Shown: positions 1-64,000 of the stretch, one piece after another
How the letters are laid out: the number at the start of each line of letters is the position of its first letter
How positions within the stretch are numbered: the first letter of the stretch is position 1
Assembly: GCA_030710605.1 (NCBI GenBank)
Contig: CP092886.1
Span: 160,378,000-160,441,999, forward strand
Length of the DNA stretch: 64,000 bases
Origin: Cordylochernes scorpioides
Taxonomy: Eukaryota > Arthropoda > Arachnida > Pseudoscorpiones > Chernetidae
Direction: 5' to 3'
Notes under the pieces: generated by a model
Databases searched by the model: none
Seen by the model: the letters and a program-made list of their open reading frames with translations, nothing else
What the model was told of the DNA's origin: nothing
Program-made: the position numbers and the translations under genes

Positions 1-3000
1 CCCACCTCATGTGTTCAGTTACATCGCGGTGTAATGGTCTCCGCTATCGTCCTCATCATCATCGCACTTATCATCATATTCGTCGAGAAGAAAGGCTGGA
101 GCAGCGTAAGTATTATTGACATGAAGTTCTAAGATGACCATTGTGATCATTTGTCTTTCAATTTTTAGAGCAACCCCCACACAATTGTTGGAATCATCGC
201 GTCAGTCTTGGCTGTAGTGCAGGTAGGAAACTTTTTGCCTATTTGTTCTATTTGGTTATTAAAGAGAGTTGAATTTTCAAAAAACATTGGGCTCCACAAT
301 AGCTAGCTCTGAATCATTTTATATCTCTGAGCTCTTATATCTTCAGTTCCGCTCCAGTAGTCAAGAAGTGATAAGCGAAACAACGCCTATCGATTGTACA
401 CCAGGGAAATTGATCAAAAGACATCAGCAGACAGAACCTATTTCCGATATCAAAATGAATCCCTCTCGAATAGATTAATAGACCCAGGAGCGACTTAATC
501 AGGAAAACAAGCTTGTTAATGTTGTCGTGTCCAATGAAGAGCCTCAGATATCTCCGTGCATCTCTATCACAGCAGTCGCAATGTTCTAATGAAGAAAGAA
601 AACAATATTGATATCTATTTAGGATAACTGAAATATTTGAGTGATTTTTTTTTTACAAATAAAACCAATTTCTACTCTCCTTGTTGCACAGTGTTGACAA
701 GGTTTATTAAAGAATTTACTTAAGCACTGTCTCCCTAACCTTGTGTTACGTGTCGCAGCCGTTCATGGCCTTGTTTCGCCCTGATCCCGCCCATTCCAAG
801 AGATTCGTCTTCAACTGGGCGCATCTGATCGTCGGCAATGCTGCGCATTTCTGCGCCAGTAAGTTTCCTGCTGGGTTAATCACGAGCAACTCCACATTGC
901 CTCTGATTCATTTTTATTAAGTTATATAGCTACACTCGAGGATTTATGCCGCTCTATGATGCTTTGTATTTTATTTAATTAAAATATATATATATGATAA
1001 TTTAAACCAATAACCCTATATTATATAATACTTATAACAAGATTGACATGATTGTATATAAAAACACATCTATAAATAATTATACACATAATTGACATGT
1101 CTCCTTGCATCACCATATGTAATGTACTGAGGATGAATAAATAAAACTATATAATAGATTAAAAACTGAGTTAAGAGCAAGAGAGAACCACAATCACAAA
1201 GTAACTTCTAAAGATAGGTTGGAAGCCGACAGACCGGTGCCAGTGTCGATTAACGGACACGTGCATTAAGACAATACTTCCTGGTCCCCTTCCTGGTCCA
1301 AAGAGTTGTATAAATAGGACCCCGCGTAGCAACAACCAGAGAGTTACAGTAGTCGTCACCATCAGCACGTCGCCGGTTGTCACCAACTCATCGACCATGT
1401 AAAACTGTAAGAAATCTACTATCTCCATCTTGCTCTTGGCTCGCTTTTTATCTATTCAAGGAATTTTCCTTCGACAACTGTGTCGCTTCGTTTTGTGTGT
1501 GTGGACATTCCCAAGCTTTTCCACTCTGCCTCGACCACGACTGCCTGTACTTTGTGAGAACTGTTAAAGGTCCTACAAGGTGCAGAGAGGTACTGGAAAA
1601 CTCTCCACGCCCTGATTGTCCCTCTCGGTTACTACAGGTTTGACCCTCGGTTGCCACAACTTATAGCGAGAGTCGACGAGGTTCTACAAGAGTCAACCAG
1701 AACTTCAACACATTATCCCAGATAGTCGACAGGATCTCAACACATTATTACATATATATATAAAAGAAAAAATAATATATATTAAAAGAAAAAGCATATT
1801 TTCATTTAGAAACAATTACATAAGCTTATATGAGTGAGGTTCATAGTAATTTCAAAGGTTTCAAATGAATAAAGACTAAAATTAGGATAGGAAGGATGGC
1901 TTTCAATAGAAGAGTTGTCGAAGAGAGGAGGCTCAGCCAAAGGCTAAATAAATGGATGGTGAAGTGCGGTGCTTATATATGGGTCGTATACCTGGTCAAG
2001 GAGAATTGTAGCAGAGAAATGGTTGAGCCGGACCTATCTTTCGGAATATAGAAATAAAGAGACGTGTTGAAAACCAAATGAGCTAAATGAGGAAAAGTAA
2101 CTTGTTAGCTTTTATATTCAGAAGAATATAGTTAAACATGTTAGCTTTCATTGTGTTATCATTTTAAACCTAAATTCATGACTAAATGCTTAAAATCACA
2201 TTTCGATGAAGCCTTATTACTTATAGGCTCACGACGCATTAAATAGCGTTGTCTATAAATACATCCGGTGTATTTAGACTTTGAAGATGTTTTCGAAAGT
2301 GAATACTACTAAGCACATATATTTGCATTTGATCATCATCCGAAACTACGCTCGACACATTAAAATGTTCTATAAAATCTTAATTTTAGGGGGGAAACTA
2401 AGAAAGAACCCTCTAATTTCTCCTGTCGAAATCCTAATGAACGCATTGTGTTAAAAATAGTATAAAGATGTTGCATTGTATAAGTTATACTTATTTAATT
2501 ATACATTTAAGGATACTTGTGCTCGTTTAACAGCTTAAGGCGCGGATTGTTCAATCGAAGTGGTATTAATCCTAAAAGAGCGAATGTGTTTGTAGTTGGG
2601 GCCATCTTCCTGTCGGCCAACCTCCCCGACACCAGCTACCTCTACCCCGTGCTCAACTACCCCCTGGCCATCTACATCGCTGGCTTCGCCTTCTCCCACA
2701 TCGTGCTGCACTTTGCTCTCTGGGCCATAAAGAAACGAGGTAAATATGTAACGTAGCTATTCAGCCATGTGTTTGTGTATAGCACTTGGAGCGTCTTTTT
2801 TGTGCATTTTCATAGTTGCTATTTTTCAACTTAGTCTTGAATTTCATAAGCAGGGAGAGAGCATTAACCGTGAATTTTTTATTTACCACATGTCTCTTCC
2901 AACACCGCAAAATTCCTACATTTTGTATTCATTTTTACAACTTTTCCTCTTCTATCTATTATGGGAAACTCGAAGGTAGACAAGTTTCTCTGTATTTTTT

Positions 3001-5288
3001 AGCAAGTGCTTATCTCAAGCGGCGTCACGATTCTATATCGTGAGCCCTTCTCTTTATTTCTTCATGGTTTCTTCTTTCCATCCAGAGCATCAGTCCACTT
3101 CTTTCTATTGTTCATTTTTCCTTGATTTTTACCCCCAAAGTTTTCTTCATTATCCATATTCTCTTGATAGATACCCCATACAGTTCACATGATCTTTGTC
3201 TTTTTAATTTCAACGCTTCTCTCCCAATCATATTTCCATTCCCTCCATATATCTACACAGAATAAAACTATTTTATGACACTAGAATGTTTCATCCAGTG
3301 GGAAACGAAATCAAGATGGGAGAGCTGGGCCAGCAAGCTGGGGCAACGCCAGAAAAATCCGCGCCGGTAAGTTGTGGACTTGTGTGCCGATCCATACAGT
3401 AGTGACACTAAATTATCTTTCTTATTGAATGGTTCTTAATATATATGTAGGATGAAAGAAACGATCAACATTTATACACTCATTGACAAAACTTAAGGAA
3501 GTTTCATATTTTTATGTCGCCGGTCGACTATTTTTTATTTTGAAGGAGACATATATCACACACACAAAGCCTTTATTAAGACGTTAGTCTTATACAGATT
3601 CTCCGTACAAGGTGCAATAACAGGAAAAGAGCAGCACAGGAAACCATTAGTTCCGCAACTATATACAATTATTAGTAATAAGGAAAAGTAAGATTTAATA
3701 TGAAAGGTCGACACCATCGCCCCAAGTCTTCAATTTCATAAGCGCGGAGCAGAAATAGGGACTAAGTTTGAAGGAGACATATATCATCTCCATATACAAT
3801 AATATTATTATTTTTATATAATTTTCATCAACTAAGTGAACCTCGGGTTAGAATACAAAACGGAGAATATGGGAAATATAGGAGGAAAGATACCAAAGCC
3901 GCCACAGCGCCCAGAAAGGAATAAGTTGACGAAATTATCAACTAGTTGTAACTTGTCAGCGCAAAGAGATTTAGTTTGAAGTTCTAACAGTAGAATTAAT
4001 ATATATGAATTCTCTCTTTAAAATAATATAAATAACAAATTTTTCATGAATCCATCTACACTTATGAATAAAACTTAAGGAAATGAAAAGTCGTTGATGT
4101 AACGTAAAAAATTAGGAAAGACAAACCTCAGAATGACACAGAAATTTATTTTATGTAAAGCCCCCCCCCCAAAAAAAAACTAATAAAATAGCAGAGAGGC
4201 AAAGAGAAAAATTTTACAGTGTAGCAAAATACATTGAAAATCTTGTTCCTACAAACATGGATCTGATATGTTTCTGTCAATATATATATATATATATATT
4301 TTTTTTTTTTAAGGAGACAGAGGCAATTTTGTTCAGACTTGGTTATCTCGTGTGTCTTCAATAAAGGTCCCAGTGCATTAAATATCTTTCAGATTTATTG
4401 TCTGAATCCCGATATACATGCTAAAAGGTACAACTTCCTTAAGTTTTGTCTATGAGTGTATATATGTCGAAGGATTTATATATATTTTGAAAGAAAATCA
4501 TCCCTGGCTGGTTTAATTTTCATATATAAATATATATGTGTTTGTTAAAATTAAACCATCTACAGGGATGAGTTTCTTTCAATATTATATTTAGTAACTT
4601 TAGCTTTGAGGGGCATAAAAAAATGCCCTTCTACACGATTCCTATCATATTTATATTGATTGTACGATGTAATCTTCAAGGAAATTTTGATTTTGCTAAA
4701 AAAATCTAGAACATTTTTGAGAATTTAAGGACTCGTATATTTTTTGTTTCCATTATTCGATAGGTGAGGGCAATGTGTATAATAATAGCCAAGGGCAATA
4801 GATGATCTTGACAAAGGAAAATGCCACAAATTGTCAAATGGCTTCCCAGCCAACGAGTATCAACAATTAGTTAAAGATCACTCCTCATATAGCAGAGCAA
4901 AAACAAAATCCATGTCAAACAATAAAAACAATACGGTTTTTTAAAACAAACAAACAATATATATAAGATTTTTTCAATCGTTCCAATGTAAAATCCACTT
5001 TCTTGCCTGGATTCAAAGACCATGCAACATTCCAAGTAGAACTATTCATAGCATTTATTGTAAAGTAATTCTCAGGGTTGGTCTGATTGAACCAAGCGAC
5101 CTATTTTCAAATTTTCCTTTATGTAATCATACATCTTAGGGTACACATGTGAATTTCTATAAATTGCTTAGTAACTAACAATAAGTTTGTATGTGCAGGG
5201 GGAGTACTTCAAGAAAATCTTCCTTTTTATGTATTTGATTGGCATGGCGATTGTTGTGTTAGCGATAATCATCCTTATTTGGGTGTGA
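1..5288 (+). CDS. Ferric-chelate reductase 1-like, cytochrome b561 domain (3' part, six exons)
   Basis: Exons, all GT-AG and joining in one frame: up to 105, 169-222, 759-858, 2596-2739, 3299-3366, 5199-5288 (TGA 5286-5288). The first visible exon either enters from outside the window or starts at 19 after an acceptor-like tgtgttcag. The product has at least five hydrophobic helices and the histidine pattern of the eukaryotic b561 core: QLHRGVM, NPHTIVG, FNWAHLIVGNAAH. PFMALFRPDPAHSKRFVFNW matches the loop typical of FRRS1/DOMON-b561 proteins. Known of the family: a membrane b-type cytochrome that moves electrons across the membrane, in some members to reduce ferric iron. The last helix (LFMYLIGMAIVVLAIIILIW) ends the protein. 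The reeler/DOMON part would lie upstream, outside the window. Intron 3 holds a solo LTR and intron 5 a Tc1-like element. Exons are clearly GC-richer than the introns. The family is firm; the exact orthologue is not. Confidence 0.88.
995..1752 (+). mobile_element. Solo LTR, copy A of the TA-targeting family (intron 3 of the b561 gene)
   Basis: Starts TGATAATTTAAACC and ends ATTACA, flanked on both sides by TATA inside a TA run. Four further copies exist in the window (10384, 13100, 42828, 55338). Inside are a TATAAATA box at 1309-1316 and a GC-richer leader-like segment after it, as expected of a retroviral-type promoter in an LTR. No internal coding region adjoins it, so it reads as a solo LTR in sense orientation within the host intron. 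Confidence 0.65.
3477..4458 (+). mobile_element. Tc1/mariner-like element(s) with 27-bp terminal inverted repeats
   Basis: The left end CACTCATTGACAAAACTTAA and right end TTAAGTTTTGTCTATGAGTG are inverted copies, each flanked by TA (3475-3476, 4459-4460), the Tc1/mariner target duplication. A second left-type end starts at 4059 (CACTTATGAATAAAACTTAA), so a 400-bp MITE at 4059-4458 may sit beside or inside a larger one. No transposase is readable. A reversed LINE 3' tail (AAAGCCTTTATTAAGACG, 3562-3579) lies inside. The right half recurs at 56115-57340. Confidence 0.6.
4488..4582. repeat. Small foldback repeat in intron 5
   Basis: Imperfect inverted arms (GAAAGAAAATCATCCCTGG left; CAGGGATGAGTTTCTTTC right, plus the complementary pair TGGTTTAATTTT/AAAATTAAACCA) surround an AT-rich loop. 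No coding potential; probably a MITE remnant. Confidence 0.55.
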
Positions 5289-5525
5289 GAGTCTCTCGGA
5301 TATTGTATCAGTCTTGCAATGTCACCACGCATTATATATTTATACTGGACCTACCCCCCTTTAAAATGATCAAAAAATACCCGTGCATAGCTTATATGTA
5401 TATATTTAATACCCAATACCCCCAATATGTTCTTAAAATTTTTGCTTTTTCATATTATCATAAACGTACAAAACCCTTTTTTTTAATATATGGAATGATC
5501 AAATATAATTTTATATGACATTTTG

Positions 5526-5531
5526 AATAAA
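5526..5531 (+). promoter_or_regulatory. Candidate polyadenylation signal of the b561 gene
   Basis: An AATAAA hexamer lies 238 bp past the stop codon of the FRRS1-like gene, the first good hexamer downstream. Cleavage has not been shown. Confidence 0.4.
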
Positions 5532-6480
5532 ATTACATTCATATACATTAAGTATTTACAAAATTAAGGATCTTATATAATGTGAACTCATGGTAATGAA
5601 CAATTTGTGCGTTTATATGAAAAATGTATTTTTTATGAAAATATTCAAACATGAGAAGAATTTTGCTAGCACATTTGAAGCAACGCTCAATCAATGCGTT
5701 CCTTTTTTCTTTTCTTTGACTTCTTCTAAAGGATTAAGCTGAGTGGCTTGGGACCATATATAAGTTTTGGCTCCGTTGAAAAAATAAAATCTTTATATAA
5801 CTCTTTCTCTCTCTTGTGATAAATCATTTATAGATGTGCTTTTATGTGTTATATATGTAAAATTATTATAAAATAATCTAATATACCAAAAAATATTATA
5901 TTTGTACAAAACGTTATCATACTATACCATCCAACACACACTTTGTAACTAAAAAATAGAATAATTTTGTAAAATATATAATAGATACGTTTATGCTCTC
6001 TCTTTGGAAAACGAATAAAATTTTGTTTCTGGATGTATTTTGGATATTTATTGTCAGTGTGTGTATATATATTGTTATATATATTATTGTTATATTAAAA
6101 AAATCATTTTTGGGTCGATGATTAAATTTTTGTATTGGAATTACGAGAAATTATGTAAATAAACTGTTTTAAAATATTTTCTCATTGTTTTGTTTTTATT
6201 TACACGTTTTAAATATACAAACACACGTAAAGAGAGAATAATAAATATATTAATAACTTAATAGAAAGATAGCCTTGATTTTTTCATAATATATTCGTGA
6301 AAATTTATTAACGTTTTCATATTATAGGCCAATTTTATAATTTATGTAAATTTATTACTGTTATACACAAAATAGTGAAGGAGTAATGTACAGATATTTA
6401 CACAATCACGCTCAGCTTTTATAAAACGGTTTTATTAAATCAAAAGAAACTGCATCATAGTTTCAAAGAAAGTAGATTAT
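5532..6480. other. AT-rich intergenic stretch
   Basis: Very AT-rich sequence downstream of the b561 gene, with no open frame or recognisable repeat ends. It separates the host gene from the transposon nest that follows. Confidence 0.5.
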
Positions 6481-6625
6481 CATGCGCAAACTGCGGTTTC
6501 TGGCAATCAGGTGCTTCTTTGTGACGGGACAGATCATCTCTGGCCTTCCAGTACCTCCTGCGGCCATGACCGGAGGCACCTATGCTGGTGCGGTGCCATT
6601 GGACGTTTTCTCCAACATCATCCAT

Positions 6626-6870
6626 AACCTTGAACAACACTGGCAGGACGTTTGTTTACAACATTTCATCGCCTGGAACAATACTGGCAGGACTTTTTTT
6701 CACAGCATTCTTTTACCTAGAGCAACACTGGCAGGACGTTTGGCTACAGCATTTCATCAGCTGTAGCAATACTGGCAGGACTTTTGGTTACAGCATTCTT
6801 TTACCTGGAAAAACACTTTCAGGACGTTTGGTTACAACATTTCTCCACCTGAAACAATACTGAAGGACTA
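6626..6870 (+). repeat. 44-bp minisatellite array (left, direct)
   Basis: About five and a half degenerate copies of a 44-bp unit with the core ACTGGCAGGACGTTTGGTTA. Open frames seen across it are by-products of the periodicity. It directly precedes the LINE at about 6.9 kb. The same unit occurs inverted at 17046-17217, so the two arrays bracket the nest. It may be a LINE 5' promoter-like monomer array or a satellite. Confidence 0.75.
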
Positions 6871-6923
6871 TATACAAGCCAAAACTAAGAGATCCAAACA
6901 TAATCATAAAATCAGTCAATAAG

Positions 6924-7411
6924 ATGACCAACTTAGCTAATTTATCGACAACGTTATGTGAGATGAACCCTGAACTTTCTCAACTCAGTAAAGAGATCAA
7001 AGTGCTATTTCCAATGAAAACCAATAGAGCAGAGCAAGATGTAGTACTGAGGGTTTCACCTAGAGTCTACCAAATTATGAAGAGAAATGGAAAAATTTAC
7101 ACGGATATTCAACGATGCGATATTAAAGGTAAAATATTAGTGAATCAATGTCAGAACTGTTTTTTATTTAATCCTAATCATAAGAGGAATAACTGTCCCA
7201 ATCCCAAAAAAATGTATTAAATGTGAAAAAGAGGGAGAACACGAATGCTCGACTACAAATAAATGCTGCAACTGCGTCAAACATCCACATTTTAGAAAAA
7301 GATTTGGAGCATAAACCGAATAGTCAAGACTGCCCAATCTATAAAAAAGAGATGCAAATTATAATACAAAGAACAGAATATTCTACACATATAGAAGATG
7401 CGGGCCAATAA
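6924..7411 (+). pseudogene. LINE ORF1 remnant with CCHC zinc knuckles
   Basis: The first part reads to residue 98 and contains CQNCFLFNPNHKRNNC. After a frame change in an A run near 7208, the next zinc-binding segment continues (KCIKCEKEGEHEC, then KCCNCVKHPHF). Three knuckles in a row at the end of ORF1 are typical of R1/Jockey-type LINE Gag-like proteins, which bind the element's RNA. Much of the usual N-terminus is missing and the frame is broken, so this copy is dead. It lies 13 bp upstream of ORF2. Confidence 0.75.
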
Positions 7412-7423
7412 TAAACTTCCAGA

Positions 7424-10383
7424 ATGATGGGGCGAAAACTATATATTGACAAAATCAAAATTATTCAACAAAATACCAGAAAAAGCAAAAATTGCATAAA
7501 TGAGCTTTGTGCATCTGATGAAATTAGAAACGCAGATATAGTAATGATACAAGAACCTTATATAATCAAAGAGGAGGTAATATTTACAGGACCTTGTACA
7601 AAATATCAATTGATGAACAGTCCCAATATAAATACGGCAATAATTGTAAGAAATAGCAGATTAAAAATTCACTTAAGTACAGAATTCACTAACTCATTCG
7701 CTACAACTATAACCATACAAACAAAAAGTAAAATATATCTTTCCAACATTTATATACATCCGAATTCAATGAAAAGTGAGCACGAGGAATTTATGAAGAA
7801 GTTAATTAATACAAATTTACATATACCGGTGATAATTTGCGGCGATTTCAATGCCAGAGCTCCGTTATGGTATGATATCAGGAAAAATTATAATGAAATA
7901 AACCTAATTATCCATAATAATAAAACTTTCACGTGTCGTGATGCAAGTGTGATTGATCTCACACTAACAAATAAACAGGCAATTGCGGCGATCAGAAATT
8001 GGAAGACACACCAGATATCGCAAATTTCAGATCATGTAGCTATATCTTTTGAAATATATACAAACGAACAATTTAGATCAGAAAAATATTATTCCACTTG
8101 GAAATTTAATGAGAAAAATGCGAACTGGTTAAGTTTTAGTCAGAGAATTAACAGAACTGAAGGAGAAAAAATTGAAAACTTACTAGACATAGTGGATACA
8201 CCAGAAATGATTGATCAAACGGTAAAAGAACTTACGAACATACTGATTGAAGCAGCACATAATTCACTTAAAGTAAATAATAATATGACAACAAAAAATA
8301 ATATTAGTAATAAGTGGTGGAATACGAATTTACAGCTTCTAAAGGATCACTGTCATTATCTTAGAAACTGTTACTATAGAAACAAAAATTGCCCTAATCA
8401 TATTAAACAATACTATAAAAGCATACGAAATAAGTATTTACGGGAAATAGAAAAAGCTAGGAAAGCATCCTGGAGAATTTTTCTGGAGGAAAACAAATCG
8501 AACAACCCTTATGGAAACTTATATAAGGTGTATAAAAACATCAAAAGTGGATCTAATCGGAAGAGAAATATGCAAATTTTGGAGGGTAATACTGATATGG
8601 AATGTCTGCAGAAGGGTGAGGAATTATTGAATAACTTATTTCCAGATGATAAATGTGAAGAAGATACAAACATACATAAAAGTATAAGAAATTATAATTT
8701 AAAACTACTCAATAAAGAAAAACCGATGGTTACGATTACTGAAGTTAACGACTTAATTGACAAATTAAATCCAAAGAAATCTCCCGGAATAGACAACATC
8801 TCTAACAACATGATAAGGCATACTAAACAATTTATAGCTCCTATATTGGTGAAACTCTTTCAAAAATATTTAGACCTACAATACTATCCTGTTGAATGGA
8901 AAAGAGCACAGAGGCAATAATTATTCCGAAACCTGGAAAAACAGATTTTAATAACTATAAAAATTATAGACCTTTATGTCTTAATTCCAACATTTCTAAA
9001 ATATTTGAAAAAATAATTAATAATAGAATAATAAAATATTATGAAGATTTTAATTCACTAAGTGATCGACAACATGGCTTTAGAAGATAGAAATCTACTA
9101 TTACTGCACTAACTGAAATAATAAAAATTGCGTTAGAACATAAAACAAGAGAATATGCAGCAATAATTGCAGTGGATATTAGTGCAGCGTTTGATAATGC
9201 ATGGTGGCCGGCCTTGATGAAAAGACTAGATGAAGATGGTGTGCAGGCTTCAATGATAAAACTTCTACAATCATACTTTGATAATAGAAGAATAAGATTT
9301 AGATACTCCTCAATTGAAATTAATAAGAAACTAAGTAAAGGATGCCCACAGGGAGGACCACTGTCTCCCACATTATGGAATATTCTTATTAATGAGATAC
9401 TGAATAATAATCTGGATGATAATTGTGAAACAATAGGATATGCAGATGATATTACGTTAATATGTTGGAATAAAACTCCTGAACAACTAAGAAAGACATT
9501 AGATAATGTATTAAGAAAAATCAATAAGTGGTGTGAAAGTCGTAAATTAAAATTGTCAGATGAAAAAACAAAAATATTATATTTATATAAATGCAATAGC
9601 GATATAATAGTCTCAGGTAGCAAGTTAATTAAACCGGTTGAATAACTTAAGATCCTAGGAGTGACTATTAAAAATCACCGAGTCAGAAGCAAACTGGACT
9701 TTACGCCTCACGTTAATGAAATGATCATAAAAGTAACTAGAGCTAGTGGATACCTATTTGGCCTGACAAAGAAAGCATGGGGTCTAGACTTTAGACGAAG
9801 ACTGATATTGTATAAGACATTATATCGAAGTACAATTACTTATGGTTATCCAATATGGTATCCATTCATAAACAAAAAGTCTAAGGACAAACTAAATTCT
9901 CTTCAATATAATATATTAAAACATTGTATACAGGCCTACAGTACAACATCATCGGATTGTACACACATACTTGCACAAGTCCCCAAACTTACTGAATATA
10001 TTGAATCTAACATGTTGAAAACCGAAATAAATTACAATCGATTTGACTCTTCAAGTAGGAATATAATTTCTAATTATATAAGGAAAAAATTGCAGAACTA
10101 CTATGAGAAGACTAATATCATTTTCAAGTCCTTCTTCACTGATTCCCAAATACCCAAATATGTCAAGCCAAATTTTTACAATGTCCAATTTTTTACTGGA
10201 CACGGTAACTTTAGATCATATTTGTACAATGTCAGAAAGACGGATTCGCCTAAATGCTCATGTGGTGCAGAAGAAGAAAATCCTGTACATATTCTAACGG
10301 ACTGTCGACTCGTAGAGGACTTGAGAGTCAAAAATCAAATAAATATAAATTGTCTAAATCAAATAGTTAATAATAGATATATA
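7424..10383 (+). pseudogene. LINE ORF2: endonuclease and reverse transcriptase (R1/LOA-like), broken
   Basis: The intact first part (7424-8920) carries an apurinic-type endonuclease: IIQQNTRKSK, MIQEPYI, CGDFNARAPLW, ISDHVAISFEI. The start of the RT domain (KKSPGIDNISNNMI) follows. A frameshift near 8900 moves into the frame used to about 10389, which has in-frame stops at 9088-9090 (after HGFRR) and 9643-9645. RT motifs: VDISAAFDNAWW, SKGCPQGGPLSPTLWN, GYADDITLI (catalytic YADD). The C-terminus has the zinc-binding CSCGAEEENPVHILTDC. In a live element the protein nicks target DNA and primes reverse transcription there. No RNase H is seen, fitting the R1-like group. Solo LTR B has inserted at the 3' end. 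Confidence 0.9.
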
Positions 10384-11100
10384 TGGTAATTTAAACCAAC
10401 AACCCTATATTATATAATACTTATAACAAGATTGTCATGTTGTATATAGAAACACATCTATAAATAATTATACGCATAATTGACATGTGTCCTTGCATCA
10501 CCATATGTAATGTACTTTGTACAAACTGAGGATGAATAAATAAAACTATATAATAGATTAAAAGCTGAGTTAAAGCAAGATTGAGAAGTAAATCACAAAG
10601 CCACTTCTAAAAATAAATTGTAAGCTGACAGGTAGGCGCCAGTGTCGAGTAACAGCGGCACGTGCCATGATGCAATTCTCTTTGTCCGAGGAGTTATATA
10701 AAAAGGCCCGGCTTAGCAACAGACAGTCAGTCTTCCGGTCAGCGTCACCCCTTGTCGTTTGTGCCAGGACCACCTCATCGCAATGTAAAACAGTAAGATC
10801 TACTCTATCTCCATCTTGCTCTTAGCCCGACTTTTATCTGTTCATGGAACTTTCCTTCTACAACTGTGTCGCTTCGTTTTGTGTGTGGACATTCCCAAGC
10901 TTTCTACTCTGCCTCGACCACGACTGCCTGTACTCTGTGAGAACTGTTAAAGGTCCTACAAGGTGCAGAGAGGTACTGGAAAACTCTCCACGCCCTGACT
11001 GTCTCTCTCGGTTACTACAGGTTTGACCCTCGGTTACCACAGCTTATAGCGAGAGTCGACAGGATTCTACAAGAGTCAACCAGAACTTCAACTTATTACA
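10384..11100 (+). mobile_element. Solo LTR, copy B of the TA-targeting family
   Basis: Starts TGGTAATTTAAACC, ends ATTACA, flanked by TATA on both sides. It has a TATA box (TATATAAAAA at 10695) followed by a CAGTCAGT initiator-like stretch. It interrupts the extreme 3' end of the R1-like LINE. Copies A, B and E share orientation; C and D are reversed. Confidence 0.7.
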
Positions 11101-11399
11101 TATATGTATATAAATTTTAATAGATTTTGTAGAATGATTTTTAGTAATAGATAGCCTGGGCTGTAATAACTGGTATATAGTTATATGCTGTAAATAGCTC
11201 TAAATTTCTGTTCTTATCTGTGATGTTCACTAATATTCATTATAGGGTAATTAAATCGTTAACTAACTGACAAATATGTTAATAATTTCTATTATAATAA
11301 CTAAAATCATATTAATAATCACTGTAAATAAGCTCTCAAACTTGTGTATGCATGCAAATATCCAAGACGGATATCGCGTGCTTTGTAAATGATAATAAA

Positions 11400-13090
11400 T
11401 AAATAAACTTGTGAAACAATTAAAGGAACTCGATGAAAAAGTGAATGACTCAGCATTTATGGTAAAACTTCTCGGCTCTTTACCATCGAAATATTCACAC
11501 TTCCTGACAGTGTGGGACTCCGTCACGTAGAGAATCTACTGGCACGAATTCTACAGGAGGAAATTCGAATAAATCTTCGAGATGAACAAGTTGGCGCTGT
11601 AGCTTTCAAGGCTTCAGATAAATTTAATCAGAAGAACAAAGGAACCTGCCACTACTGTAAAAGATCAGGACATTTTTGGGATAAATATCGAGATCGCCTT
11701 TGAGACAAAAAACAAAGAAATCAAGGTAAGAGAAATAACTTCTTTTAATCCTGAAAATAGAGTAAATTATCAATAGATCACGAGCATGTAAAAACAGTGG
11801 AAGTAGTTCTTTCATTTCAAGAGCTACTTCCACTGTTTTTACATGCTCGTGATCTATTGATCATTTACTCTATTTTCAGAATTAAAAGAAGTTATTTCTC
11901 TTACCTTGGTTTCTTTTCTTTTGGTCTCGACGGCGATTCTATCTTCAATCAAAGATGTATGGTATTTAGATAGCGGTGTTTCAGAACACATGACAAGCCT
12001 ACGTGAAAGGTTTTCCGAATTCACAGAACTCGACGGTGAATACAAAGTTGAAGTTGGAGATGATTATGTGATGAACGTCTACGAAAAAGGAACAGTTGTA
12101 ATCCTCTGCTACGTTGTTGGTGAATGGACACAAGGACATCTAACAAATGTTTTACTTATTCCTGAAATTGGTAAAAGTATTTTTCCATTGGAGCAGCAAC
12201 TAATCTAGAAAACAAAATATTAACTGACAAAGAAAAGTGCTATCTTTTAAAAGATAACAAGAAAGTTTCTTGTGGTATCAAAGGCTCTAATAATTTGTAC
12301 ACCAAATTGTTCAAAGTAAGGCATGAAGCTTCCTTCAATGTTACCCAAGTCGACTCGCTCACTACATGGCATCGCAAGCTGGGACACCTTAATGTGGATA
12401 CGATACGGAAGATGGCCAAATAAGGACGACTGGGTGACCTCAAGTTGATTGACGAAACTGATTTCTTTTGTGAGGCTTGTGGGTACGGGAAACAACAACA
12501 TAAAACTTTCCGCTCAATTGAATACCGACACCAATATGAGGAAGGTGAACTGATTCACTCAGACCTATGCAGGCCTATGGACTGTGAGTCAATAGGAGAC
12601 TCTAATTACTTTCTACTTTTTAAGGATGATCGTAGCGGATAAAAATGTGTTTACATTTTGAAACATATATTAGGTGTCTTTAATCGCTTTAAAGAACTTG
12701 ATACCCTAATTCGAAATCAATTTGGCAGATCTATTAAAATACTTCGAAAAGATAATGGAACAGAATATGTAAACAAATATTTCTCTGAATATTTAAAAAG
12801 TAAGGGTATTTTCGATGAAGGGTATTAACAAAATGACGTCGCTGAGAGAGACAAGAGAACAATTTTAGGGTTAAGTCGCTCCATGCTGTATGTGACTCGA
12901 CACTAAATAAGAATTTTTGGGCAGAGGCTGTCAACACAGCTGTTTACATTCTTAACTGAACCATTTCTAAAGATAATAATTTATCTTCTTTTGAAATTTG
13001 AAGTGGAAGAAATTTTAAAGTTTTGGGTTCAGGGGCATATGCTAACATACATAAACAATTCAGAGCTAAATGAGATAAGAAAACTATAAA
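11400..13090 (+). pseudogene. Ty1/copia remnant: Gag, protease and integrase
   Basis: Decayed copia polyprotein in pieces. Gag C-terminal part: DSAFMVKLLGSLPSKY at about 11450 and a zinc knuckle CHYCKRSGHFWDKY at 11650-11690. Protease: WYLDSGVSEHMT at about 11960, with the D-S-G catalytic triplet. Integrase: HHCC zinc domain (WHRKLGHLN and CEACGYGKQ, 12368-12490), then the catalytic core from IHSDLCRP to the region of DNGTEY and VAERDKRT at about 12555-12870. Many stops and frameshifts. The Gag-protease junction holds a long hairpin. Solo LTR C splits it from the rest of pol. Confidence 0.85.
11725..11912. repeat. Long near-perfect hairpin inside the copia remnant
   Basis: Arms of about 85 bp (CAAGGTAAGAGAAATAACTT left; its complement at the right end) meet at a short centre near TTCATTTCAAGAG. 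The arms match almost base for base over their whole length. The sequence is copia-derived on both sides, so it looks like an inverted duplication rather than an independent MITE. Confidence 0.8.
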
Positions 13091-13099
13091 ATATATATA

Positions 13100-13882
13100 T
13101 GTGGTGAGGTCCTGTTGACTCTTGTAGAATCCTGTCGACTAAATATGTGATGAGGTACCCAGTCGACTTAAACTATGGTGTAAGTCCCTGTTGACTCTCG
13201 CTATACTGTGTTAACCGAGAGGAACAGTCAGGATGGGGAGTTTTCCAGTACCTCTCTGCACCTTGTAAGACCTTTAACAGTTCTCACAGAGTACAGGCAG
13301 TCGTGGTCGAGGCAGAGTGGAAAGCTTGGGAATGTCCACACAAAAAACGAAGACACAGTTGCACTAAGAAAGTTCCGTGAACAGATAAAAGTTGAGCTAG
13401 GAACGAAAGATGAAGATAGAAGAGTTCTTACTGGTCTACATGGTGGATGAGATGGACCTTGATGACAACCGACGAGGGCTCACGCTGATGGTGAAGAGAC
13501 TGTCACGTGACTAAGACGGGGGCCTTTTATATCTTTTCCGAGAAAAGAAGTATTGCATTACAGCAGATGCGACAGGGGCGTGGATCGTCTGGCGAAATTG
13601 GACACTGGCGCCGTGGCAGTTTCCATCTTTATACCTTGTTGTTTTGGGACTGCTATATGCTCGATTTTAGACGTTTTTGACCTTTTGCTTTAGCTCAACT
13701 CTTAATCTATTACAGAGTTTTATTTATTTATCCTCATTTTGTACAAAGTACATTACATATGATGATGTAATGACACATGTCAATAATGCGTATAATCATT
13801 TACAGATGTGTTTCTATATATTATACAACATGAAAATCTTGTTATAAATTATGTACAATATGGTTGTTGGTTTAAATTACCA
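13100..13882 (-). mobile_element. Solo LTR, copy C of the TA-targeting family
   Basis: Reverse-orientation copy (reads TGGTAATTTAAACC on the - strand at its right edge), flanked by TATA on both sides. It lies inside the copia pol remnant; copia sequence resumes immediately to the right. Confidence 0.7.
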
Positions 13883-14480
13883 TATATATATTTGATTGGT
13901 TATGAAAATACTTCAAAGAATTATCGTCTCTATGATCCTACGACAAAACGAATAGAAATTTATAGAAATGTAACTGTAAGGGAAAATAATACTAGTGATC
14001 AACAAGTAAATAGACTGCCTATTTCACTAGATGATGAGTGTTTAGCTGATTCTTAATTTGACAGTAGTCCTCTAGAACAAAATACTGTAGAATCACCTCA
14101 TTCTTACAATCTCAGACCTAGAAACAGAGTACCTTGTGATTTTTCAAATGCTTGGATTACAGAAAGTCTAAAACCATTTGATTATGATGAAGCTAATGAA
14201 AAGTTTTCACATTTCCTAAAGCAGTTTAATTTGAACCAATCACAAGCAGATCCAGGTGTATTCTATGGATTCCAAAATAATGCAAAGATTTATCTGGGCC
14301 TCTATGTAGATGATGGCTTTATAATGAGTACATCACCAGAATTAGAATAATTTGGATCAATATTTATCTTCTCACTTCGAGAGAGAGGAGATTGAAACAT
14401 ACTTTAATGACTTCCAGTCAACAGCAAAACAAAGTTCCAATATAATTATAGCTATAAACAGTAGAAATTAAAAATATATA
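13883..14480 (+). pseudogene. Ty1/copia remnant: integrase end and part of reverse transcriptase
   Basis: Continues the copia polyprotein after solo LTR C. YLIGYENTSKNYRLYDP (about 13885-13940) is the integrase C-terminal region. SYNLRPRNRVP marks the linker. NQSQADPGVFY and LGLYVDDGF carry the RT active-site YVDD. The stretch between the linker and YVDD is far too short, so most of the RT fingers are deleted. Stops at 14056 and about 14350. Confidence 0.85.
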
Positions 14481-16295
14481 TATTTACATCAGACTCGAAG
14501 CCTTCTCAGAAGGGACGTCTAGATTATATCAAGGGTTACAAGCCAGCCTGAGTTTGGATAGGCCTTTGGTTATAAAGGAGTTTTGTCCCCAACATGTTCA
14601 ATTGCCTTGTTGAGGAATTTGCACAGAGTGGTCTAGTTTCCTGGCGAGAGCTGCCTGAGGAATTGCTCCCTCTCAGGGCGGTATAGGACCGTGTCCATTT
14701 CTTCATCCTCAAAAACCTCCTTATATAGGGGGGATAGGAGAGTCAGCGTTTAGTTGTTTATAAAGTTCCTCCACCCGCTCCTCGAGCTCCTTCTCCTGAG
14801 TGGTCTGGAACATGATTTGGGCCACGGGTATAGAAGACTAGATGGATGGTGAAGTCATATTTTGGATTTCTTTTTCAGGAGCCGCTAATGGCTCAGCATT
14901 AGTCAAGGAAGGCTCTGTTCGTGACGGCATCTAGCTGGTGCTCAGTCCCGGAACAGGAGGTTCGGGGGTCGGAGTCTCCTGGGGATGGACAGAGAAGTTC
15001 GCTTCGGGCGAAGACGCGGCAGGATTGGGGGTTTTAAGGGGGTCTGTTTGAAGGGTGCAGACAATTCCGCAGGTAGTGTAGAAAGGGGGATTTGTTGAAG
15101 GGCATGGCCTTGGAGGAGGGAGGCCTAGACACCGGACCCTGCTGGGTGTCCTGATGACGTTCCCCGTTGGTCCCCAAGGGGCATGTGGCTCGCTGATGTC
15201 CTTGACGGTGGCATTTATTACACCTAACGCCGTAGATGATGTAGGCGGCGTCGATTCGCCTTTTGAGACTATACCTACCTTGGCAGGGATCTGGTGGAGT
15301 TTCAATCCTTCGTTAAGAAGGATGAAGGCCTCTTTGTTGCCGGTAGTCCAGGTGTAGCCACTATTCGCCACTACCTCATGGGTCAGGAAGACAACCTGGC
15401 AGTAGGGCCGCAGCGCCGCGACGATGGCCTCATCCCTTATAGCGATTGGTAGGTTCCCAACCACTATCTTTTCTGCGCGTATGAACACTTTGAGGAAGAT
15501 GTTTCCGATGGTGAGGACCTCCTCGAATAGACACTCTGATTTTTCGATGCTCTCCAGCCCGACTAGCACCTGGCCAGACATCTTCTTCAGCTGGAAGACC
15601 GCGCCTTTTCTCAGCATTTTCTCCAGTTCCATGATGTACTGAACTGGGCTGAAGTCAGCACAGTATTCAATGTAGCAGCTTTGGTCAAATGACATTGCCG
15701 TTGACCTGGCCTTGCTCAAGGTCTGCTGCTGTCGGCTTTTTTTCAGCTGTGCCGCAGTGTCTCTTGTCACCCTTTTTGCTGGTTGAGTCGGTCTTGCTGG
15801 GATATTATCAGCCTTTGGAGCTTTAGCTGTATTGCCTTCGGGGTCCCGATCCTTTCTTTTAGCACCTTTAGGCTTTTGGTAACCCTCTGAAATTTCTATA
15901 TTTCCGAAGCCTCTCAACACGATCAGTACAATTTACATTGGCTTGAATTTTTCTAGAGGTCTGATTTGCATATCCGCCGTTCGCCTGATTATTAGAGAAA
16001 GATTTTTCTTTATAATCTTGGCAATTTCTTCCGCTGTTTTGTTGACATTTGTAGGTCTTTCTGAATGGGAGTGCCACCATCAAGCTCACCATAATCCTGG
16101 CTTTTCGCGAGTATCCCGAACATATTCGATATTTCCATTGACTTCACTCAATCTATAAAAAACGTGGAGCTCGCGCGCCGCGTGCCCGAGAGAGATGCCT
16201 ACAACAAAACTATTTTTCGGGATTAGAAATTGAGAGAGACAGATAAAATACTAATGTAATACTAAGCTAAATAAATTATATTACAAAGGTACTCG
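14480..16295 (-). mobile_element. LINE ORF1 fragment inserted into the copia element
   Basis: A reverse-strand insertion that splits copia RT from copia RNase H. The main frame (14931-15920) encodes a basic N-terminus, then a Gag-like segment (IVVGNLPIAIRDEAIVAALR, about residues 150-175) as found in LINE nucleic-acid-binding ORF1 proteins. In another frame at about 15200 the zinc knuckle CNKCHRQGHQRATC is readable, so the ORF is frameshifted just upstream of it. The N-terminal part continues in a shifted frame to about 16092. No RT domain follows, so the copy is partial. Confidence 0.7.
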
Positions 16296-17045
16296 CTAGA
16301 TTCAATATGCTTTCATGTAATTGTTCAGAAACTCTTTTCGATCCTAATGTAAAGTTATCTAAAGGGAATAAGAGTGAAAACCAAAGCATGGGAAATATTC
16401 TCTACGCAGAAGCGATAAGATGTTTGATGTTTCTAGCTGTCTGCACACGTCCAGACATATCATTCGCCGTTAATAAACTAAGTCAGTTCACATCTAATCC
16501 AAATCAAAGTCACTGGAATGGTGTTAAGAGAGTTTTCGAGTATTTAAAAGAAAATTGGGACTTAAGACTCAAGAATTTTTATAAAAAAAACAAACAGATG
16601 ATATCAATTTGATTGGAAACTCGATGCTGATTTCGTTGGAGACTTTGACTCTCGAAAGAGCACTTCAGGCTACGTTTTTCAACTCGCACAAGGACCAATC
16701 ACTTGGAGTAGTCAAAAGCAGTCGGTGGTCGCCCTTTCTACTAATGAATCAGAATACATCGCGGCAAACATGGCTTCCAGGGAAGCTGCATGGCTAAAAA
16801 TATTGATCAGTGAACTTATTACACCAGAAGACTGTCAACCTATTCCTATCATGATAGATAATCAGAGTACAATAAAATTGATTCAAAATCTAGAATTCAT
16901 AAAAGGACATTTCATTTTGTAAGAGAACTGCAGCGAAATGGAACTATTTAAATTTTCAACTTGCTCAACTGATGATCAACTAGTTGGCATCTTCACCAAG
17001 GCTCTGCCAACTCTTTACGCTTTTAAAGACTTAAGTACTGCCATT
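16296..17045 (+). pseudogene. Ty1/copia remnant: RNase H and C-terminus
   Basis: Last part of the copia polyprotein. RT-thumb/connection motif YAEAIRCLMFLAVCTRPDIS and SQFTSNPNQSHW (about 16405-16515). RNase H with STNESEYIAANMASREAAWL (about 16737-16797) and the end motif GIFTKALP near 17000. Frameshifts near 16610 and 16725. No copia LTR is recognisable after it; the inverted 44-bp array follows at once. Confidence 0.85.
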
Positions 17046-17217
17046 ATTTTTCCAGGTGATGAAATGTTGTAGCCAAACTTCCTGCAAGTGCTGCTCCAGG
17101 TCAAAGGATACTGTAACCAAATGTCCTGCCAGTATTGTTCCAAATGGAGAAATGCTGTAACCAAACGTCCTGCCATTGTTGCTCCTGGTGGAAGAATGCT
17201 GTAACCAAAAGTCCTAT
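17046..17217 (-). repeat. 44-bp minisatellite array (right, inverted)
   Basis: Four degenerate copies of the same unit as at 6626-6870, in reverse orientation (core TAACCAAACGTCCTGCCA). It abuts the end of the copia remnant. Confidence 0.75.
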
Positions 17218-18599
17218 CAAATTTGTTGATAGAATATTCAATTCTATCTGCCATCATTATAATGCTGTAGTATTTACCTTTTCAATTTCTTTTGTTTTGT
17301 GACACAGGTAGAAATTCTTAGTCCTACCGCGAATTGGAACAAGGCGTCGTTATTAGGAATAATAATCTTTTTTTTTTCTTGTTCAGCAAAATATGGAGCA
17401 GTGGAAACGTGCTGGGCCCATAACCTTTTAGATATTTTAAATAATAAGGCAGTGATTATTCAACAGCAAATTATTTAATATAAAGAAAGAAAGATACAAA
17501 AAAAGGAAAGATTTATTTTGGACAGAAAACAAAGCCAAAGATGACCGACACAGTTAGGTTAAACTTAATAATAATTAATGTAAACTTAATATTTGATAAT
17601 TTAGAGATTACTTTGTCATTCCCTTATTTATTTTTTATTATGATTAGGAAGGATACAGGTCATGTGCGATGAGAAAATTGAAGCCAATGAACCTGCCAAC
17701 CCGCACCTAATGCAACTATATGGCACTGTTTAACTTCTAAGTGCAATTTTAAAATCTTTAAATATTCGCTATATATATATTATATAAATTATGAAATGTT
17801 GATATTTGAACATTAAATGTAGGTATTAAGCTTTTAAAAGTATTTCTTAAGGGTTCAAGACGCACACATATAAAATATGTTGTTATTATAATGTAAAAAA
17901 CTTATTGATATAAAAATAGGTTTTTAAATTTAAAAATGATCTTTAAAAAAAGTTCGATAAAATGAACTAATTTCATATTTAAAATAAAAGTGTTTTAATT
18001 AAAATGTTGAAAAGAAAATATATTACTGTTGAATTTTCAAATAAAATCGATAATATCGCTTAAAAATGAAAAGGTTTTATTAAAGTGTAATATGTCTTAA
18101 AATTATGTAAAGTCTCTTTATTCGAGAAAAAAACGATTTTTTAAAAACATGAGAAAATTTTTTATATTTTGATTTTTTTATATATATTTTTCCTATTTTT
18201 GTATTTTTTTTCGCACATATTTTTCATTTTAAAATTCATTCAAATATTATTACCCCCCTCCTCTCAAAATATTTTTTAAAAATATAATTATTCATCTGTT
18301 TTTAAATAAATTATTTCACAGAATATTGCTTTGTTTTGTTAAGCGAGCTGTGTTGTCGTTGGCCGGTAATTTTTTGAAACTATTATTAACTGTCTTAATA
18401 ATTAATTTTATTTTAATATAATATTTAAATATATTTCTAAATACATAGAAGGAATTTTTTTTTTTAAATTATCGCAAGCTTTTAAGGTACTATTTACTTT
18501 TCACTCTATATGCGCCTATCGCTTTATATTTGAAGATTTTGAATCTTATAATAGTAAGAAAACATTAGGCGCGTTTATTACTTAAAAAATACAATAAAC
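17218..18599. other. AT-rich region upstream of the telobox gene
   Basis: Apart from the tRNA-like fragment, no coding or repeat structure is seen. It should contain the promoter of the gene starting at 18600, but no convincing TATA or initiator can be singled out in such AT-rich DNA. Confidence 0.4.
17394..17425 (+). other. Initiator tRNA-Met 5'-half-like sequence
   Basis: A 32-base stretch (core GTGCTGGGCCCATAACC) matches, with about two differences, the D-arm and anticodon-arm part of animal initiator tRNA-Met, including the CAT anticodon. The match stops just after the anticodon stem; there is no T-arm, so this is not a tRNA gene. Drosophila copia is known to prime with a 5' half of this tRNA, and a copia remnant lies 350 bp upstream, but a link is only inferred. 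Confidence 0.55.
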
Positions 18600-20529
18600 A
18601 TGAGTGATGATATAGAATTAATGTTAGAAAACTATGATAATATAATTTACAACCTCTCATTAGAATATGATTGTTGGAAAATGTTGTTTAGATTCCATAG
18701 AGGGAAAGAACATTTTATTCAAAATGAAGGTGAAAAACGTCTAATAAATTCGATTAATGAAAAAATATCTAAATCAAAATATCTCACAATTTCTGAAATT
18801 CTTGTGTTCATATTACACAAAGTACTAACAAAATCGAGTTATAAACTACCTTTATTATTAAATTTAGTTTCCCAATTTTATGACCTTAAAATTTGCAAAG
18901 AAATAAAGAAAATGAATTTCCCAATGTTAAGAACATATATTGGACAATTTGTTGCTGATATTCCTCTTCCAAATATTCTAAACATGTTATCAGTTGTGGG
19001 TAATATGCCTTCACGTTCTAAAAAAGTTGAGGAGTTTTGCAGGAAAATAAGATTTGATTACAAATCAGTATTTGGTTTAAAAGGTAATCTTGAAAACATA
19101 GTAGATGCACACAGAGAGGCTGGCCTTTTAAAAGAAAACGTATTGGAGACATCCCAAGCATTCTCATTAAATATTCCTACAACCCTCTCACATGAGCAAG
19201 GAAATGCAGTGACCCGTCCACCAAACTGTGAAGGAGCCATTTCCTCTTCCTCCTCCTCATCTTCAGCAAGCAAGCAAGCAAGAAAGAAGCGCACAAAAAA
19301 AACTGCAAGAATGGGGGTAACAACTCAACCAGACAATGAATCTACTACTTCTTACTCTCAATCTTCAATCAAGAAATCAACAAGAGAGCGTACAAAAAGA
19401 ACAGCAAGAATGGGGGTAACGACTCAACCCAACATTGAATCTACTATTTCTTTTTCCTCTCAATCTTCAATCAAAAGATCAACAAGAGAGCCTACAAAAA
19501 GAACAGCAAGAATGGGGGTAACGACTCAACTCAACAATGAATCTACTACTTCTTCTTCCTCTCAATCTTCAATCAAGAAATCAACAAGAGAGGTTACAAA
19601 GAGAACAGCAAGAATGGGGGTAACGACTCAACCAAACATTGAATCTACTATTTCTTTTTCCTCTCAATCTTCAATCAAAAGATCAACAAGAGAGCCTACA
19701 AAAAGAACAGCAAGAATGGGGGTAACGACTCAAGCCAACAATGAATCTACTACTTCTTCCTCTCAATCTTCAATCAAGAGATCAACAAGAGAGCCTACAA
19801 AAAGAACAGCAAGAATGGGGGTAACGACTCGACCAGACATTGAATCTACTATTTCTTTTTCCTCTCAATCTTCAATCAAGAGATCAACAAGAGAGCCTAC
19901 AAAAAGAACGGCAAGAATGGGGGTAACAACTCGACCAGACAGTGAATCTACTATTTCTTCTTCCTCTCAATCTTCAATCAAGAGATCAACAAGAGAGCCT
20001 ACAAAAAGAACAGCAAGAATGGGGGGTAACGACTCGACCAGACAGTGAATCTACTATTTCTTCTTCCTCTCAATCTTCAAGCCAGAAATCAACAAGGGAG
20101 GGTACAAAAAGAACAGCAAGAATGGGAGTAACTCCTTTTAGAGCTCCTCTTAAAACCACTTCAAAACAGCAAGCAAAAAGGGGCCGTACAAAAAAGACCG
20201 CAAGAATGGGATCAACTCCTTTCAAAGCTCCCCGTAAAACCACTACAGTTAAAAGAACCAAAAGCAATCCAAAGGTTTCTAATACAAAGAAATCTTTAAA
20301 TAACAAAATACAGAGAGCTCATGCAAAAGTAAAGACACGATGGTCCCAAAAGGAAGAGGAGATCCTCGTAATGGGAGTAGAAAAATATGGAGTTGGGCAT
20401 TGGAAGGTGATTGCAGATAAAGGACCACTACCCCAGCGCTCAGGAAAGGACTGCTTCGCTAAGTGGAGAAATATAATCAAATTTGATCGCCTATTTGACA
20501 TCCAAAATAGACTGATTAATAGTTATTAG
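18600..20529 (+). CDS. Telobox Myb/SANT protein with tandem histone-H3-tail-like repeats (one frameshift)
   Basis: Intronless. Residues 1-190 are hydrophobic/helical with no recognised domain; a TRF-homology-like fold is possible given the layout but unproven. A Ser-rich stretch follows (about 215-223), then units of about 34 residues (102 bp) built on T-K-R-T-A-R-M-G, from 19290 to 20244. The last two units are divergent and end in TPFRAPLKTT and TPFKAPRKTT. The C-terminus (20326-20484) is a Myb/SANT domain: RWSQKEEEILVMGVEKYG, GHWKVIAD, and KDCFAKWRN, which fits the telobox helix 3 of telomere-repeat-binding factors. Inferred role: nuclear DNA binding, possibly telomeric. The frame opened at 18600 stops at 20046-20048 because one unit has six Gs (20021-20026) where the others have five; the other frame then runs to TAG 20527-20529. 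Either a homopolymer error or a recent break. A MITE begins right after the stop. Confidence 0.75.
19290..20244 (+). repeat. Coding 102-bp tandem repeat of the telobox gene
   Basis: About eight 34-residue units plus two shorter degenerate ones. Units alternate between two types, NNESTTS and NIESTISF, suggesting that pairs of units were duplicated together. The best conserved core is T-K-R-T-A-R-M-G. One unit is a residue shorter (33), and one carries the extra G that breaks the frame. Confidence 0.9.
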
Positions 20530-20530
20530 G

Positions 20531-20740
20531 TACAATTTGGCCTTTAGATTAGAAACAAGGTAATAAGACCAAATCCAAATAAACAGTATGCGACATTTCG
20601 GTAACAGTGTTGTTACCATCATCAGACAAAAGTACTGATATCATTTCTATTTAAAGACATGCTTTGATATTTTTCTCATTTAGTACTTTTGTCTGATGAT
20701 GCTAACAACACTGTTTGGATTACCTGTTATATTGTTTCAA
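20531..20740 (+). mobile_element. Foldback MITE copy 1 (GACGTTTCGGTAACAGC family)
   Basis: Left end GGTACAATTTGG, then the family core (GGTAATAAGACCAAATCC, TTTCGGTAACAG, CATCATCAGACAAAAGTACT) and an inverted partner (AGTACTTTTGTCTGATGATG) at the right. Begins within the 3' UTR of the telobox gene. Confidence 0.75.
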
Positions 20741-20878
20741 AATGCGCAAAATTGCTTAAAACATTTATATTTTGTCTGTTTTTCATCCAACCTTCAAATT
20801 CTTTTGTATTTTTTTTTTAAATATGTTTTGGACTTTTATAAGATATAAGTGAATTTAAAATAAATTGTATATACTTGT

Positions 20879-20913
<35 letters not shown>

Positions 20914-21118
20914 GTTTATTTAGAACCACTGCAAAGTTGATTTTGTGTAAACTAATTGTGTAAATTGAAACGTAAAATTATCATTCCGAATGCAGTTAAA
21001 TTCATTTTATTTAATTTGTTTATTATTGTTTTTATTAAACCATGTCACAACTTTCGTACAAAATATGAATTTTTTAAATGTATGAGGTTTGTTTAGTTGA
21101 TTATAGTTAATTATATAG

Positions 21119-21158
<40 letters not shown>

Positions 21159-22446
21159 ATTCCAATTATTTGCTGGGAAAATTAAAATAAAACCCATTCT
21201 TCAGTTTTTCTTTAAGGCCAGTTGGTCTTTCTTATACTTTTCATTTAAGTATTCCAACTTAGAATAACAATTATTTTTCCAGAAAAATCATATCGAGCTT
21301 TTAATGTACATAACATTTACTGTTAACATCATGAGCTAAGTTGCTCTTTTTGAGAGGTACTAAATGATGTTATTTTTGAACTGGAACTGAAGGCTTTTCA
21401 GAAAAGGTCTGGAATGTTATATGTGTAGACAAAATGCCCTATATATATATAGCAGAGTTGTCTCATTATCTCTAATGCCAATGTCTTGTATAAAAAAAGG
21501 AAATTTTTCTTGGAAAATGTTATTTGAAATCGGTCAATATTGAATGAACCCCATCTTATGAAAACTGGTGCAAAGAGATTGAGAGAAGAGAGAAGAGAAG
21601 AGAGAGAGAGAGAGATCAATTTTCAAAGAGCAGAAACCAAAATAATTCAACAAGACTTAACATAATTGTAATATATCTCTTTTTCTTTGCCAATTTTTTA
21701 TTTTGTATTTCGCTTCTTATTAATGTAAATATGGTAATCAAGTTCCGCTTCAAATTTTAATGACCTTAGTTCTTCAGCTGAGGAATTTTTATTTGTAATG
21801 AAAGATCTTAATTGTATTATATATATATATATATATATATAAAGGCCTATATGTATGCATTTATCATATGTAAAAACCATTTTTTATTTTATATTTTTAA
21901 ATTCCCCGCATTTACACAAACTAATCTGTTTATCAGCTTAATTGTCTTAATTAAGATTTTGTGTTTATAAATTTCATTATTACCATTTTATGTGATTATA
22001 TTTTACTTTTTGTTCTTTTCATTTTCAGACTTCACAGTAAATTGTGTATAATATTGTCTTAATAAAGGCTTTTGTGTGTGAGATTAAGTATATTTTTAAT
22101 ATACACTCACTTTTGTAAATTGGAAATACACACTAGAACCTTATTATAACAACCTCTTTTATAACTGCTACCTGGTTCAACAGCCAGGTTTTTAACAGCC
22201 ATATGGCTATAACTACATAAAAATTTGGTCCTAAGTGATGTTATAATGGATCAGCTCTAGATTTTACTTTGACAGAAATATATATCCCTTTTAATGACAG
22301 TTGACTGAAGGTTAAGAATTGATCCATGCACATAAAAATGGCTGTGCATGGAATATCTCCCTAATATTAAATGTGGCCATATAAGAATGAGTTATTTGTA
22401 TTGCCACAAAGAAGTGCTTCAAATCTACATTATATCAACAGCAGAC
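20741..22446. other. AT-rich intergenic DNA with TA microsatellites and a LINE 3' tail
   Basis: TA runs at 20885-20912, 21122-21154 and 21818-21840. A LINE-like 3' tail reads TTAATAAAGGCTTTTGTGTG near 22058-22078. At 22130-22260 a short repeat resembles pogo/Tigger ends (TTATTATAACAACCTC). No gene is visible. Confidence 0.5.
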
Positions 22447-22545
22447 ACAAGGTAATAAGACCAAATCCAAATAAATAAATAGTGTGTGACGTTTCGGTAG
22501 CAGCGTTGTTACCATCTTCAGACAAAAGTACTGAATGAAAAAATT
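22447..22545 (+). mobile_element. Foldback MITE copy 2 (left part)
   Basis: Family core GGTAATAAGACCAAATCC to GACGTTTCGGTAGCAGCG and CTTCAGACAAAAGTACTGAA; the right arm is missing. Confidence 0.7.
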
Positions 22546-23415
22546 TTCCACTAGAGGAGAGCTTCAGAGCCTGAACTCTAAAATAGAATCTTCAAGTGAT
22601 GGCTTAGCATCAACATTGATATTCACTTTGGAATTCATTTTCTTTAGCTCATAGGAAGAATAACTTCTTAGGTCCATTGAAGTCTATAATCTATAATCCA
22701 AATTGTGCTTTATAAATCAACAGTAGACATTCAACCTAAACTCATTACCATAGGAGGATCTATAAAGAACTTTTTAAAATGCACAATGTCTAGGATTTAG
22801 TACCACTCAAAAATAGGTTAATAAGAAAAATAATTTTAACATTAATAACTTTCAACTTTTATTAACTTCAACATTCATCCTCTTTAAAAATATATATATT
22901 TTTATAGGAACCAGCATATTATGTTTTCCTGGATAATGGGCTCTCACAGGAAGTCTTTTGCATAATAATACTTGCAAAGTCTCTTATTAGGTCAAAATTA
23001 CAATTGGTATTCTATATTTAAAATGAAAATTTCCAAAAGTAACCCAATTAAAAAGATAACACCTCTATCAGAGATTTATATTTTAAAACAAAGAATAATT
23101 AGCCTCAAATAACCTATCTTTCAATGAAAGACCAGCTTCAGGAGAAACCTGGGCTGATTCTAAGTGATGTTTCCTAGTAGGTTCTATATTATTGTGTTTG
23201 GTGTGTGCCTACAAATATCTATAATGTCTTTAAAATTGTGTGCCTATTTCCCAACTATGATATTCATGTTAGGAAAACTAATTTTATTTTCTTATGATTT
23301 ATGTGTTTACAAATGAAGAGAGCATATAGGGTTATGTATTTTAAATTAAAATTTAAACACTGGAAAGAACATGAGAATTATTCAGAAGGAATAACACAAA
23401 AGAACTATGAATGAT
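22546..23415. other. Unannotated AT-rich stretch
   Basis: No long open frame, no recognisable element ends apart from MITE-derived words. Confidence 0.4.
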
Positions 23416-23416
23416 A

Positions 23417-23625
23417 CAAGGTACAATTTGGTTTATAGATAATCAATTGTGTGTGATGTTTTGGTAGCAGCATTGTAACCATCATCAGATAAAAGTCCTG
23501 AATGAGCACAATAATATACATTTTTTAAAATGCTGTGATATATTTTCATTCAGTACTTTTGTCTGATGATGGTAATGCAGTTATTGACTTGCTACACTTT
23601 TTATAGTTTAAGAGATGTTACCTTA
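23417..23625 (+). mobile_element. Foldback MITE copy 3
   Basis: Left end GGTACAATTTGGTTTATAG, diverged core, and right inverted arm TCAGTACTTTTGTCTGATGA. More diverged than copies 2 and 4. Confidence 0.65.
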
Positions 23626-24162
23626 TGTCTCTTATTGTCTATTAAATTATATGTCTCTTATATGAAAGAATGCATTTGAATTATTTTTTGCTAATTAATT
23701 GTAAATCATAGCTAACCATTTGTTCTTGTATACATTACAGCCAATATATATAATATTGTATTGGCTTGGCCAGCTTATATAACCATGCTTATTTAAATTT
23801 GAAATGTAACAATTTTAATATTTTAAATATAATTTTTATAATGAAAAAATCTTTAAAATTTAACAATATATATGAGATCAAAATATCAAAGGAACTAGGT
23901 TTAATTATAGATTTTAATATTCAAAAGGTAACAAGATTCAAGTTCAAATTGTGAGCCAGAAGAACTTAGCGATTCAAGGGGGTTGACATATATGACATGT
24001 TTAAAACAATAATCCAATTGAAAAATGAAGTTGACCTACTTACAAGATATGCTGCAGCCCTGTTGGTTTATTGCCCGCCATTTGGGATTGTTTTTGTTGT
24101 GAGACCTAATGATATACTATTTTGATTTGAAATATATATATATCCAAATTGAAAGGAAGGTA

Positions 24163-24285
24163 AACACAAGGTAATAAGACCAAATCCAAATAAATAAATA
24201 GTGTGTGACGTTTCGGTAACAGCATTGTTACCATCTTCAGACAAAAGTACTGAATGAGAAAATTTTACCACAGCATGCTTTTAAA
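24163..24285 (+). mobile_element. Foldback MITE copy 4 (left part)
   Basis: Well-conserved core (ACACAAGGTAATAAGACC, GTGTGTGACGTTTCGGTAAC, CTTCAGACAAAAGTACTGAA), right arm absent. Confidence 0.7.
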
Positions 24286-24567
24286 TAGTTACTGTTATCT
24301 CAAGTGTGTAAACAAGATAACAGATAAGAAGAAGATATTTATCTGATAAACAGATGAGGAAGGTGTAATAAATTGGCAAAATCTATAGAAAAATTAGTAC
24401 AAGATGCTAAGTGGAGTCTCAAGATAAACTCTGAAAATAAATATTTCAAGCAACCACAGATGTAATTGCTAAAATAAGCAATCTAACTAAGACAACGTAA
24501 TGATAAAAAGCTACCTTTTCTTTTCAAAATGGAATTTAAAAAAACCCATCATTAGCCATTTCTGAAA

Positions 24568-24713
24568 TCCAGCAGACTGGGGTCAGTGGCAAAGCCACGA
24601 CACCAGCTTTCCTAAATTCAGAATGCCCACCAAGAGCCTTTGAGCTATAGCCCTCTTCAGTACAAGGCTGGTGTTGTGGCTTTGTTACAGACATGAGTCT
24701 GCTACATTGCAGA
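24568..24713. repeat. Foldback repeat
   Basis: Inverted arms around GCAGACTGGGGTCAGTGGCA at the left and GGTGTTGTGGCTTTGTTACA plus GAGTCTGC at the right. Words from it recur at about 45400 and 54290. Confidence 0.55.
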
Positions 24714-24819
24714 AACGATCAATAATGTTGCAATTATTTTGCATCTATTTTAACAAAAACTGTAGCCTTAATCTTTTTTTAATCAATTAATATATATTTC
24801 TCACTCTCATGCAGCAAAA

Positions 24820-25045
24820 TAAATTCAATCTATATTTTGGACATCAAATTGGACTATCTATTTTACCAGTTGAGCACCTTTTTGAAAATTCTGAATATTT
24901 TATTAATTTCATGCAATCAATGCTTGCCCTATACCCATTAGGGCCATACCCTGAAACCATGGCCTCTAGGTGAGTCTTCTGAATTATTTAAAGCTGGGAT
25001 TGTATCTTTGCCATTGACCAGAGCCTGTTAGATTGCAGAAACAGC
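24820..25045 (+). repeat. Dispersed repeat shared with 54100-54345
   Basis: Shares CTATATTTTGG, ATTCTGAATATTTTATT and the closing motif with the copy at 54100-54345. Class unknown. Confidence 0.45.
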
Positions 25046-25274
25046 CCCATTTATGACTGATAAATGTAATTATTTTTAATGAGGGCTTATGTTATTTGAA
25101 AATCTACCCTTTGTATCTTGCCTGAATTTCTTATGAGGTTCCTCCCTGTGATACTGTTTTATCAATTAAGAGTAATAATAATAAAGACTTAAATATTAGC
25201 ATGACAAACATAATATAGATATTATGTGTGTGAGAGGATATAAAATCTAAATAGATATTTGAAAAATCATAGCC

Positions 25275-25375
25275 CACAATTTGGATTTTAGATTAGAAAC
25301 ATAAGGCAACAGATATAAATCCAAATATATAAATTATATATGATGTTTCTGTAATTGCATTGATAAGTACGGAAA
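25275..25375 (+). mobile_element. Foldback MITE copy 5 (diverged)
   Basis: CACAATTTGGATTTTAGATT, AAATCCAAATATATAAATTA and a degraded GATGTTTCTGTAATTGCATT core. Confidence 0.5.
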
Positions 25376-25928
25376 AGTTGCATGTAATTTATATAGTAGG
25401 ATCTTGTTACTACAATGTATTTGAAATGAAATAAACCTTAAATACATAATATATTATTTTGTGCAATTTTTTAAAAATGCATTTGCACCAAGTGGACATT
25501 TTAAATTGTATTAAATTTTCCTTCAAATTTTAGGTTTGAATATATATTCAAGTTGTTTTGCGTTTGTTATAATGAAATATTTTCTTCCTTGATTTCAAAC
25601 CTAGGTATTATTTAAACTTGTAACTCAATAGTGAAATTCAAACTTGTATTCCTGCTTCAATGAAACCACTGTGGTTATCTTTGTTTCATAGAGAACTCCA
25701 TCTTTGAAATGCCTCAAGAATTTCAGAGGAATTCTACCTATCTCTAGATTGAAAAATATCATTCTATTGGATATTTTTTAACTTTCAGGTGACATTCAGG
25801 TTAACTTTCTGTGTAGGGTGAACAAATTTTAGAATTCTACAAGTATATAGCCCACCTATAGATGCATGATATATCTATTAATTTATCATATTTTGGGCTT
25901 GCTATTCTCTAATTTCCTTGTTGTATAT

Positions 25929-26018
25929 ATGGGGCCTGGTGGATGAGTGGTATAAACCATGAGTTTTCGACAGCCATGACCCAGGATTGAATCTCGCATT
26001 GGATACTTTTTTTTAATG
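25929..26018 (+). mobile_element. tRNA-derived SINE head
   Basis: A-box-like TGGATGAGTGG (25940-25950) and B-box-like GGATTGAATCT (25984-25994), spaced as in a tRNA-derived RNA polymerase III promoter, followed by a T run (26006-26013) that could terminate such transcription. A diverged relative occurs at about 53650-53830. Not a functional tRNA: the cloverleaf does not close. Confidence 0.5.
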
Positions 26019-26344
26019 AAAAAATTGCTTAAATTGCTCCCAATTCTTGCAAAAGTTAAACCCCCCAAGTGAGTGCAAGTAACCAAATTGTTTTCCACAT
26101 GTTTAAAAAAGGATGTGCTTACAGGAAAAGCAGTCGCTAACTACTACCCACTAAGGTTATCAGGATTTGTACCCTGTGTACTTGGGTTAATACAAAAACT
26201 TTTTCCACAAACCATGGAGTTTCCATACACATTTTTCCAGAAGTATTTTATCTTGTTTTGGTGTGAAATTTCATTAATTGAATATAACATTCAGAGATAT
26301 TCCATTCTTTTTCTAGGTCTAGAAATTGTAAAGAATTTTTAAAA

Positions 26345-27380
26345 ATATCTTCCAGGTATTGAGATCTTTTTTTGTTAATTTCTCTCATTATTTAATTAAA
26401 AAGACATATATTGGATCAAAATATCATTTATTTTATCAATATTTCAGTTGGCTGAACGCCAACCTTTATGAAGGTATTATAACATATTAATGTGTCTCAT
26501 TATATAAAATATTTCAATATTTATATTGCGGGAAATTTGAAAAATAATCAAATTGATGAGAAATTGAGTGGGAAGGTGCTAAAGGCCAGAGATTTCCCCA
26601 AATGAAAAAGATTGGGAATCAAAGAAGTTGGATATCATGCAATAAAGAATAACCTTATAAGCATCAGGTTTGCCGATATTTGGCTTTGGTAAGGTGTCAG
26701 CTAGTGCCAGCTCTTCATGAGTCATGTTACCAATTAATGTGTATTTTCCTCTTCTAAGGTGAAGTACTTGTTTGTTTAACATAACACAAGCTTTCATGTG
26801 TTTAATAGTTATCAAATAAGTTACAAGAAACAAAGGAATAAATAAGAAAACAATTGCATATTTGGAAGAAACATATTAAATATGGTCAATATGGTATTAG
26901 GTCAAATTTTTCTATAAGTTTAAACCAAATCCACATATAGAAAAAACAGAAATATCTATACATCATATGCATTCTTTCAAATATGCAAAAATGTTAGCAT
27001 ATATATTATTCTGTTTCTTGTAGCTTAGTTCTCAGCTTATCGAAGCACCTCACTTTCATAAATTTAGCTTATTTGTGATATAAAAAAAACATCATTCACC
27101 TACTGTTTATTATTCTTCTATGCCTAGTTTAAAATTATTTTTGTAATTGAGTGGGAGATCTCTTTATTAACAATATGGAAAGTGCATTTTGGCCCATGCA
27201 CACATGGTCTTTCTGAACATATGAAATTATTGGTTACATGAAAAAAAAAAACTACTTATCTCCACTCAATCATATTAGGGTATCAAGCCTGTGGAGCTTG
27301 AAATTTTTGATAGTGTCGCAGATGGGTAGAGGTCCTCAATGGATGAGTAAATGCAGTCAATTATGTGAGGGGGGGGGGGG
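26345..27380. other. AT-rich intergenic stretch
   Basis: No supported coding sequence. A poly-G run lies at about 27369-27381, next to the LINE fragment. Confidence 0.4.
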
Positions 27381-28510
27381 AGAAAGGTTGAGAATTGCCC
27401 TTAGTACATAAGTGGGAAAATCTTGCAAACATTCTGGAATATCATTGTTCATAGATGACAAGACCCAAGTGTGGAAATCAAGGACTGCTGCTTCCTAGAG
27501 AGGAGAGAATTGATGCTTGTCCTTTCTGCTTTGTACCCTTCATGGGCTGTAATAGAATTATATTCTTGGCGGCATTGGACTTTGTTGAAACGGAGGTCTT
27601 TTTCATCTAGTAGGTTTGTTGACTGTCTGGCCTTGGTGTGGCCAAGAGTTCCAGATTTTGCCAGGGAGTCTGCCAGTTCATTTCCAGGAATTCCAACATA
27701 ATATGGAAACCATTGTACTCTGACAGAGATGTTGGCTTGGAGTCTGTTCAGAAAATTGGCAATGCTCTTATGAAGAGGTTATTGGCTGGAGAAACAGGTT
27801 TGAAAAGTATAAGTGGTTGTTCTTGAATCAGAGTAAATGATTATTCTACTTGGTGACAATGTTTTTGAGAACAGTATCTATTGTTGAGAGCTCGGAGTTG
27901 TAAGCTGAAAGATTTCTAGAGTGGGAAAAGAATATTTTTCAAGGATTTTATTTTGTAAAAAGCTCTCTCTATATATATACCATACTGCCAGACAGTCTAG
28001 TTTCAAGTCAGCTACCATCAGTGTGAATGGTGATGTCAAAGAGGGATCTATTTTGTCAATGATTTAGAGGTCAAAAGAGCTTAAAGTAATTCTGGCTGAT
28101 CTCATGTTTGTGGGGATGGGCTGGGAGATTATGTATACATGTAAGTATTTTGTGATTTCTGTGTGAAAATTAAAATGGTTTGTGTTTAGAACTGAATGAT
28201 TTAAATAAACGATGAGAATTTCAAACTATTTTGAGAGAGAGAGGAGTTGGCTGTTTGAGTCTTTGATTTGAGTCCCAATTTCAAATAAAATTTCATATAA
28301 AGTGTTCTTTAGGAAAATTAATATTTTTAAATATGAATTTTGAGAAAAACAGATTTTTCTCTTGATTTGCAAGGGCTCTCTTGACTGAACTGATTTGGAT
28401 TCTGTCTCTATTAGATAGGTTGCTTATACTTGCATTGATCCAGGCTGGGACAGCATATTCTAAAATAGGCCTTACGAGTGTAAGGTATGTTGTGCGTAAG
28501 ATATTGGCAT
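27250..28510 (-). pseudogene. LINE fragment: RT thumb, RNase H and 3' end
   Basis: On the - strand, the RT thumb region reads RPILEYAVPAWINASISNLS (about 28420-28480). Then RNase H-like pieces: TDGS near 28035, YNSELSTIDTVLKNI near 27870-27910, and VGIPGNELADSLAKSGTLG near 27640-27700. The 3' end shares CAAGCTCCACAGGCTTGATA with the + strand copy ending at about 46470, so both belong to one RNase H-bearing LINE family. Multiple frameshifts and stops; the 5' part is absent. Confidence 0.75.
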
Positions 28511-28617
28511 TTGCAACCTAGTTTAAACCTGAAAATTTTGAAATTCTGAGTCTATTTTAAAAGCTTTTCTTTAAAATGCTCCCTGTCTGTCCACAAATCT
28601 TGCAATCGATTTTTAAT

Positions 28618-28905
28618 ATACTTTTAGAGCACAGAAATCTGAAATTTGGTACACTTTTCAGAACCCGATGACAATGCAAGTTGACAAATTATCAGACTTC
28701 TGGGTTGTCAGGGTAGCTGAAAATGGACAAATTTCCAAATTGCCTTTCAAATTTTGTAAATTAATTTTGATATACTCTCAGGTCACATAGAAGTATGAAA
28801 CTTTTAACACTCACTCAGTCCAATGAACAATGCAAGTGTACAAGTTTTCAGACTTCTGGGTGGTCAGAATGGCCAGGAATGAACAAATGTCTATATTTCT
28901 TTTCA
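28618..28905. repeat. Imperfect tandem dimer, about 167-bp period
   Basis: Two copies share CAATGCAAGT followed by CAGACTTCTGGGT and GGTCAGAATGG-like words. Possibly a satellite-derived dimer; no coding sense. Confidence 0.45.
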
Positions 28906-29042
28906 AGTCTTATGTTACGCCCTTTACAGAGAATTGACCAATCCTCCACGAGCAGGCTTCCATCTATTTAAGGTCTAATCCCCAGTGAACTTTTGATTCT
29001 AAGTTTTGTAAATTCATGACTAAAAAAACTAACTAAATAATT

Positions 29043-29396
29043 AATAAATAAAATACATTTTTAAAAAGAGCTTTTATTCAAATTCACTGAAAAGGAAAAA
29101 ATAAAATATTGTATCTTCTGTCATTGAGCAATTAGATGTATCCGAGTGAAAATACAAGCAGCGGGGGACGATCATATTTAGAGAAAAGGTAAAAATATAG
29201 CAAACACATAAAAATTGCTAATCAGTTGCTACATATTAAATCACATTAGGTTCAAAATTCATGATGATGGTCTCCTGCCACTTTTATTTTCACTTAGATA
29301 CATCTAATTGCTCAATGACAGAAGATACACCATTTTATTTTTTACCCTTTAGTGCATTTGAATAAAGTTTTTTTTTTAAATGTATTTTTATTTATC
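29043..29396. mobile_element. Foldback element with arms of about 110 bp
   Basis: The left arm includes GTATCTTCTGTCATTGAGCA and the right arm its complement TGCTCAATGACAGAAGATAC; complementarity continues outward through TTTATTCAAAT and AAAATACATTT. The central spacer has no open frame. It ends a few bases before the pogo/Tigger-like element. Confidence 0.75.
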
Positions 29397-29401
29397 AATT
29401 A

Positions 29402-30638
29402 CAGTAAAACCCCGCTAAGATGAACCATGGATATAACGAACCTTCCCTTATAACGAACCCATCGAAAATCCCAATTCCATTCCATTAAAATTACCATCGT
29501 TATAACGAACTTTTCACCTTTCAAACTAGCGAACTATCGCTATAACGAACCCAATTTTGGTCCCAAAATATTAAATTCTATCAAAAATACCATGCTTATA
29601 ACGAACTTTTAATTTTAATTCTAAAATTCCAAAATTATAATTTTCAAAACTAATTAAAATTTTGTGTGAACTCTAGCTCACAGATCGCAATTCAAAACAA
29701 AGAATTTAGCGACATTGTGTGTTTTTATTTACGTTCTATTTTTATACTGCGCACTTTTATAAATTTTTCATGCCTTATTGAAAACTAAATTTCTTAACTC
29801 TACATTAGGAAAATTCCTTAAAACATGATTAAATTATTAAAACCAGTTTTAAAAGATAATGGAAGTGCCAAAGAAAAAGTCGCTCGTACCAAGATATCAC
29901 TTGAAAAGAAATTAACCATCATAAAAGCTATTGAGAGTGGTACATCGCAAGCGGAACTTCGGAAGAAAATGAAAATGAGCAAAAGTGGCATTTCTACGAT
30001 ATGGCAAAAAAGAAGACTATAAAAAAAAAAAAAATGCTACAAAGATGAATCAATCCCAACTATTGCCGCTATCGTCAGTGTCATTATACACTTTTAGAAG
30101 AAGCCTTGTATACGTGGTTAGTACAAGCTAGGCTTCATTTTAAAAAATGAAGATTTCTTTGCTAGATATGAAACCAAATTTTTGAGGAATATGTTAAAGC
30201 AGAAAAAAATAACACTTTTTCTTCAAGTAAGCCTTTGTATCCTATATTGTAATATAATAATATTTATTTAAAATATATTTTTATACCTTTTAAAATATTA
30301 TTAATAAAGTTTTATTTAATTTTTATAAATAAGGTATACTTTTCTTGGATTTTTTTGACATATGGGGGCAGGTTGCATTTATACTAATTAAAATATCAGA
30401 GGAACTGATCAAAAAGGCAATATTTTCACATGATTTTGTTTTTATTTTAATATACAGCTTTAATATATAGAAATAGGTTAATTTAGGGGGAAAAAAGCAG
30501 CCAATATTAAGAGGTAGCCTTTTTTTTTTTGCGCATGCCCTTCAATTATATCCTCAAAAAAATTTAAATACCCAAACCGTGGCTATAGTGAACCAAAAGT
30601 CCTGTCCCAATGGGGTTCACTATAGAGGGGTTTTACTG
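29402..30638 (+). mobile_element. pogo/Tigger-like DNA transposon, internally deleted
   Basis: Ends CAGTAAAACCCCGCTAAG and its inverted partner AGAGGGGTTTTACTG, flanked by TA (29400-29401, 30639-30640). The 5' part repeats TATAACGAAC words. The only coding remnant is the N-terminal helix-turn-helix at 29825-30022. A related right end is seen at about 49411. Confidence 0.85.
29825..30022 (+). pseudogene. Truncated pogo/Tigger transposase, CENP-B-type helix-turn-helix
   Basis: A 65-codon frame with ISLEKKLTIIKAIESG, TSQAELRKKMKMSKS and GISTIWQKR: the first DNA-binding helix-turn-helix of pogo/Tigger transposases (the fold also found in CENP-B). The second DNA-binding domain and the DDE catalytic domain, normally over 300 residues, are missing; the frame stops in an A run. 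At most it could still bind the element's ends. Confidence 0.75.
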
Positions 30639-31149
30639 TATTTAGAAATGTGTATTATGGTGTTTTTTTTTTTTTAAAGTGGGAGCAGGGTTAAGTGTGA
30701 CAGCAAGATATCTTGAGGAAGATGAATAGTTGATTGTTGAGTTATTCAGAAAAATATTTGGAGTATAATGGCGAAGGTTATTTTTAATGGTGAAGATGCC
30801 AATTTATATTTGTTAATGTTAATAGATGCAGTTTCTGGGTTACCCTTTTACCTATTTTTTGGCCTTGTTCAGGGAGTGCTCTGCATGGAAGAGGTTATTT
30901 TTGGAGACCCACCTGATTGTTTTTTGTATAGAGGGCAATTTTAGCTGGTGGTTTGATTAAAGTGTGCATATAATTGAGGTAGATGTTGAAGAGAATTGGG
31001 CTTAATATTGACCCTTGACTTAATCCTTAATAAATATGAGTAATTTGTGATATGTTGCTGTGTAAATTAACCGATATTGTGCATTTGGATGGAGGAAAAA
31101 CAAAACCTAAAAAATATTTCTGCAAAATGCGGACTACTTACTAAAAAGA

Positions 31150-31330
31150 TACAATTTGGATTATAGATTAGAAACATAAGATATCAAACCCGCATCCAAA
31201 TAGATAAATATAATTTGTGATGTGTCATGTTTTATTAAAAATTCTGTTACCGAAATGTCATAATCATTTTATCAATATATTTAGTTGTTGTCTTGTTACC
31301 TTATGTTATTTATATACCAATTTAAAATTA
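31150..31330 (+). mobile_element. Foldback MITE copy 6 (diverged)
   Basis: GATACAATTTGGATTATAGA left end and inverted core word TTCTGTTACCGAAATGTCAT; right end TTGTTACCTTATG. Confidence 0.55.
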
Positions 31331-31551
31331 TATGCAGAAAAACATTCCATAATTTGAAAAAATAAATGAGTAACAAACTTTTTGAACCCTAAATTGGCTA
31401 GATTTAATATAATTCAAATACTGATGCTATTTTAGGAGTATCCATGTTTCAGGAGGGTTCTCAATGAGATCTGCTTTGTGTGAAAACTTCAAAAAATAAA
31501 ATGGTCCAAATGGTTGCTGTAAATGGTTATGCCAACAAAATTTCCAATATA

Positions 31552-31684
31552 CAGTGGAATCTCCATGGAAGGACACTGTTGCTAGAAACGCCTCTCTTTA
31601 GCAGCTCTCCGGTAAGAGAACAGCTCTCTCTGACACTTTGGCTTTGGCTCAGCAAATAGTGTCCTTTAGATAGAAGTTCTACAG
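31552..31684. mobile_element. 133-bp MITE with TA duplication
   Basis: CAGTGGAATCTCCATGGAAG left end, inverted TTTAGATAGAAGTTCTACAG right end, TA at 31550-31551 and 31685-31686. Probably a pogo-type MITE; a related right end (TGGAGGTTCTACTGTA) is at about 49770-49785. Confidence 0.65.
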
Positions 31685-31689
31685 TATTT

Positions 31690-32059
31690 AATTATTTTGT
31701 TAAGATCTTAGCAATGTTTTTAAATAAAAGTCATGTGAATATAAATTAATAAATTTGATTTTGTTTTCTACCCTCATCAGTCAAAGAGATGAAAGAGGAG
31801 TTAATGTAAATTAATGATGTTCAAGGCAAATTCATATTTTCATAATTATATTGGTATATGAAGAGAGCAGTTTGATTCTGTGATGCTAAAGTTATTTAGC
31901 TTTCTTAATCCACAGTTGGGGTTGTAGTGGTAATATATATGGTCCTATAGTGTCCCACACAACTTTTAATATTCATTCATTCACAATAAGCCCTCCTGAG
32001 TTAACTCTCTTTAGACAAACATATTTTTAAATAGACCTGCTACTGAATACAATATTTGA
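31690..32059. other. No gene seen
   Basis: AT-rich filler between the small MITE and the old BEL/Pao remnant. Confidence 0.4.
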
Positions 32060-32854
32060 GAGAGGTTCTGAAATAGTCCCGTGGTTTCACTTCAGGATCA
32101 AATAGAAGGGGAATTGCATAACATCTATCAGCCATGTGTCAAACTTCCTTTTGATAGAGTTTCACAGAACTCTTCTTTTGACAGTTTGTATCTTGACCGC
32201 ACCTCTTCAATTTCCCAGAAATGCCTCAATATCTCATTGCTGTTCTCGTTGCAATAAATAGTGATGGTAAGTACCTGAGTAGGATCTGTCATTTCCTCTT
32301 CACTCATCCTACCTGATATTGTCCAGCCCAAACTGGTCCTTTGAGTGTAGAGATTAGTCTTCTCGATTCTCCAGACCTCTCTTGCAATAACAAGAAGCCA
32401 TAAGCGTTAGCTCCTTGGCTTAGGTCTATTCTTCCTCTGTTGTTGAAATAGATATATGCTAGTTTGATATTTTTGAAAACTCCTGGTTGAGGAATAAAAA
32501 TGTTTCTGCTTGGTAATAATCCTTTTGACCACTAATGCCTGTATTGGCAGTCTCCAGCTCTCAATTTCAAATTTTGTCAATTCTATGACATCCTTACCCC
32601 TTGTAGCGTTGTGCTATATATCTGGATGCCTACTTTGAAGGTGAGAATCTTTCTGCTGCAGTATATACATCCTGACAGATAAAAGAAGACTGGGTGCCTT
32701 AATCTAACATAGCTCAAATGACAAACTTTTTTCCTTTTTGGTTAAAATTGCAGGCCAAAGCAGTAAGCAAGAGAGCTTTGGGTACCACCTTTCTGACATG
32801 CATCCCAGTGAAGGCGGAATCTTTACTTCCCTGGTTTTATGAAGATTCTTCATT
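32060..32854 (-). pseudogene. Old BEL/Pao remnant, downstream part (protease to RT linker)
   Basis: On the - strand: an aspartic-protease-like GTQSSFI with a stop in the active-site region (about 32680), then GRIDLSQGANAYGFLL, and GWTISGRMSEEEM with FWEIEEV (32128-32331), all in the order found in BEL/Pao polyproteins between protease and reverse transcriptase. Heavily mutated. It is directly cut by the young BEL element at 32860. Confidence 0.75.
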
Positions 32855-32859
32855 GTCAC

Positions 32860-33200
32860 TGATGGAGCTTGGATCCTTACAGCAATAGTTTGGAAATCCG
32901 TGTTGCTCTCTAACCTTTTGTTTTAGATGTTGACTATCTTTTGGCAGAGCTTAATTTGGACTGTATGCTTTCACCTCGACCTACGGATTGACTACCGAGA
33001 GATTGTACCTTTCCTAATGCGATGTAACAACAAGAGAATGGCCACACAGCCTCACGGCGTTTAGCTGACACACTCTTTATTCAATCATCCACTCATTTTA
33101 TATACATACATATTTACATAGTCAAAAGAAAGAAAGAAGAATTTGCATGACTATGAATCAATACAGCCTAGCTAGCGATTTGCATAGCTAGGCGCAAACA
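32860..33200 (-). repeat. 3' LTR of the young BEL/Pao element
   Basis: On the - strand it begins TGTTTGCGCCTAGC at 33200. Nearly identical to the LTR at 35428-35768. The Gag-Pro ORF stop codon lies within its first bases. Confidence 0.93.
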
Positions 33201-35353
33201 TACTCCCCCCCACCGCTGAACTTCAGTTCAGATCTTGAGGCGCAATGGGAAGAGGGGCCAGCTAGGCGATTGGTCTCCCGAAAACTCCTCCGGCTGTCCA
33301 AGTTAGATCTGCGCAAGACACCTTCACCAGACCTTTCTCCCAGTGGAATTATTGGAGATCTAGAGGTAGGAATGGAGCTGTTTTGATGAGCTTTCCTTAA
33401 TAGCAGTTTCACACTGTATCTTCCTTGGCCGCCTCTGGAATAGGTTTTCTGGTAGTAAGTTTCATAAACTTCTTCTCTTGGATTCTGGTCCTGTAATGAC
33501 GGCACTGACTCCGTATGCTTGAAATCTCCCACCAGACCATCCAATTCTGATGTTGTTTGAACCGCAAGGCTGCAAGGTCCACCTTTATAGCTCGACGAGA
33601 GAGAGCCTTCCACCTTGCCCATCAGAATCCAACCGAGCCTTGATTTCACCGCTATAGGCTGGTTCCTTCCCAGAATTTTTTTCTCTCCTTGCATCAGATA
33701 TGCATACATCTCTGCACCTAGAATGATGTCGATTGGTGCCGAAATGTGAAACAGAGGGTCTGCCAACTCAAGCCCTCTCTGCATGATCCAGGTCGGTTCT
33801 GCCAATTTGAAGTTTGGAATTTCGGTGGTTAAGACCTCCATCACCAGAGCATTCGTTTCATATTTTTCGGATCTATAAATTGACCTGAATGTCAAGTCAA
33901 CAGATGTAGTTGACACCTGGACTGGATTATTTCCAATACCCCTAAGTGAGCGTCCCGATGTTTGTCCTTTGAGCCCAAGTCTCTCACAAATTTCTTTTGT
34001 GATCAAACTAACTTGTGACCCACTATCTAAAAGTGCTCGGCAGATCTGCTGTGTACCGTTTTCACCTTCCACAACTATCTGAGCAGTCGCAAGGAGCACT
34101 TGATTGATGGTCTCACTTCCCTGTTCAATACTGGTATTGTTGATTTCACTTACAGGTGTAAAGATCTGTGGCTTCGCACCCTTCTGAGTATTAGTCACCT
34201 CTGTGTCAAGCCTATGGAGCAAGGTATGGTGCCTTTTGTTGCACTTCTTGCAAGGTCCTTGGTAACAATTTTTTCCCGTATGACCTCTCTTTAGACAATT
34301 GTAACACATCTTGTGTTGTTTGACACATTCCCATTTTTGCTCATAAGGCATTGTACTAAATGTAGTACAGTTGTAGATTCTGTGACCTGCTTTGCATGCT
34401 ATGCATATTTGAGCATTGGTATTTATCGCAAGGTGTACATTTGCATAGTTCCTTTGGATTTCATTTTCTTTTCTTTGATATTCCCCTGATCCTTGTGGCA
34501 GACTTCTAGCTTGTCTCTCAAGAAACAGAACGAAGTCCTCATAGCAAGGAAATGATCTCTCATCCTGGGTCAACTCCCACTGCCGTTTCATATCCTCATC
34601 GATTCTGTTCCTCAAGAACTGCACCAAGATTATGTCCACCAACTCGTTTCTTTGCAATCCGAGGGATCCTAGGTTGCGCACAGACTCGTTACATGTGTCT
34701 AAGAGTTCCCTTAGAGCCTTTGCTGATGGACTCTTCATTTGCTTAATCTTGAAGATTTTGTTCAGTTGTGCATAAGCCAACTCTCTTTGGTTGTCGTATC
34801 TGGACACTAGAGTATCCCACGCTTGCCTGTAGCTCTCTGATGATATCGGGAACCCACGTATCAGTCTGGCCGCTTCTCCCTTTACTGCGGAGCCCAAATA
34901 TTGTAGCTTTTGTAGATCATTTAGCCCTGGATTTTGATCTATGGTCATTCCGAAGACCTCCTTGAAATTGAACCAAGAGTTCGCATCTCCATAGAAGTGA
35001 GGCAACTCGAACTTGGGCAATATTACTGTTTCGAGGCCCTTTGTTTGTTTGGTATCAGCCGTATTTCGTATTGCTTCCAATGCACGCCTAAGCTTTAATT
35101 CCAGTTTTTCCATTTTATCTTGAATTGTTTCATAACCTTCGAGTTCCTTGTCTTCATCTACTTCCTCCTGTTCGAATAACTCGTCAAATAAGATCCCAGT
35201 CTTCGTTTTTGTTTCCGATACACCTTCATATATCAGCTTTAATTTTTGGAGATCTCCTCCCGATATGTCTTCATCCACGGATGCCAGGTATCTATCCATT
35301 CGTCTTATCTGTGAACGGATCTTGACTTTTAGGCCTTTGATTGCCTTCGACAT
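33188..35353 (-). CDS. BEL/Pao Gag-protease polyprotein, pol-deleted
   Basis: 721 codons, uninterrupted. Residues 1-100 are a basic/acidic coiled segment. LPKFELPHFYGDANSWFNF (about 113-131) opens the conserved BEL Gag core (DUF1759-type). Zinc knuckles CIACKAGHRIYNC and CYNCLKRGHTGKNC lie around 315-375, with a further CKKCNKRHH. A retropepsin motif ALLDSGSQVSLI follows at about 440, then LIMGK-type linker sequence. The reading frame then jumps from an RT-start-like RYSVKLLLRK straight to a C-terminal tail FSGGGEYVCA normally found at the end of integrase, so the deletion removed the catalytic pol domains yet left the frame open. Gag packages the element's RNA; the protease would mature it. 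Confidence 0.9.
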   Translation of the reverse strand: MSKAIKGLKVKIRSQIRRMDRYLASVDEDISGGDLQKLKLIYEGVSETKTKTGILFDELFEQEEVDEDKELEGYETIQDKMEKLELKLRRALEAIRNTADTKQTKGLETVILPKFELPHFYGDANSWFNFKEVFGMTIDQNPGLNDLQKLQYLGSAVKGEAARLIRGFPISSESYRQAWDTLVSRYDNQRELAYAQLNKIFKIKQMKSPSAKALRELLDTCNESVRNLGSLGLQRNELVDIILVQFLRNRIDEDMKRQWELTQDERSFPCYEDFVLFLERQARSLPQGSGEYQRKENEIQRNYANVHLAINTNAQICIACKAGHRIYNCTTFSTMPYEQKWECVKQHKMCYNCLKRGHTGKNCYQGPCKKCNKRHHTLLHRLDTEVTNTQKGAKPQIFTPVSEINNTSIEQGSETINQVLLATAQIVVEGENGTQQICRALLDSGSQVSLITKEICERLGLKGQTSGRSLRGIGNNPVQVSTTSVDLTFRSIYRSEKYETNALVMEVLTTEIPNFKLAEPTWIMQRGLELADPLFHISAPIDIILGAEMYAYLMQGEKKILGRNQPIAVKSRLGWILMGKVEGSLSSSYKGGPCSLAVQTTSELDGLVGDFKHTESVPSLQDQNPREEVYETYYQKTYSRGGQGRYSVKLLLRKAHQNSSIPTSRSPIIPLGERSGEGVLRRSNLDSRRSFRETNRLAGPSSHCASRSELKFSGGGEYVCA

Positions 35354-35427
35354 ATTTCAGATTTGAAGGTTTGTTACTCGGCAGAATCACGCTCTTCTCC
35401 TTAAGATCCGGTTCGATATGGACCATA

Positions 35428-35768
35428 TGTTGGAGCTTGGATCCTTACAGCAATAGTTTGGAAATCCGTGTTGCTCTCTAACCTTTTGTTTTAGATGTTG
35501 ACTATCTTTTGGCAGAGCTTAATTTGGACTGTATGCTTTCACCTCGACCTACGGATTGACTACCGAGAGATTGTACCTTTCCTAATGCGATGTAACAACA
35601 AGAGAATGGCCACACAGCCTCACGGCGTTTAGCTGACACACTCTTTATTCAATCATCCACTCATTTTATATACATACATATTTACATAGTCAAAAGAAAG
35701 AAAGAAGAATTTGCATGACTATGAATCAATGCAGCCTAGCTAGCGATTTGCATAGCTAGGCGCAAACA
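35428..35768 (-). repeat. 5' LTR of the young BEL/Pao element
   Basis: Same sequence as 32860-33200 with one difference at the edge (TGT/TGA on the + strand) and one internal A/G difference. Confidence 0.93.
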
Positions 35769-35773
35769 GTCAC

Positions 35774-36567
35774 ATTTATCAAGTATTTTACCCCCAGCCT
35801 GTTGTTTTCCTTCTTCCTCCCTGAGATGCAACACAAGGTGTCATAATTCTGTTCACAAATCCTACATTTGATGTTTCTTATACACCTATATCCCACATGC
35901 TCCACTCGCAGACATCAGAAATATACTTAGTGTCGCTTCAGTTCTTCCATTCTCTATTTTCTATGGGCAGTGATATCCAAGTAGGACACTTTTGTATCCA
36001 ATGGGATTCTTTGAAAAAAATTATTTTTTCATTAAACACAAGGTAATAAGACCAAATCCAAATAAAAAAATAGTGTGTGACGTTTCGGTAACAACGCTGT
36101 TACCGAAACGTCACACTATTTTTTTAATTTGGATTTGGTCTTATTACTTTGTGTTTATAATCTATAATCCAAATTGTGCCTTATCTATTTTTCATTGTTT
36201 TCATTCCTCCTCTCATTTGGCTGCATGCAATTTTCTCACGGATGACTTCCCTACTCAAGGTCAAGAGGGTTTGCTTAAACTTGCCTACACATAAACAAGA
36301 CACTCTGCACCCATCATTTGCATCCTTAGGAACTCCAATAGCAATTCTAAAATAATTGTCCACAAAATGAAGTAAGTCCAGGTCATTCTCATTATACCTA
36401 GACATAATGCTACTTTGCCATATCTTGAGCTCTTTAAGCAGGCTAGACTCTATCAAAGGTAGAAAAATCCCACATTTTGCTGTGGATTTATGCCCAATGA
36501 TTCCAAAGATTGTAGGTGAGACTAACTGATTGTAAAGACAGTCTAGAAAGGGATCTTTTTCGGGCAT
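35774..36567 (-). pseudogene. Old BEL/Pao remnant, upstream part (Gag and zinc knuckles), split by a MITE
   Basis: 36181-36567 reads a Gag helix region (GHKSTAKCGIFLPLIESSLL). 35780-35990 reads a broken knuckle CRICEQNYDTLCC. The order and strand continue into the remnant left of the young BEL copy, so this was one element later split by the MITE at 36036 and the young BEL insertion. Confidence 0.7.
36036..36183. mobile_element. Foldback MITE copy 7, near-perfect palindrome
   Basis: CACAAGGTAATAAGACCAAA through GACGTTTCGGTAACAACG meets its own complement (CGCTGTTACCGAAACGTCAC) with almost no spacer; the right end ATAATCCAAATTGTGCC is the outer family terminus. Confidence 0.8.
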
Positions 36568-36601
36568 TACACATCGCCAGTAAATGTATTTGTTACAAAT
36601 T

Positions 36602-36776
36602 TTAATATATATAATTAAAATTATTGGTCTCTCTCTACAGCTCTATCCTGCAATAATTAAAAATTGAAAGAAAAGGAGGGTTCACTACAGATGAGCCATG
36701 CCCTCCCTCTTTCAATTATCACAGGATAAGGGCTGTCGAGAGAGAGAATTTTAATTATATATATTATAAAAGAAAT
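36602..36776. mobile_element. Foldback MITE (second family)
   Basis: Arms with ATATATAATTAAAATT, CTCTCTCTACAGC, TATCCTG and GAAAG...GGAGGG pair with the right half (CCCTCCCTCTTTC, CAGGATA, GCTGTCGAGAGAGAG, AATTTTAATTATATAT). Lies between the old BEL remnant and the 3' end of RUSF1. Confidence 0.7.
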
Positions 36777-36967
36777 ATAGCATTAAATTTTTTTATAATT
36801 TTCATTGATAGATGGTGCTAAGTTAATGATATTTCGGCACCACTTTAATACCTCACCTAAGAGGGTATTGTATTAAAAAGCTTTTGAACACCCAATATAT
36901 TGATTTTTAAATCTTTCATTTCTGTTTTCATATTATTAATAAAATTGAAGCCATATTTTTAAATTCG

Positions 36968-36973
36968 TTTATT
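36968..36973 (-). promoter_or_regulatory. Candidate polyadenylation signal of RUSF1
   Basis: AATAAA on the - strand, about 30 bp past the stop codon. Confidence 0.5.
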
Positions 36974-37004
36974 TTATTTACTTTGACAACGTAGCTAAAT
37001 TACA

Positions 37005-40000
37005 TTAGTCCAATAATTTATAAGATGTAGGCCAGTCGGCTCTCCAATCTCCACAGCCAACGATGCCACGCTCAGTATCCCAATCATTTTTAGCTAGTGA
37101 TTCCATGAAGTTATTAAAGTGGTTTTGTACAGTCACATGGGTAATTCGTAGAAATTCATACAGGTCTGAAACATAAAAATGTTAATATTTCTACCAATCC
37201 ACATAGAATATTGCAAGATACTTACTTTCCCCAGTTTCAATAAATACTTTTGTAGTTGCTTTTAGACTTTGCATATCATTCTAAACACAGCGCAACATTT
37301 CATTTTGATATATACATGAGAAGAATGCTGAAAGGGAGAAAATAGAGAAGTTCAGGCACCAAAATGACTGAATAGGAATAACCTGACCACCCATATGAGC
37401 ATTTTGGATGGGGAAATACAATCTAAAAACATTATTAGCATATAAATATAGATATTTTATATTCTTAACTATTGACCAAAACCTTATGTCAGTTTGCATG
37501 GAACAACCTATTCACCAAATGGCATTAGCAGCCCTACAGTCCACTTCTGTCGCTATTTTTCAGGATGTGCAAGACACTCTTGATTCTCCCATATCGACCA
37601 AACCCATTATACGCAGATTGGTGGCCAGCAGCCTAAACTCATGACACATTAAGAAAACTAGCATTGATCAATGGCAGTCGCCTCCATTTGCTTTTTGTCG
37701 GGATAGAGCCACATAGATAGGGGAATGACACAGGGTAGTGTTAAAAGATGAATCTCACTTCTGTTTAGCAATGACAATCACCGAGAAAGAGTTTGGCATT
37801 GTCTTAGTGACAGACCCAATCTGGTTGCATTTGTAGAAGGCCGCACCTCACGACAATGTAGGAATATAGTTGGGGAGCCATTACCTATGTTATAAAATGA
37901 AGCCATCACATCTAATGAGGGCACTATGATGGTCAAGTGATGGCCAGCGATGCTGCCCTTTTTTTTAGGGGGTACCAAATGCCATTTTCCAGCAGGATAA
38001 TGTCCAACTTCACAAAGCACACAACAGCTACCATACCCTGCATGAAATCTTGGGGATTCTATGGCCACCAGGCTCTCCAGATCATTCACCAATAGAACAC
38101 GCCTGGGACCTAATTTGACATTGTTTGTGTGCGCTGCCACAGCCACATACAGAAGATTAACTGTGGCTGATGGTTGATAAGGAATTAGCAGCAATCCCTC
38201 AGGACACTATCGGACCACTCATTGAGTCAGTATCATGATGTGTTTTTTTGCCTGCATTGTTCTACAACATATTGAGTGGATGACGATGTCACTCAGTGTG
38301 TATAGGTGTTTTCTGTTCTAATAAAGACTTTTGTTCATTACTGGTACTGTCTTTATTCAAATTTTCACAACTTTTTGCCCGTTAATTCTTGATATTGCAA
38401 ATTCGATGTCACATAGTGTATATGGTGCCATAATGGTTATTGACATATTTTGTAACATATATTGTTACCAAAACCAGTTATTGTCATGGGTTGCCAATAA
38501 CGATTATTGCCATTGGTTGTCACATCGTTTTTGGTGTCATCAAGTTGAGTTTGACACTTTCGGTGATTAAATTAGACAAATATTCTCCTTGGCCCCTTTT
38601 GGTAAGTTCAGGTCTTCCTCTCAAAATTTTTTTCAACATCAACATATTTTACATACATATATAGTTACCAAAATTGGTTTTGCTACAGGCTTCCAAAATG
38701 CAAGTTTAGTTTATCAGACATTATTTATTCTTGGAATGTACTTAAATTATGACATAAATGCTTCAATACACATGTGGTTGCATAAATAAAGGGTTTAGCA
38801 GGTAAATTATATCTAACTTTTTGGCAGCACTTAACCTAATAAAACTTTATATATTAATGTATATTTTTTCTATTTGTATTTATATTATTATTGTAAAATA
38901 TACAGTACATGTGTGGGTGCAAATGTACCAATGAGTAATAATAAGGAATATGAAAATCATGCTCCATCATTATTTTTCTGTATGCCTGATGGAGCCCAAA
39001 AGAGATAGTATAATTTCTTAAGCTGCCAAAACTGAATGTCTATCATATCAAGAAGCAATTTGATAAGGCCAACAATGACAAAGAGGGAATTCTTAAAGGA
39101 AAATCCACCTATGTTGATCAGACAGGGTCAGAGACAAAGAAAAGCAAAGAAAGTAGGCATGGATGACAATGTCTCCATCTAATGGAGTGCCAATATTTTC
39201 CCTCCTAACTGTCCAGACTGCAACCCCATTTATTACTAGGTAGAGAGATGTGCCAAAGAGTTTCCACAAAAATCTTTTAAAATGTTCAATATCATTATTG
39301 ACAAGTCCTGTGCCTTGTTCCACACCTGCCTCAAGTATTTTGTAGCTAAGGCATATATACACACACACAAAATACACTATACCAATTTTTATTTTAATAT
39401 ATAATTTTTACCTATAATAATCTTAAAATTCTGATTCATTTTTCCTAATTTACCTGCTAAACCATGTATTTAAATTTCTGTAGACAGACTATACAGGATT
39501 TAAATTACATACCATTGCATAATAATTGAAGTCTTCAGTGGTGAGTAGCTCTTTGAGAAGGCAAGCATGGAAACCAGCAAATAAAACAACTTGAGAGTTG
39601 CTTTTCTTTTGGTGCAAGACAACATTGATGATATCTATACACAATTTAAAACAAAAATATTAACTTTATCTAAGAGCTAATAATTTTGCTATTTTAGGAA
39701 AAATTGTAAAAATAAGCTAGAAATTTTTAGGAGTAATGATGCAAGCAATATATTGGCAATACATTAAAATGATTGAAAGATTGGAGGTTAGAATATAATT
39801 GGCAAATATTAAAATTCATTCAAAACTCTTGCAATAGTTATGAATTCAAATAAACAAATTAATATTAAATTGTTATTGAAGGGAGAAAATAATATAATAC
39901 AGTTTCTTTTATCTCTTTCTGCTTTTGAAACCTAATGAACAGCCTCATGTCAAGCCAGTAGGATAATGAAATCAAATAATTATAACTGCAAAAAAAAAAA

Positions 40001-43000
40001 ACATTTTAAATATTGATGTATATATATATATATATGCTTTTAAAATATATATACCTAAAGATAAAATGACGTAGAAAATTTGTTTGAGTCTAGCTTCTAT
40101 CTCAAAAATCACATAAGATCAAAATATCATAAAATTCTTTTAAATTTAAATTGGATAGCTCATTATCTTCATTATGATCTTCAAAACAGAAAATATATTT
40201 TAATGCAAAAAAAACCTGATAAAAAAAACATGCAACATGAAATAGAATTGTGAAATAATGATATTAATGATTAATGGCCATAAGAAATGGCAATAAGAAA
40301 TATGATATCATAGATAACTGCTGGTTTCAAGGCTAGACCCCTTGCACTAATTTTACCTATTATGTCATGGCTAGTTAGTCAGGTATATGTAGAGTTTGTA
40401 AAGAAGATACTGTGCGTCTAGTGACCACTGTCCTACTGAGGGGAAAGCACCAATAAAACCTGTCCTACAAGAATAGCATCAGTGTCAAAGAAGACAAAAT
40501 ATGAAATGAATATAATTGAAAGACTCTCTTTGTTTTGAAGAATTCAGGCAAGCATAATCAACCAAGAGTTGTTTGAAGCATAGAAACACATTGCAATTTG
40601 GGCACTAATAGAAACTAATATATGAGGAGCAATGTTTAATTTTAAAAGAAGGCTAAAGAAAATAGTTAATCACCATTGCTTCTATCTCTTGTCTCTTAGT
40701 TAAAAGATGAAATCATTAACTAAGCATACATAGTGTCGCGTATAAGGCCTCAAAATGACTACAACCTCCGCCAATAGATGGCGCTTTCGCCTGTTTCCAT
40801 CTGAAACTGGTGTGGGAATCGCCGACTGCTGTGATCCTGCTTACTGGGGAAAATGTTTGTAAATACACTTTTATATTGGCCCTGGGAGTAACACAATGTA
40901 AATACCCGTTGATTACTATTCCACTTATATGTAATGTTTAGTAGTAAATGACAATAAAGAGTAGTGTTTGAAGTCTCCGTGCCATCTGCTGTTGTTCCTC
41001 TCACCACCGCCACATTGCTGCTGCTACTCTTCTGGTAAGTCTCTCGTGTCCCCCCACCAGTGGTAAGGCCGAGAGATACTGCCAGAGGAAGGGAGTTCCA
41101 CTTGAGTGGTGGTTCTCGAACGTCCTTGGGTGCTCTGCAGGGTCCAGCTGCAGAGGGAGAGCAATGGGAGCCTGGGTAGGTGATCCACGAAGGAAGAAGC
41201 GTCGTCGTCGCGAAGAACCAGAAGGGTCAGCCTCGACACTGATGTCAGAAGTGGGATTCTTCCTCATGGAGGTCATCAGGAGGCTCTTTTTAGAGTTTTT
41301 TTTTTTGGTTGCTGACAAAAGGCCCATTGACATGAGATGCCAAGGGATGGTCTCTGAGCAGGACTCGCTGGCCGAGATTGTCCGGAGGCTACAGGGATAT
41401 CAGGAGGAGAGGGACGAATTAAATGGCCGAAGAGAGGAAGAAAGACTTCGGAGGGAAAAATAATTCGAAGAAAGAAGGCTTCTCAGAAGCAAAGAAATTG
41501 AGAAGCTGCTGTCTCAAATGAAGGCCCACTTGCAGGGTGAAACAGGTTTAGCCCAGACAGCTTTGGAGGATGATGTCAGCGAGGACCGGGCAGAGTCCTG
41601 AGGGCTGGAGGTCGAGCCGGGTCACATCGAGGAATTCCATGGAGTGGAAGGCCTGATTGAGGAGCCTCCTGACAGACCCTGAATCTGCTTCACGCAGATC
41701 CGCAGATGAAGCGGCCTCAGTGAAAGAAGTGGTGCCGGCGAGAGAAGCAGTGCCCTCGGGAGAAATGGTGCCAGCGAGAAAAGCGGCTATGGCACGAAAA
41801 GCGGTACCGGCGAGCAATGCCGCGAGAGAAGTGGTCCCGGAGGAGGATTGGTCCCAGTGAGAGACGTGGTCCCGGCACGAAAAGCAGTACCGAAGAGAGA
41901 AGCAGTACCGGTATAAGAAGCAGTAATGGCGAGAGAAGCGGTACTGGTGAAAGGGGCAGCTCTGGTGTGAGAAGCGGTCCCGACAAGAAGGATGGCTCTG
42001 GCAAAAGGGCGACTCTGGCAAGAGGGGCGGCTCCAGCGAGAAAGACGGTTCCAGCTAGAGAGGCAGTTCCATCAGAAAGGCAATTCCGGCAAGAGAAGCG
42101 GTACCAGCGAGAGAAGCGTGACATCTAGGCAACAGAACCAATGAGATCGGATCGGGACGATCCGCCTTGAGGGGGAGGCAGTGTCACGTATAAGGCCTCA
42201 AAATGACTATAACTTCCTCCAATAGATGGAGCTTTCGCCTGTTTCCATCTGAAACTGGTGTGGGAATCGCCGACTGCTGTGATCCTGCTTACTGGGGAAA
42301 ATGTTTGTAAATACACTTTTATATTGGCCCTGGGAAGTAACACAATGTAAATACCCGTTGATTACTATTCCACTTATATGTAATGTTTAGTAGTAAATGA
42401 CAATAAAGAGTAGTGTTTGAAGTCTCAGTGCCGCCTGCTGTTGTGTCTCTCGCTATCGCCACATTGCTGCTGCTACTATTCTGGTAAGTCTCTCGTGTCC
42501 CCCCACCAGTGGTAAGGCCGAGAGTTACTGCCAGAGGAAGGGAGTTCCACTTGAGTGGTGGTTCTTGGACATCCTTGGGTGCTCTGCAGGGTCCAGCTGC
42601 AGAGGGAAAGCAACGGAAGCCCGGGTAGGTGATCCACGAAGGAAGAAGCGTCTTCGTCACGAAGAACCAGAAGGGTCAGCCGCGACAATAGTTTTGGTTG
42701 AATATGAAGTATTTGATTAAAAACTATTGCTTAAGGACAAGAAAGGCATTCACTTTCAAACACATGTTCATTGAGAATTTATATATAATCTATCATGTAT
42801 GAAGCACTTTTTTACTGTATATATATATGTAATGAGATGAAATCCTGTCGACTATAAATGTGGTGATAGTCCTGTTGACTCTTGTATAATCCTGTCGACT
42901 ATAAATGTGGTGTCATTTGGTAGCCTCTTGTAGAATCCTGTCGACTGAATCTGTGATGAGGTATCCAGTCGACTTAAACTGTGGTGTGAGTCCCTGTCAA

Positions 43001-46000
43001 CTCTCGCTATACTGTGTTAACCGAGAGGAACAGCCAGGATGGGTTGTTTTCCAGTACCTCTCTGCACCTTGGAAGACCTTTAAAAGTTCTCACAAAGTAC
43101 AGGCAGTCGTGGTCGAGGCAGAGTGGAAAGCTTGGGAATATCCATACAAAAAACGAAGACACAGTTGCACTAAGAAAGTTCCGTGAACAGATAGAAGTTG
43201 AGCTAGGAGCGAAAGATGGAGATAGAAGAGTTCTTACTGGGCTACATGGTCGATGAGGTGGACCCGGGGTACAACCGACGAGGGCTCACGCAGATGGTGA
43301 AGTAACTGTCAAGTGACTGTATTTTTCAGTTAAAACAGGGGCTTTATATACCTTTTCTGAGAAAGGAAGTTTTGCATTTCACCAGATATGAAGAGTGTGG
43401 ATCGTCTGGTGACATTCTAAACTGGCGCCGTCCTGACAGCTTCCAATCTATCTTTAGATTTGTTTGTGACTTCCATCTATCTCGAATTTAGACGTTTTTG
43501 ACTTCTATCTCTTTAGCTCAACTCTTAATCTATTACAGAGTTTTATTTATTTATCCTCAGTTTGTACAAATTACATTACATATGATGATGTAATGACACA
43601 TGTCAATCATGTGTATAATCATTTACAGATGTGTTTCTATTATACAACATGAAATTCTTGTTATAAGTTATATACAATATGGGGTTGTTGGTTAAATTAC
43701 CATATATATCGTATATTTTAAACTGTATAATAATGAGACTTTTAGTATATGTCACATATCTTCCAATTAGTTAGAGCCGATACCTTATAAGATCCTACCC
43801 TTCAATTAAAATGTCACTGTTTCTATTTACTACCACCCCATATTTTGTATATAAACTATTAATATAACCTCTACACCCCTATTTGTATTTAAACTGAAAA
43901 TGGTGACAAAATAAAAAGCCAAAGAGTAGTCGGTCAGCTGGTGGCAGCTGCGAGCCAGAGGGGAGGAAAAAGGCAATGCCCAGCCCATGTGGGGCTCCCA
44001 GGGACATTTTATAGATGACCCCTGTAAACAGGACAAACCAAGGGGTACACACAGTAGTACCACCCTCCCGCCTTCGCGCGGTTCCCTGTGTCAACCTCGA
44101 AACCTCAGAGGTCCTTGATTCGTCTGCAGATTCAGGGAGTACTGTGAACAAAGGGTACGAGAACCAAAGGGGGGAGTCCTATTGGCACGTAGGATGGGTT
44201 AAACCAAGTCCGAACAGTAGGGCTCGGACAGCAACCTTGCCATGAACTCTCGGAGATGTCTGTGGGTTGATTGGTCATCCCCATGGAGCCAGACCATAAT
44301 GGCGGGCGCGAGGGGCCAAACAATGGCTGTTCGGTGCATGGAGAATGCATCATTCCTTTGGTACGGTGGCTTATAGCAGCAGAGGGCATGCTCCGCATGC
44401 TGGTTTATGGACCGAAAGGTCTGGGTGGCCATTGCTTCTAGGATGTAAATAGGACAGGTTTGAGCAGGGGGTCACCAGCAGATCTTCTAGAATGTGTCGA
44501 TCGGCAGGCCGCTTCTGTCTCTCTAGGGCTCTCGCTCCATGTCTCGGTGATAGGCATCCAAGTTTGTGTCATGGCCTCTACCTCTGTCCCGTGGGCTGTC
44601 CCCGATCACTCTCGGTGCTAACATCTAGCCCTGCTTCTGCTTCTTGTTGTCTGCGTGTGGGAAGAACATCAACACTCGCCTCACGTACACGACTGCCAGT
44701 TTATCCATACATCGGCAGGATCATTTGCAACAATATTACATATATATAAAATGAATGCTCTATCAAAGAAAATTATCAAAAAAAGAGAGAAAGATAGTAA
44801 AATATTCAAATTTTTCTTTTAAAAAAAATAGAAGAGCAGGTTGGGCAATTGAAGAATGCCTAAATAGAATTGGTACAGGTGCTAAAATGTAGGATTTGCA
44901 TTATAAAAATAATTTGGTCAATCTTAGTAACAAGATCAAATATAAAAAGTAATTATATATGATGTTTTGGTAACAGCATTGTTACCATCTTCAGATAATA
45001 ATGAAAGGGTACAATGCTGTTACCAAGATATCGCATATAAATTACTTATTTGGATTTGGTCTAGTTACCTTTTTTATTCATATCTATAATCCAAATTATA
45101 TCTAATTATCGTGATCTCTGTAATGATAAATAAAATAACACTTCCTACTGTCTTTACTGCAATGAAAAATATTAAGAGGTTCTACACCTCATCAATGGTG
45201 AACCCACTTAGCTGTTTTGCCAGTTTAACAGTAGAGAACCACTAATGAGCCATGCTCCTCTTGAACACCTTTTTAGTAAATTCGACCGATTTCATAACTT
45301 CTTTAATAGGGTGTTATTGAATCAAAATTGCCCCTGAACTGTTGAGGGCTATAGTCTGAGCCATAGTATACAGGGTGGCTTTTTGTCTGGATATGCAAAA
45401 ACTGGTGTTGTGGCTGCTCGTTCCTTATCACCACAATAAAGGTTTTACTGAGATAATAAACATAATGAATTGATCTAATGTATAATTAAAGGGAAAGGTG
45501 CCTTTTTGGTATATTTTAAAATATATATAGCCTTAATAATTTGGCTTATTGCATATATCAATTTGAAAATTATATACTTACAGTTTTTGTTTTTATTTTG
45601 AATAGATATTAAATAATGAGAATTTTGAAATATTTGAATAAGATTCATCAGATCCATTGAGCTGCACATAACAAAATATAATTGTAAAATACATTATATG
45701 TTTAAAGAGTTATATATAAAAATAAAATAAAATCATGGTAATGTTACTCACAAAGGTATCTCCTTCTCATGCAAATGAACATTTCTAAAATGGCTATTAG
45801 TAGCTTTAATTTTTAAATAAATAGTGTCGTTGCATATACTTTTCTTGTTAAATAAAATTATCAATAATGTATTCATATTTGACTTTTGGTCTGCATTAAC
45901 ATGATTCATATAACCCTTAACAAACTACAAAGCTGGTTAGAAGGCTACTCTGTTTTTAAACTTGGTGACCTCAGACTAAATCCTGTAGATAGCTTTTTTA

Positions 46001-49000
46001 AAAGAGAGACTGGTTATTTAATTAGTGGAAGAAAATTTTGGCCAATATGCTTAAATAGACATAAACATGCCAAACAGGAATAAAGTAGAGGGCAGAGCGG
46101 CAAATGATGAAAAAATTAGACAAGGTGATCTCCTACTTATTATCAAGGCCCAATGCCAACAAGAAGGCAAATCTACTGCAGCACATGACTGTAACAGAAC
46201 ATATAGGACAATCATCAATTCTGTCCTTCCAAGGGAACAGCGGTCCTTGATTTTAAGACTTAAGTCTGGTAATCTAGAAAAAATGACCTTCCAGAATGGT
46301 TTCAAGGTTTTCTCAATATAAACCAACTCCAATTCTCAATCTACAACCCCAAACCACATTGTTGACTTCGTTAGCTCATAGATTAACAAGCTTTACCTAT
46401 CCCTGACAGACATAATCAAAAATATCAAGCTCCACAGGCTTGATACTCTATAAGATTAAGTGGAGATAAGAAAAATTTAGGAAAGCGTATTTATTTAGAC
46501 AATATTTATATTTTAGAATATCAATTGATTTAGTTGATTTCTTCCAATATATGTTTTTAATGTTTAGTTTTTAGGAGAGAAGACACTGCCATTCTTAAAT
46601 TAATAAATATATATTTACCTATTTGTAAGATTTTGAATAGTAGTTCCAAAATTGATTCTTGCTCTTTCATTCCATTGCCACAAAGGTTCCTCCCAATTTA
46701 TTTGGGATATTGAAATCAGTGGTTGGTAGGGATCTTTTAGAAAATTCTTGATTATCATTTGATATCTACTCAAATTCATATTTTCAAATTGCAAAGAGCG
46801 AACAGCTCTGTAATTTGCAAAAATATGTACAGCTGTCAATATAGCAAACCATAAGTAGACTTGGCTGAAACAAAACAAAAAGTATTATTATATTTTAGAA
46901 ACAGTTTAAACTTTGAAAATTATAAACATATAAGTCATTAGCTGTAAAAATAATAAAATGAACAAAATGTGAAATTAATGCCAGTATAGTAATATAATCA
47001 GAAGAGTCATGAAAATGAGTTTATGATTATACATTGATTATAATATTACTGCATAGTATATATATATGCAAAACTATCTTCTATTAAATGCATCAAACAT
47101 CTGGTTCTTTATGCAGAAAACTCAGATTCTGATCAGATGAATATGACATAATACAGAAAAATATCAATCTATATACCATGGTTTCTGTTTGTGACCTTCA
47201 AAATAGATGCAGTTTCAATTTTGTTGCATCCTATAATATTCATATTGTGGCATTTTCTTTTAATAAGAATCTATGCAGCTAAGAAAAATGCAATTTTTTG
47301 AAACATTTTAAAAATTCACTATATTGCATGCTGCATGCTATATTCCACCATATTGCATATGCATTTATTAAAAGGTAAAGGCGTCTTTTTTCATACAAAT
47401 ACTATTATCTTGTACTTTACAATATATATATTTTGTTCAATAAATATTTACATCGTATTAGGTTAAAATATTTTGAAATATAAATACCTGGTTGAGCTTG
47501 AAGAAATAATTGGAATAAAAAGGAAACTGCATATCAAAGCACTGACATTTACAAGTGTTTCTTGACTATCATCCTTTGCAGCAATATCTGCCATGTTGTT
47601 TTGGCGGGCTTGATGTTGTGATATGGCTGCTCTTGTTGCGCCACCAGCAATTCCAACTAAGGACTACAAAAATTTTATATTAATACCTTGAAAAACAAAT
47701 TCATAAATAAATATAAACATTTTAACTTCTCCCAAGTGATTAGAAGTTTTAGTTAATTAAAAGTGTGTTGAATTATTATCAATTCTTTGCAACATCACTG
47801 CCAGTGGGAATTTTTCTAGGGCATTAAAAATAATGTAGGATTAAAGTTATTGATCTTTTCTCCGGAAATTCTTAAATTTACCTATATATACTCCCGGCTA
47901 TATTCTGCACATGTAATGTAGATGAATGTCACTGGGAGGCACATTGTTGAAGTTAACATTCAGATTCTGGTTTAGAAATAAGAAACATATATTGGGCTTG
48001 CAGAAAGTTGGCTGACATACTCAATTATAATGGACAATTATAAATTACTTCAATTAAATAAGCATGGTCCAGAGGGAAATGCCATCATTAGTCAAGAGAA
48101 CAATCAGGTTTAAATAGAAACTTTTTAATTCTATCCTCACTATAAGTACTTAAATAGTTCATTCTTGACTGAAAGCTATTTACTTAGCAACCTTCTATTT
48201 CCATTAAAATGCTATTTAGCACAACAGAAAATACCCCTTTCATTTTTTCTTTTTTTTTCAGGAAAACCATACTAAAATCTTCGATGAGGAATAAACAGTA
48301 AAAATACAAATTAAAATATCTTGCTACATCTTAGGGTGCCAATATATTAGCAAAGAAAGATAAATATTCTTCTCAGAAGTAAACGACAGCCAACTTACCT
48401 CAGTGAAAAGTATTTTAACTAGCACCATATCAAGTCGAACGGTAGCTTGCTCACTATACAACTTTTATAAATCACCAATTAGGAAAAAGAACTTGGATTT
48501 ATCATTTTCTCCTCCATTGCATGATGGTGATGATCATGAGGATATTGTTTCAAGCTGGCAATGGGACAGGAGAATCTGTATAAGAATAATGTTTTAATAA
48601 AGGCTTTGTGTGTGTATAAATATATCTGGCACTATACCATTTTCGTTGGACTAATTCGCATCCTGCATCCTTAAGTTCCAGAATCATGAATTCTAATTAT
48701 TCTAGGCCTAAAAACTCAAATTTTTAACTTAGAGAGAAGGGAATTTTTTAAATAACAAAATTTCATACGAGCTTCAGAACACAGATTACAATTCAAAAAA
48801 TGAATAGGTGTGACATTGGTTGTTTATATTGAGGTGCTATATTTCACACATTTTATATATTTTTTTTCATTGTACTTAATAATTAATTGAATATCTCTAA
48901 ATTCATCAAACTTATTAAAATGTAACACCAGTTAAAAAGACCAAATCCAAATAAATAAATAGTGTGACGTTTCGATAACAGCGTTGTCACCATCTTCAAA

Positions 49001-52000
49001 CAAAAGTACTGAATTAATAATAGTGATCATATTTAAAATATGCTGTGATGCTTTGTCTGATGATGGTAAACAAAGCTGTTACTGAAACGTGAGACACTAT
49101 TTATCTGGATTTGGTCTTGTGTTTCTAATCTATAATCCAAATTGTGCCATATCATTATTTAATTGTAAAAATTTTGCAAATGGCATCCAAATGTATGAAA
49201 ATGCACAAGAAAAGCCTGTTCATAACAAAAATAGCTATCAACAAATATGGCTTTGCATAGGACTAATCTTTATTTTAAATTTTGGCATAAAGGTTCATTT
49301 TATTCTATATTAAATGATCAGAAGAAATATAACTAAACAATGGCTATAGTAAAAATTAGCTATATTCAACTAAAAGGACTGCCCCATTCACTATATCAAA
49401 GTTTTACTGTATGTTATAAATCTGTATTATTAATTATAAAAATAAATGTGGTGTATATTTTTTATTTGTCTGAGAAAAATCCTCAAGGATTAAATTTTAC
49501 CACAATATAGTGTTAGTTATGGAAGTATTTATTTAATTTCAACCACAGAATATAGAAATTAGATATAGAATTGTATATTTTGTTCCAGAAGATGTTGATA
49601 CAATATTAATAATTTCTTTCACACATCATCTCTCTAAAGGAGACCAAGGTACAGAGAGAGAGAGAGAACCAAATTGTATTTTAGAGAGAGAGATGTCCTC
49701 TTACCAGAGAGCAGTTAAATAGTAGTTTTTTCTTTTGCAGAGAGGTATTCTCTAACAAGAGATTCCTTCATGGAGGTTCTACTGTATATAGAATAGAAAT
49801 GTGGGTTTATTTGTGTGACTGTCAGGACATGTGTGAATTATCACAATAATGAACTAATTTGCATATTTTGGATATGTCCATTAACTTGGATAGTAGAAAG
49901 GGTAAAAAAAGAAAAATTGTTCAAATATATAATTACCTTCATTACACCTGAAAGGCAAATAATCCAGGTGAAGATGGACAAGAAGCTAGAAGATATCAAT
50001 TCAAGGAAGGAAGCAAAGTCATTTAGCACATCAGCAAATATCCTGCCACAATATTAGCATTTTATAATTCAAATTGCTAATAAATTAGTGGCTAGATAAA
50101 GAGATTTCCACCAATTTTGTACATATTTAAATATCTTTCTTTCTTTTCTTTCAAAATTTTTGTTTATGTTTAAAGTGCAAGTGTCCCTAGGGGGACATAG
50201 CGCTCTAAGTCGAAATGAGAATAGTTTTATATATGATATAGTTTATATATGATATAGTTTATATATGATATAGTTTTATATATGATATAGTTTTATATAA
50301 ATGAGAATAGTTTTTTATAATAAAAGAAAAATAGTAAAAATTGAAATTTTACAGGGATCTCTCGATCCCACAACTTGAAGTTACTGATGGCTTATGTCTT
50401 CTGTCAGAATAAATATCAACTAATTGTTGATTTTTAATTATTACAGAATATTTACCTTACTACATTTTCTTGATTAACAAAAAAAGCCAATCACATTCAT
50501 TTCAAGCTTTTGGTCCTCATCAATGTACTGCAGGCTGTACCTCAAAGACCAAAAAAGCTGGTCCTAGAGGCTTCCCGAAAAATTGAGTAATGGGCATTTA
50601 AGGTCAAATTTGTGAAAACAAACCTATGAAAATAGTAGAAAAGTGAAATAATACTGGTGGTTGGCTTTTCTTGATTAATCAAGAAAGGGTATTTACCAAG
50701 TTGATATTTATTCCAACAGATAAGCCATCAGCGACTTTTATTTGCATGAACAGGTTATCCTTTTCTATTTGTTTGCTAAGTTATATTACTGCTTCCTTAG
50801 TCTATCAACCATGTCTATCTTCTCATGTCAGCCTTAATTTATTTAAATATTTGTATTCTTTATTTTATATAAGCATTTTTATTCTCCCCAATGATATGAA
50901 AGATATTGGAAGGGATTGACTTATCATCATTGATATGCCAACCCTTTCAAATATTCATCATCTTCAAAGAGAGATAAATTAATATTTTTTAAGATTAGTG
51001 CAAAACATTTAATTTTTAATAGTAGATTATTTTTTTTACAACTCACACAATTTTTTTTACCTTTTTGGCCATAAAATACCCCAAATCTATTTTATTTTAC
51101 TTTCTATATATACATACATATTTATATATATACACATATGCTACAATGACGTCTGTGGCCGTGACAATGTAGTTAAAACCATCCATGACCTGTGGACCAG
51201 GGGGGCAAACAGATCAATCAGGAAGAAACAAGCCCAGCAGTTGTCTTACTCCCCCTTTGTTGACAACATTGTGGGATGATCCTCCTTGTCTGTTACTTGC
51301 TTGTTCTCCATAATGCACCATGGTAAATAAAGAGGAGATAAAAGTGATCCTTATCAATCCCTCAGGCTCATTAGATCATCCTTGATAGAGCAGTGGTGCC
51401 AATGTAGCATTTGGTGTCAGAAGCAGTTTTTTTTTTGTTTGTGAAGAAAGTTCTGGATGCCTGTTAAACCAAAAAAATGGTGGGAGAATAAGCAGAACTT
51501 GTTCAAACTATCTCAGCAATGAGAGAAACTGCAGCTTTGAATGAAGAGCTTGACTGATGGCTGGAATCTCTCAAAGAAAGAAATCTCTGGCTAGACCTGG
51601 ACAGTGGAAGGACAAAACCCTCTGGATGATGGGTCTGGGAGAAACTTAGCACTCTGCATCCCTTTTGAATATATCAGTGAGAAAAGCTAGAGGGTTTTAA
51701 AAGAGAAAGCTCCAAGAACAAGAAAATAGGTGGCTAATAGAAAACCTCGGCTGGAAAAAGAACCACCCTATAAGGCAAATATTTTCTGAACAGACACAAT
51801 ATGGATAGTGCGAGTTGGTAAGATACTACAACAGCAAAGAAAGACATCTACAGCACTGCCAATGGCAGAAATGACTAGGGGATGTTATAGAAGTTTCCAA
51901 TGATATGAAAACAGAGAAAGTGGCTCCAGGATGTGCGCAAGGAAGAAACCAAGCCATAGATGAAATCATTGAAAGGAGTGAACTATGTCATCATCATGTG

Positions 52001-55000
52001 GAGCGTCAAAATCTTGCGATAGGCGGCTATTCAACCTCAAGAAGAGCCAGCATCATCACTGGATTAGAATGAAGAAAACACTTAAATTGAAACATGGTGT
52101 GATGATAATCCTGGTAGTACGTTTTAGGACAGCTGACAATCCTCATGTGGTCGGAGACATTAAAGAGTTTGAAGGGTCTTCAGAAGACTGGAAAGAAGGT
52201 TTGCCCTTTTTGGGACAAAGAGGCTTGGGGGGAGGTAGTGGTAGGATGATGTGGGTGTGATGATGTGGCTAAAACCATCCACAATTTGTGGATCGGGAGG
52301 CAGACAAATTAATCAGGAAGAAAGAAGCCCGGCTGACGGACACTCAAGTCTCACTCTCCCTTGTTGATGGGGTTATGGGAAGATCCTCTCTGTCTTTTAC
52401 TCGCTTGGTCTCCATAATACACGAAGGTTAGTAAAAAGGAGTCACCTGTGAACAGAGATCCTTATCAATTCAGTGTGCTCTTTTGGCCATCCTTGATACA
52501 GCAGCAGGCGCGATAGTAACAATATGAAAACATATTTTTTGCTTAGTTTTATAATTGTGCTTTTTTTCTAATTATTTCAATCAGGTATTTGTTAGTATCT
52601 GTATCTGCTCCATGAACCTGGGTTAACCAAATCAATTCAATGGCATTGTTTGCATTTGCCACAAAATATTTTTATTGATTAATGAAAAATATAACATTCA
52701 GTCTCCTTAATCTAAATTTATTATGGACTCTAGCAAAAACTGAATAATTTACTTTTAAATTGGTGATATATTTTATTAGAATATGAAAATATAATAATAT
52801 TAAAACAATAAATATCTATAGGGCAGTTTTAGGTTACATAACAGAAGTTTAAAATAGTGCTATTAAATAATTACATGTTTTTAGGGAATAACAAAATGCT
52901 TTACAGTAAATATCTAGAGAAATATGTCACTCTCTCTAAAATATGAACATTGATATTGTATTAACAAGAATAGATCCCAACTATATGGACACTATGAATC
53001 CACTAGCGACCTCACAGAAATTTGAAATTTTTAATACAAAACTATTAATTGAATTACACAAAATAGCAAAACTACATTCAAGAAAATTAAACACTTGATT
53101 TACCAAATTCCAAGTAAGAGCTGCAAATGCTTTTCAGTATACATTAGTAATTTATACATTAGTAAAAATTAACCGAATTCAAAAGTGGAGTAAATTCTAA
53201 TGATGCTGGGTTAGAAGATTTTATTCCAGACCAAAAACATACCTCCATTTCTTGCTATCAGAATCAAGACTAGGCCTGAAACAATACAAATGTATTTTAT
53301 TTTAAAGGGGAATAATTATCAGAAATTAAATATTTACCCTTCAAGCCATGCAAAGAATATTCTTGAAATCATTCCAGCTCCATCTATATGTGAAAAATGT
53401 TAAAAAGAATTGTGAATATTTAAAAAATATTCATTTTCTTACCTTTAAAAAGCCATGTAATTGTCGCAGCAAGGGGAGTTGCTGCACTATCTCCTACTCC
53501 AACACCCTTAAGAACAGAATGGGTGGCCAAAGTGCGCAAAAGACCACTTGAAAATGCCTATAATAAAAAAAACTATAAGGATATGTAGAATATTAGTATA
53601 TAGGTTTATTATTTTTAAGCATCTTATACATTATTATTTGTATACTTATCAATTACTTGGGAGGCTATCAATTTTCTGACAGCCATAATCCAGGTATAAG
53701 TACAACCCACCAGTGAGTGAAAGTATTTAATTCTAGAACTTGAATTGCAAAGATAAAACTTTTTATATGTGTAGAAACGCAGGAGATTTTCTGTAAAAAA
53801 GTAGTTGCAAACTATCCAGCATGAATATCATAGCCTGTACCATGTAGACCTGGGATAAGTAACATGAATGTAGATGTAAATTTTGATAGGAGGATATTGA
53901 TCTATAAAAATAGTGGTCTCCATTCCCATCAAACTATATTCTGAAACTAAGGGTAATCTATTGACTGTTCCTGCAAATGGTGAACTCTGGTCTGTGACAA
54001 GCCAAAATACCAGCATTGGGAAAATGAGAAGAGACCTCCTGGAGACCATGGTTTCAGGGGGGTCATTTGGGATCATTTATAGATTAAATCATCCTTGCAA
54101 AATTTCCATCTATATTTTGGTCAAGGAATTAGCCTAGCTACTTTACCAACTAAACACCTCATTGCCAAATTCTGAATATTTTATTTGATCGCTTGTGGGT
54201 TTTATGAAATCAAAGCCCTTCCTGAACTTTTTAGGGCAATTAGTTCAACACCATGTTTTCCAGATGGCCACTTCTCAATTTGCCAAAGCGATGTTGTGGC
54301 TTTATCACTGATTAGAGTTCGCTAGTCTGTGAAGTTATTCAATATATGGTGCTTAGTGTAAGTGATATATTTAATGGGAGAGATGACTTAATTTTTATTT
54401 TTGAAATGTTTCCTGGAACATATTAATGTTTGGCACTACACATGATATAATAACTGTGTTTTGTGTAAAGGCAACCTCTTTTTTTGGTCGATTCAAACAA
54501 TTTTTTATATTCTTTCAAAGGATCTAAGAAATTAAAACTGTCTGCCAGAAAAGAGAGGAGAAAATTAAACTTTTGACTAATCAGAGCCTGGTGTTATTGA
54601 TCAATAGAAATTTTTGCAAAAATAGTATGCCTTCTATAAATTTGATGACTAAAGTTTCTTTTGTGTAATTTATATTTTTGATAGATATTTCTAGTCAATA
54701 TTGAAAATATTTACTTTAAATCCTTTTTTTTAGTGTGATAGTAAATCTTTTGTATCTATTCTACTTGTATTTAAAAATGAATACACTTAATATTTTTTGG
54801 ACCCTTATATTTTCAAAAAGAGCGAATTACTTGAAAAAAAGCATTTCATACCATCATCCCTGTACTGATGGCCTAAAACACGTTTCAATAGTCGTTTCTT
54901 TCAATTGTATATTACCATGCATACTGCGTTAAAATTATTCAACATATCAAATATGTACTTAAAACTTGACAATATTAATATTAGAAAATGATCTTACCTG

Positions 55001-58000
55001 AATACTGTCCCAAAGTTGATATTGGATGTAATCTTTGCTGACTGAATCTGGAAATCCTTGAGGTATAAAAGCTTTCTAAACAAACAAATACAAAGATTTT
55101 GAGGCATTTTGGATTGATATTTAAAAAATAAATAAATTTGAGCAACTTATTGAGCCATACCAAAAATGTAAAACTAACACCCTTTCAATCGAAAGCATGC
55201 TGCCACTAAATATTTTGGAAGCTAAAATTATAAAAAGTGATTCCTTTAATTTATTTTCATCAGATTTTTGCAGCAACAGTGAAAAATACCTATGACAACC
55301 AAACTAGACATATACACAAAATCCAAGAATATATTTATGGTAATTTAAGCCAACAACCCCATATTGTATATAACTTATAACAAGATTTTTATTTTGTATC
55401 ATAGAAACACATCTGTAAATGGTTATATGCATGATTGACATGTGTCATTACATCATCATATGTAATGTAATTTGTACAAACTGAGGATAATAAATAAAAC
55501 TCTGTAATAGATTAAGAGTTGAGCTAGAGAGATAGAAGTCAAACACGTCTAAATTCGAGATAGATGGAAGCCACAAAGCAACATCTAAAGATAGATTGGA
55601 AGCTGTCAGGACGGCGCCAGTAGAATGTCACCAGAAGACCCACACTCTTCACATCTGGTGGCATGCAAAACCCCCTTTCTCAGAAAGGGTATATAAAGCC
55701 CCCGTCCTAGCTAAAAATACAGTTAGTTCACCATCGGCGCAGGCCTTCGTAGGTTGTACACCAGGTCCTCCTCATCCACTCATCCATCTTTCGCTCCTAG
55801 CTCAACTTTTATCTGTTCACGGAACTTTCTTAGTACAACTGTGTCTTCGTTTTTTGTGTATGGACATTCCCAAGCTTTCCACTCTGCCTCGACCACGACT
55901 GCCTGTACTTTGTGAGAACTTTTAAAGGTCTTCCAAGGTGCAGAGAGGTACTGGAAAACTCCCCATCCTGACTGTTCCTCTCGGTCAACACAGTATAGCG
56001 AGAGTTGACAGGGACTCACACCACAGTTTAAGTTGACTGGATACCTCATCACATTTCTAGTAGACAGGATTCTACAAGAGTCAACAGTAACACAACTCAT
56101 TACATATATATATATACTTATAGAAAAAACTTGAAGAAGTTTGGATATTGCTGGTCGTCTTCTTTTTTTAAGACAGAGGCCATTTTGTTAACACTTGGTT
56201 ATAGCATGTGTCTTCAATAAAGGTCAACAACAACAACAACAAAGCCTTTATTTAGGGCCTCTCGCCCTATACAGGATTCGCCAGTTCACAAGGGATGGGG
56301 AGAACACTGTGTGGCCTTTTTCCGGGATATAGTCTTGTGGAATCCAAATATCGCCATCGCTATATACCTATTCTTTGATATTTCATTAATTAGTGCCGGA
56401 CATGAAGGACAAAGTTGCCCCGTTTTATCATTTAGTTTTCGTCTTTCCTCAGACAGAGCAGCACAGTCACATAAGTAGTGCAACATCTTCGTTGTTATTC
56501 CTGAGCCACAGAAAGTGCATTTCAGGTCTTCACGCCTCATTAAAATCAGATGGTGTTCTCTGAAAAAAATTGAAAGGGTTCTAAATTGTGCGATTAATCT
56601 GATGACAGGAAAAGGGAGTTCACTTAAGAAATATTCTTCGGTGGTAACCGTTGTATATATATCTCTATAGTGGGAATATAACTTTGATTGGGTTATTCTT
56701 GTTAAGTCATTTTGTATTGTTTGCTCTATCGCAGTTCTTAATATTCCTGGGATAGCATTCCTTAGTGAATCAGGATCATTACAATAAGTAAGCCACGAGG
56801 ATCCGATATTATTGAGTAAATTGCTTAATTGTTTTATAAACCTGATGGGCGCACCTGTAGCACAGGATATTTGCCTCACTCTATTTAAACATATTCGAGG
56901 CAATCTATTTATATCCATACCCAGCACCCTCAGCCAATATTTCAAGGTCAATTTCAGAGCTGTTATTATTAATGAGACGCGGCCTGTTACTGGTCTTATT
57001 ATGTATCCTGGTGTATATCTAGGCAAATTCAAGAACCTACAAATAAATGTATCTTGTATATGATCTAATAAATCTTTATGCTCTGTTGCCCAAATTGGAG
57101 CAGCATACATAAAAACAGCCATCACAATAGAATCAAACAGTTTCATTGCAGAGTTTAATGAATTAATTTTTGATTTTGCTAATATTGGGGTTGTAGCATT
57201 TATTGCCGCAAGTGCTTTTCCTTTGAAAAAGTTTGCGGCTTGAAATAAAGGTCACTGTGTATCAAATACCTTTCAGTTATTGTCTGAATCCCAATATATA
57301 TGTTAAAAGGTACAACTTCCTTAAGTTTTGTTCATAAGTGTCTAACTTGTAATTCTCTCTTAGGGACCACTGAAATAGTCATAGACAAATTGTAGTCAGT
57401 ATAAATCCTTGCATCATCATCATGGTCATTAAATATAAAACATTAATGATTGCCTTAAAATTTGTGGTTATATTATTTATATATACAGTCCATCTCCTTG
57501 AGAGACTGGGGTTGCCGTGTTTTTTGGGCAGTCTTTCATGGGAAACTACTGTATACAGTAAATAAAAAGCCTAAATTATAATAAAATGCAGCTAAGCAAA
57601 AATGTTTTTGATCAAAATACTCAAATCTTTATTATTAAAATAAACTAATATGTTTATATAAAAATAATAAATATAAAAATGAGTTTTTTTGTTTTAAAAA
57701 GGGAAAATTTTCACCAATGGAGGGTAAGCCATACCTTGTTGGACCGAGTAAAACATTCAGCAGCATGTGGCAACTCTCATCAATAAAATGAGCACTCCCT
57801 ACCACATATTATATAGAGGGTTTAACCCTCTAATATAAATAATATTTTAAAAATGTAATATTATTTTGATTTTTGGGAAACTGAACTAGTGAAAAATTAT
57901 CAATTTTACAAAATGTCAGTAATTTCAACTAGATTTGACTATGAATTAGCTGCTAAATTATAAGGCAACTAGACCACATCCTAACAAAGAAATTATACAT

Positions 58001-61000
58001 AACATTTTAGTTATTGTTTATACCATCTTCAGATAAAGGTACTGAATATTTTGGTTGAAAGAAGGTAACAAGGTGTTACCGAAATATGATATTATTAACC
58101 TATTTAGATGTGGTATTGTTACTTTATGATTCTAATTAATAATTCAAATTGTACCATATCAGCTATTGAATAAGAGATTCCACCGTATATTAAATAATTC
58201 ACATGCATTAGTCTAACAAGAATGTCTACGATAACTGTGCAGAGTATTAGGCTCATAGATTGTTGAGCTCTGGAAACCAAAAGGAATAATACTCTGCTAG
58301 TGATCTCTTTTGACTTGTATATAATATAATATATTATAATAGGAAATAAACTAATGCTCTTAGTTAATCTTGCCTCGTCTTGGATAACAACACATGGTGG
58401 CAGCGGTAAACTGAATTCATAAAGAAGGTCGTTGTTCGAAGAAAATTTGAAATTCGACATCAAGCAAGCTTAGAAGCGGTAAACTGAATTCATAAAGAAG
58501 GTCGTTGTTCGAAGAAAATTTGAAATTCGACATCAAGCAAGCTTAGAAGCGGTAAACTGAATTCATAAAGAAGGTCGTTGTTCGAAGAAAATTTGAAATT
58601 CGACATCAAGCAAGCTTAGAAGCGGTAAACTGAATTCATAAAGAAAGTCGTTGTTTGAAGAAAATTTGAAACGACATCACACAAGCAAACTTTTTGGTAA
58701 GTTATATTATATTATAAGTAAATCTTTATAATGTCCCAAAATTATAATTGTGTAGCCCCAGAACCTTTTAATTTTTCAAATCCAGGTGATTGGCCAAAAT
58801 GGATTAGGAGATTTGAACGTTTTAGGCAGGCAAGCGGGTTAATTAATAACCCAGAAAATGAGCAAGTTAATATGCTCGTTTACTGCATGGGTGATAATGC
58901 AGATGACATTTTGTTGTCATGTAAAATAGCAAGTGACCAACTAGAAAATTATGGTAAAGTTATTGAATGCTTTGAAAGTCACTTTATTCCAAGACGTAAT
59001 ATAATTTATGAAAGGGCAAGATTTAATCAAAGATGTCAGCAGGAAGGGGAAAAGGTGAATGAATTTATCACAGCACTCCATAGCCTAGCTGAGCACTGCA
59101 ATTTTGGGATGTTACATGATGAGTTGATTAGGGATAGGATAGTTGTTGGAGTAAGGGATAGAGCATTATCTGAAAGAATGCAACTTGATACAGACTTGAC
59201 CTTAGTAAAAGCCACACAAATGGCAAAGCAATTAGAAAGTGTCAAAGAACAGCAGTCTAGCCTTTACCAACAAGATTCTGTAGATCAAATAAAGAAAATG
59301 CCTAATCACAAAAAAGAAACAAAAAGGCACGAACCAAAAATAAGACAATTCAAGTCAAACCAGTTGGGAGGGTCATCACATGGATGCACCAGGTGTGGCA
59401 ATTCAAATAATCATGATTGGAAAAATTGTCCAGCTATGAACTCGTATTGTAGTAAATGCAAGAAAAAGGGCCATTATGCCAAAGTATGTAGATCAGAAGC
59501 CATAAATGAAATAAAATCAGAGATAGCTTTTTTGGGATCTGTAGAAGATAATTCCAAGAAATGGATAGTACCAATTAAGGTAAATAATAGACAAATTAAT
59601 TTTAAAATTGACACCGGAGCTGATGTCAACGTGCTCCCCCTACAAAATTATTATCAAGTTTCCAAAGAATAAAACTGGAAAAATCTGATAAAATATTACA
59701 AGGTCCAAATGGAATACCCTTGGAAACAGTTGGAATGATCCACGTAAAACTTCAAAATAAAGGCCAGCACTTAAACTCGAAAATATACATTGTTGATAAA
59801 CTAAAGCAGCCACTTCTCTCTGGGGAGACAAGTGAAAAATTAAACATTGTGAGAATGATTCAGCAATTATCATCAGGAGGCCGTGGCGGACAGCGTGGTA
59901 GACTCGGAAGTGGAGATAACAGAGGCTGCTACAACTGCGGGGAAGAAGGCCACTGCAAGTTTGAATGTACCAAACCTGCCTGTGGTGGTGGACGTGGCCG
60001 TGAACAGAGCCGTGATGGAGGCAGTAACAACACCTGCTACAACTGCGGAGAAGTTGGCCACCGTAAATATGAGTGTACCAACAACACGGCTGAAGATGGA
60101 GGACAGGAGGAGAACCAGCGCAAGTCCAAGAAGGCTTGCTACACCTGTGGGGAGTTTGGCCATAAGAAGGACGACTGCCCCAAATCTGGAACTCAAGAGT
60201 CCGGAGATGAGGAGGAGTCCTCTGACAATGAGGAGGAAGAGACTCCCCAGAAGAGGAAGCAAGCTGAGGACAGTGAGGAGGAGGAAGTAGAAGCTGAAGA
60301 ACCTCCCAAGAAGAAATCTAAGAAGCCCAAGTCCAAGAAGAAAGAAGAAGATTGCTATCTGACTCTTCAAGCATATAGGACGATGCCCCTGGAAAGCGCC
60401 AGGAGCAGAGAAATTAGGAGACCCCCACTTCGACATCAACCTGGCTCTCAAGGAGATGCAAGGATGACCAGGAGCAAGAGACCGAGGAGGATTGCCCTAC
60501 ACCAACGGCCTCATCTACAAGAGATGGAAGGATGCAGAGGGACAACCAAGACCAGGATCCAGAGAAGAGCCTCCCTTCAATGCCAGCCGTGCATACAAGA
60601 TGGAAGGGCAGTCAAGATACCTCGAAGGTCCCTGTAAAGTTAAGGGAGGAGATGTGCAGAGTATTAGGCTCATAGATTGTTGAGCTCTGGAAACAAAAAG
60701 GAATAATACTCTGCTAGTGATCTCTTTTGACTTGTATATAATATAATATATTATAATAGGAAATAAACTAATGCTTAGTTAATCTTGCCTCGTCTTGGAT
60801 AACAACACAATAACAATCCTTCTTCAATATTTGCAGTGAAAAAAAAAAGATATCAAAAGCACTTTCTAGAATAAATGTTGATCGTTGCAAAGAATTTTAA
60901 ATATATTTTGTATGCGCTGAGAGAGACTGCTTGCAAATATTTACAAGGAAGAGAAATTATCTTAAGAGGCAAATAAGGAATGAGATTGAATCTCAGGATG

Positions 61001-61838
61001 AATAAAAATTATAACTCTTACAAAAACAAATTATCAAAAGAATACAAAATAAATAAGATGGCTTGAGAATTTGAACAATTAAAATTCTTTACTTGTCTTC
61101 ATCATAAATTAGAAAGATGCAAAAAAGGAGAGGTAAGAATTGTCAAGAAAATGGATGCCTTTTATATAAAGAACAATCAAATATAGAACTGAAGGAAAGG
61201 ATTCTTAAGTGATTTGTTTTATCGGTTTGCCTGTAAGGATGTGAATTTGGATAATGACAGTGGATTGTTTTGACAGTGGCTGGGATATCAAATAACTATG
61301 AAATAGAATCAGAACATAAAACAGGTGATCATTATTCTATTTCCAACCTTGAATTAATGTCAATTAATAAATAACAAAAGTATATACTTATTATCTATAT
61401 TTTTCTTTATGTTTTGTTTTTTGTAACTTTAGATCAGGTTAGAGTGATTTGGAATTAATAAATATGTTTATGCTATCTGGGATACTTCATTACCGAAATT
61501 TGCCACTCTATGATAACACAAATTGAATATATTTTTAAAATAGAAAATAGGCTTGAGCTGCCATCAAAATACAAGGAATATAAATAATGATTATAGTTGA
61601 ATATTAATAGCGACATTGCACATTTTTATATGCAATTTACCCATACCTAAAAATTCACTCTTTAGAATATATACTTCAAAATATATTTTTTAAAACTCAC
61701 CATGAAAAATATTTGAATTTCTGTAAAAAATTCTCGTTTTGGATTCTTTTTATTTTTTTCAATCACACTACCTATTAGCTTATATTCATTATTTTTATAT
61801 CCATTTGTTTCATATATTTCACCAATATCTTTGGACAT
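37005..61838 (-). CDS. RUSF1: RUS family member 1 (DUF647 protein), 12 coding exons
   Basis: Exons in transcript order: 61838-61701 (ATG; exon opens at 61847 after CAG), 55075-54998, 53557-53443, 53383-53338, 53269-53243, 50042-49937, 47663-47488, 46864-46619, 45661-45582, 39634-39513, 37280-37226, 37165-37005 (TAA). Every junction is GT-AG and the phases match; the result is 449 codons, against about 468 in human. Family hallmarks: QGFPDSVSKDYIQYQLWD, THSVLKGVGVGDSAAT, FFAWLEG, RIFADVLNDFASFLEL, GIAGGATRAAISQHQARQNN, MADIAAKDDSQETLVN, HIFANYRAVRSL, and a C-terminal GCGDWRADWP. The DUF647 core is a multi-helix membrane-associated protein; plant members (RUS1/2) act in UV-B/root signalling, and the animal role is poorly known. 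A 5' UTR exon upstream of 61847 is likely but not located. Introns are loaded with transposons. Confidence 0.95.
37500..38215 (+). pseudogene. Tc1-like transposase pseudogene in a RUSF1 intron
   Basis: On the + strand the readable pieces follow Tc1 order: helix-turn-helix-like start (from about 37518), DESHF near 37746 (first catalytic Asp region), FQQDNVQLHKAHN at about 37987-38025 (second Asp), WPPGSPDHSPIEHAW at about 38062-38106 (third acidic residue), and a C-terminal IPQDTIGPLIESVS. Several stops and frameshifts. The 138-codon frame on the opposite strand is a shadow of it. Confidence 0.8.
38216..39059. other. RUSF1 intron, no gene seen
   Basis: A GT/AT-rich stretch with short internal repetitions of CATATTGTTACCAAAA-like words at 38450-38680. 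No supported product. Confidence 0.4.
39060..39340 (+). pseudogene. Probable mariner-type transposase fragment
   Basis: The + strand reads FPPNCPDCNPIYY then KEFPQKSFKMFNI, resembling the third catalytic Asp region (SPDLNPxDY) of mariner-family transposases and the helix after it. Short and broken by a stop. Confidence 0.45.
41239..41610 (+). pseudogene. Coiled-coil Gag-like remnant of the TRIM-like element
   Basis: A charged helical reading (LAEIVRRLQGYQEERDELNG, then REEERLRREK) is followed by a stop at 41461-41463. The same frame continues with RSKEIEKLLSQMKAHLQG. It looks like a short coiled-coil leader protein of a Gypsy-type element; no zinc knuckle or capsid core is seen. Confidence 0.5.
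41725..42120. repeat. 15-bp coding-period minisatellite in the TRIM-like element
   Basis: Degenerate copies of GCGGTACCGGCGAGAGAA-like 15-bp units. Long open frames appear in several frames and on both strands because of the multiple-of-three period (VPAREA-type on +, LAGTASLAG-type on -), so no one product can be claimed. Confidence 0.8.
42828..43702 (-). mobile_element. Solo LTR, copy D of the TA-targeting family
   Basis: Reverse orientation, bounded by TATA on both sides; edges TGTAATGAG and AATTACCA. It has extra copies of a CCTGTCGACTATAAATGTGG unit near its U5-type edge (42840-42960), making it the longest copy. Confidence 0.7.
43811..44730. other. GC-rich island of unknown nature, possibly a solo LTR
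   Basis: A block much richer in GC than its surroundings starts TGTCACTG and ends GCAACA, with TG/CA termini. No family protein is readable on either strand and no flanking duplication is clear. It sits in the RUSF1 intron between exons 9 and 10, beside solo LTR D. Confidence 0.35.
44910..45110. mobile_element. Foldback MITE copy 8
   Basis: GATGTTTTGGTAACAGCATT, GTTACCATCTTCAGA, then inverted AATGCTGTTACCAA and GGATTTGGTCTAGTTACC; right end ATAATCCAAATTATATC. Confidence 0.65.
45890..46475 (+). pseudogene. LINE 3' fragment, same family as 27250-28510
   Basis: RT-end-like HITLNKLQSWLEGY (about 45905-45950), a post-RNase H segment NRTYRTIINSVLPREQRSLI (about 46190-46250), and the shared 3' end TCAAGCTCCACAGGCTTGAT (46428-46447). 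Mosaic and stop-broken. Confidence 0.6.
48572..48620 (+). mobile_element. LINE 3' tail
   Basis: AGGAGAATCTGTATAAGAAT and TTTTAATAAAGGCTTTGTGT with a TG-repeat tail. The same tail type appears reversed at 3557-3605 and 56227-56285 and directly near 22040-22082. Confidence 0.55.
48650..49411 (+). mobile_element. pogo/Tigger-like remnant split by MITE copy 9
   Basis: Shares ACAGATTACAATTCAAAA-like words with the interior of the element at 29402, and ends in AAAGTTTTACTG followed by TA, the family terminus. The left end is not resolved. Confidence 0.45.
48920..49150. mobile_element. Foldback MITE copy 9
   Basis: Left core AAAAAGACCAAATCCAAATA, GTGTGACGTTTCGATAACAG; right arm CTGATGATGGTAAACAAAGC, GGATTTGGTCTTGTG and end AATCCAAATTGTGCC. 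Confidence 0.7.
50225..50300. repeat. Short AT-rich minisatellite
   Basis: Four to five copies of an 18-19-bp unit, TTTTATATATGATATAG. Confidence 0.8.
51154..52521 (+). mobile_element. Old non-autonomous LTR element relic
   Basis: Two diverged LTR-like repeats (51154-51409 and 52250-52521) share the order TGTGG, TAAAACCATCC, AATCAGGAAGAAA, GTCTCCATAAT, GATCCTTATCAAT, CATCCTTGATA. Between them, TGGTGTCAGAAGCAG (51412-51426) looks like a tRNA-Leu-type primer-binding site, as in the element at 40734. The 0.84-kb interior has only broken coiled-coil-like frames. No clear target duplication. Confidence 0.65.
52522..53242. other. RUSF1 intron, no gene seen
   Basis: AT-rich sequence between the LTR relic and RUSF1 exon 5. 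Confidence 0.4.
53640..54345 (+). repeat. Dispersed repeats related to 25929-26340 and 24820-25045
   Basis: The first part has a decayed SINE-like stretch (CTGACAGCCATAATCCAGGT). From 54100 on it matches the 24820 repeat (ATTCTGAATATTTTATT; TTGTGGCTTTATCACTG). No coding sense. Confidence 0.45.
55338..56104 (+). mobile_element. Solo LTR, copy E of the TA-targeting family
   Basis: TGGTAATTTAAGCC start, ATTACA end; left flank TTTA, right flank TATA. It has a TATATAAA box (55690-55697) followed by an initiator-like CAGTTAGT. Antisense to RUSF1, in its first intron. Confidence 0.7.
56227..57243 (-). mobile_element. 5'-truncated LINE insertion with 11-bp target duplication
   Basis: On the - strand the copy ends in GCCCTAAATAAAGGCTTTG and a TTG-repeat tail. 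AATAAAGGTCA occurs on both sides (56216-56226 and 57244-57254). Only the RT C-terminal part is present. Confidence 0.85.
56286..57146 (-). pseudogene. LINE reverse transcriptase C-terminal part
   Basis: 286 open codons. RT thumb motif MYAAPIWATEHKDLLDHIQD, a helical region, then a zinc-binding CTFCGSGITTKMLHYLCDC near the C-terminus. Lacks the endonuclease and the catalytic YADD region because of 5' truncation. The open frame suggests a fairly recent insertion. Confidence 0.85.
57345..58009. other. RUSF1 intron, no gene seen
   Basis: AT-rich. A possible small pogo-type MITE (ACAGTCCATCTCC near 57486 and AAACTACTGTATACAGT near 57545). Confidence 0.35.
58010..58160. mobile_element. Foldback MITE copy 10 (partial)
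   Basis: ACCATCTTCAGATAAAGGTACTGAA and AAGGTGTTACCGAAATATGA core words; right end TTCAAATTGTACC. Lies just left of the Gypsy-like element. Confidence 0.5.
58236..58394 (+). repeat. 5' LTR of the Gypsy-like element
   Basis: Very short LTR with TATAATATAATATATT and AATAAA-type words. Matches 60653-60809 almost exactly. Confidence 0.9.
58402..58690 (+). repeat. Four 73-bp tandem repeats in the Gypsy-like leader
   Basis: Units start at 58402, 58475, 58548 and 58621 (AGCGGTAAACTGAATTCATA). The first three are identical; the last is degenerate. The first unit begins inside the primer-binding site. Confidence 0.95.
58731..59672 (+). CDS. Gypsy-like Gag and protease start (frame ends early)
   Basis: 313 codons. 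Gag capsid-like region with WPKWIRRFERFRQASGL (about 22-38) and ERARFNQRCQQEGEKVNEF. Zinc-binding CTRCGNSNNHDWKNC and CSKCKKKGHYAKVC (about 225-262). Then a retropepsin start FKIDTGADVNVLP (about 290). The frame stops at 59670-59672, while protease sequence continues in another frame from about 59655, so there is a one-base shift in a C run. Gag would package the element RNA. Confidence 0.88.
   Translation: MSQNYNCVAPEPFNFSNPGDWPKWIRRFERFRQASGLINNPENEQVNMLVYCMGDNADDILLSCKIASDQLENYGKVIECFESHFIPRRNIIYERARFNQRCQQEGEKVNEFITALHSLAEHCNFGMLHDELIRDRIVVGVRDRALSERMQLDTDLTLVKATQMAKQLESVKEQQSSLYQQDSVDQIKKMPNHKKETKRHEPKIRQFKSNQLGGSSHGCTRCGNSNNHDWKNCPAMNSYCSKCKKKGHYAKVCRSEAINEIKSEIAFLGSVEDNSKKWIVPIKVNNRQINFKIDTGADVNVLPLQNYYQVSKE
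59720..60637 (+). CDS. Protease end fused to a captured CCHC zinc-knuckle host protein
   Basis: Residues 1-50 finish the Gypsy protease (ETVGMIHVKLQN, KLKQPLLSG). From about 59870 the composition changes to GC-rich codons and a Gly/Arg-rich stretch. Three knuckles follow: CYNCGEEGHCKFEC (59927-59968), CYNCGEVGHRKYEC (60035-60076), CYTCGEFGHKKDDC (60137-60178). Then comes an acidic Glu/Ser run and Lys-rich nuclear-type segments (to about 60350). This layout resembles CNBP/HEXBP-type or other nucleolar RNA-binding proteins, not a retroviral nucleocapsid. A scrap of integrase (LTLQAYRTMPLE) follows, then a GC-rich tail of unknown origin to the polypurine tract. No introns are visible, so capture probably went through spliced RNA. 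The frame stays open across both junctions. Confidence 0.8.
   Translation: METVGMIHVKLQNKGQHLNSKIYIVDKLKQPLLSGETSEKLNIVRMIQQLSSGGRGGQRGRLGSGDNRGCYNCGEEGHCKFECTKPACGGGRGREQSRDGGSNNTCYNCGEVGHRKYECTNNTAEDGGQEENQRKSKKACYTCGEFGHKKDDCPKSGTQESGDEEESSDNEEEETPQKRKQAEDSEEEEVEAEEPPKKKSKKPKSKKKEEDCYLTLQAYRTMPLESARSREIRRPPLRHQPGSQGDARMTRSKRPRRIALHQRPHLQEMEGCRGTTKTRIQRRASLQCQPCIQDGRAVKIPRRSL
60653..60809 (+). repeat. 3' LTR of the Gypsy-like element
   Basis: Follows the purine tract AAGGGAGGAGA. Nearly identical to the 5' LTR. Confidence 0.9.
60815..61700. other. RUSF1 first coding intron, no gene seen
   Basis: AT-rich sequence with no readable protein or element ends. Confidence 0.4.
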
Positions 61839-61849
61839 TATATTTGCCT

Positions 61850-63050
61850 GCAAATATAAACAAAAACACGTAAACAATTCAGAAATCTGTTTAGAGATAG
61901 TCAAATATTAAAAGATATATTCTAAGAAATGTATTTAATTCCTCCCCTATTTTTTCGGGTTTTAAATGAAAAAAAAAAAGGAAAATATATTGATGTTAAA
62001 ATAAAGAAATATGTGTCTAAATGTGATTCATGTGTCTAAATTAAAATTTAAAAAATGTCTAAATTAAAATTGAAAATGTCTAAATAAAAAAATGAAAGTG
62101 TCTAAAAATAAATTAAAATTGTCTAAATAAAAGTTAAAAACATATATATGTTCGCACAGTAGTATCTTTAATTACGAATTTTTATTTGTGCACATGGATG
62201 CCTGTGTGTGTGATGTGTGTATTTCTATATAATTTATTTCGACTATCTACTAATCGTTGTAAATATTTTTATATGAAATGTTTTGCACAATAAATACCTG
62301 GCTAGGAAATGTAAAGGGGGGAGGAAATGAAGAAACAGAAAATATTCTCAAAGATCTTGGTGTACCAAAATATATAAGGCAAGAAACTGGCGAAACTAGT
62401 AGCAAATTCATAAATAAATAAAGAAATTATGTTAATGAATACAAATTTTTATCACTTGTGAATGAAACTATTTTAGATTATTTTGCTTCAGGAACGAGGC
62501 TTTGGGTTATGCGCTTAAGTTCTGAAGCGATATTTTCTTGATCAAGTGATAAGTATAGCTATTAAACTAGAAATATCAAAATGAATTCATATAAGATTCT
62601 AGATCAAGCGTCAATAAAATGTATAAATAATGATAGAAAGATTGAGTAATAAATTTTTAGAGCACACAGCCAAAAAGGCCGAGAAGAAAAATGGTTTTCA
62701 AAAATAGTTGTTGCCATAATTGTCGCTTGTTAGGTAGTAGAAAATCAGATTGTAAGAAAAGTTGAATCTAAAATGAACACGCTAAAAGAAGCTTCTAAAA
62801 ATATGATTGAATATATTAAAACTAAAGGATATTTCGAAAAGGAGGTAGTGGAAATTAAAATAATTAAATTAGAGGAAAATAGTGAATCAAATGTAAATTC
62901 TTAAAAAAATATAATCCTTACTCTCAAAATCTGATATAAGTCTTTAATAAAAAAATTAACTAAAATTGATCCAATTTTGAACAAATCTGATTTTTGGTTT
63001 TACCTAACCTAAACATCTGCAATCTGTAAAAGCCGCTAAATCCATATCCC
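61850..63050. other. Upstream region of RUSF1, AT-rich
   Basis: Should hold the RUSF1 promoter and a possible 5' UTR exon, neither identifiable. 62030-62130 has repeats of TGTCTAAATTAAAATT. Short + strand pieces near 62290-62910 look transposon-derived but unassigned. Confidence 0.4.
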
Positions 63051-63059
63051 ACCTAATTA

Positions 63060-63560
63060 AAGATTAAATGCATTGGCTAAACAGCTGAAAGATGAAAGAG
63101 GTTTATTATTAATTCACGTAGAAAGCAAACACTGGATATTATGTACGAATCACATCCTAGAATATTCATTTCCAAGATGCTTGCCAGAGCTTATTTCTGC
63201 TCGCCCAAAATGAATAAAGATATTAAAGCTTTTAATAATAATTGTTTGCACATAGTGCAATCAATAAATTCCACGCCAAGACGGCAAATCAAGGTCTTGG
63301 GAAATTATAAAGAAGGTGTGGGAGATAATGCATCTATAACATTTCTCCCTATATGGAAACATTTTTTAAATTGCTGTCGATGCATATTCAAAATGGTTAG
63401 AACTGTCTTTAGGGTTTCATAATGGATGGAAATATTTGGAAACTTTTCTAATTTACATTGTCTGATCATGGACCTACTTTATTGTCTTTGGAAAAAGCGA
63501 AATATTTTCATAATTTGAAATAAAAGGGCATCCTTGTGTTGTGCAACAAGGTTGACCCTT
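63060..63560 (+). pseudogene. Decayed Gypsy-type integrase
   Basis: ESHPRIFISKMLARAYFCSP and MNKDIKAFNNNC (63147-63250) match the HHCC zinc-binding domain of Gypsy integrases. In shifted frames, FLNCCRCIFKMVR (about 63367) stands where the first catalytic Asp region (VVDAYSKW-like) belongs, and a degraded second-Asp region lies near 63460. Not functional. Confidence 0.65.
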
Positions 63561-63615
63561 CATTTGAAAAAGAAACGAGAATCAAATATGCTATTGGAGG
63601 ATTGATGAAGAATAT

Positions 63616-63975
63616 TTGTTTAAATTCTGCATAAAACCTAGCAACGAGCTTCTTATTATGCGCCTGAGAATGGATTTCTTTGAGAAGGATTATTGGGAAG
63701 GTGTTGAAAAATCCATAGTAGCCCACGTTGTTCTAGACCCAGCAACAAGAGCAATGGAAGAATGTTCCGACTGTCACACAAAACTACAAAAACACTTCCA
63801 AGTCATAGACCCCTGTTTCCATACACTAACAGACCAACTCTCTGCCTCATATACCTTCTCCAGACAGTACCAGAACAACCCCCTACTCCAGCTCTCTGCT
63901 ACTAGACGTTCTTACAATCCAAATTTCATGCCAAAACCAAACTACCCGAGAAAATTCTACAATACTAACCTATAA
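63616..63975 (+). CDS. Unrecognised 119-codon ORF next to the integrase remnant
   Basis: I do not recognise this protein. It reads LRMDFFEKDYWEGVEK, HVVLDPATRAMEEC, and a C-terminus rich in Asn, Pro, Tyr and basic residues (FMPKPNYPRKFYN). The third-codon bias shifts toward C after about 63720, unlike the AT-rich start, so it may be a fusion of two pieces. Position suggests a transposon Gag-like or C-terminal segment, but that is inference only. Confidence 0.35.
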   Translation: MFKFCIKPSNELLIMRLRMDFFEKDYWEGVEKSIVAHVVLDPATRAMEECSDCHTKLQKHFQVIDPCFHTLTDQLSASYTFSRQYQNNPLLQLSATRRSYNPNFMPKPNYPRKFYNTNL

Positions 63976-64000
63976 GCAAACAAAAGTAGGACGGAAGAAG

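Follow-up and report, generated by a model that had tools for sequence, protein, structure and literature searches.

The window analyzed here is a 64,000-nucleotide stretch of the pseudoscorpion Cordylochernes scorpioides (C24:160378000-160441999), whose genome comprises 2.62 Gb over 24 contigs. Positions 18600-20529 contain a TRF-like gene that can be read without introns, with a helical N-terminal part, a linker of repeats and a C-terminal Myb domain. The first frame runs from the ATG at 18600 to the stop codon at 20046-20048. The reading then continues in another frame, offset by one base, up to the stop codon at 20527-20529. Read through the frame shift, the protein has 642 residues. The features are listed below.

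18600..20048, + strand: first open frame, with the ATG, the N-terminal domain, units 1-8 and the TGA past the shift (frame reading)
18600..19163, + strand: N-terminal domain of ~188 aa, predicted to be helical (paralogue alignments; TRFH-like solely by position and size)
19293..20211, + strand: ten TK[KR]TARMG cores in a Ser/Thr-rich linker (codon-by-codon alignment of the units)
20021..20026, + strand: run of six G in unit 8 (comparison with units 1-7)
20049..20529, + strand: shifted downstream frame, with units 9-10, a basic stretch, the Myb domain and the stop codon TAG (frame reading)
20185..20238, + strand: unit 10, RTKKTARMGSTPFKAPRK, the stretch closest to H3 2-18 (alignment with the H3 tail)
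20332..20475, + strand: single C-terminal Myb domain (PF00249, E 8.7e-12; gap-free with zebrafish Terfa)

The frame shift lies inside unit 8. Here, AGAAT is followed by six G at 20021-20026, while units 1-7 have five; this break went unmentioned in the first-pass annotation. The Myb domain falls in the shifted frame, which is open until 20529. The six-G run is either a true frame shift or a homopolymer error of the assembly. An exon/intron reading of the units, considered by eye with GGTAACG as the donor, was rejected because units 1-7 differ from one another by multiples of three bases and the frame stays open all along.

Other repeats are present in the window. A 44/88-base minisatellite is seen at 6627-6862 and 17033-17215, in opposite orientation as judged by eye from the consensus units. 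A 73-base unit is repeated in tandem at 58402-58686 (3.9 copies, 97% matches). Retroelement remains are found at 7415-8917, 33191-35356 (minus strand) and 59624-60634, corresponding to an endonuclease (PF14529), DUF1759 plus an aspartyl protease, and CCHC zinc knuckles. The Pfam scan behind them covered ten frames, at least six of which had no match.

The repeat cores start at 19293, 19392, 19494, 19596 and 19698 (units 1-5) and at 19797, 19899, 20001, 20104 and 20188 (units 6-10). Tandem Repeats Finder describes 19293-20132 as 8.3 copies of a 102-base period with 91% match. The first-pass annotation had read T-K-[KR]-T-A-R-M-G in every unit, and the codon alignment bears this out in 10 of 10 units, with M invariant. 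Units 1-9 continue the core as TARMGV. Unit 9 is TARMGVTPFRAPLK, and unit 10 is TARMGSTPFKAPRK.

The ten units were compared codon by codon. Synonymous divergence is equal inside and outside the core (pS 0.230 and 0.228), while pN is 0.019 in the core, all at the K/R position, and 0.265 outside. Thus, pN/pS is 0.08 in the core versus 1.16 in the remainder of the unit, although the units are related copies and every unit-based statistic is optimistic. Amino acids vary at only one of the eight core columns, versus 18 of 20 columns in the gap-free flank. Since the core was picked post hoc, the placement test considered any window: 713 of 200,000 random placements of the variable columns leave any 8-column window equally constant. 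The low pN at equal pS indicates that selection appears to target the peptide, not the DNA, and the repeat core appears to be kept by selection at the protein level. Constraint on the M9 position is supported likewise, among units of one gene, by M in all ten units and by the pN/pS of the core.

The N-terminal domain (residues 1-188) is common to the window gene and three paralogues, L002, L003 and L004, whose N-terminal domains are 33-38% identical to the window copy. In each of the four genes, one open frame can be followed through to a single terminal Myb domain. L002 and L003 are located about 55 kb apart on contig C3 with 97-98% DNA identity and, judging from their sequences, are recent duplicates of a TRF-like paralogue. 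L004 is on contig C8. Between L002 and L003, dN/dS is 1.01 in the linker versus 0.22 in the N-terminal domain, based on four silent changes each. For the N-terminal domain, the ratio is 0.55 between the window gene and L002 versus 0.24 between L002 and L004. For the Myb domain, it is 0.10 between the window gene and L002, with a dS of 2.8 that is near saturation.

Neither TAR nor TARM is seen in any of the three paralogues examined, which indicates that the array is not a general feature of the family. The sequence KRFAKM in L002 was considered as a related motif and dropped, as the core is at chance level against the paralogue linkers (its score is reached by 839 of 1000 shuffles for L002, 125 of 1000 for L003 and 335 of 1000 for L004). 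Units 9 and 10 also score at chance level against these linkers. Unit 3 beats the shuffles against L002 (reached by 0 of 1000) and L003 (3 of 1000). Most of its alignment falls on the Ser/Thr-rich flank, and neither TAR nor M stands opposite the core; the linkers may thus be related even though they do not have the core in common. No protein relatives, orthologues included, were found among 5.8 billion predicted proteins, a set that may be poor in animal proteins, so that missing relatives are no evidence of absence.

The likeness to TRF1 and TRF2 consists of an N-terminal helical domain of ~190 aa, a disordered linker and a single C-terminal Myb domain with a long loop. The window gene differs from them in its single open frame, four paralogues, noncanonical telobox and linker repeat array, and its N-terminal domain is TRFH-like by position and size only. 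The Myb domain matches Pfam PF00249 at E 8.7e-12. When the profile of the four paralogues was searched against PDB, Terfa was matched without gaps at E 5e-9, TRF2 at best at 3.7e-7 and TRF1 at best at 3.5e-6. The TRF2 and TRF1 rows span equal lengths of profile and chain. SNAPC4 (3.2e-14, the best match) outscores every TRF, and c-Myb is matched at 1.4e-9; both need a two-residue gap in the loop. The canonical telobox is VDLKDKWRN. The corresponding segment here reads KDCFAKWRN, in which the motif is partly kept. The telobox claimed in the first-pass annotation therefore stands as far as the TRF-like loop length and gap-free alignment go, but its motif is noncanonical and SNAPC4 scores higher than the TRFs. 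Domain order and loop length are TRF-like, whereas membership in the family is unproved.

The TRFH dimerisation domain (Pfam PF08558) has no match in the four paralogues, and a search of the genome also gave none, but 14 controls were likewise without a match. With hhalign, the N-terminal domain scores 17.7 against TRF1/TRF2 (probability 0.7%), versus 14.2 when reversed and a null of 12.9 +/- 2.3 with a maximum of 22.5 among 200. Its best PDB profile match is an unrelated design (E 0.063). In Pfam, two of the four paralogues weakly match DUF4083 and INTS7_N, with best E values of 0.012 and 0.018. A single-sequence AlphaFold model of this domain is helical with a pLDDT of 46.6, too poor for comparison. 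The Myb domain modelled alone reaches only 56.8 despite its sure fold, and thus the weak N-terminal model is uninformative. The protein might bind telomeres. Tandem TTAGG was not seen in five contig ends of 4 kb. Binding to the nucleosome acidic patch, by analogy with the structure of TRF1 on the nucleosome, was considered and dropped, as the term is absent from the available text of that paper.

The array resembles the N-terminal tail of histone H3 with methionine at the position of K9. In all ten units, TARM places a methionine where the methylated lysine would be within a histone-like context. The resemblance is most extended in unit 10, RTKKTARM-G-STPFKAPRK, compared with RTKQTARK-STGGKAPRK of H3. 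From the sequences of units 9 and 10, the best fit of unit 10 to H3 requires a one-residue insertion after M. A 54-aa block around unit 10 was aligned to H3 1-40 by Smith-Waterman, with a score of 62 over 37 columns. This score is reached by 3 of 20,000 shuffles of the block, 3 of 5,000 linker shuffles, 4 of 5,000 H3-tail shuffles and 0 of 5,000 whole-protein shuffles. It is also reached by 1.7e-4 of random blocks of matching composition (about 2 in 10,000), so that the block exceeds about 99.98% of them. For the 30 residues of unit 10 by themselves, the score is 53, a value attained by 0.31% of such random blocks, placing unit 10 above about 99.7%. The extension of the match to KAPRK with one extra residue, as noted in the first-pass annotation, is present in this unit.

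On a larger scale, 7.8 chance matches to TK.TAR and 0.18 to TK.TARM are expected per 10^7 residues of average composition. Since the array is a duplication of one unit, the ten copies count once in this estimate. In the PDB search, an H3 chain first appears at E 0.52. The likeness to H3 can be considered as moderate, being notable locally and insufficient alone at the proteome scale.

A recent derivation of the array from an H3 gene finds no support. Recent capture of an H3 gene fragment was rejected because only 2-4 of the 13 residues shared by unit 10 and H3 have identical codons in each of eight H3 copies. An H3 copy with M at position 9 was also sought as a source: 30 loci out of 71 H3 matches were read, and none of them carries it; their commonest tail is canonical. 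Divergent H3 copies of this genome (L024-L031) have long open frames and altered tails such as ARVKRTASKD..., ARMKQMTRQPSS... and ARKKQTVRKC..., and they are possible lineage-specific H3 variants.

A peptide such as TKRTARMGVTTQP is a candidate methyltransferase ligand. The G9a motif is given as [N/T/GS]-[G/C/S]-R-K-[T/G/Q/S/V/M/A]-[F/V/I/L/A] in the available part of PMC4023394. TAR(M)GV in units 1-9 (9 of 10 units) fits it at -3, -1, +1 and +2, and position -2 is alanine, the same as in H3. As G is the +1 residue in these units, no insertion is needed there. By composition-frequency arithmetic, the sets at +1 and +2 would be fitted by chance with a probability of about 0.13, and the fit is therefore consistent rather than strong. 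Because units 1-9 derive from one ancestral unit, it counts as one observation. According to the text available from PMC8541646, G9a prefers a hydrophilic and then a hydrophobic residue past the lysine; G at +1 is not clearly hydrophilic, a poorer match to this wording. At +1, S, K or R are preferred by SUV39H1 and mainly S by SUV39H2; at +2, SUV39H1 favors A, G, S or T (PMC8303541). The G at +1 of units 1-9 misfits both, and the V at +2 misfits SUV39H1. Of the SUV39/G9a-type target proposed in the first-pass annotation, the G9a part is thus retained, with a fit at four of five flanking positions, while the misfit to SUV39H1 and SUV39H2 narrows the target class to G9a-type.

That a lysine-to-methionine change at H3K9 traps H3K9 methyltransferases, as stated in the first-pass annotation, agrees with PMC5030085. 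In the parts of that paper available, H3K9M binds the Clr4 SET domain more strongly and in a SAM-dependent manner, and a crystal of H3K9M with G9a and SAM has H3 residues 3-12 visible with Met in the lysine pocket. The conserved core therefore spans the stretch held by G9a. Enzymes of both types are encoded in the genome. L047 is a G9a/GLP-type exon (EHMT2, E 3.7e-49), and L046 is a SUV39-type protein with a chromodomain, Pre-SET and SET (SUV39H2, E 7.3e-93). Pre-SET genes with long single open frames are L044, L045 and L046 (476, 476 and 598 aa). Two of them, L044 and L045, are separated by about 200 kb on contig C1 and have identical scores; L044 is assigned by Pfam only.

To our knowledge, the only natural K-to-M mimic of a histone described so far is EZHIP. 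As described in the accessible sections of PMC6513997 and PMC12713659, EZHIP (CXORF67) is an X-linked protein with tandem repeats and acts as a competitive PRC2 inhibitor through an R-M motif in a K27-like context. Inhibition is lost in R405E, M406E, M406K and M406R and kept in M406I (PMC6513997). Like the protein studied here, it is not a histone but places an R-M core in histone-like surroundings, contains tandem repeats and keeps a conserved motif while evolving fast. It differs in its target EZH2, its K27 context, the position of R-M outside the repeated part and its restriction to placental mammals, and a DNA-binding domain is unmentioned for it in these sections.

H3K9 mimics that carry a lysine are known. 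The G9a automethylation site, WIZ, CDYL, LIG1 and ATF7IP share a short A/T-R-K-like motif read by G9a/GLP, as far as covered by the available portions of PMC4023394, PMC8541646, PMC6172828, PMC10611923 and PMC9768651. These are methylated substrates, whereas the array has methionine for lysine and ten copies. The H3K9M mutant histone, which traps G9a and Clr4 (PMC5030085, in part), is identical to TKxTARM at six of seven positions. It differs in being an engineered tail rather than a natural multi-copy linker, and its +1 and +2 residues are unlike those of the array. No wording for an H3K9M-like or K9M mimic was found in the open-licence literature, and the available text of PMC9768651 names no such mimic.

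The fit to the G9a motif, the trapping by K9M and the EHMT-type exon in the genome favor reading the array as a K9M-like pseudosubstrate, offered in many copies by a DNA-tethered protein to a G9a-type methyltransferase, although this choice is tentative. Docking to another partner, such as a shelterin-like or other nuclear protein, with a coincidental likeness to H3, is nearly as likely. The protein-level constraint on the core would suit any docking motif, TK.TAR alone is expected several times per proteome, and the paralogue linkers evolve freely (dN/dS 1.01 between L002 and L003, on four silent changes). TRF linkers carry short partner-binding motifs. The iDDR of TRF2 is such a motif (PMC11260466, in its available part). 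However, this explanation comes without a candidate partner, and it has to set aside a unit-10 match that spans H3 2-18 and flanks that suit the G9a motif. Somewhat less likely, but close, is that the repeats are basic patches that strengthen the Myb domain through non-specific contacts with DNA, RNA or nucleosomes. R makes up 12% and K 10% of the linker, which adjoins the DNA-binding domain, but a purely electrostatic patch should allow K/R swaps at every basic position. Within the core, such swaps occur at position 5 alone: none of the ten units departs from K4 or R8, and A, M and G, which carry no charge, never vary.

Imitation of H3 could also serve recruitment or modification: a methyltransferase could be tethered so as to act on neighboring nucleosomes, K4 of each unit could be modified, or a reader of the H3 tail could be bound. 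The K at the position of H3K4 is invariant in all ten units. Many H3K4 readers require a free N-terminus. This is missing in the linker repeats. Shelterin of S. pombe brings Clr4/Suv39 to telomeres, according to the available text of PMC9768651. On the other side, no binding to H3K9M is described for the chromodomains of Clr4, Swi6, Chp1 and Chp2 in that of PMC5030085, and an active site with methionine in its lysine channel is blocked for as long as the methionine stays there. Altogether, recruitment or modification seems improbable. The same low standing can be given to a recent neutral expansion of a minisatellite in a decaying gene. The six-G run of unit 8 shifts the frame, the units are 91% alike, which indicates that the expansion is recent, and the N-terminal domain evolves faster here (0.55 between the window gene and L002, versus 0.24 between L002 and L004). 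Against decay stand the pN/pS of 0.08 in the core, the constraint on the Myb domain in the comparison of the window gene with L002 (a ratio of 0.10, at a dS of 2.8 that is close to saturation) and a frame that is open to either side of one single-base homopolymer change.

The G9a-type pseudosubstrate has its own difficulties. Position 5 is K or R, not Q, unit 10 needs an insertion past H3 residue 9, and the motif is missing from the three paralogues. As to a full-length product, the frame shift in the assembly leaves the first frame without units 9-10 and without the Myb domain.

Under the G9a-type pseudosubstrate reading, the starting point would be a TRF-like chromatin protein with a disordered linker between a helical N-terminal domain and a DNA-binding C-terminal Myb domain. 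In one paralogue, this linker could have been converted into about ten docking peptides in a row. Each TK[KR]TARMGV would occupy the substrate groove of a G9a/EHMT-type enzyme like H3 residues 3-11: the R8 site would receive its arginine, and the lysine channel its methionine. The complex would be tight, SAM-dependent and non-productive, like that of H3K9M. Ten copies on a DNA-bound protein might then hold the enzyme, blocked while held, at the target sites of the Myb domain.

In its widest form, it can be speculated that, independently of EZHIP and with no recent copying from H3, a TRF-type protein evolved an array of ten H3K9M decoys that would trap a G9a-type enzyme at the bound DNA and block H3K9 methylation locally, possibly at chromosome ends. 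Taken as a whole, this proposal is rather unlikely. If true, the array would be a second natural K-to-M mimic, aimed at H3K9 rather than H3K27. It would mean that mimicry of the K-to-M type arises more than once in evolution and, when carried in multiple copies on a DNA-binding protein, can be directed to particular loci.
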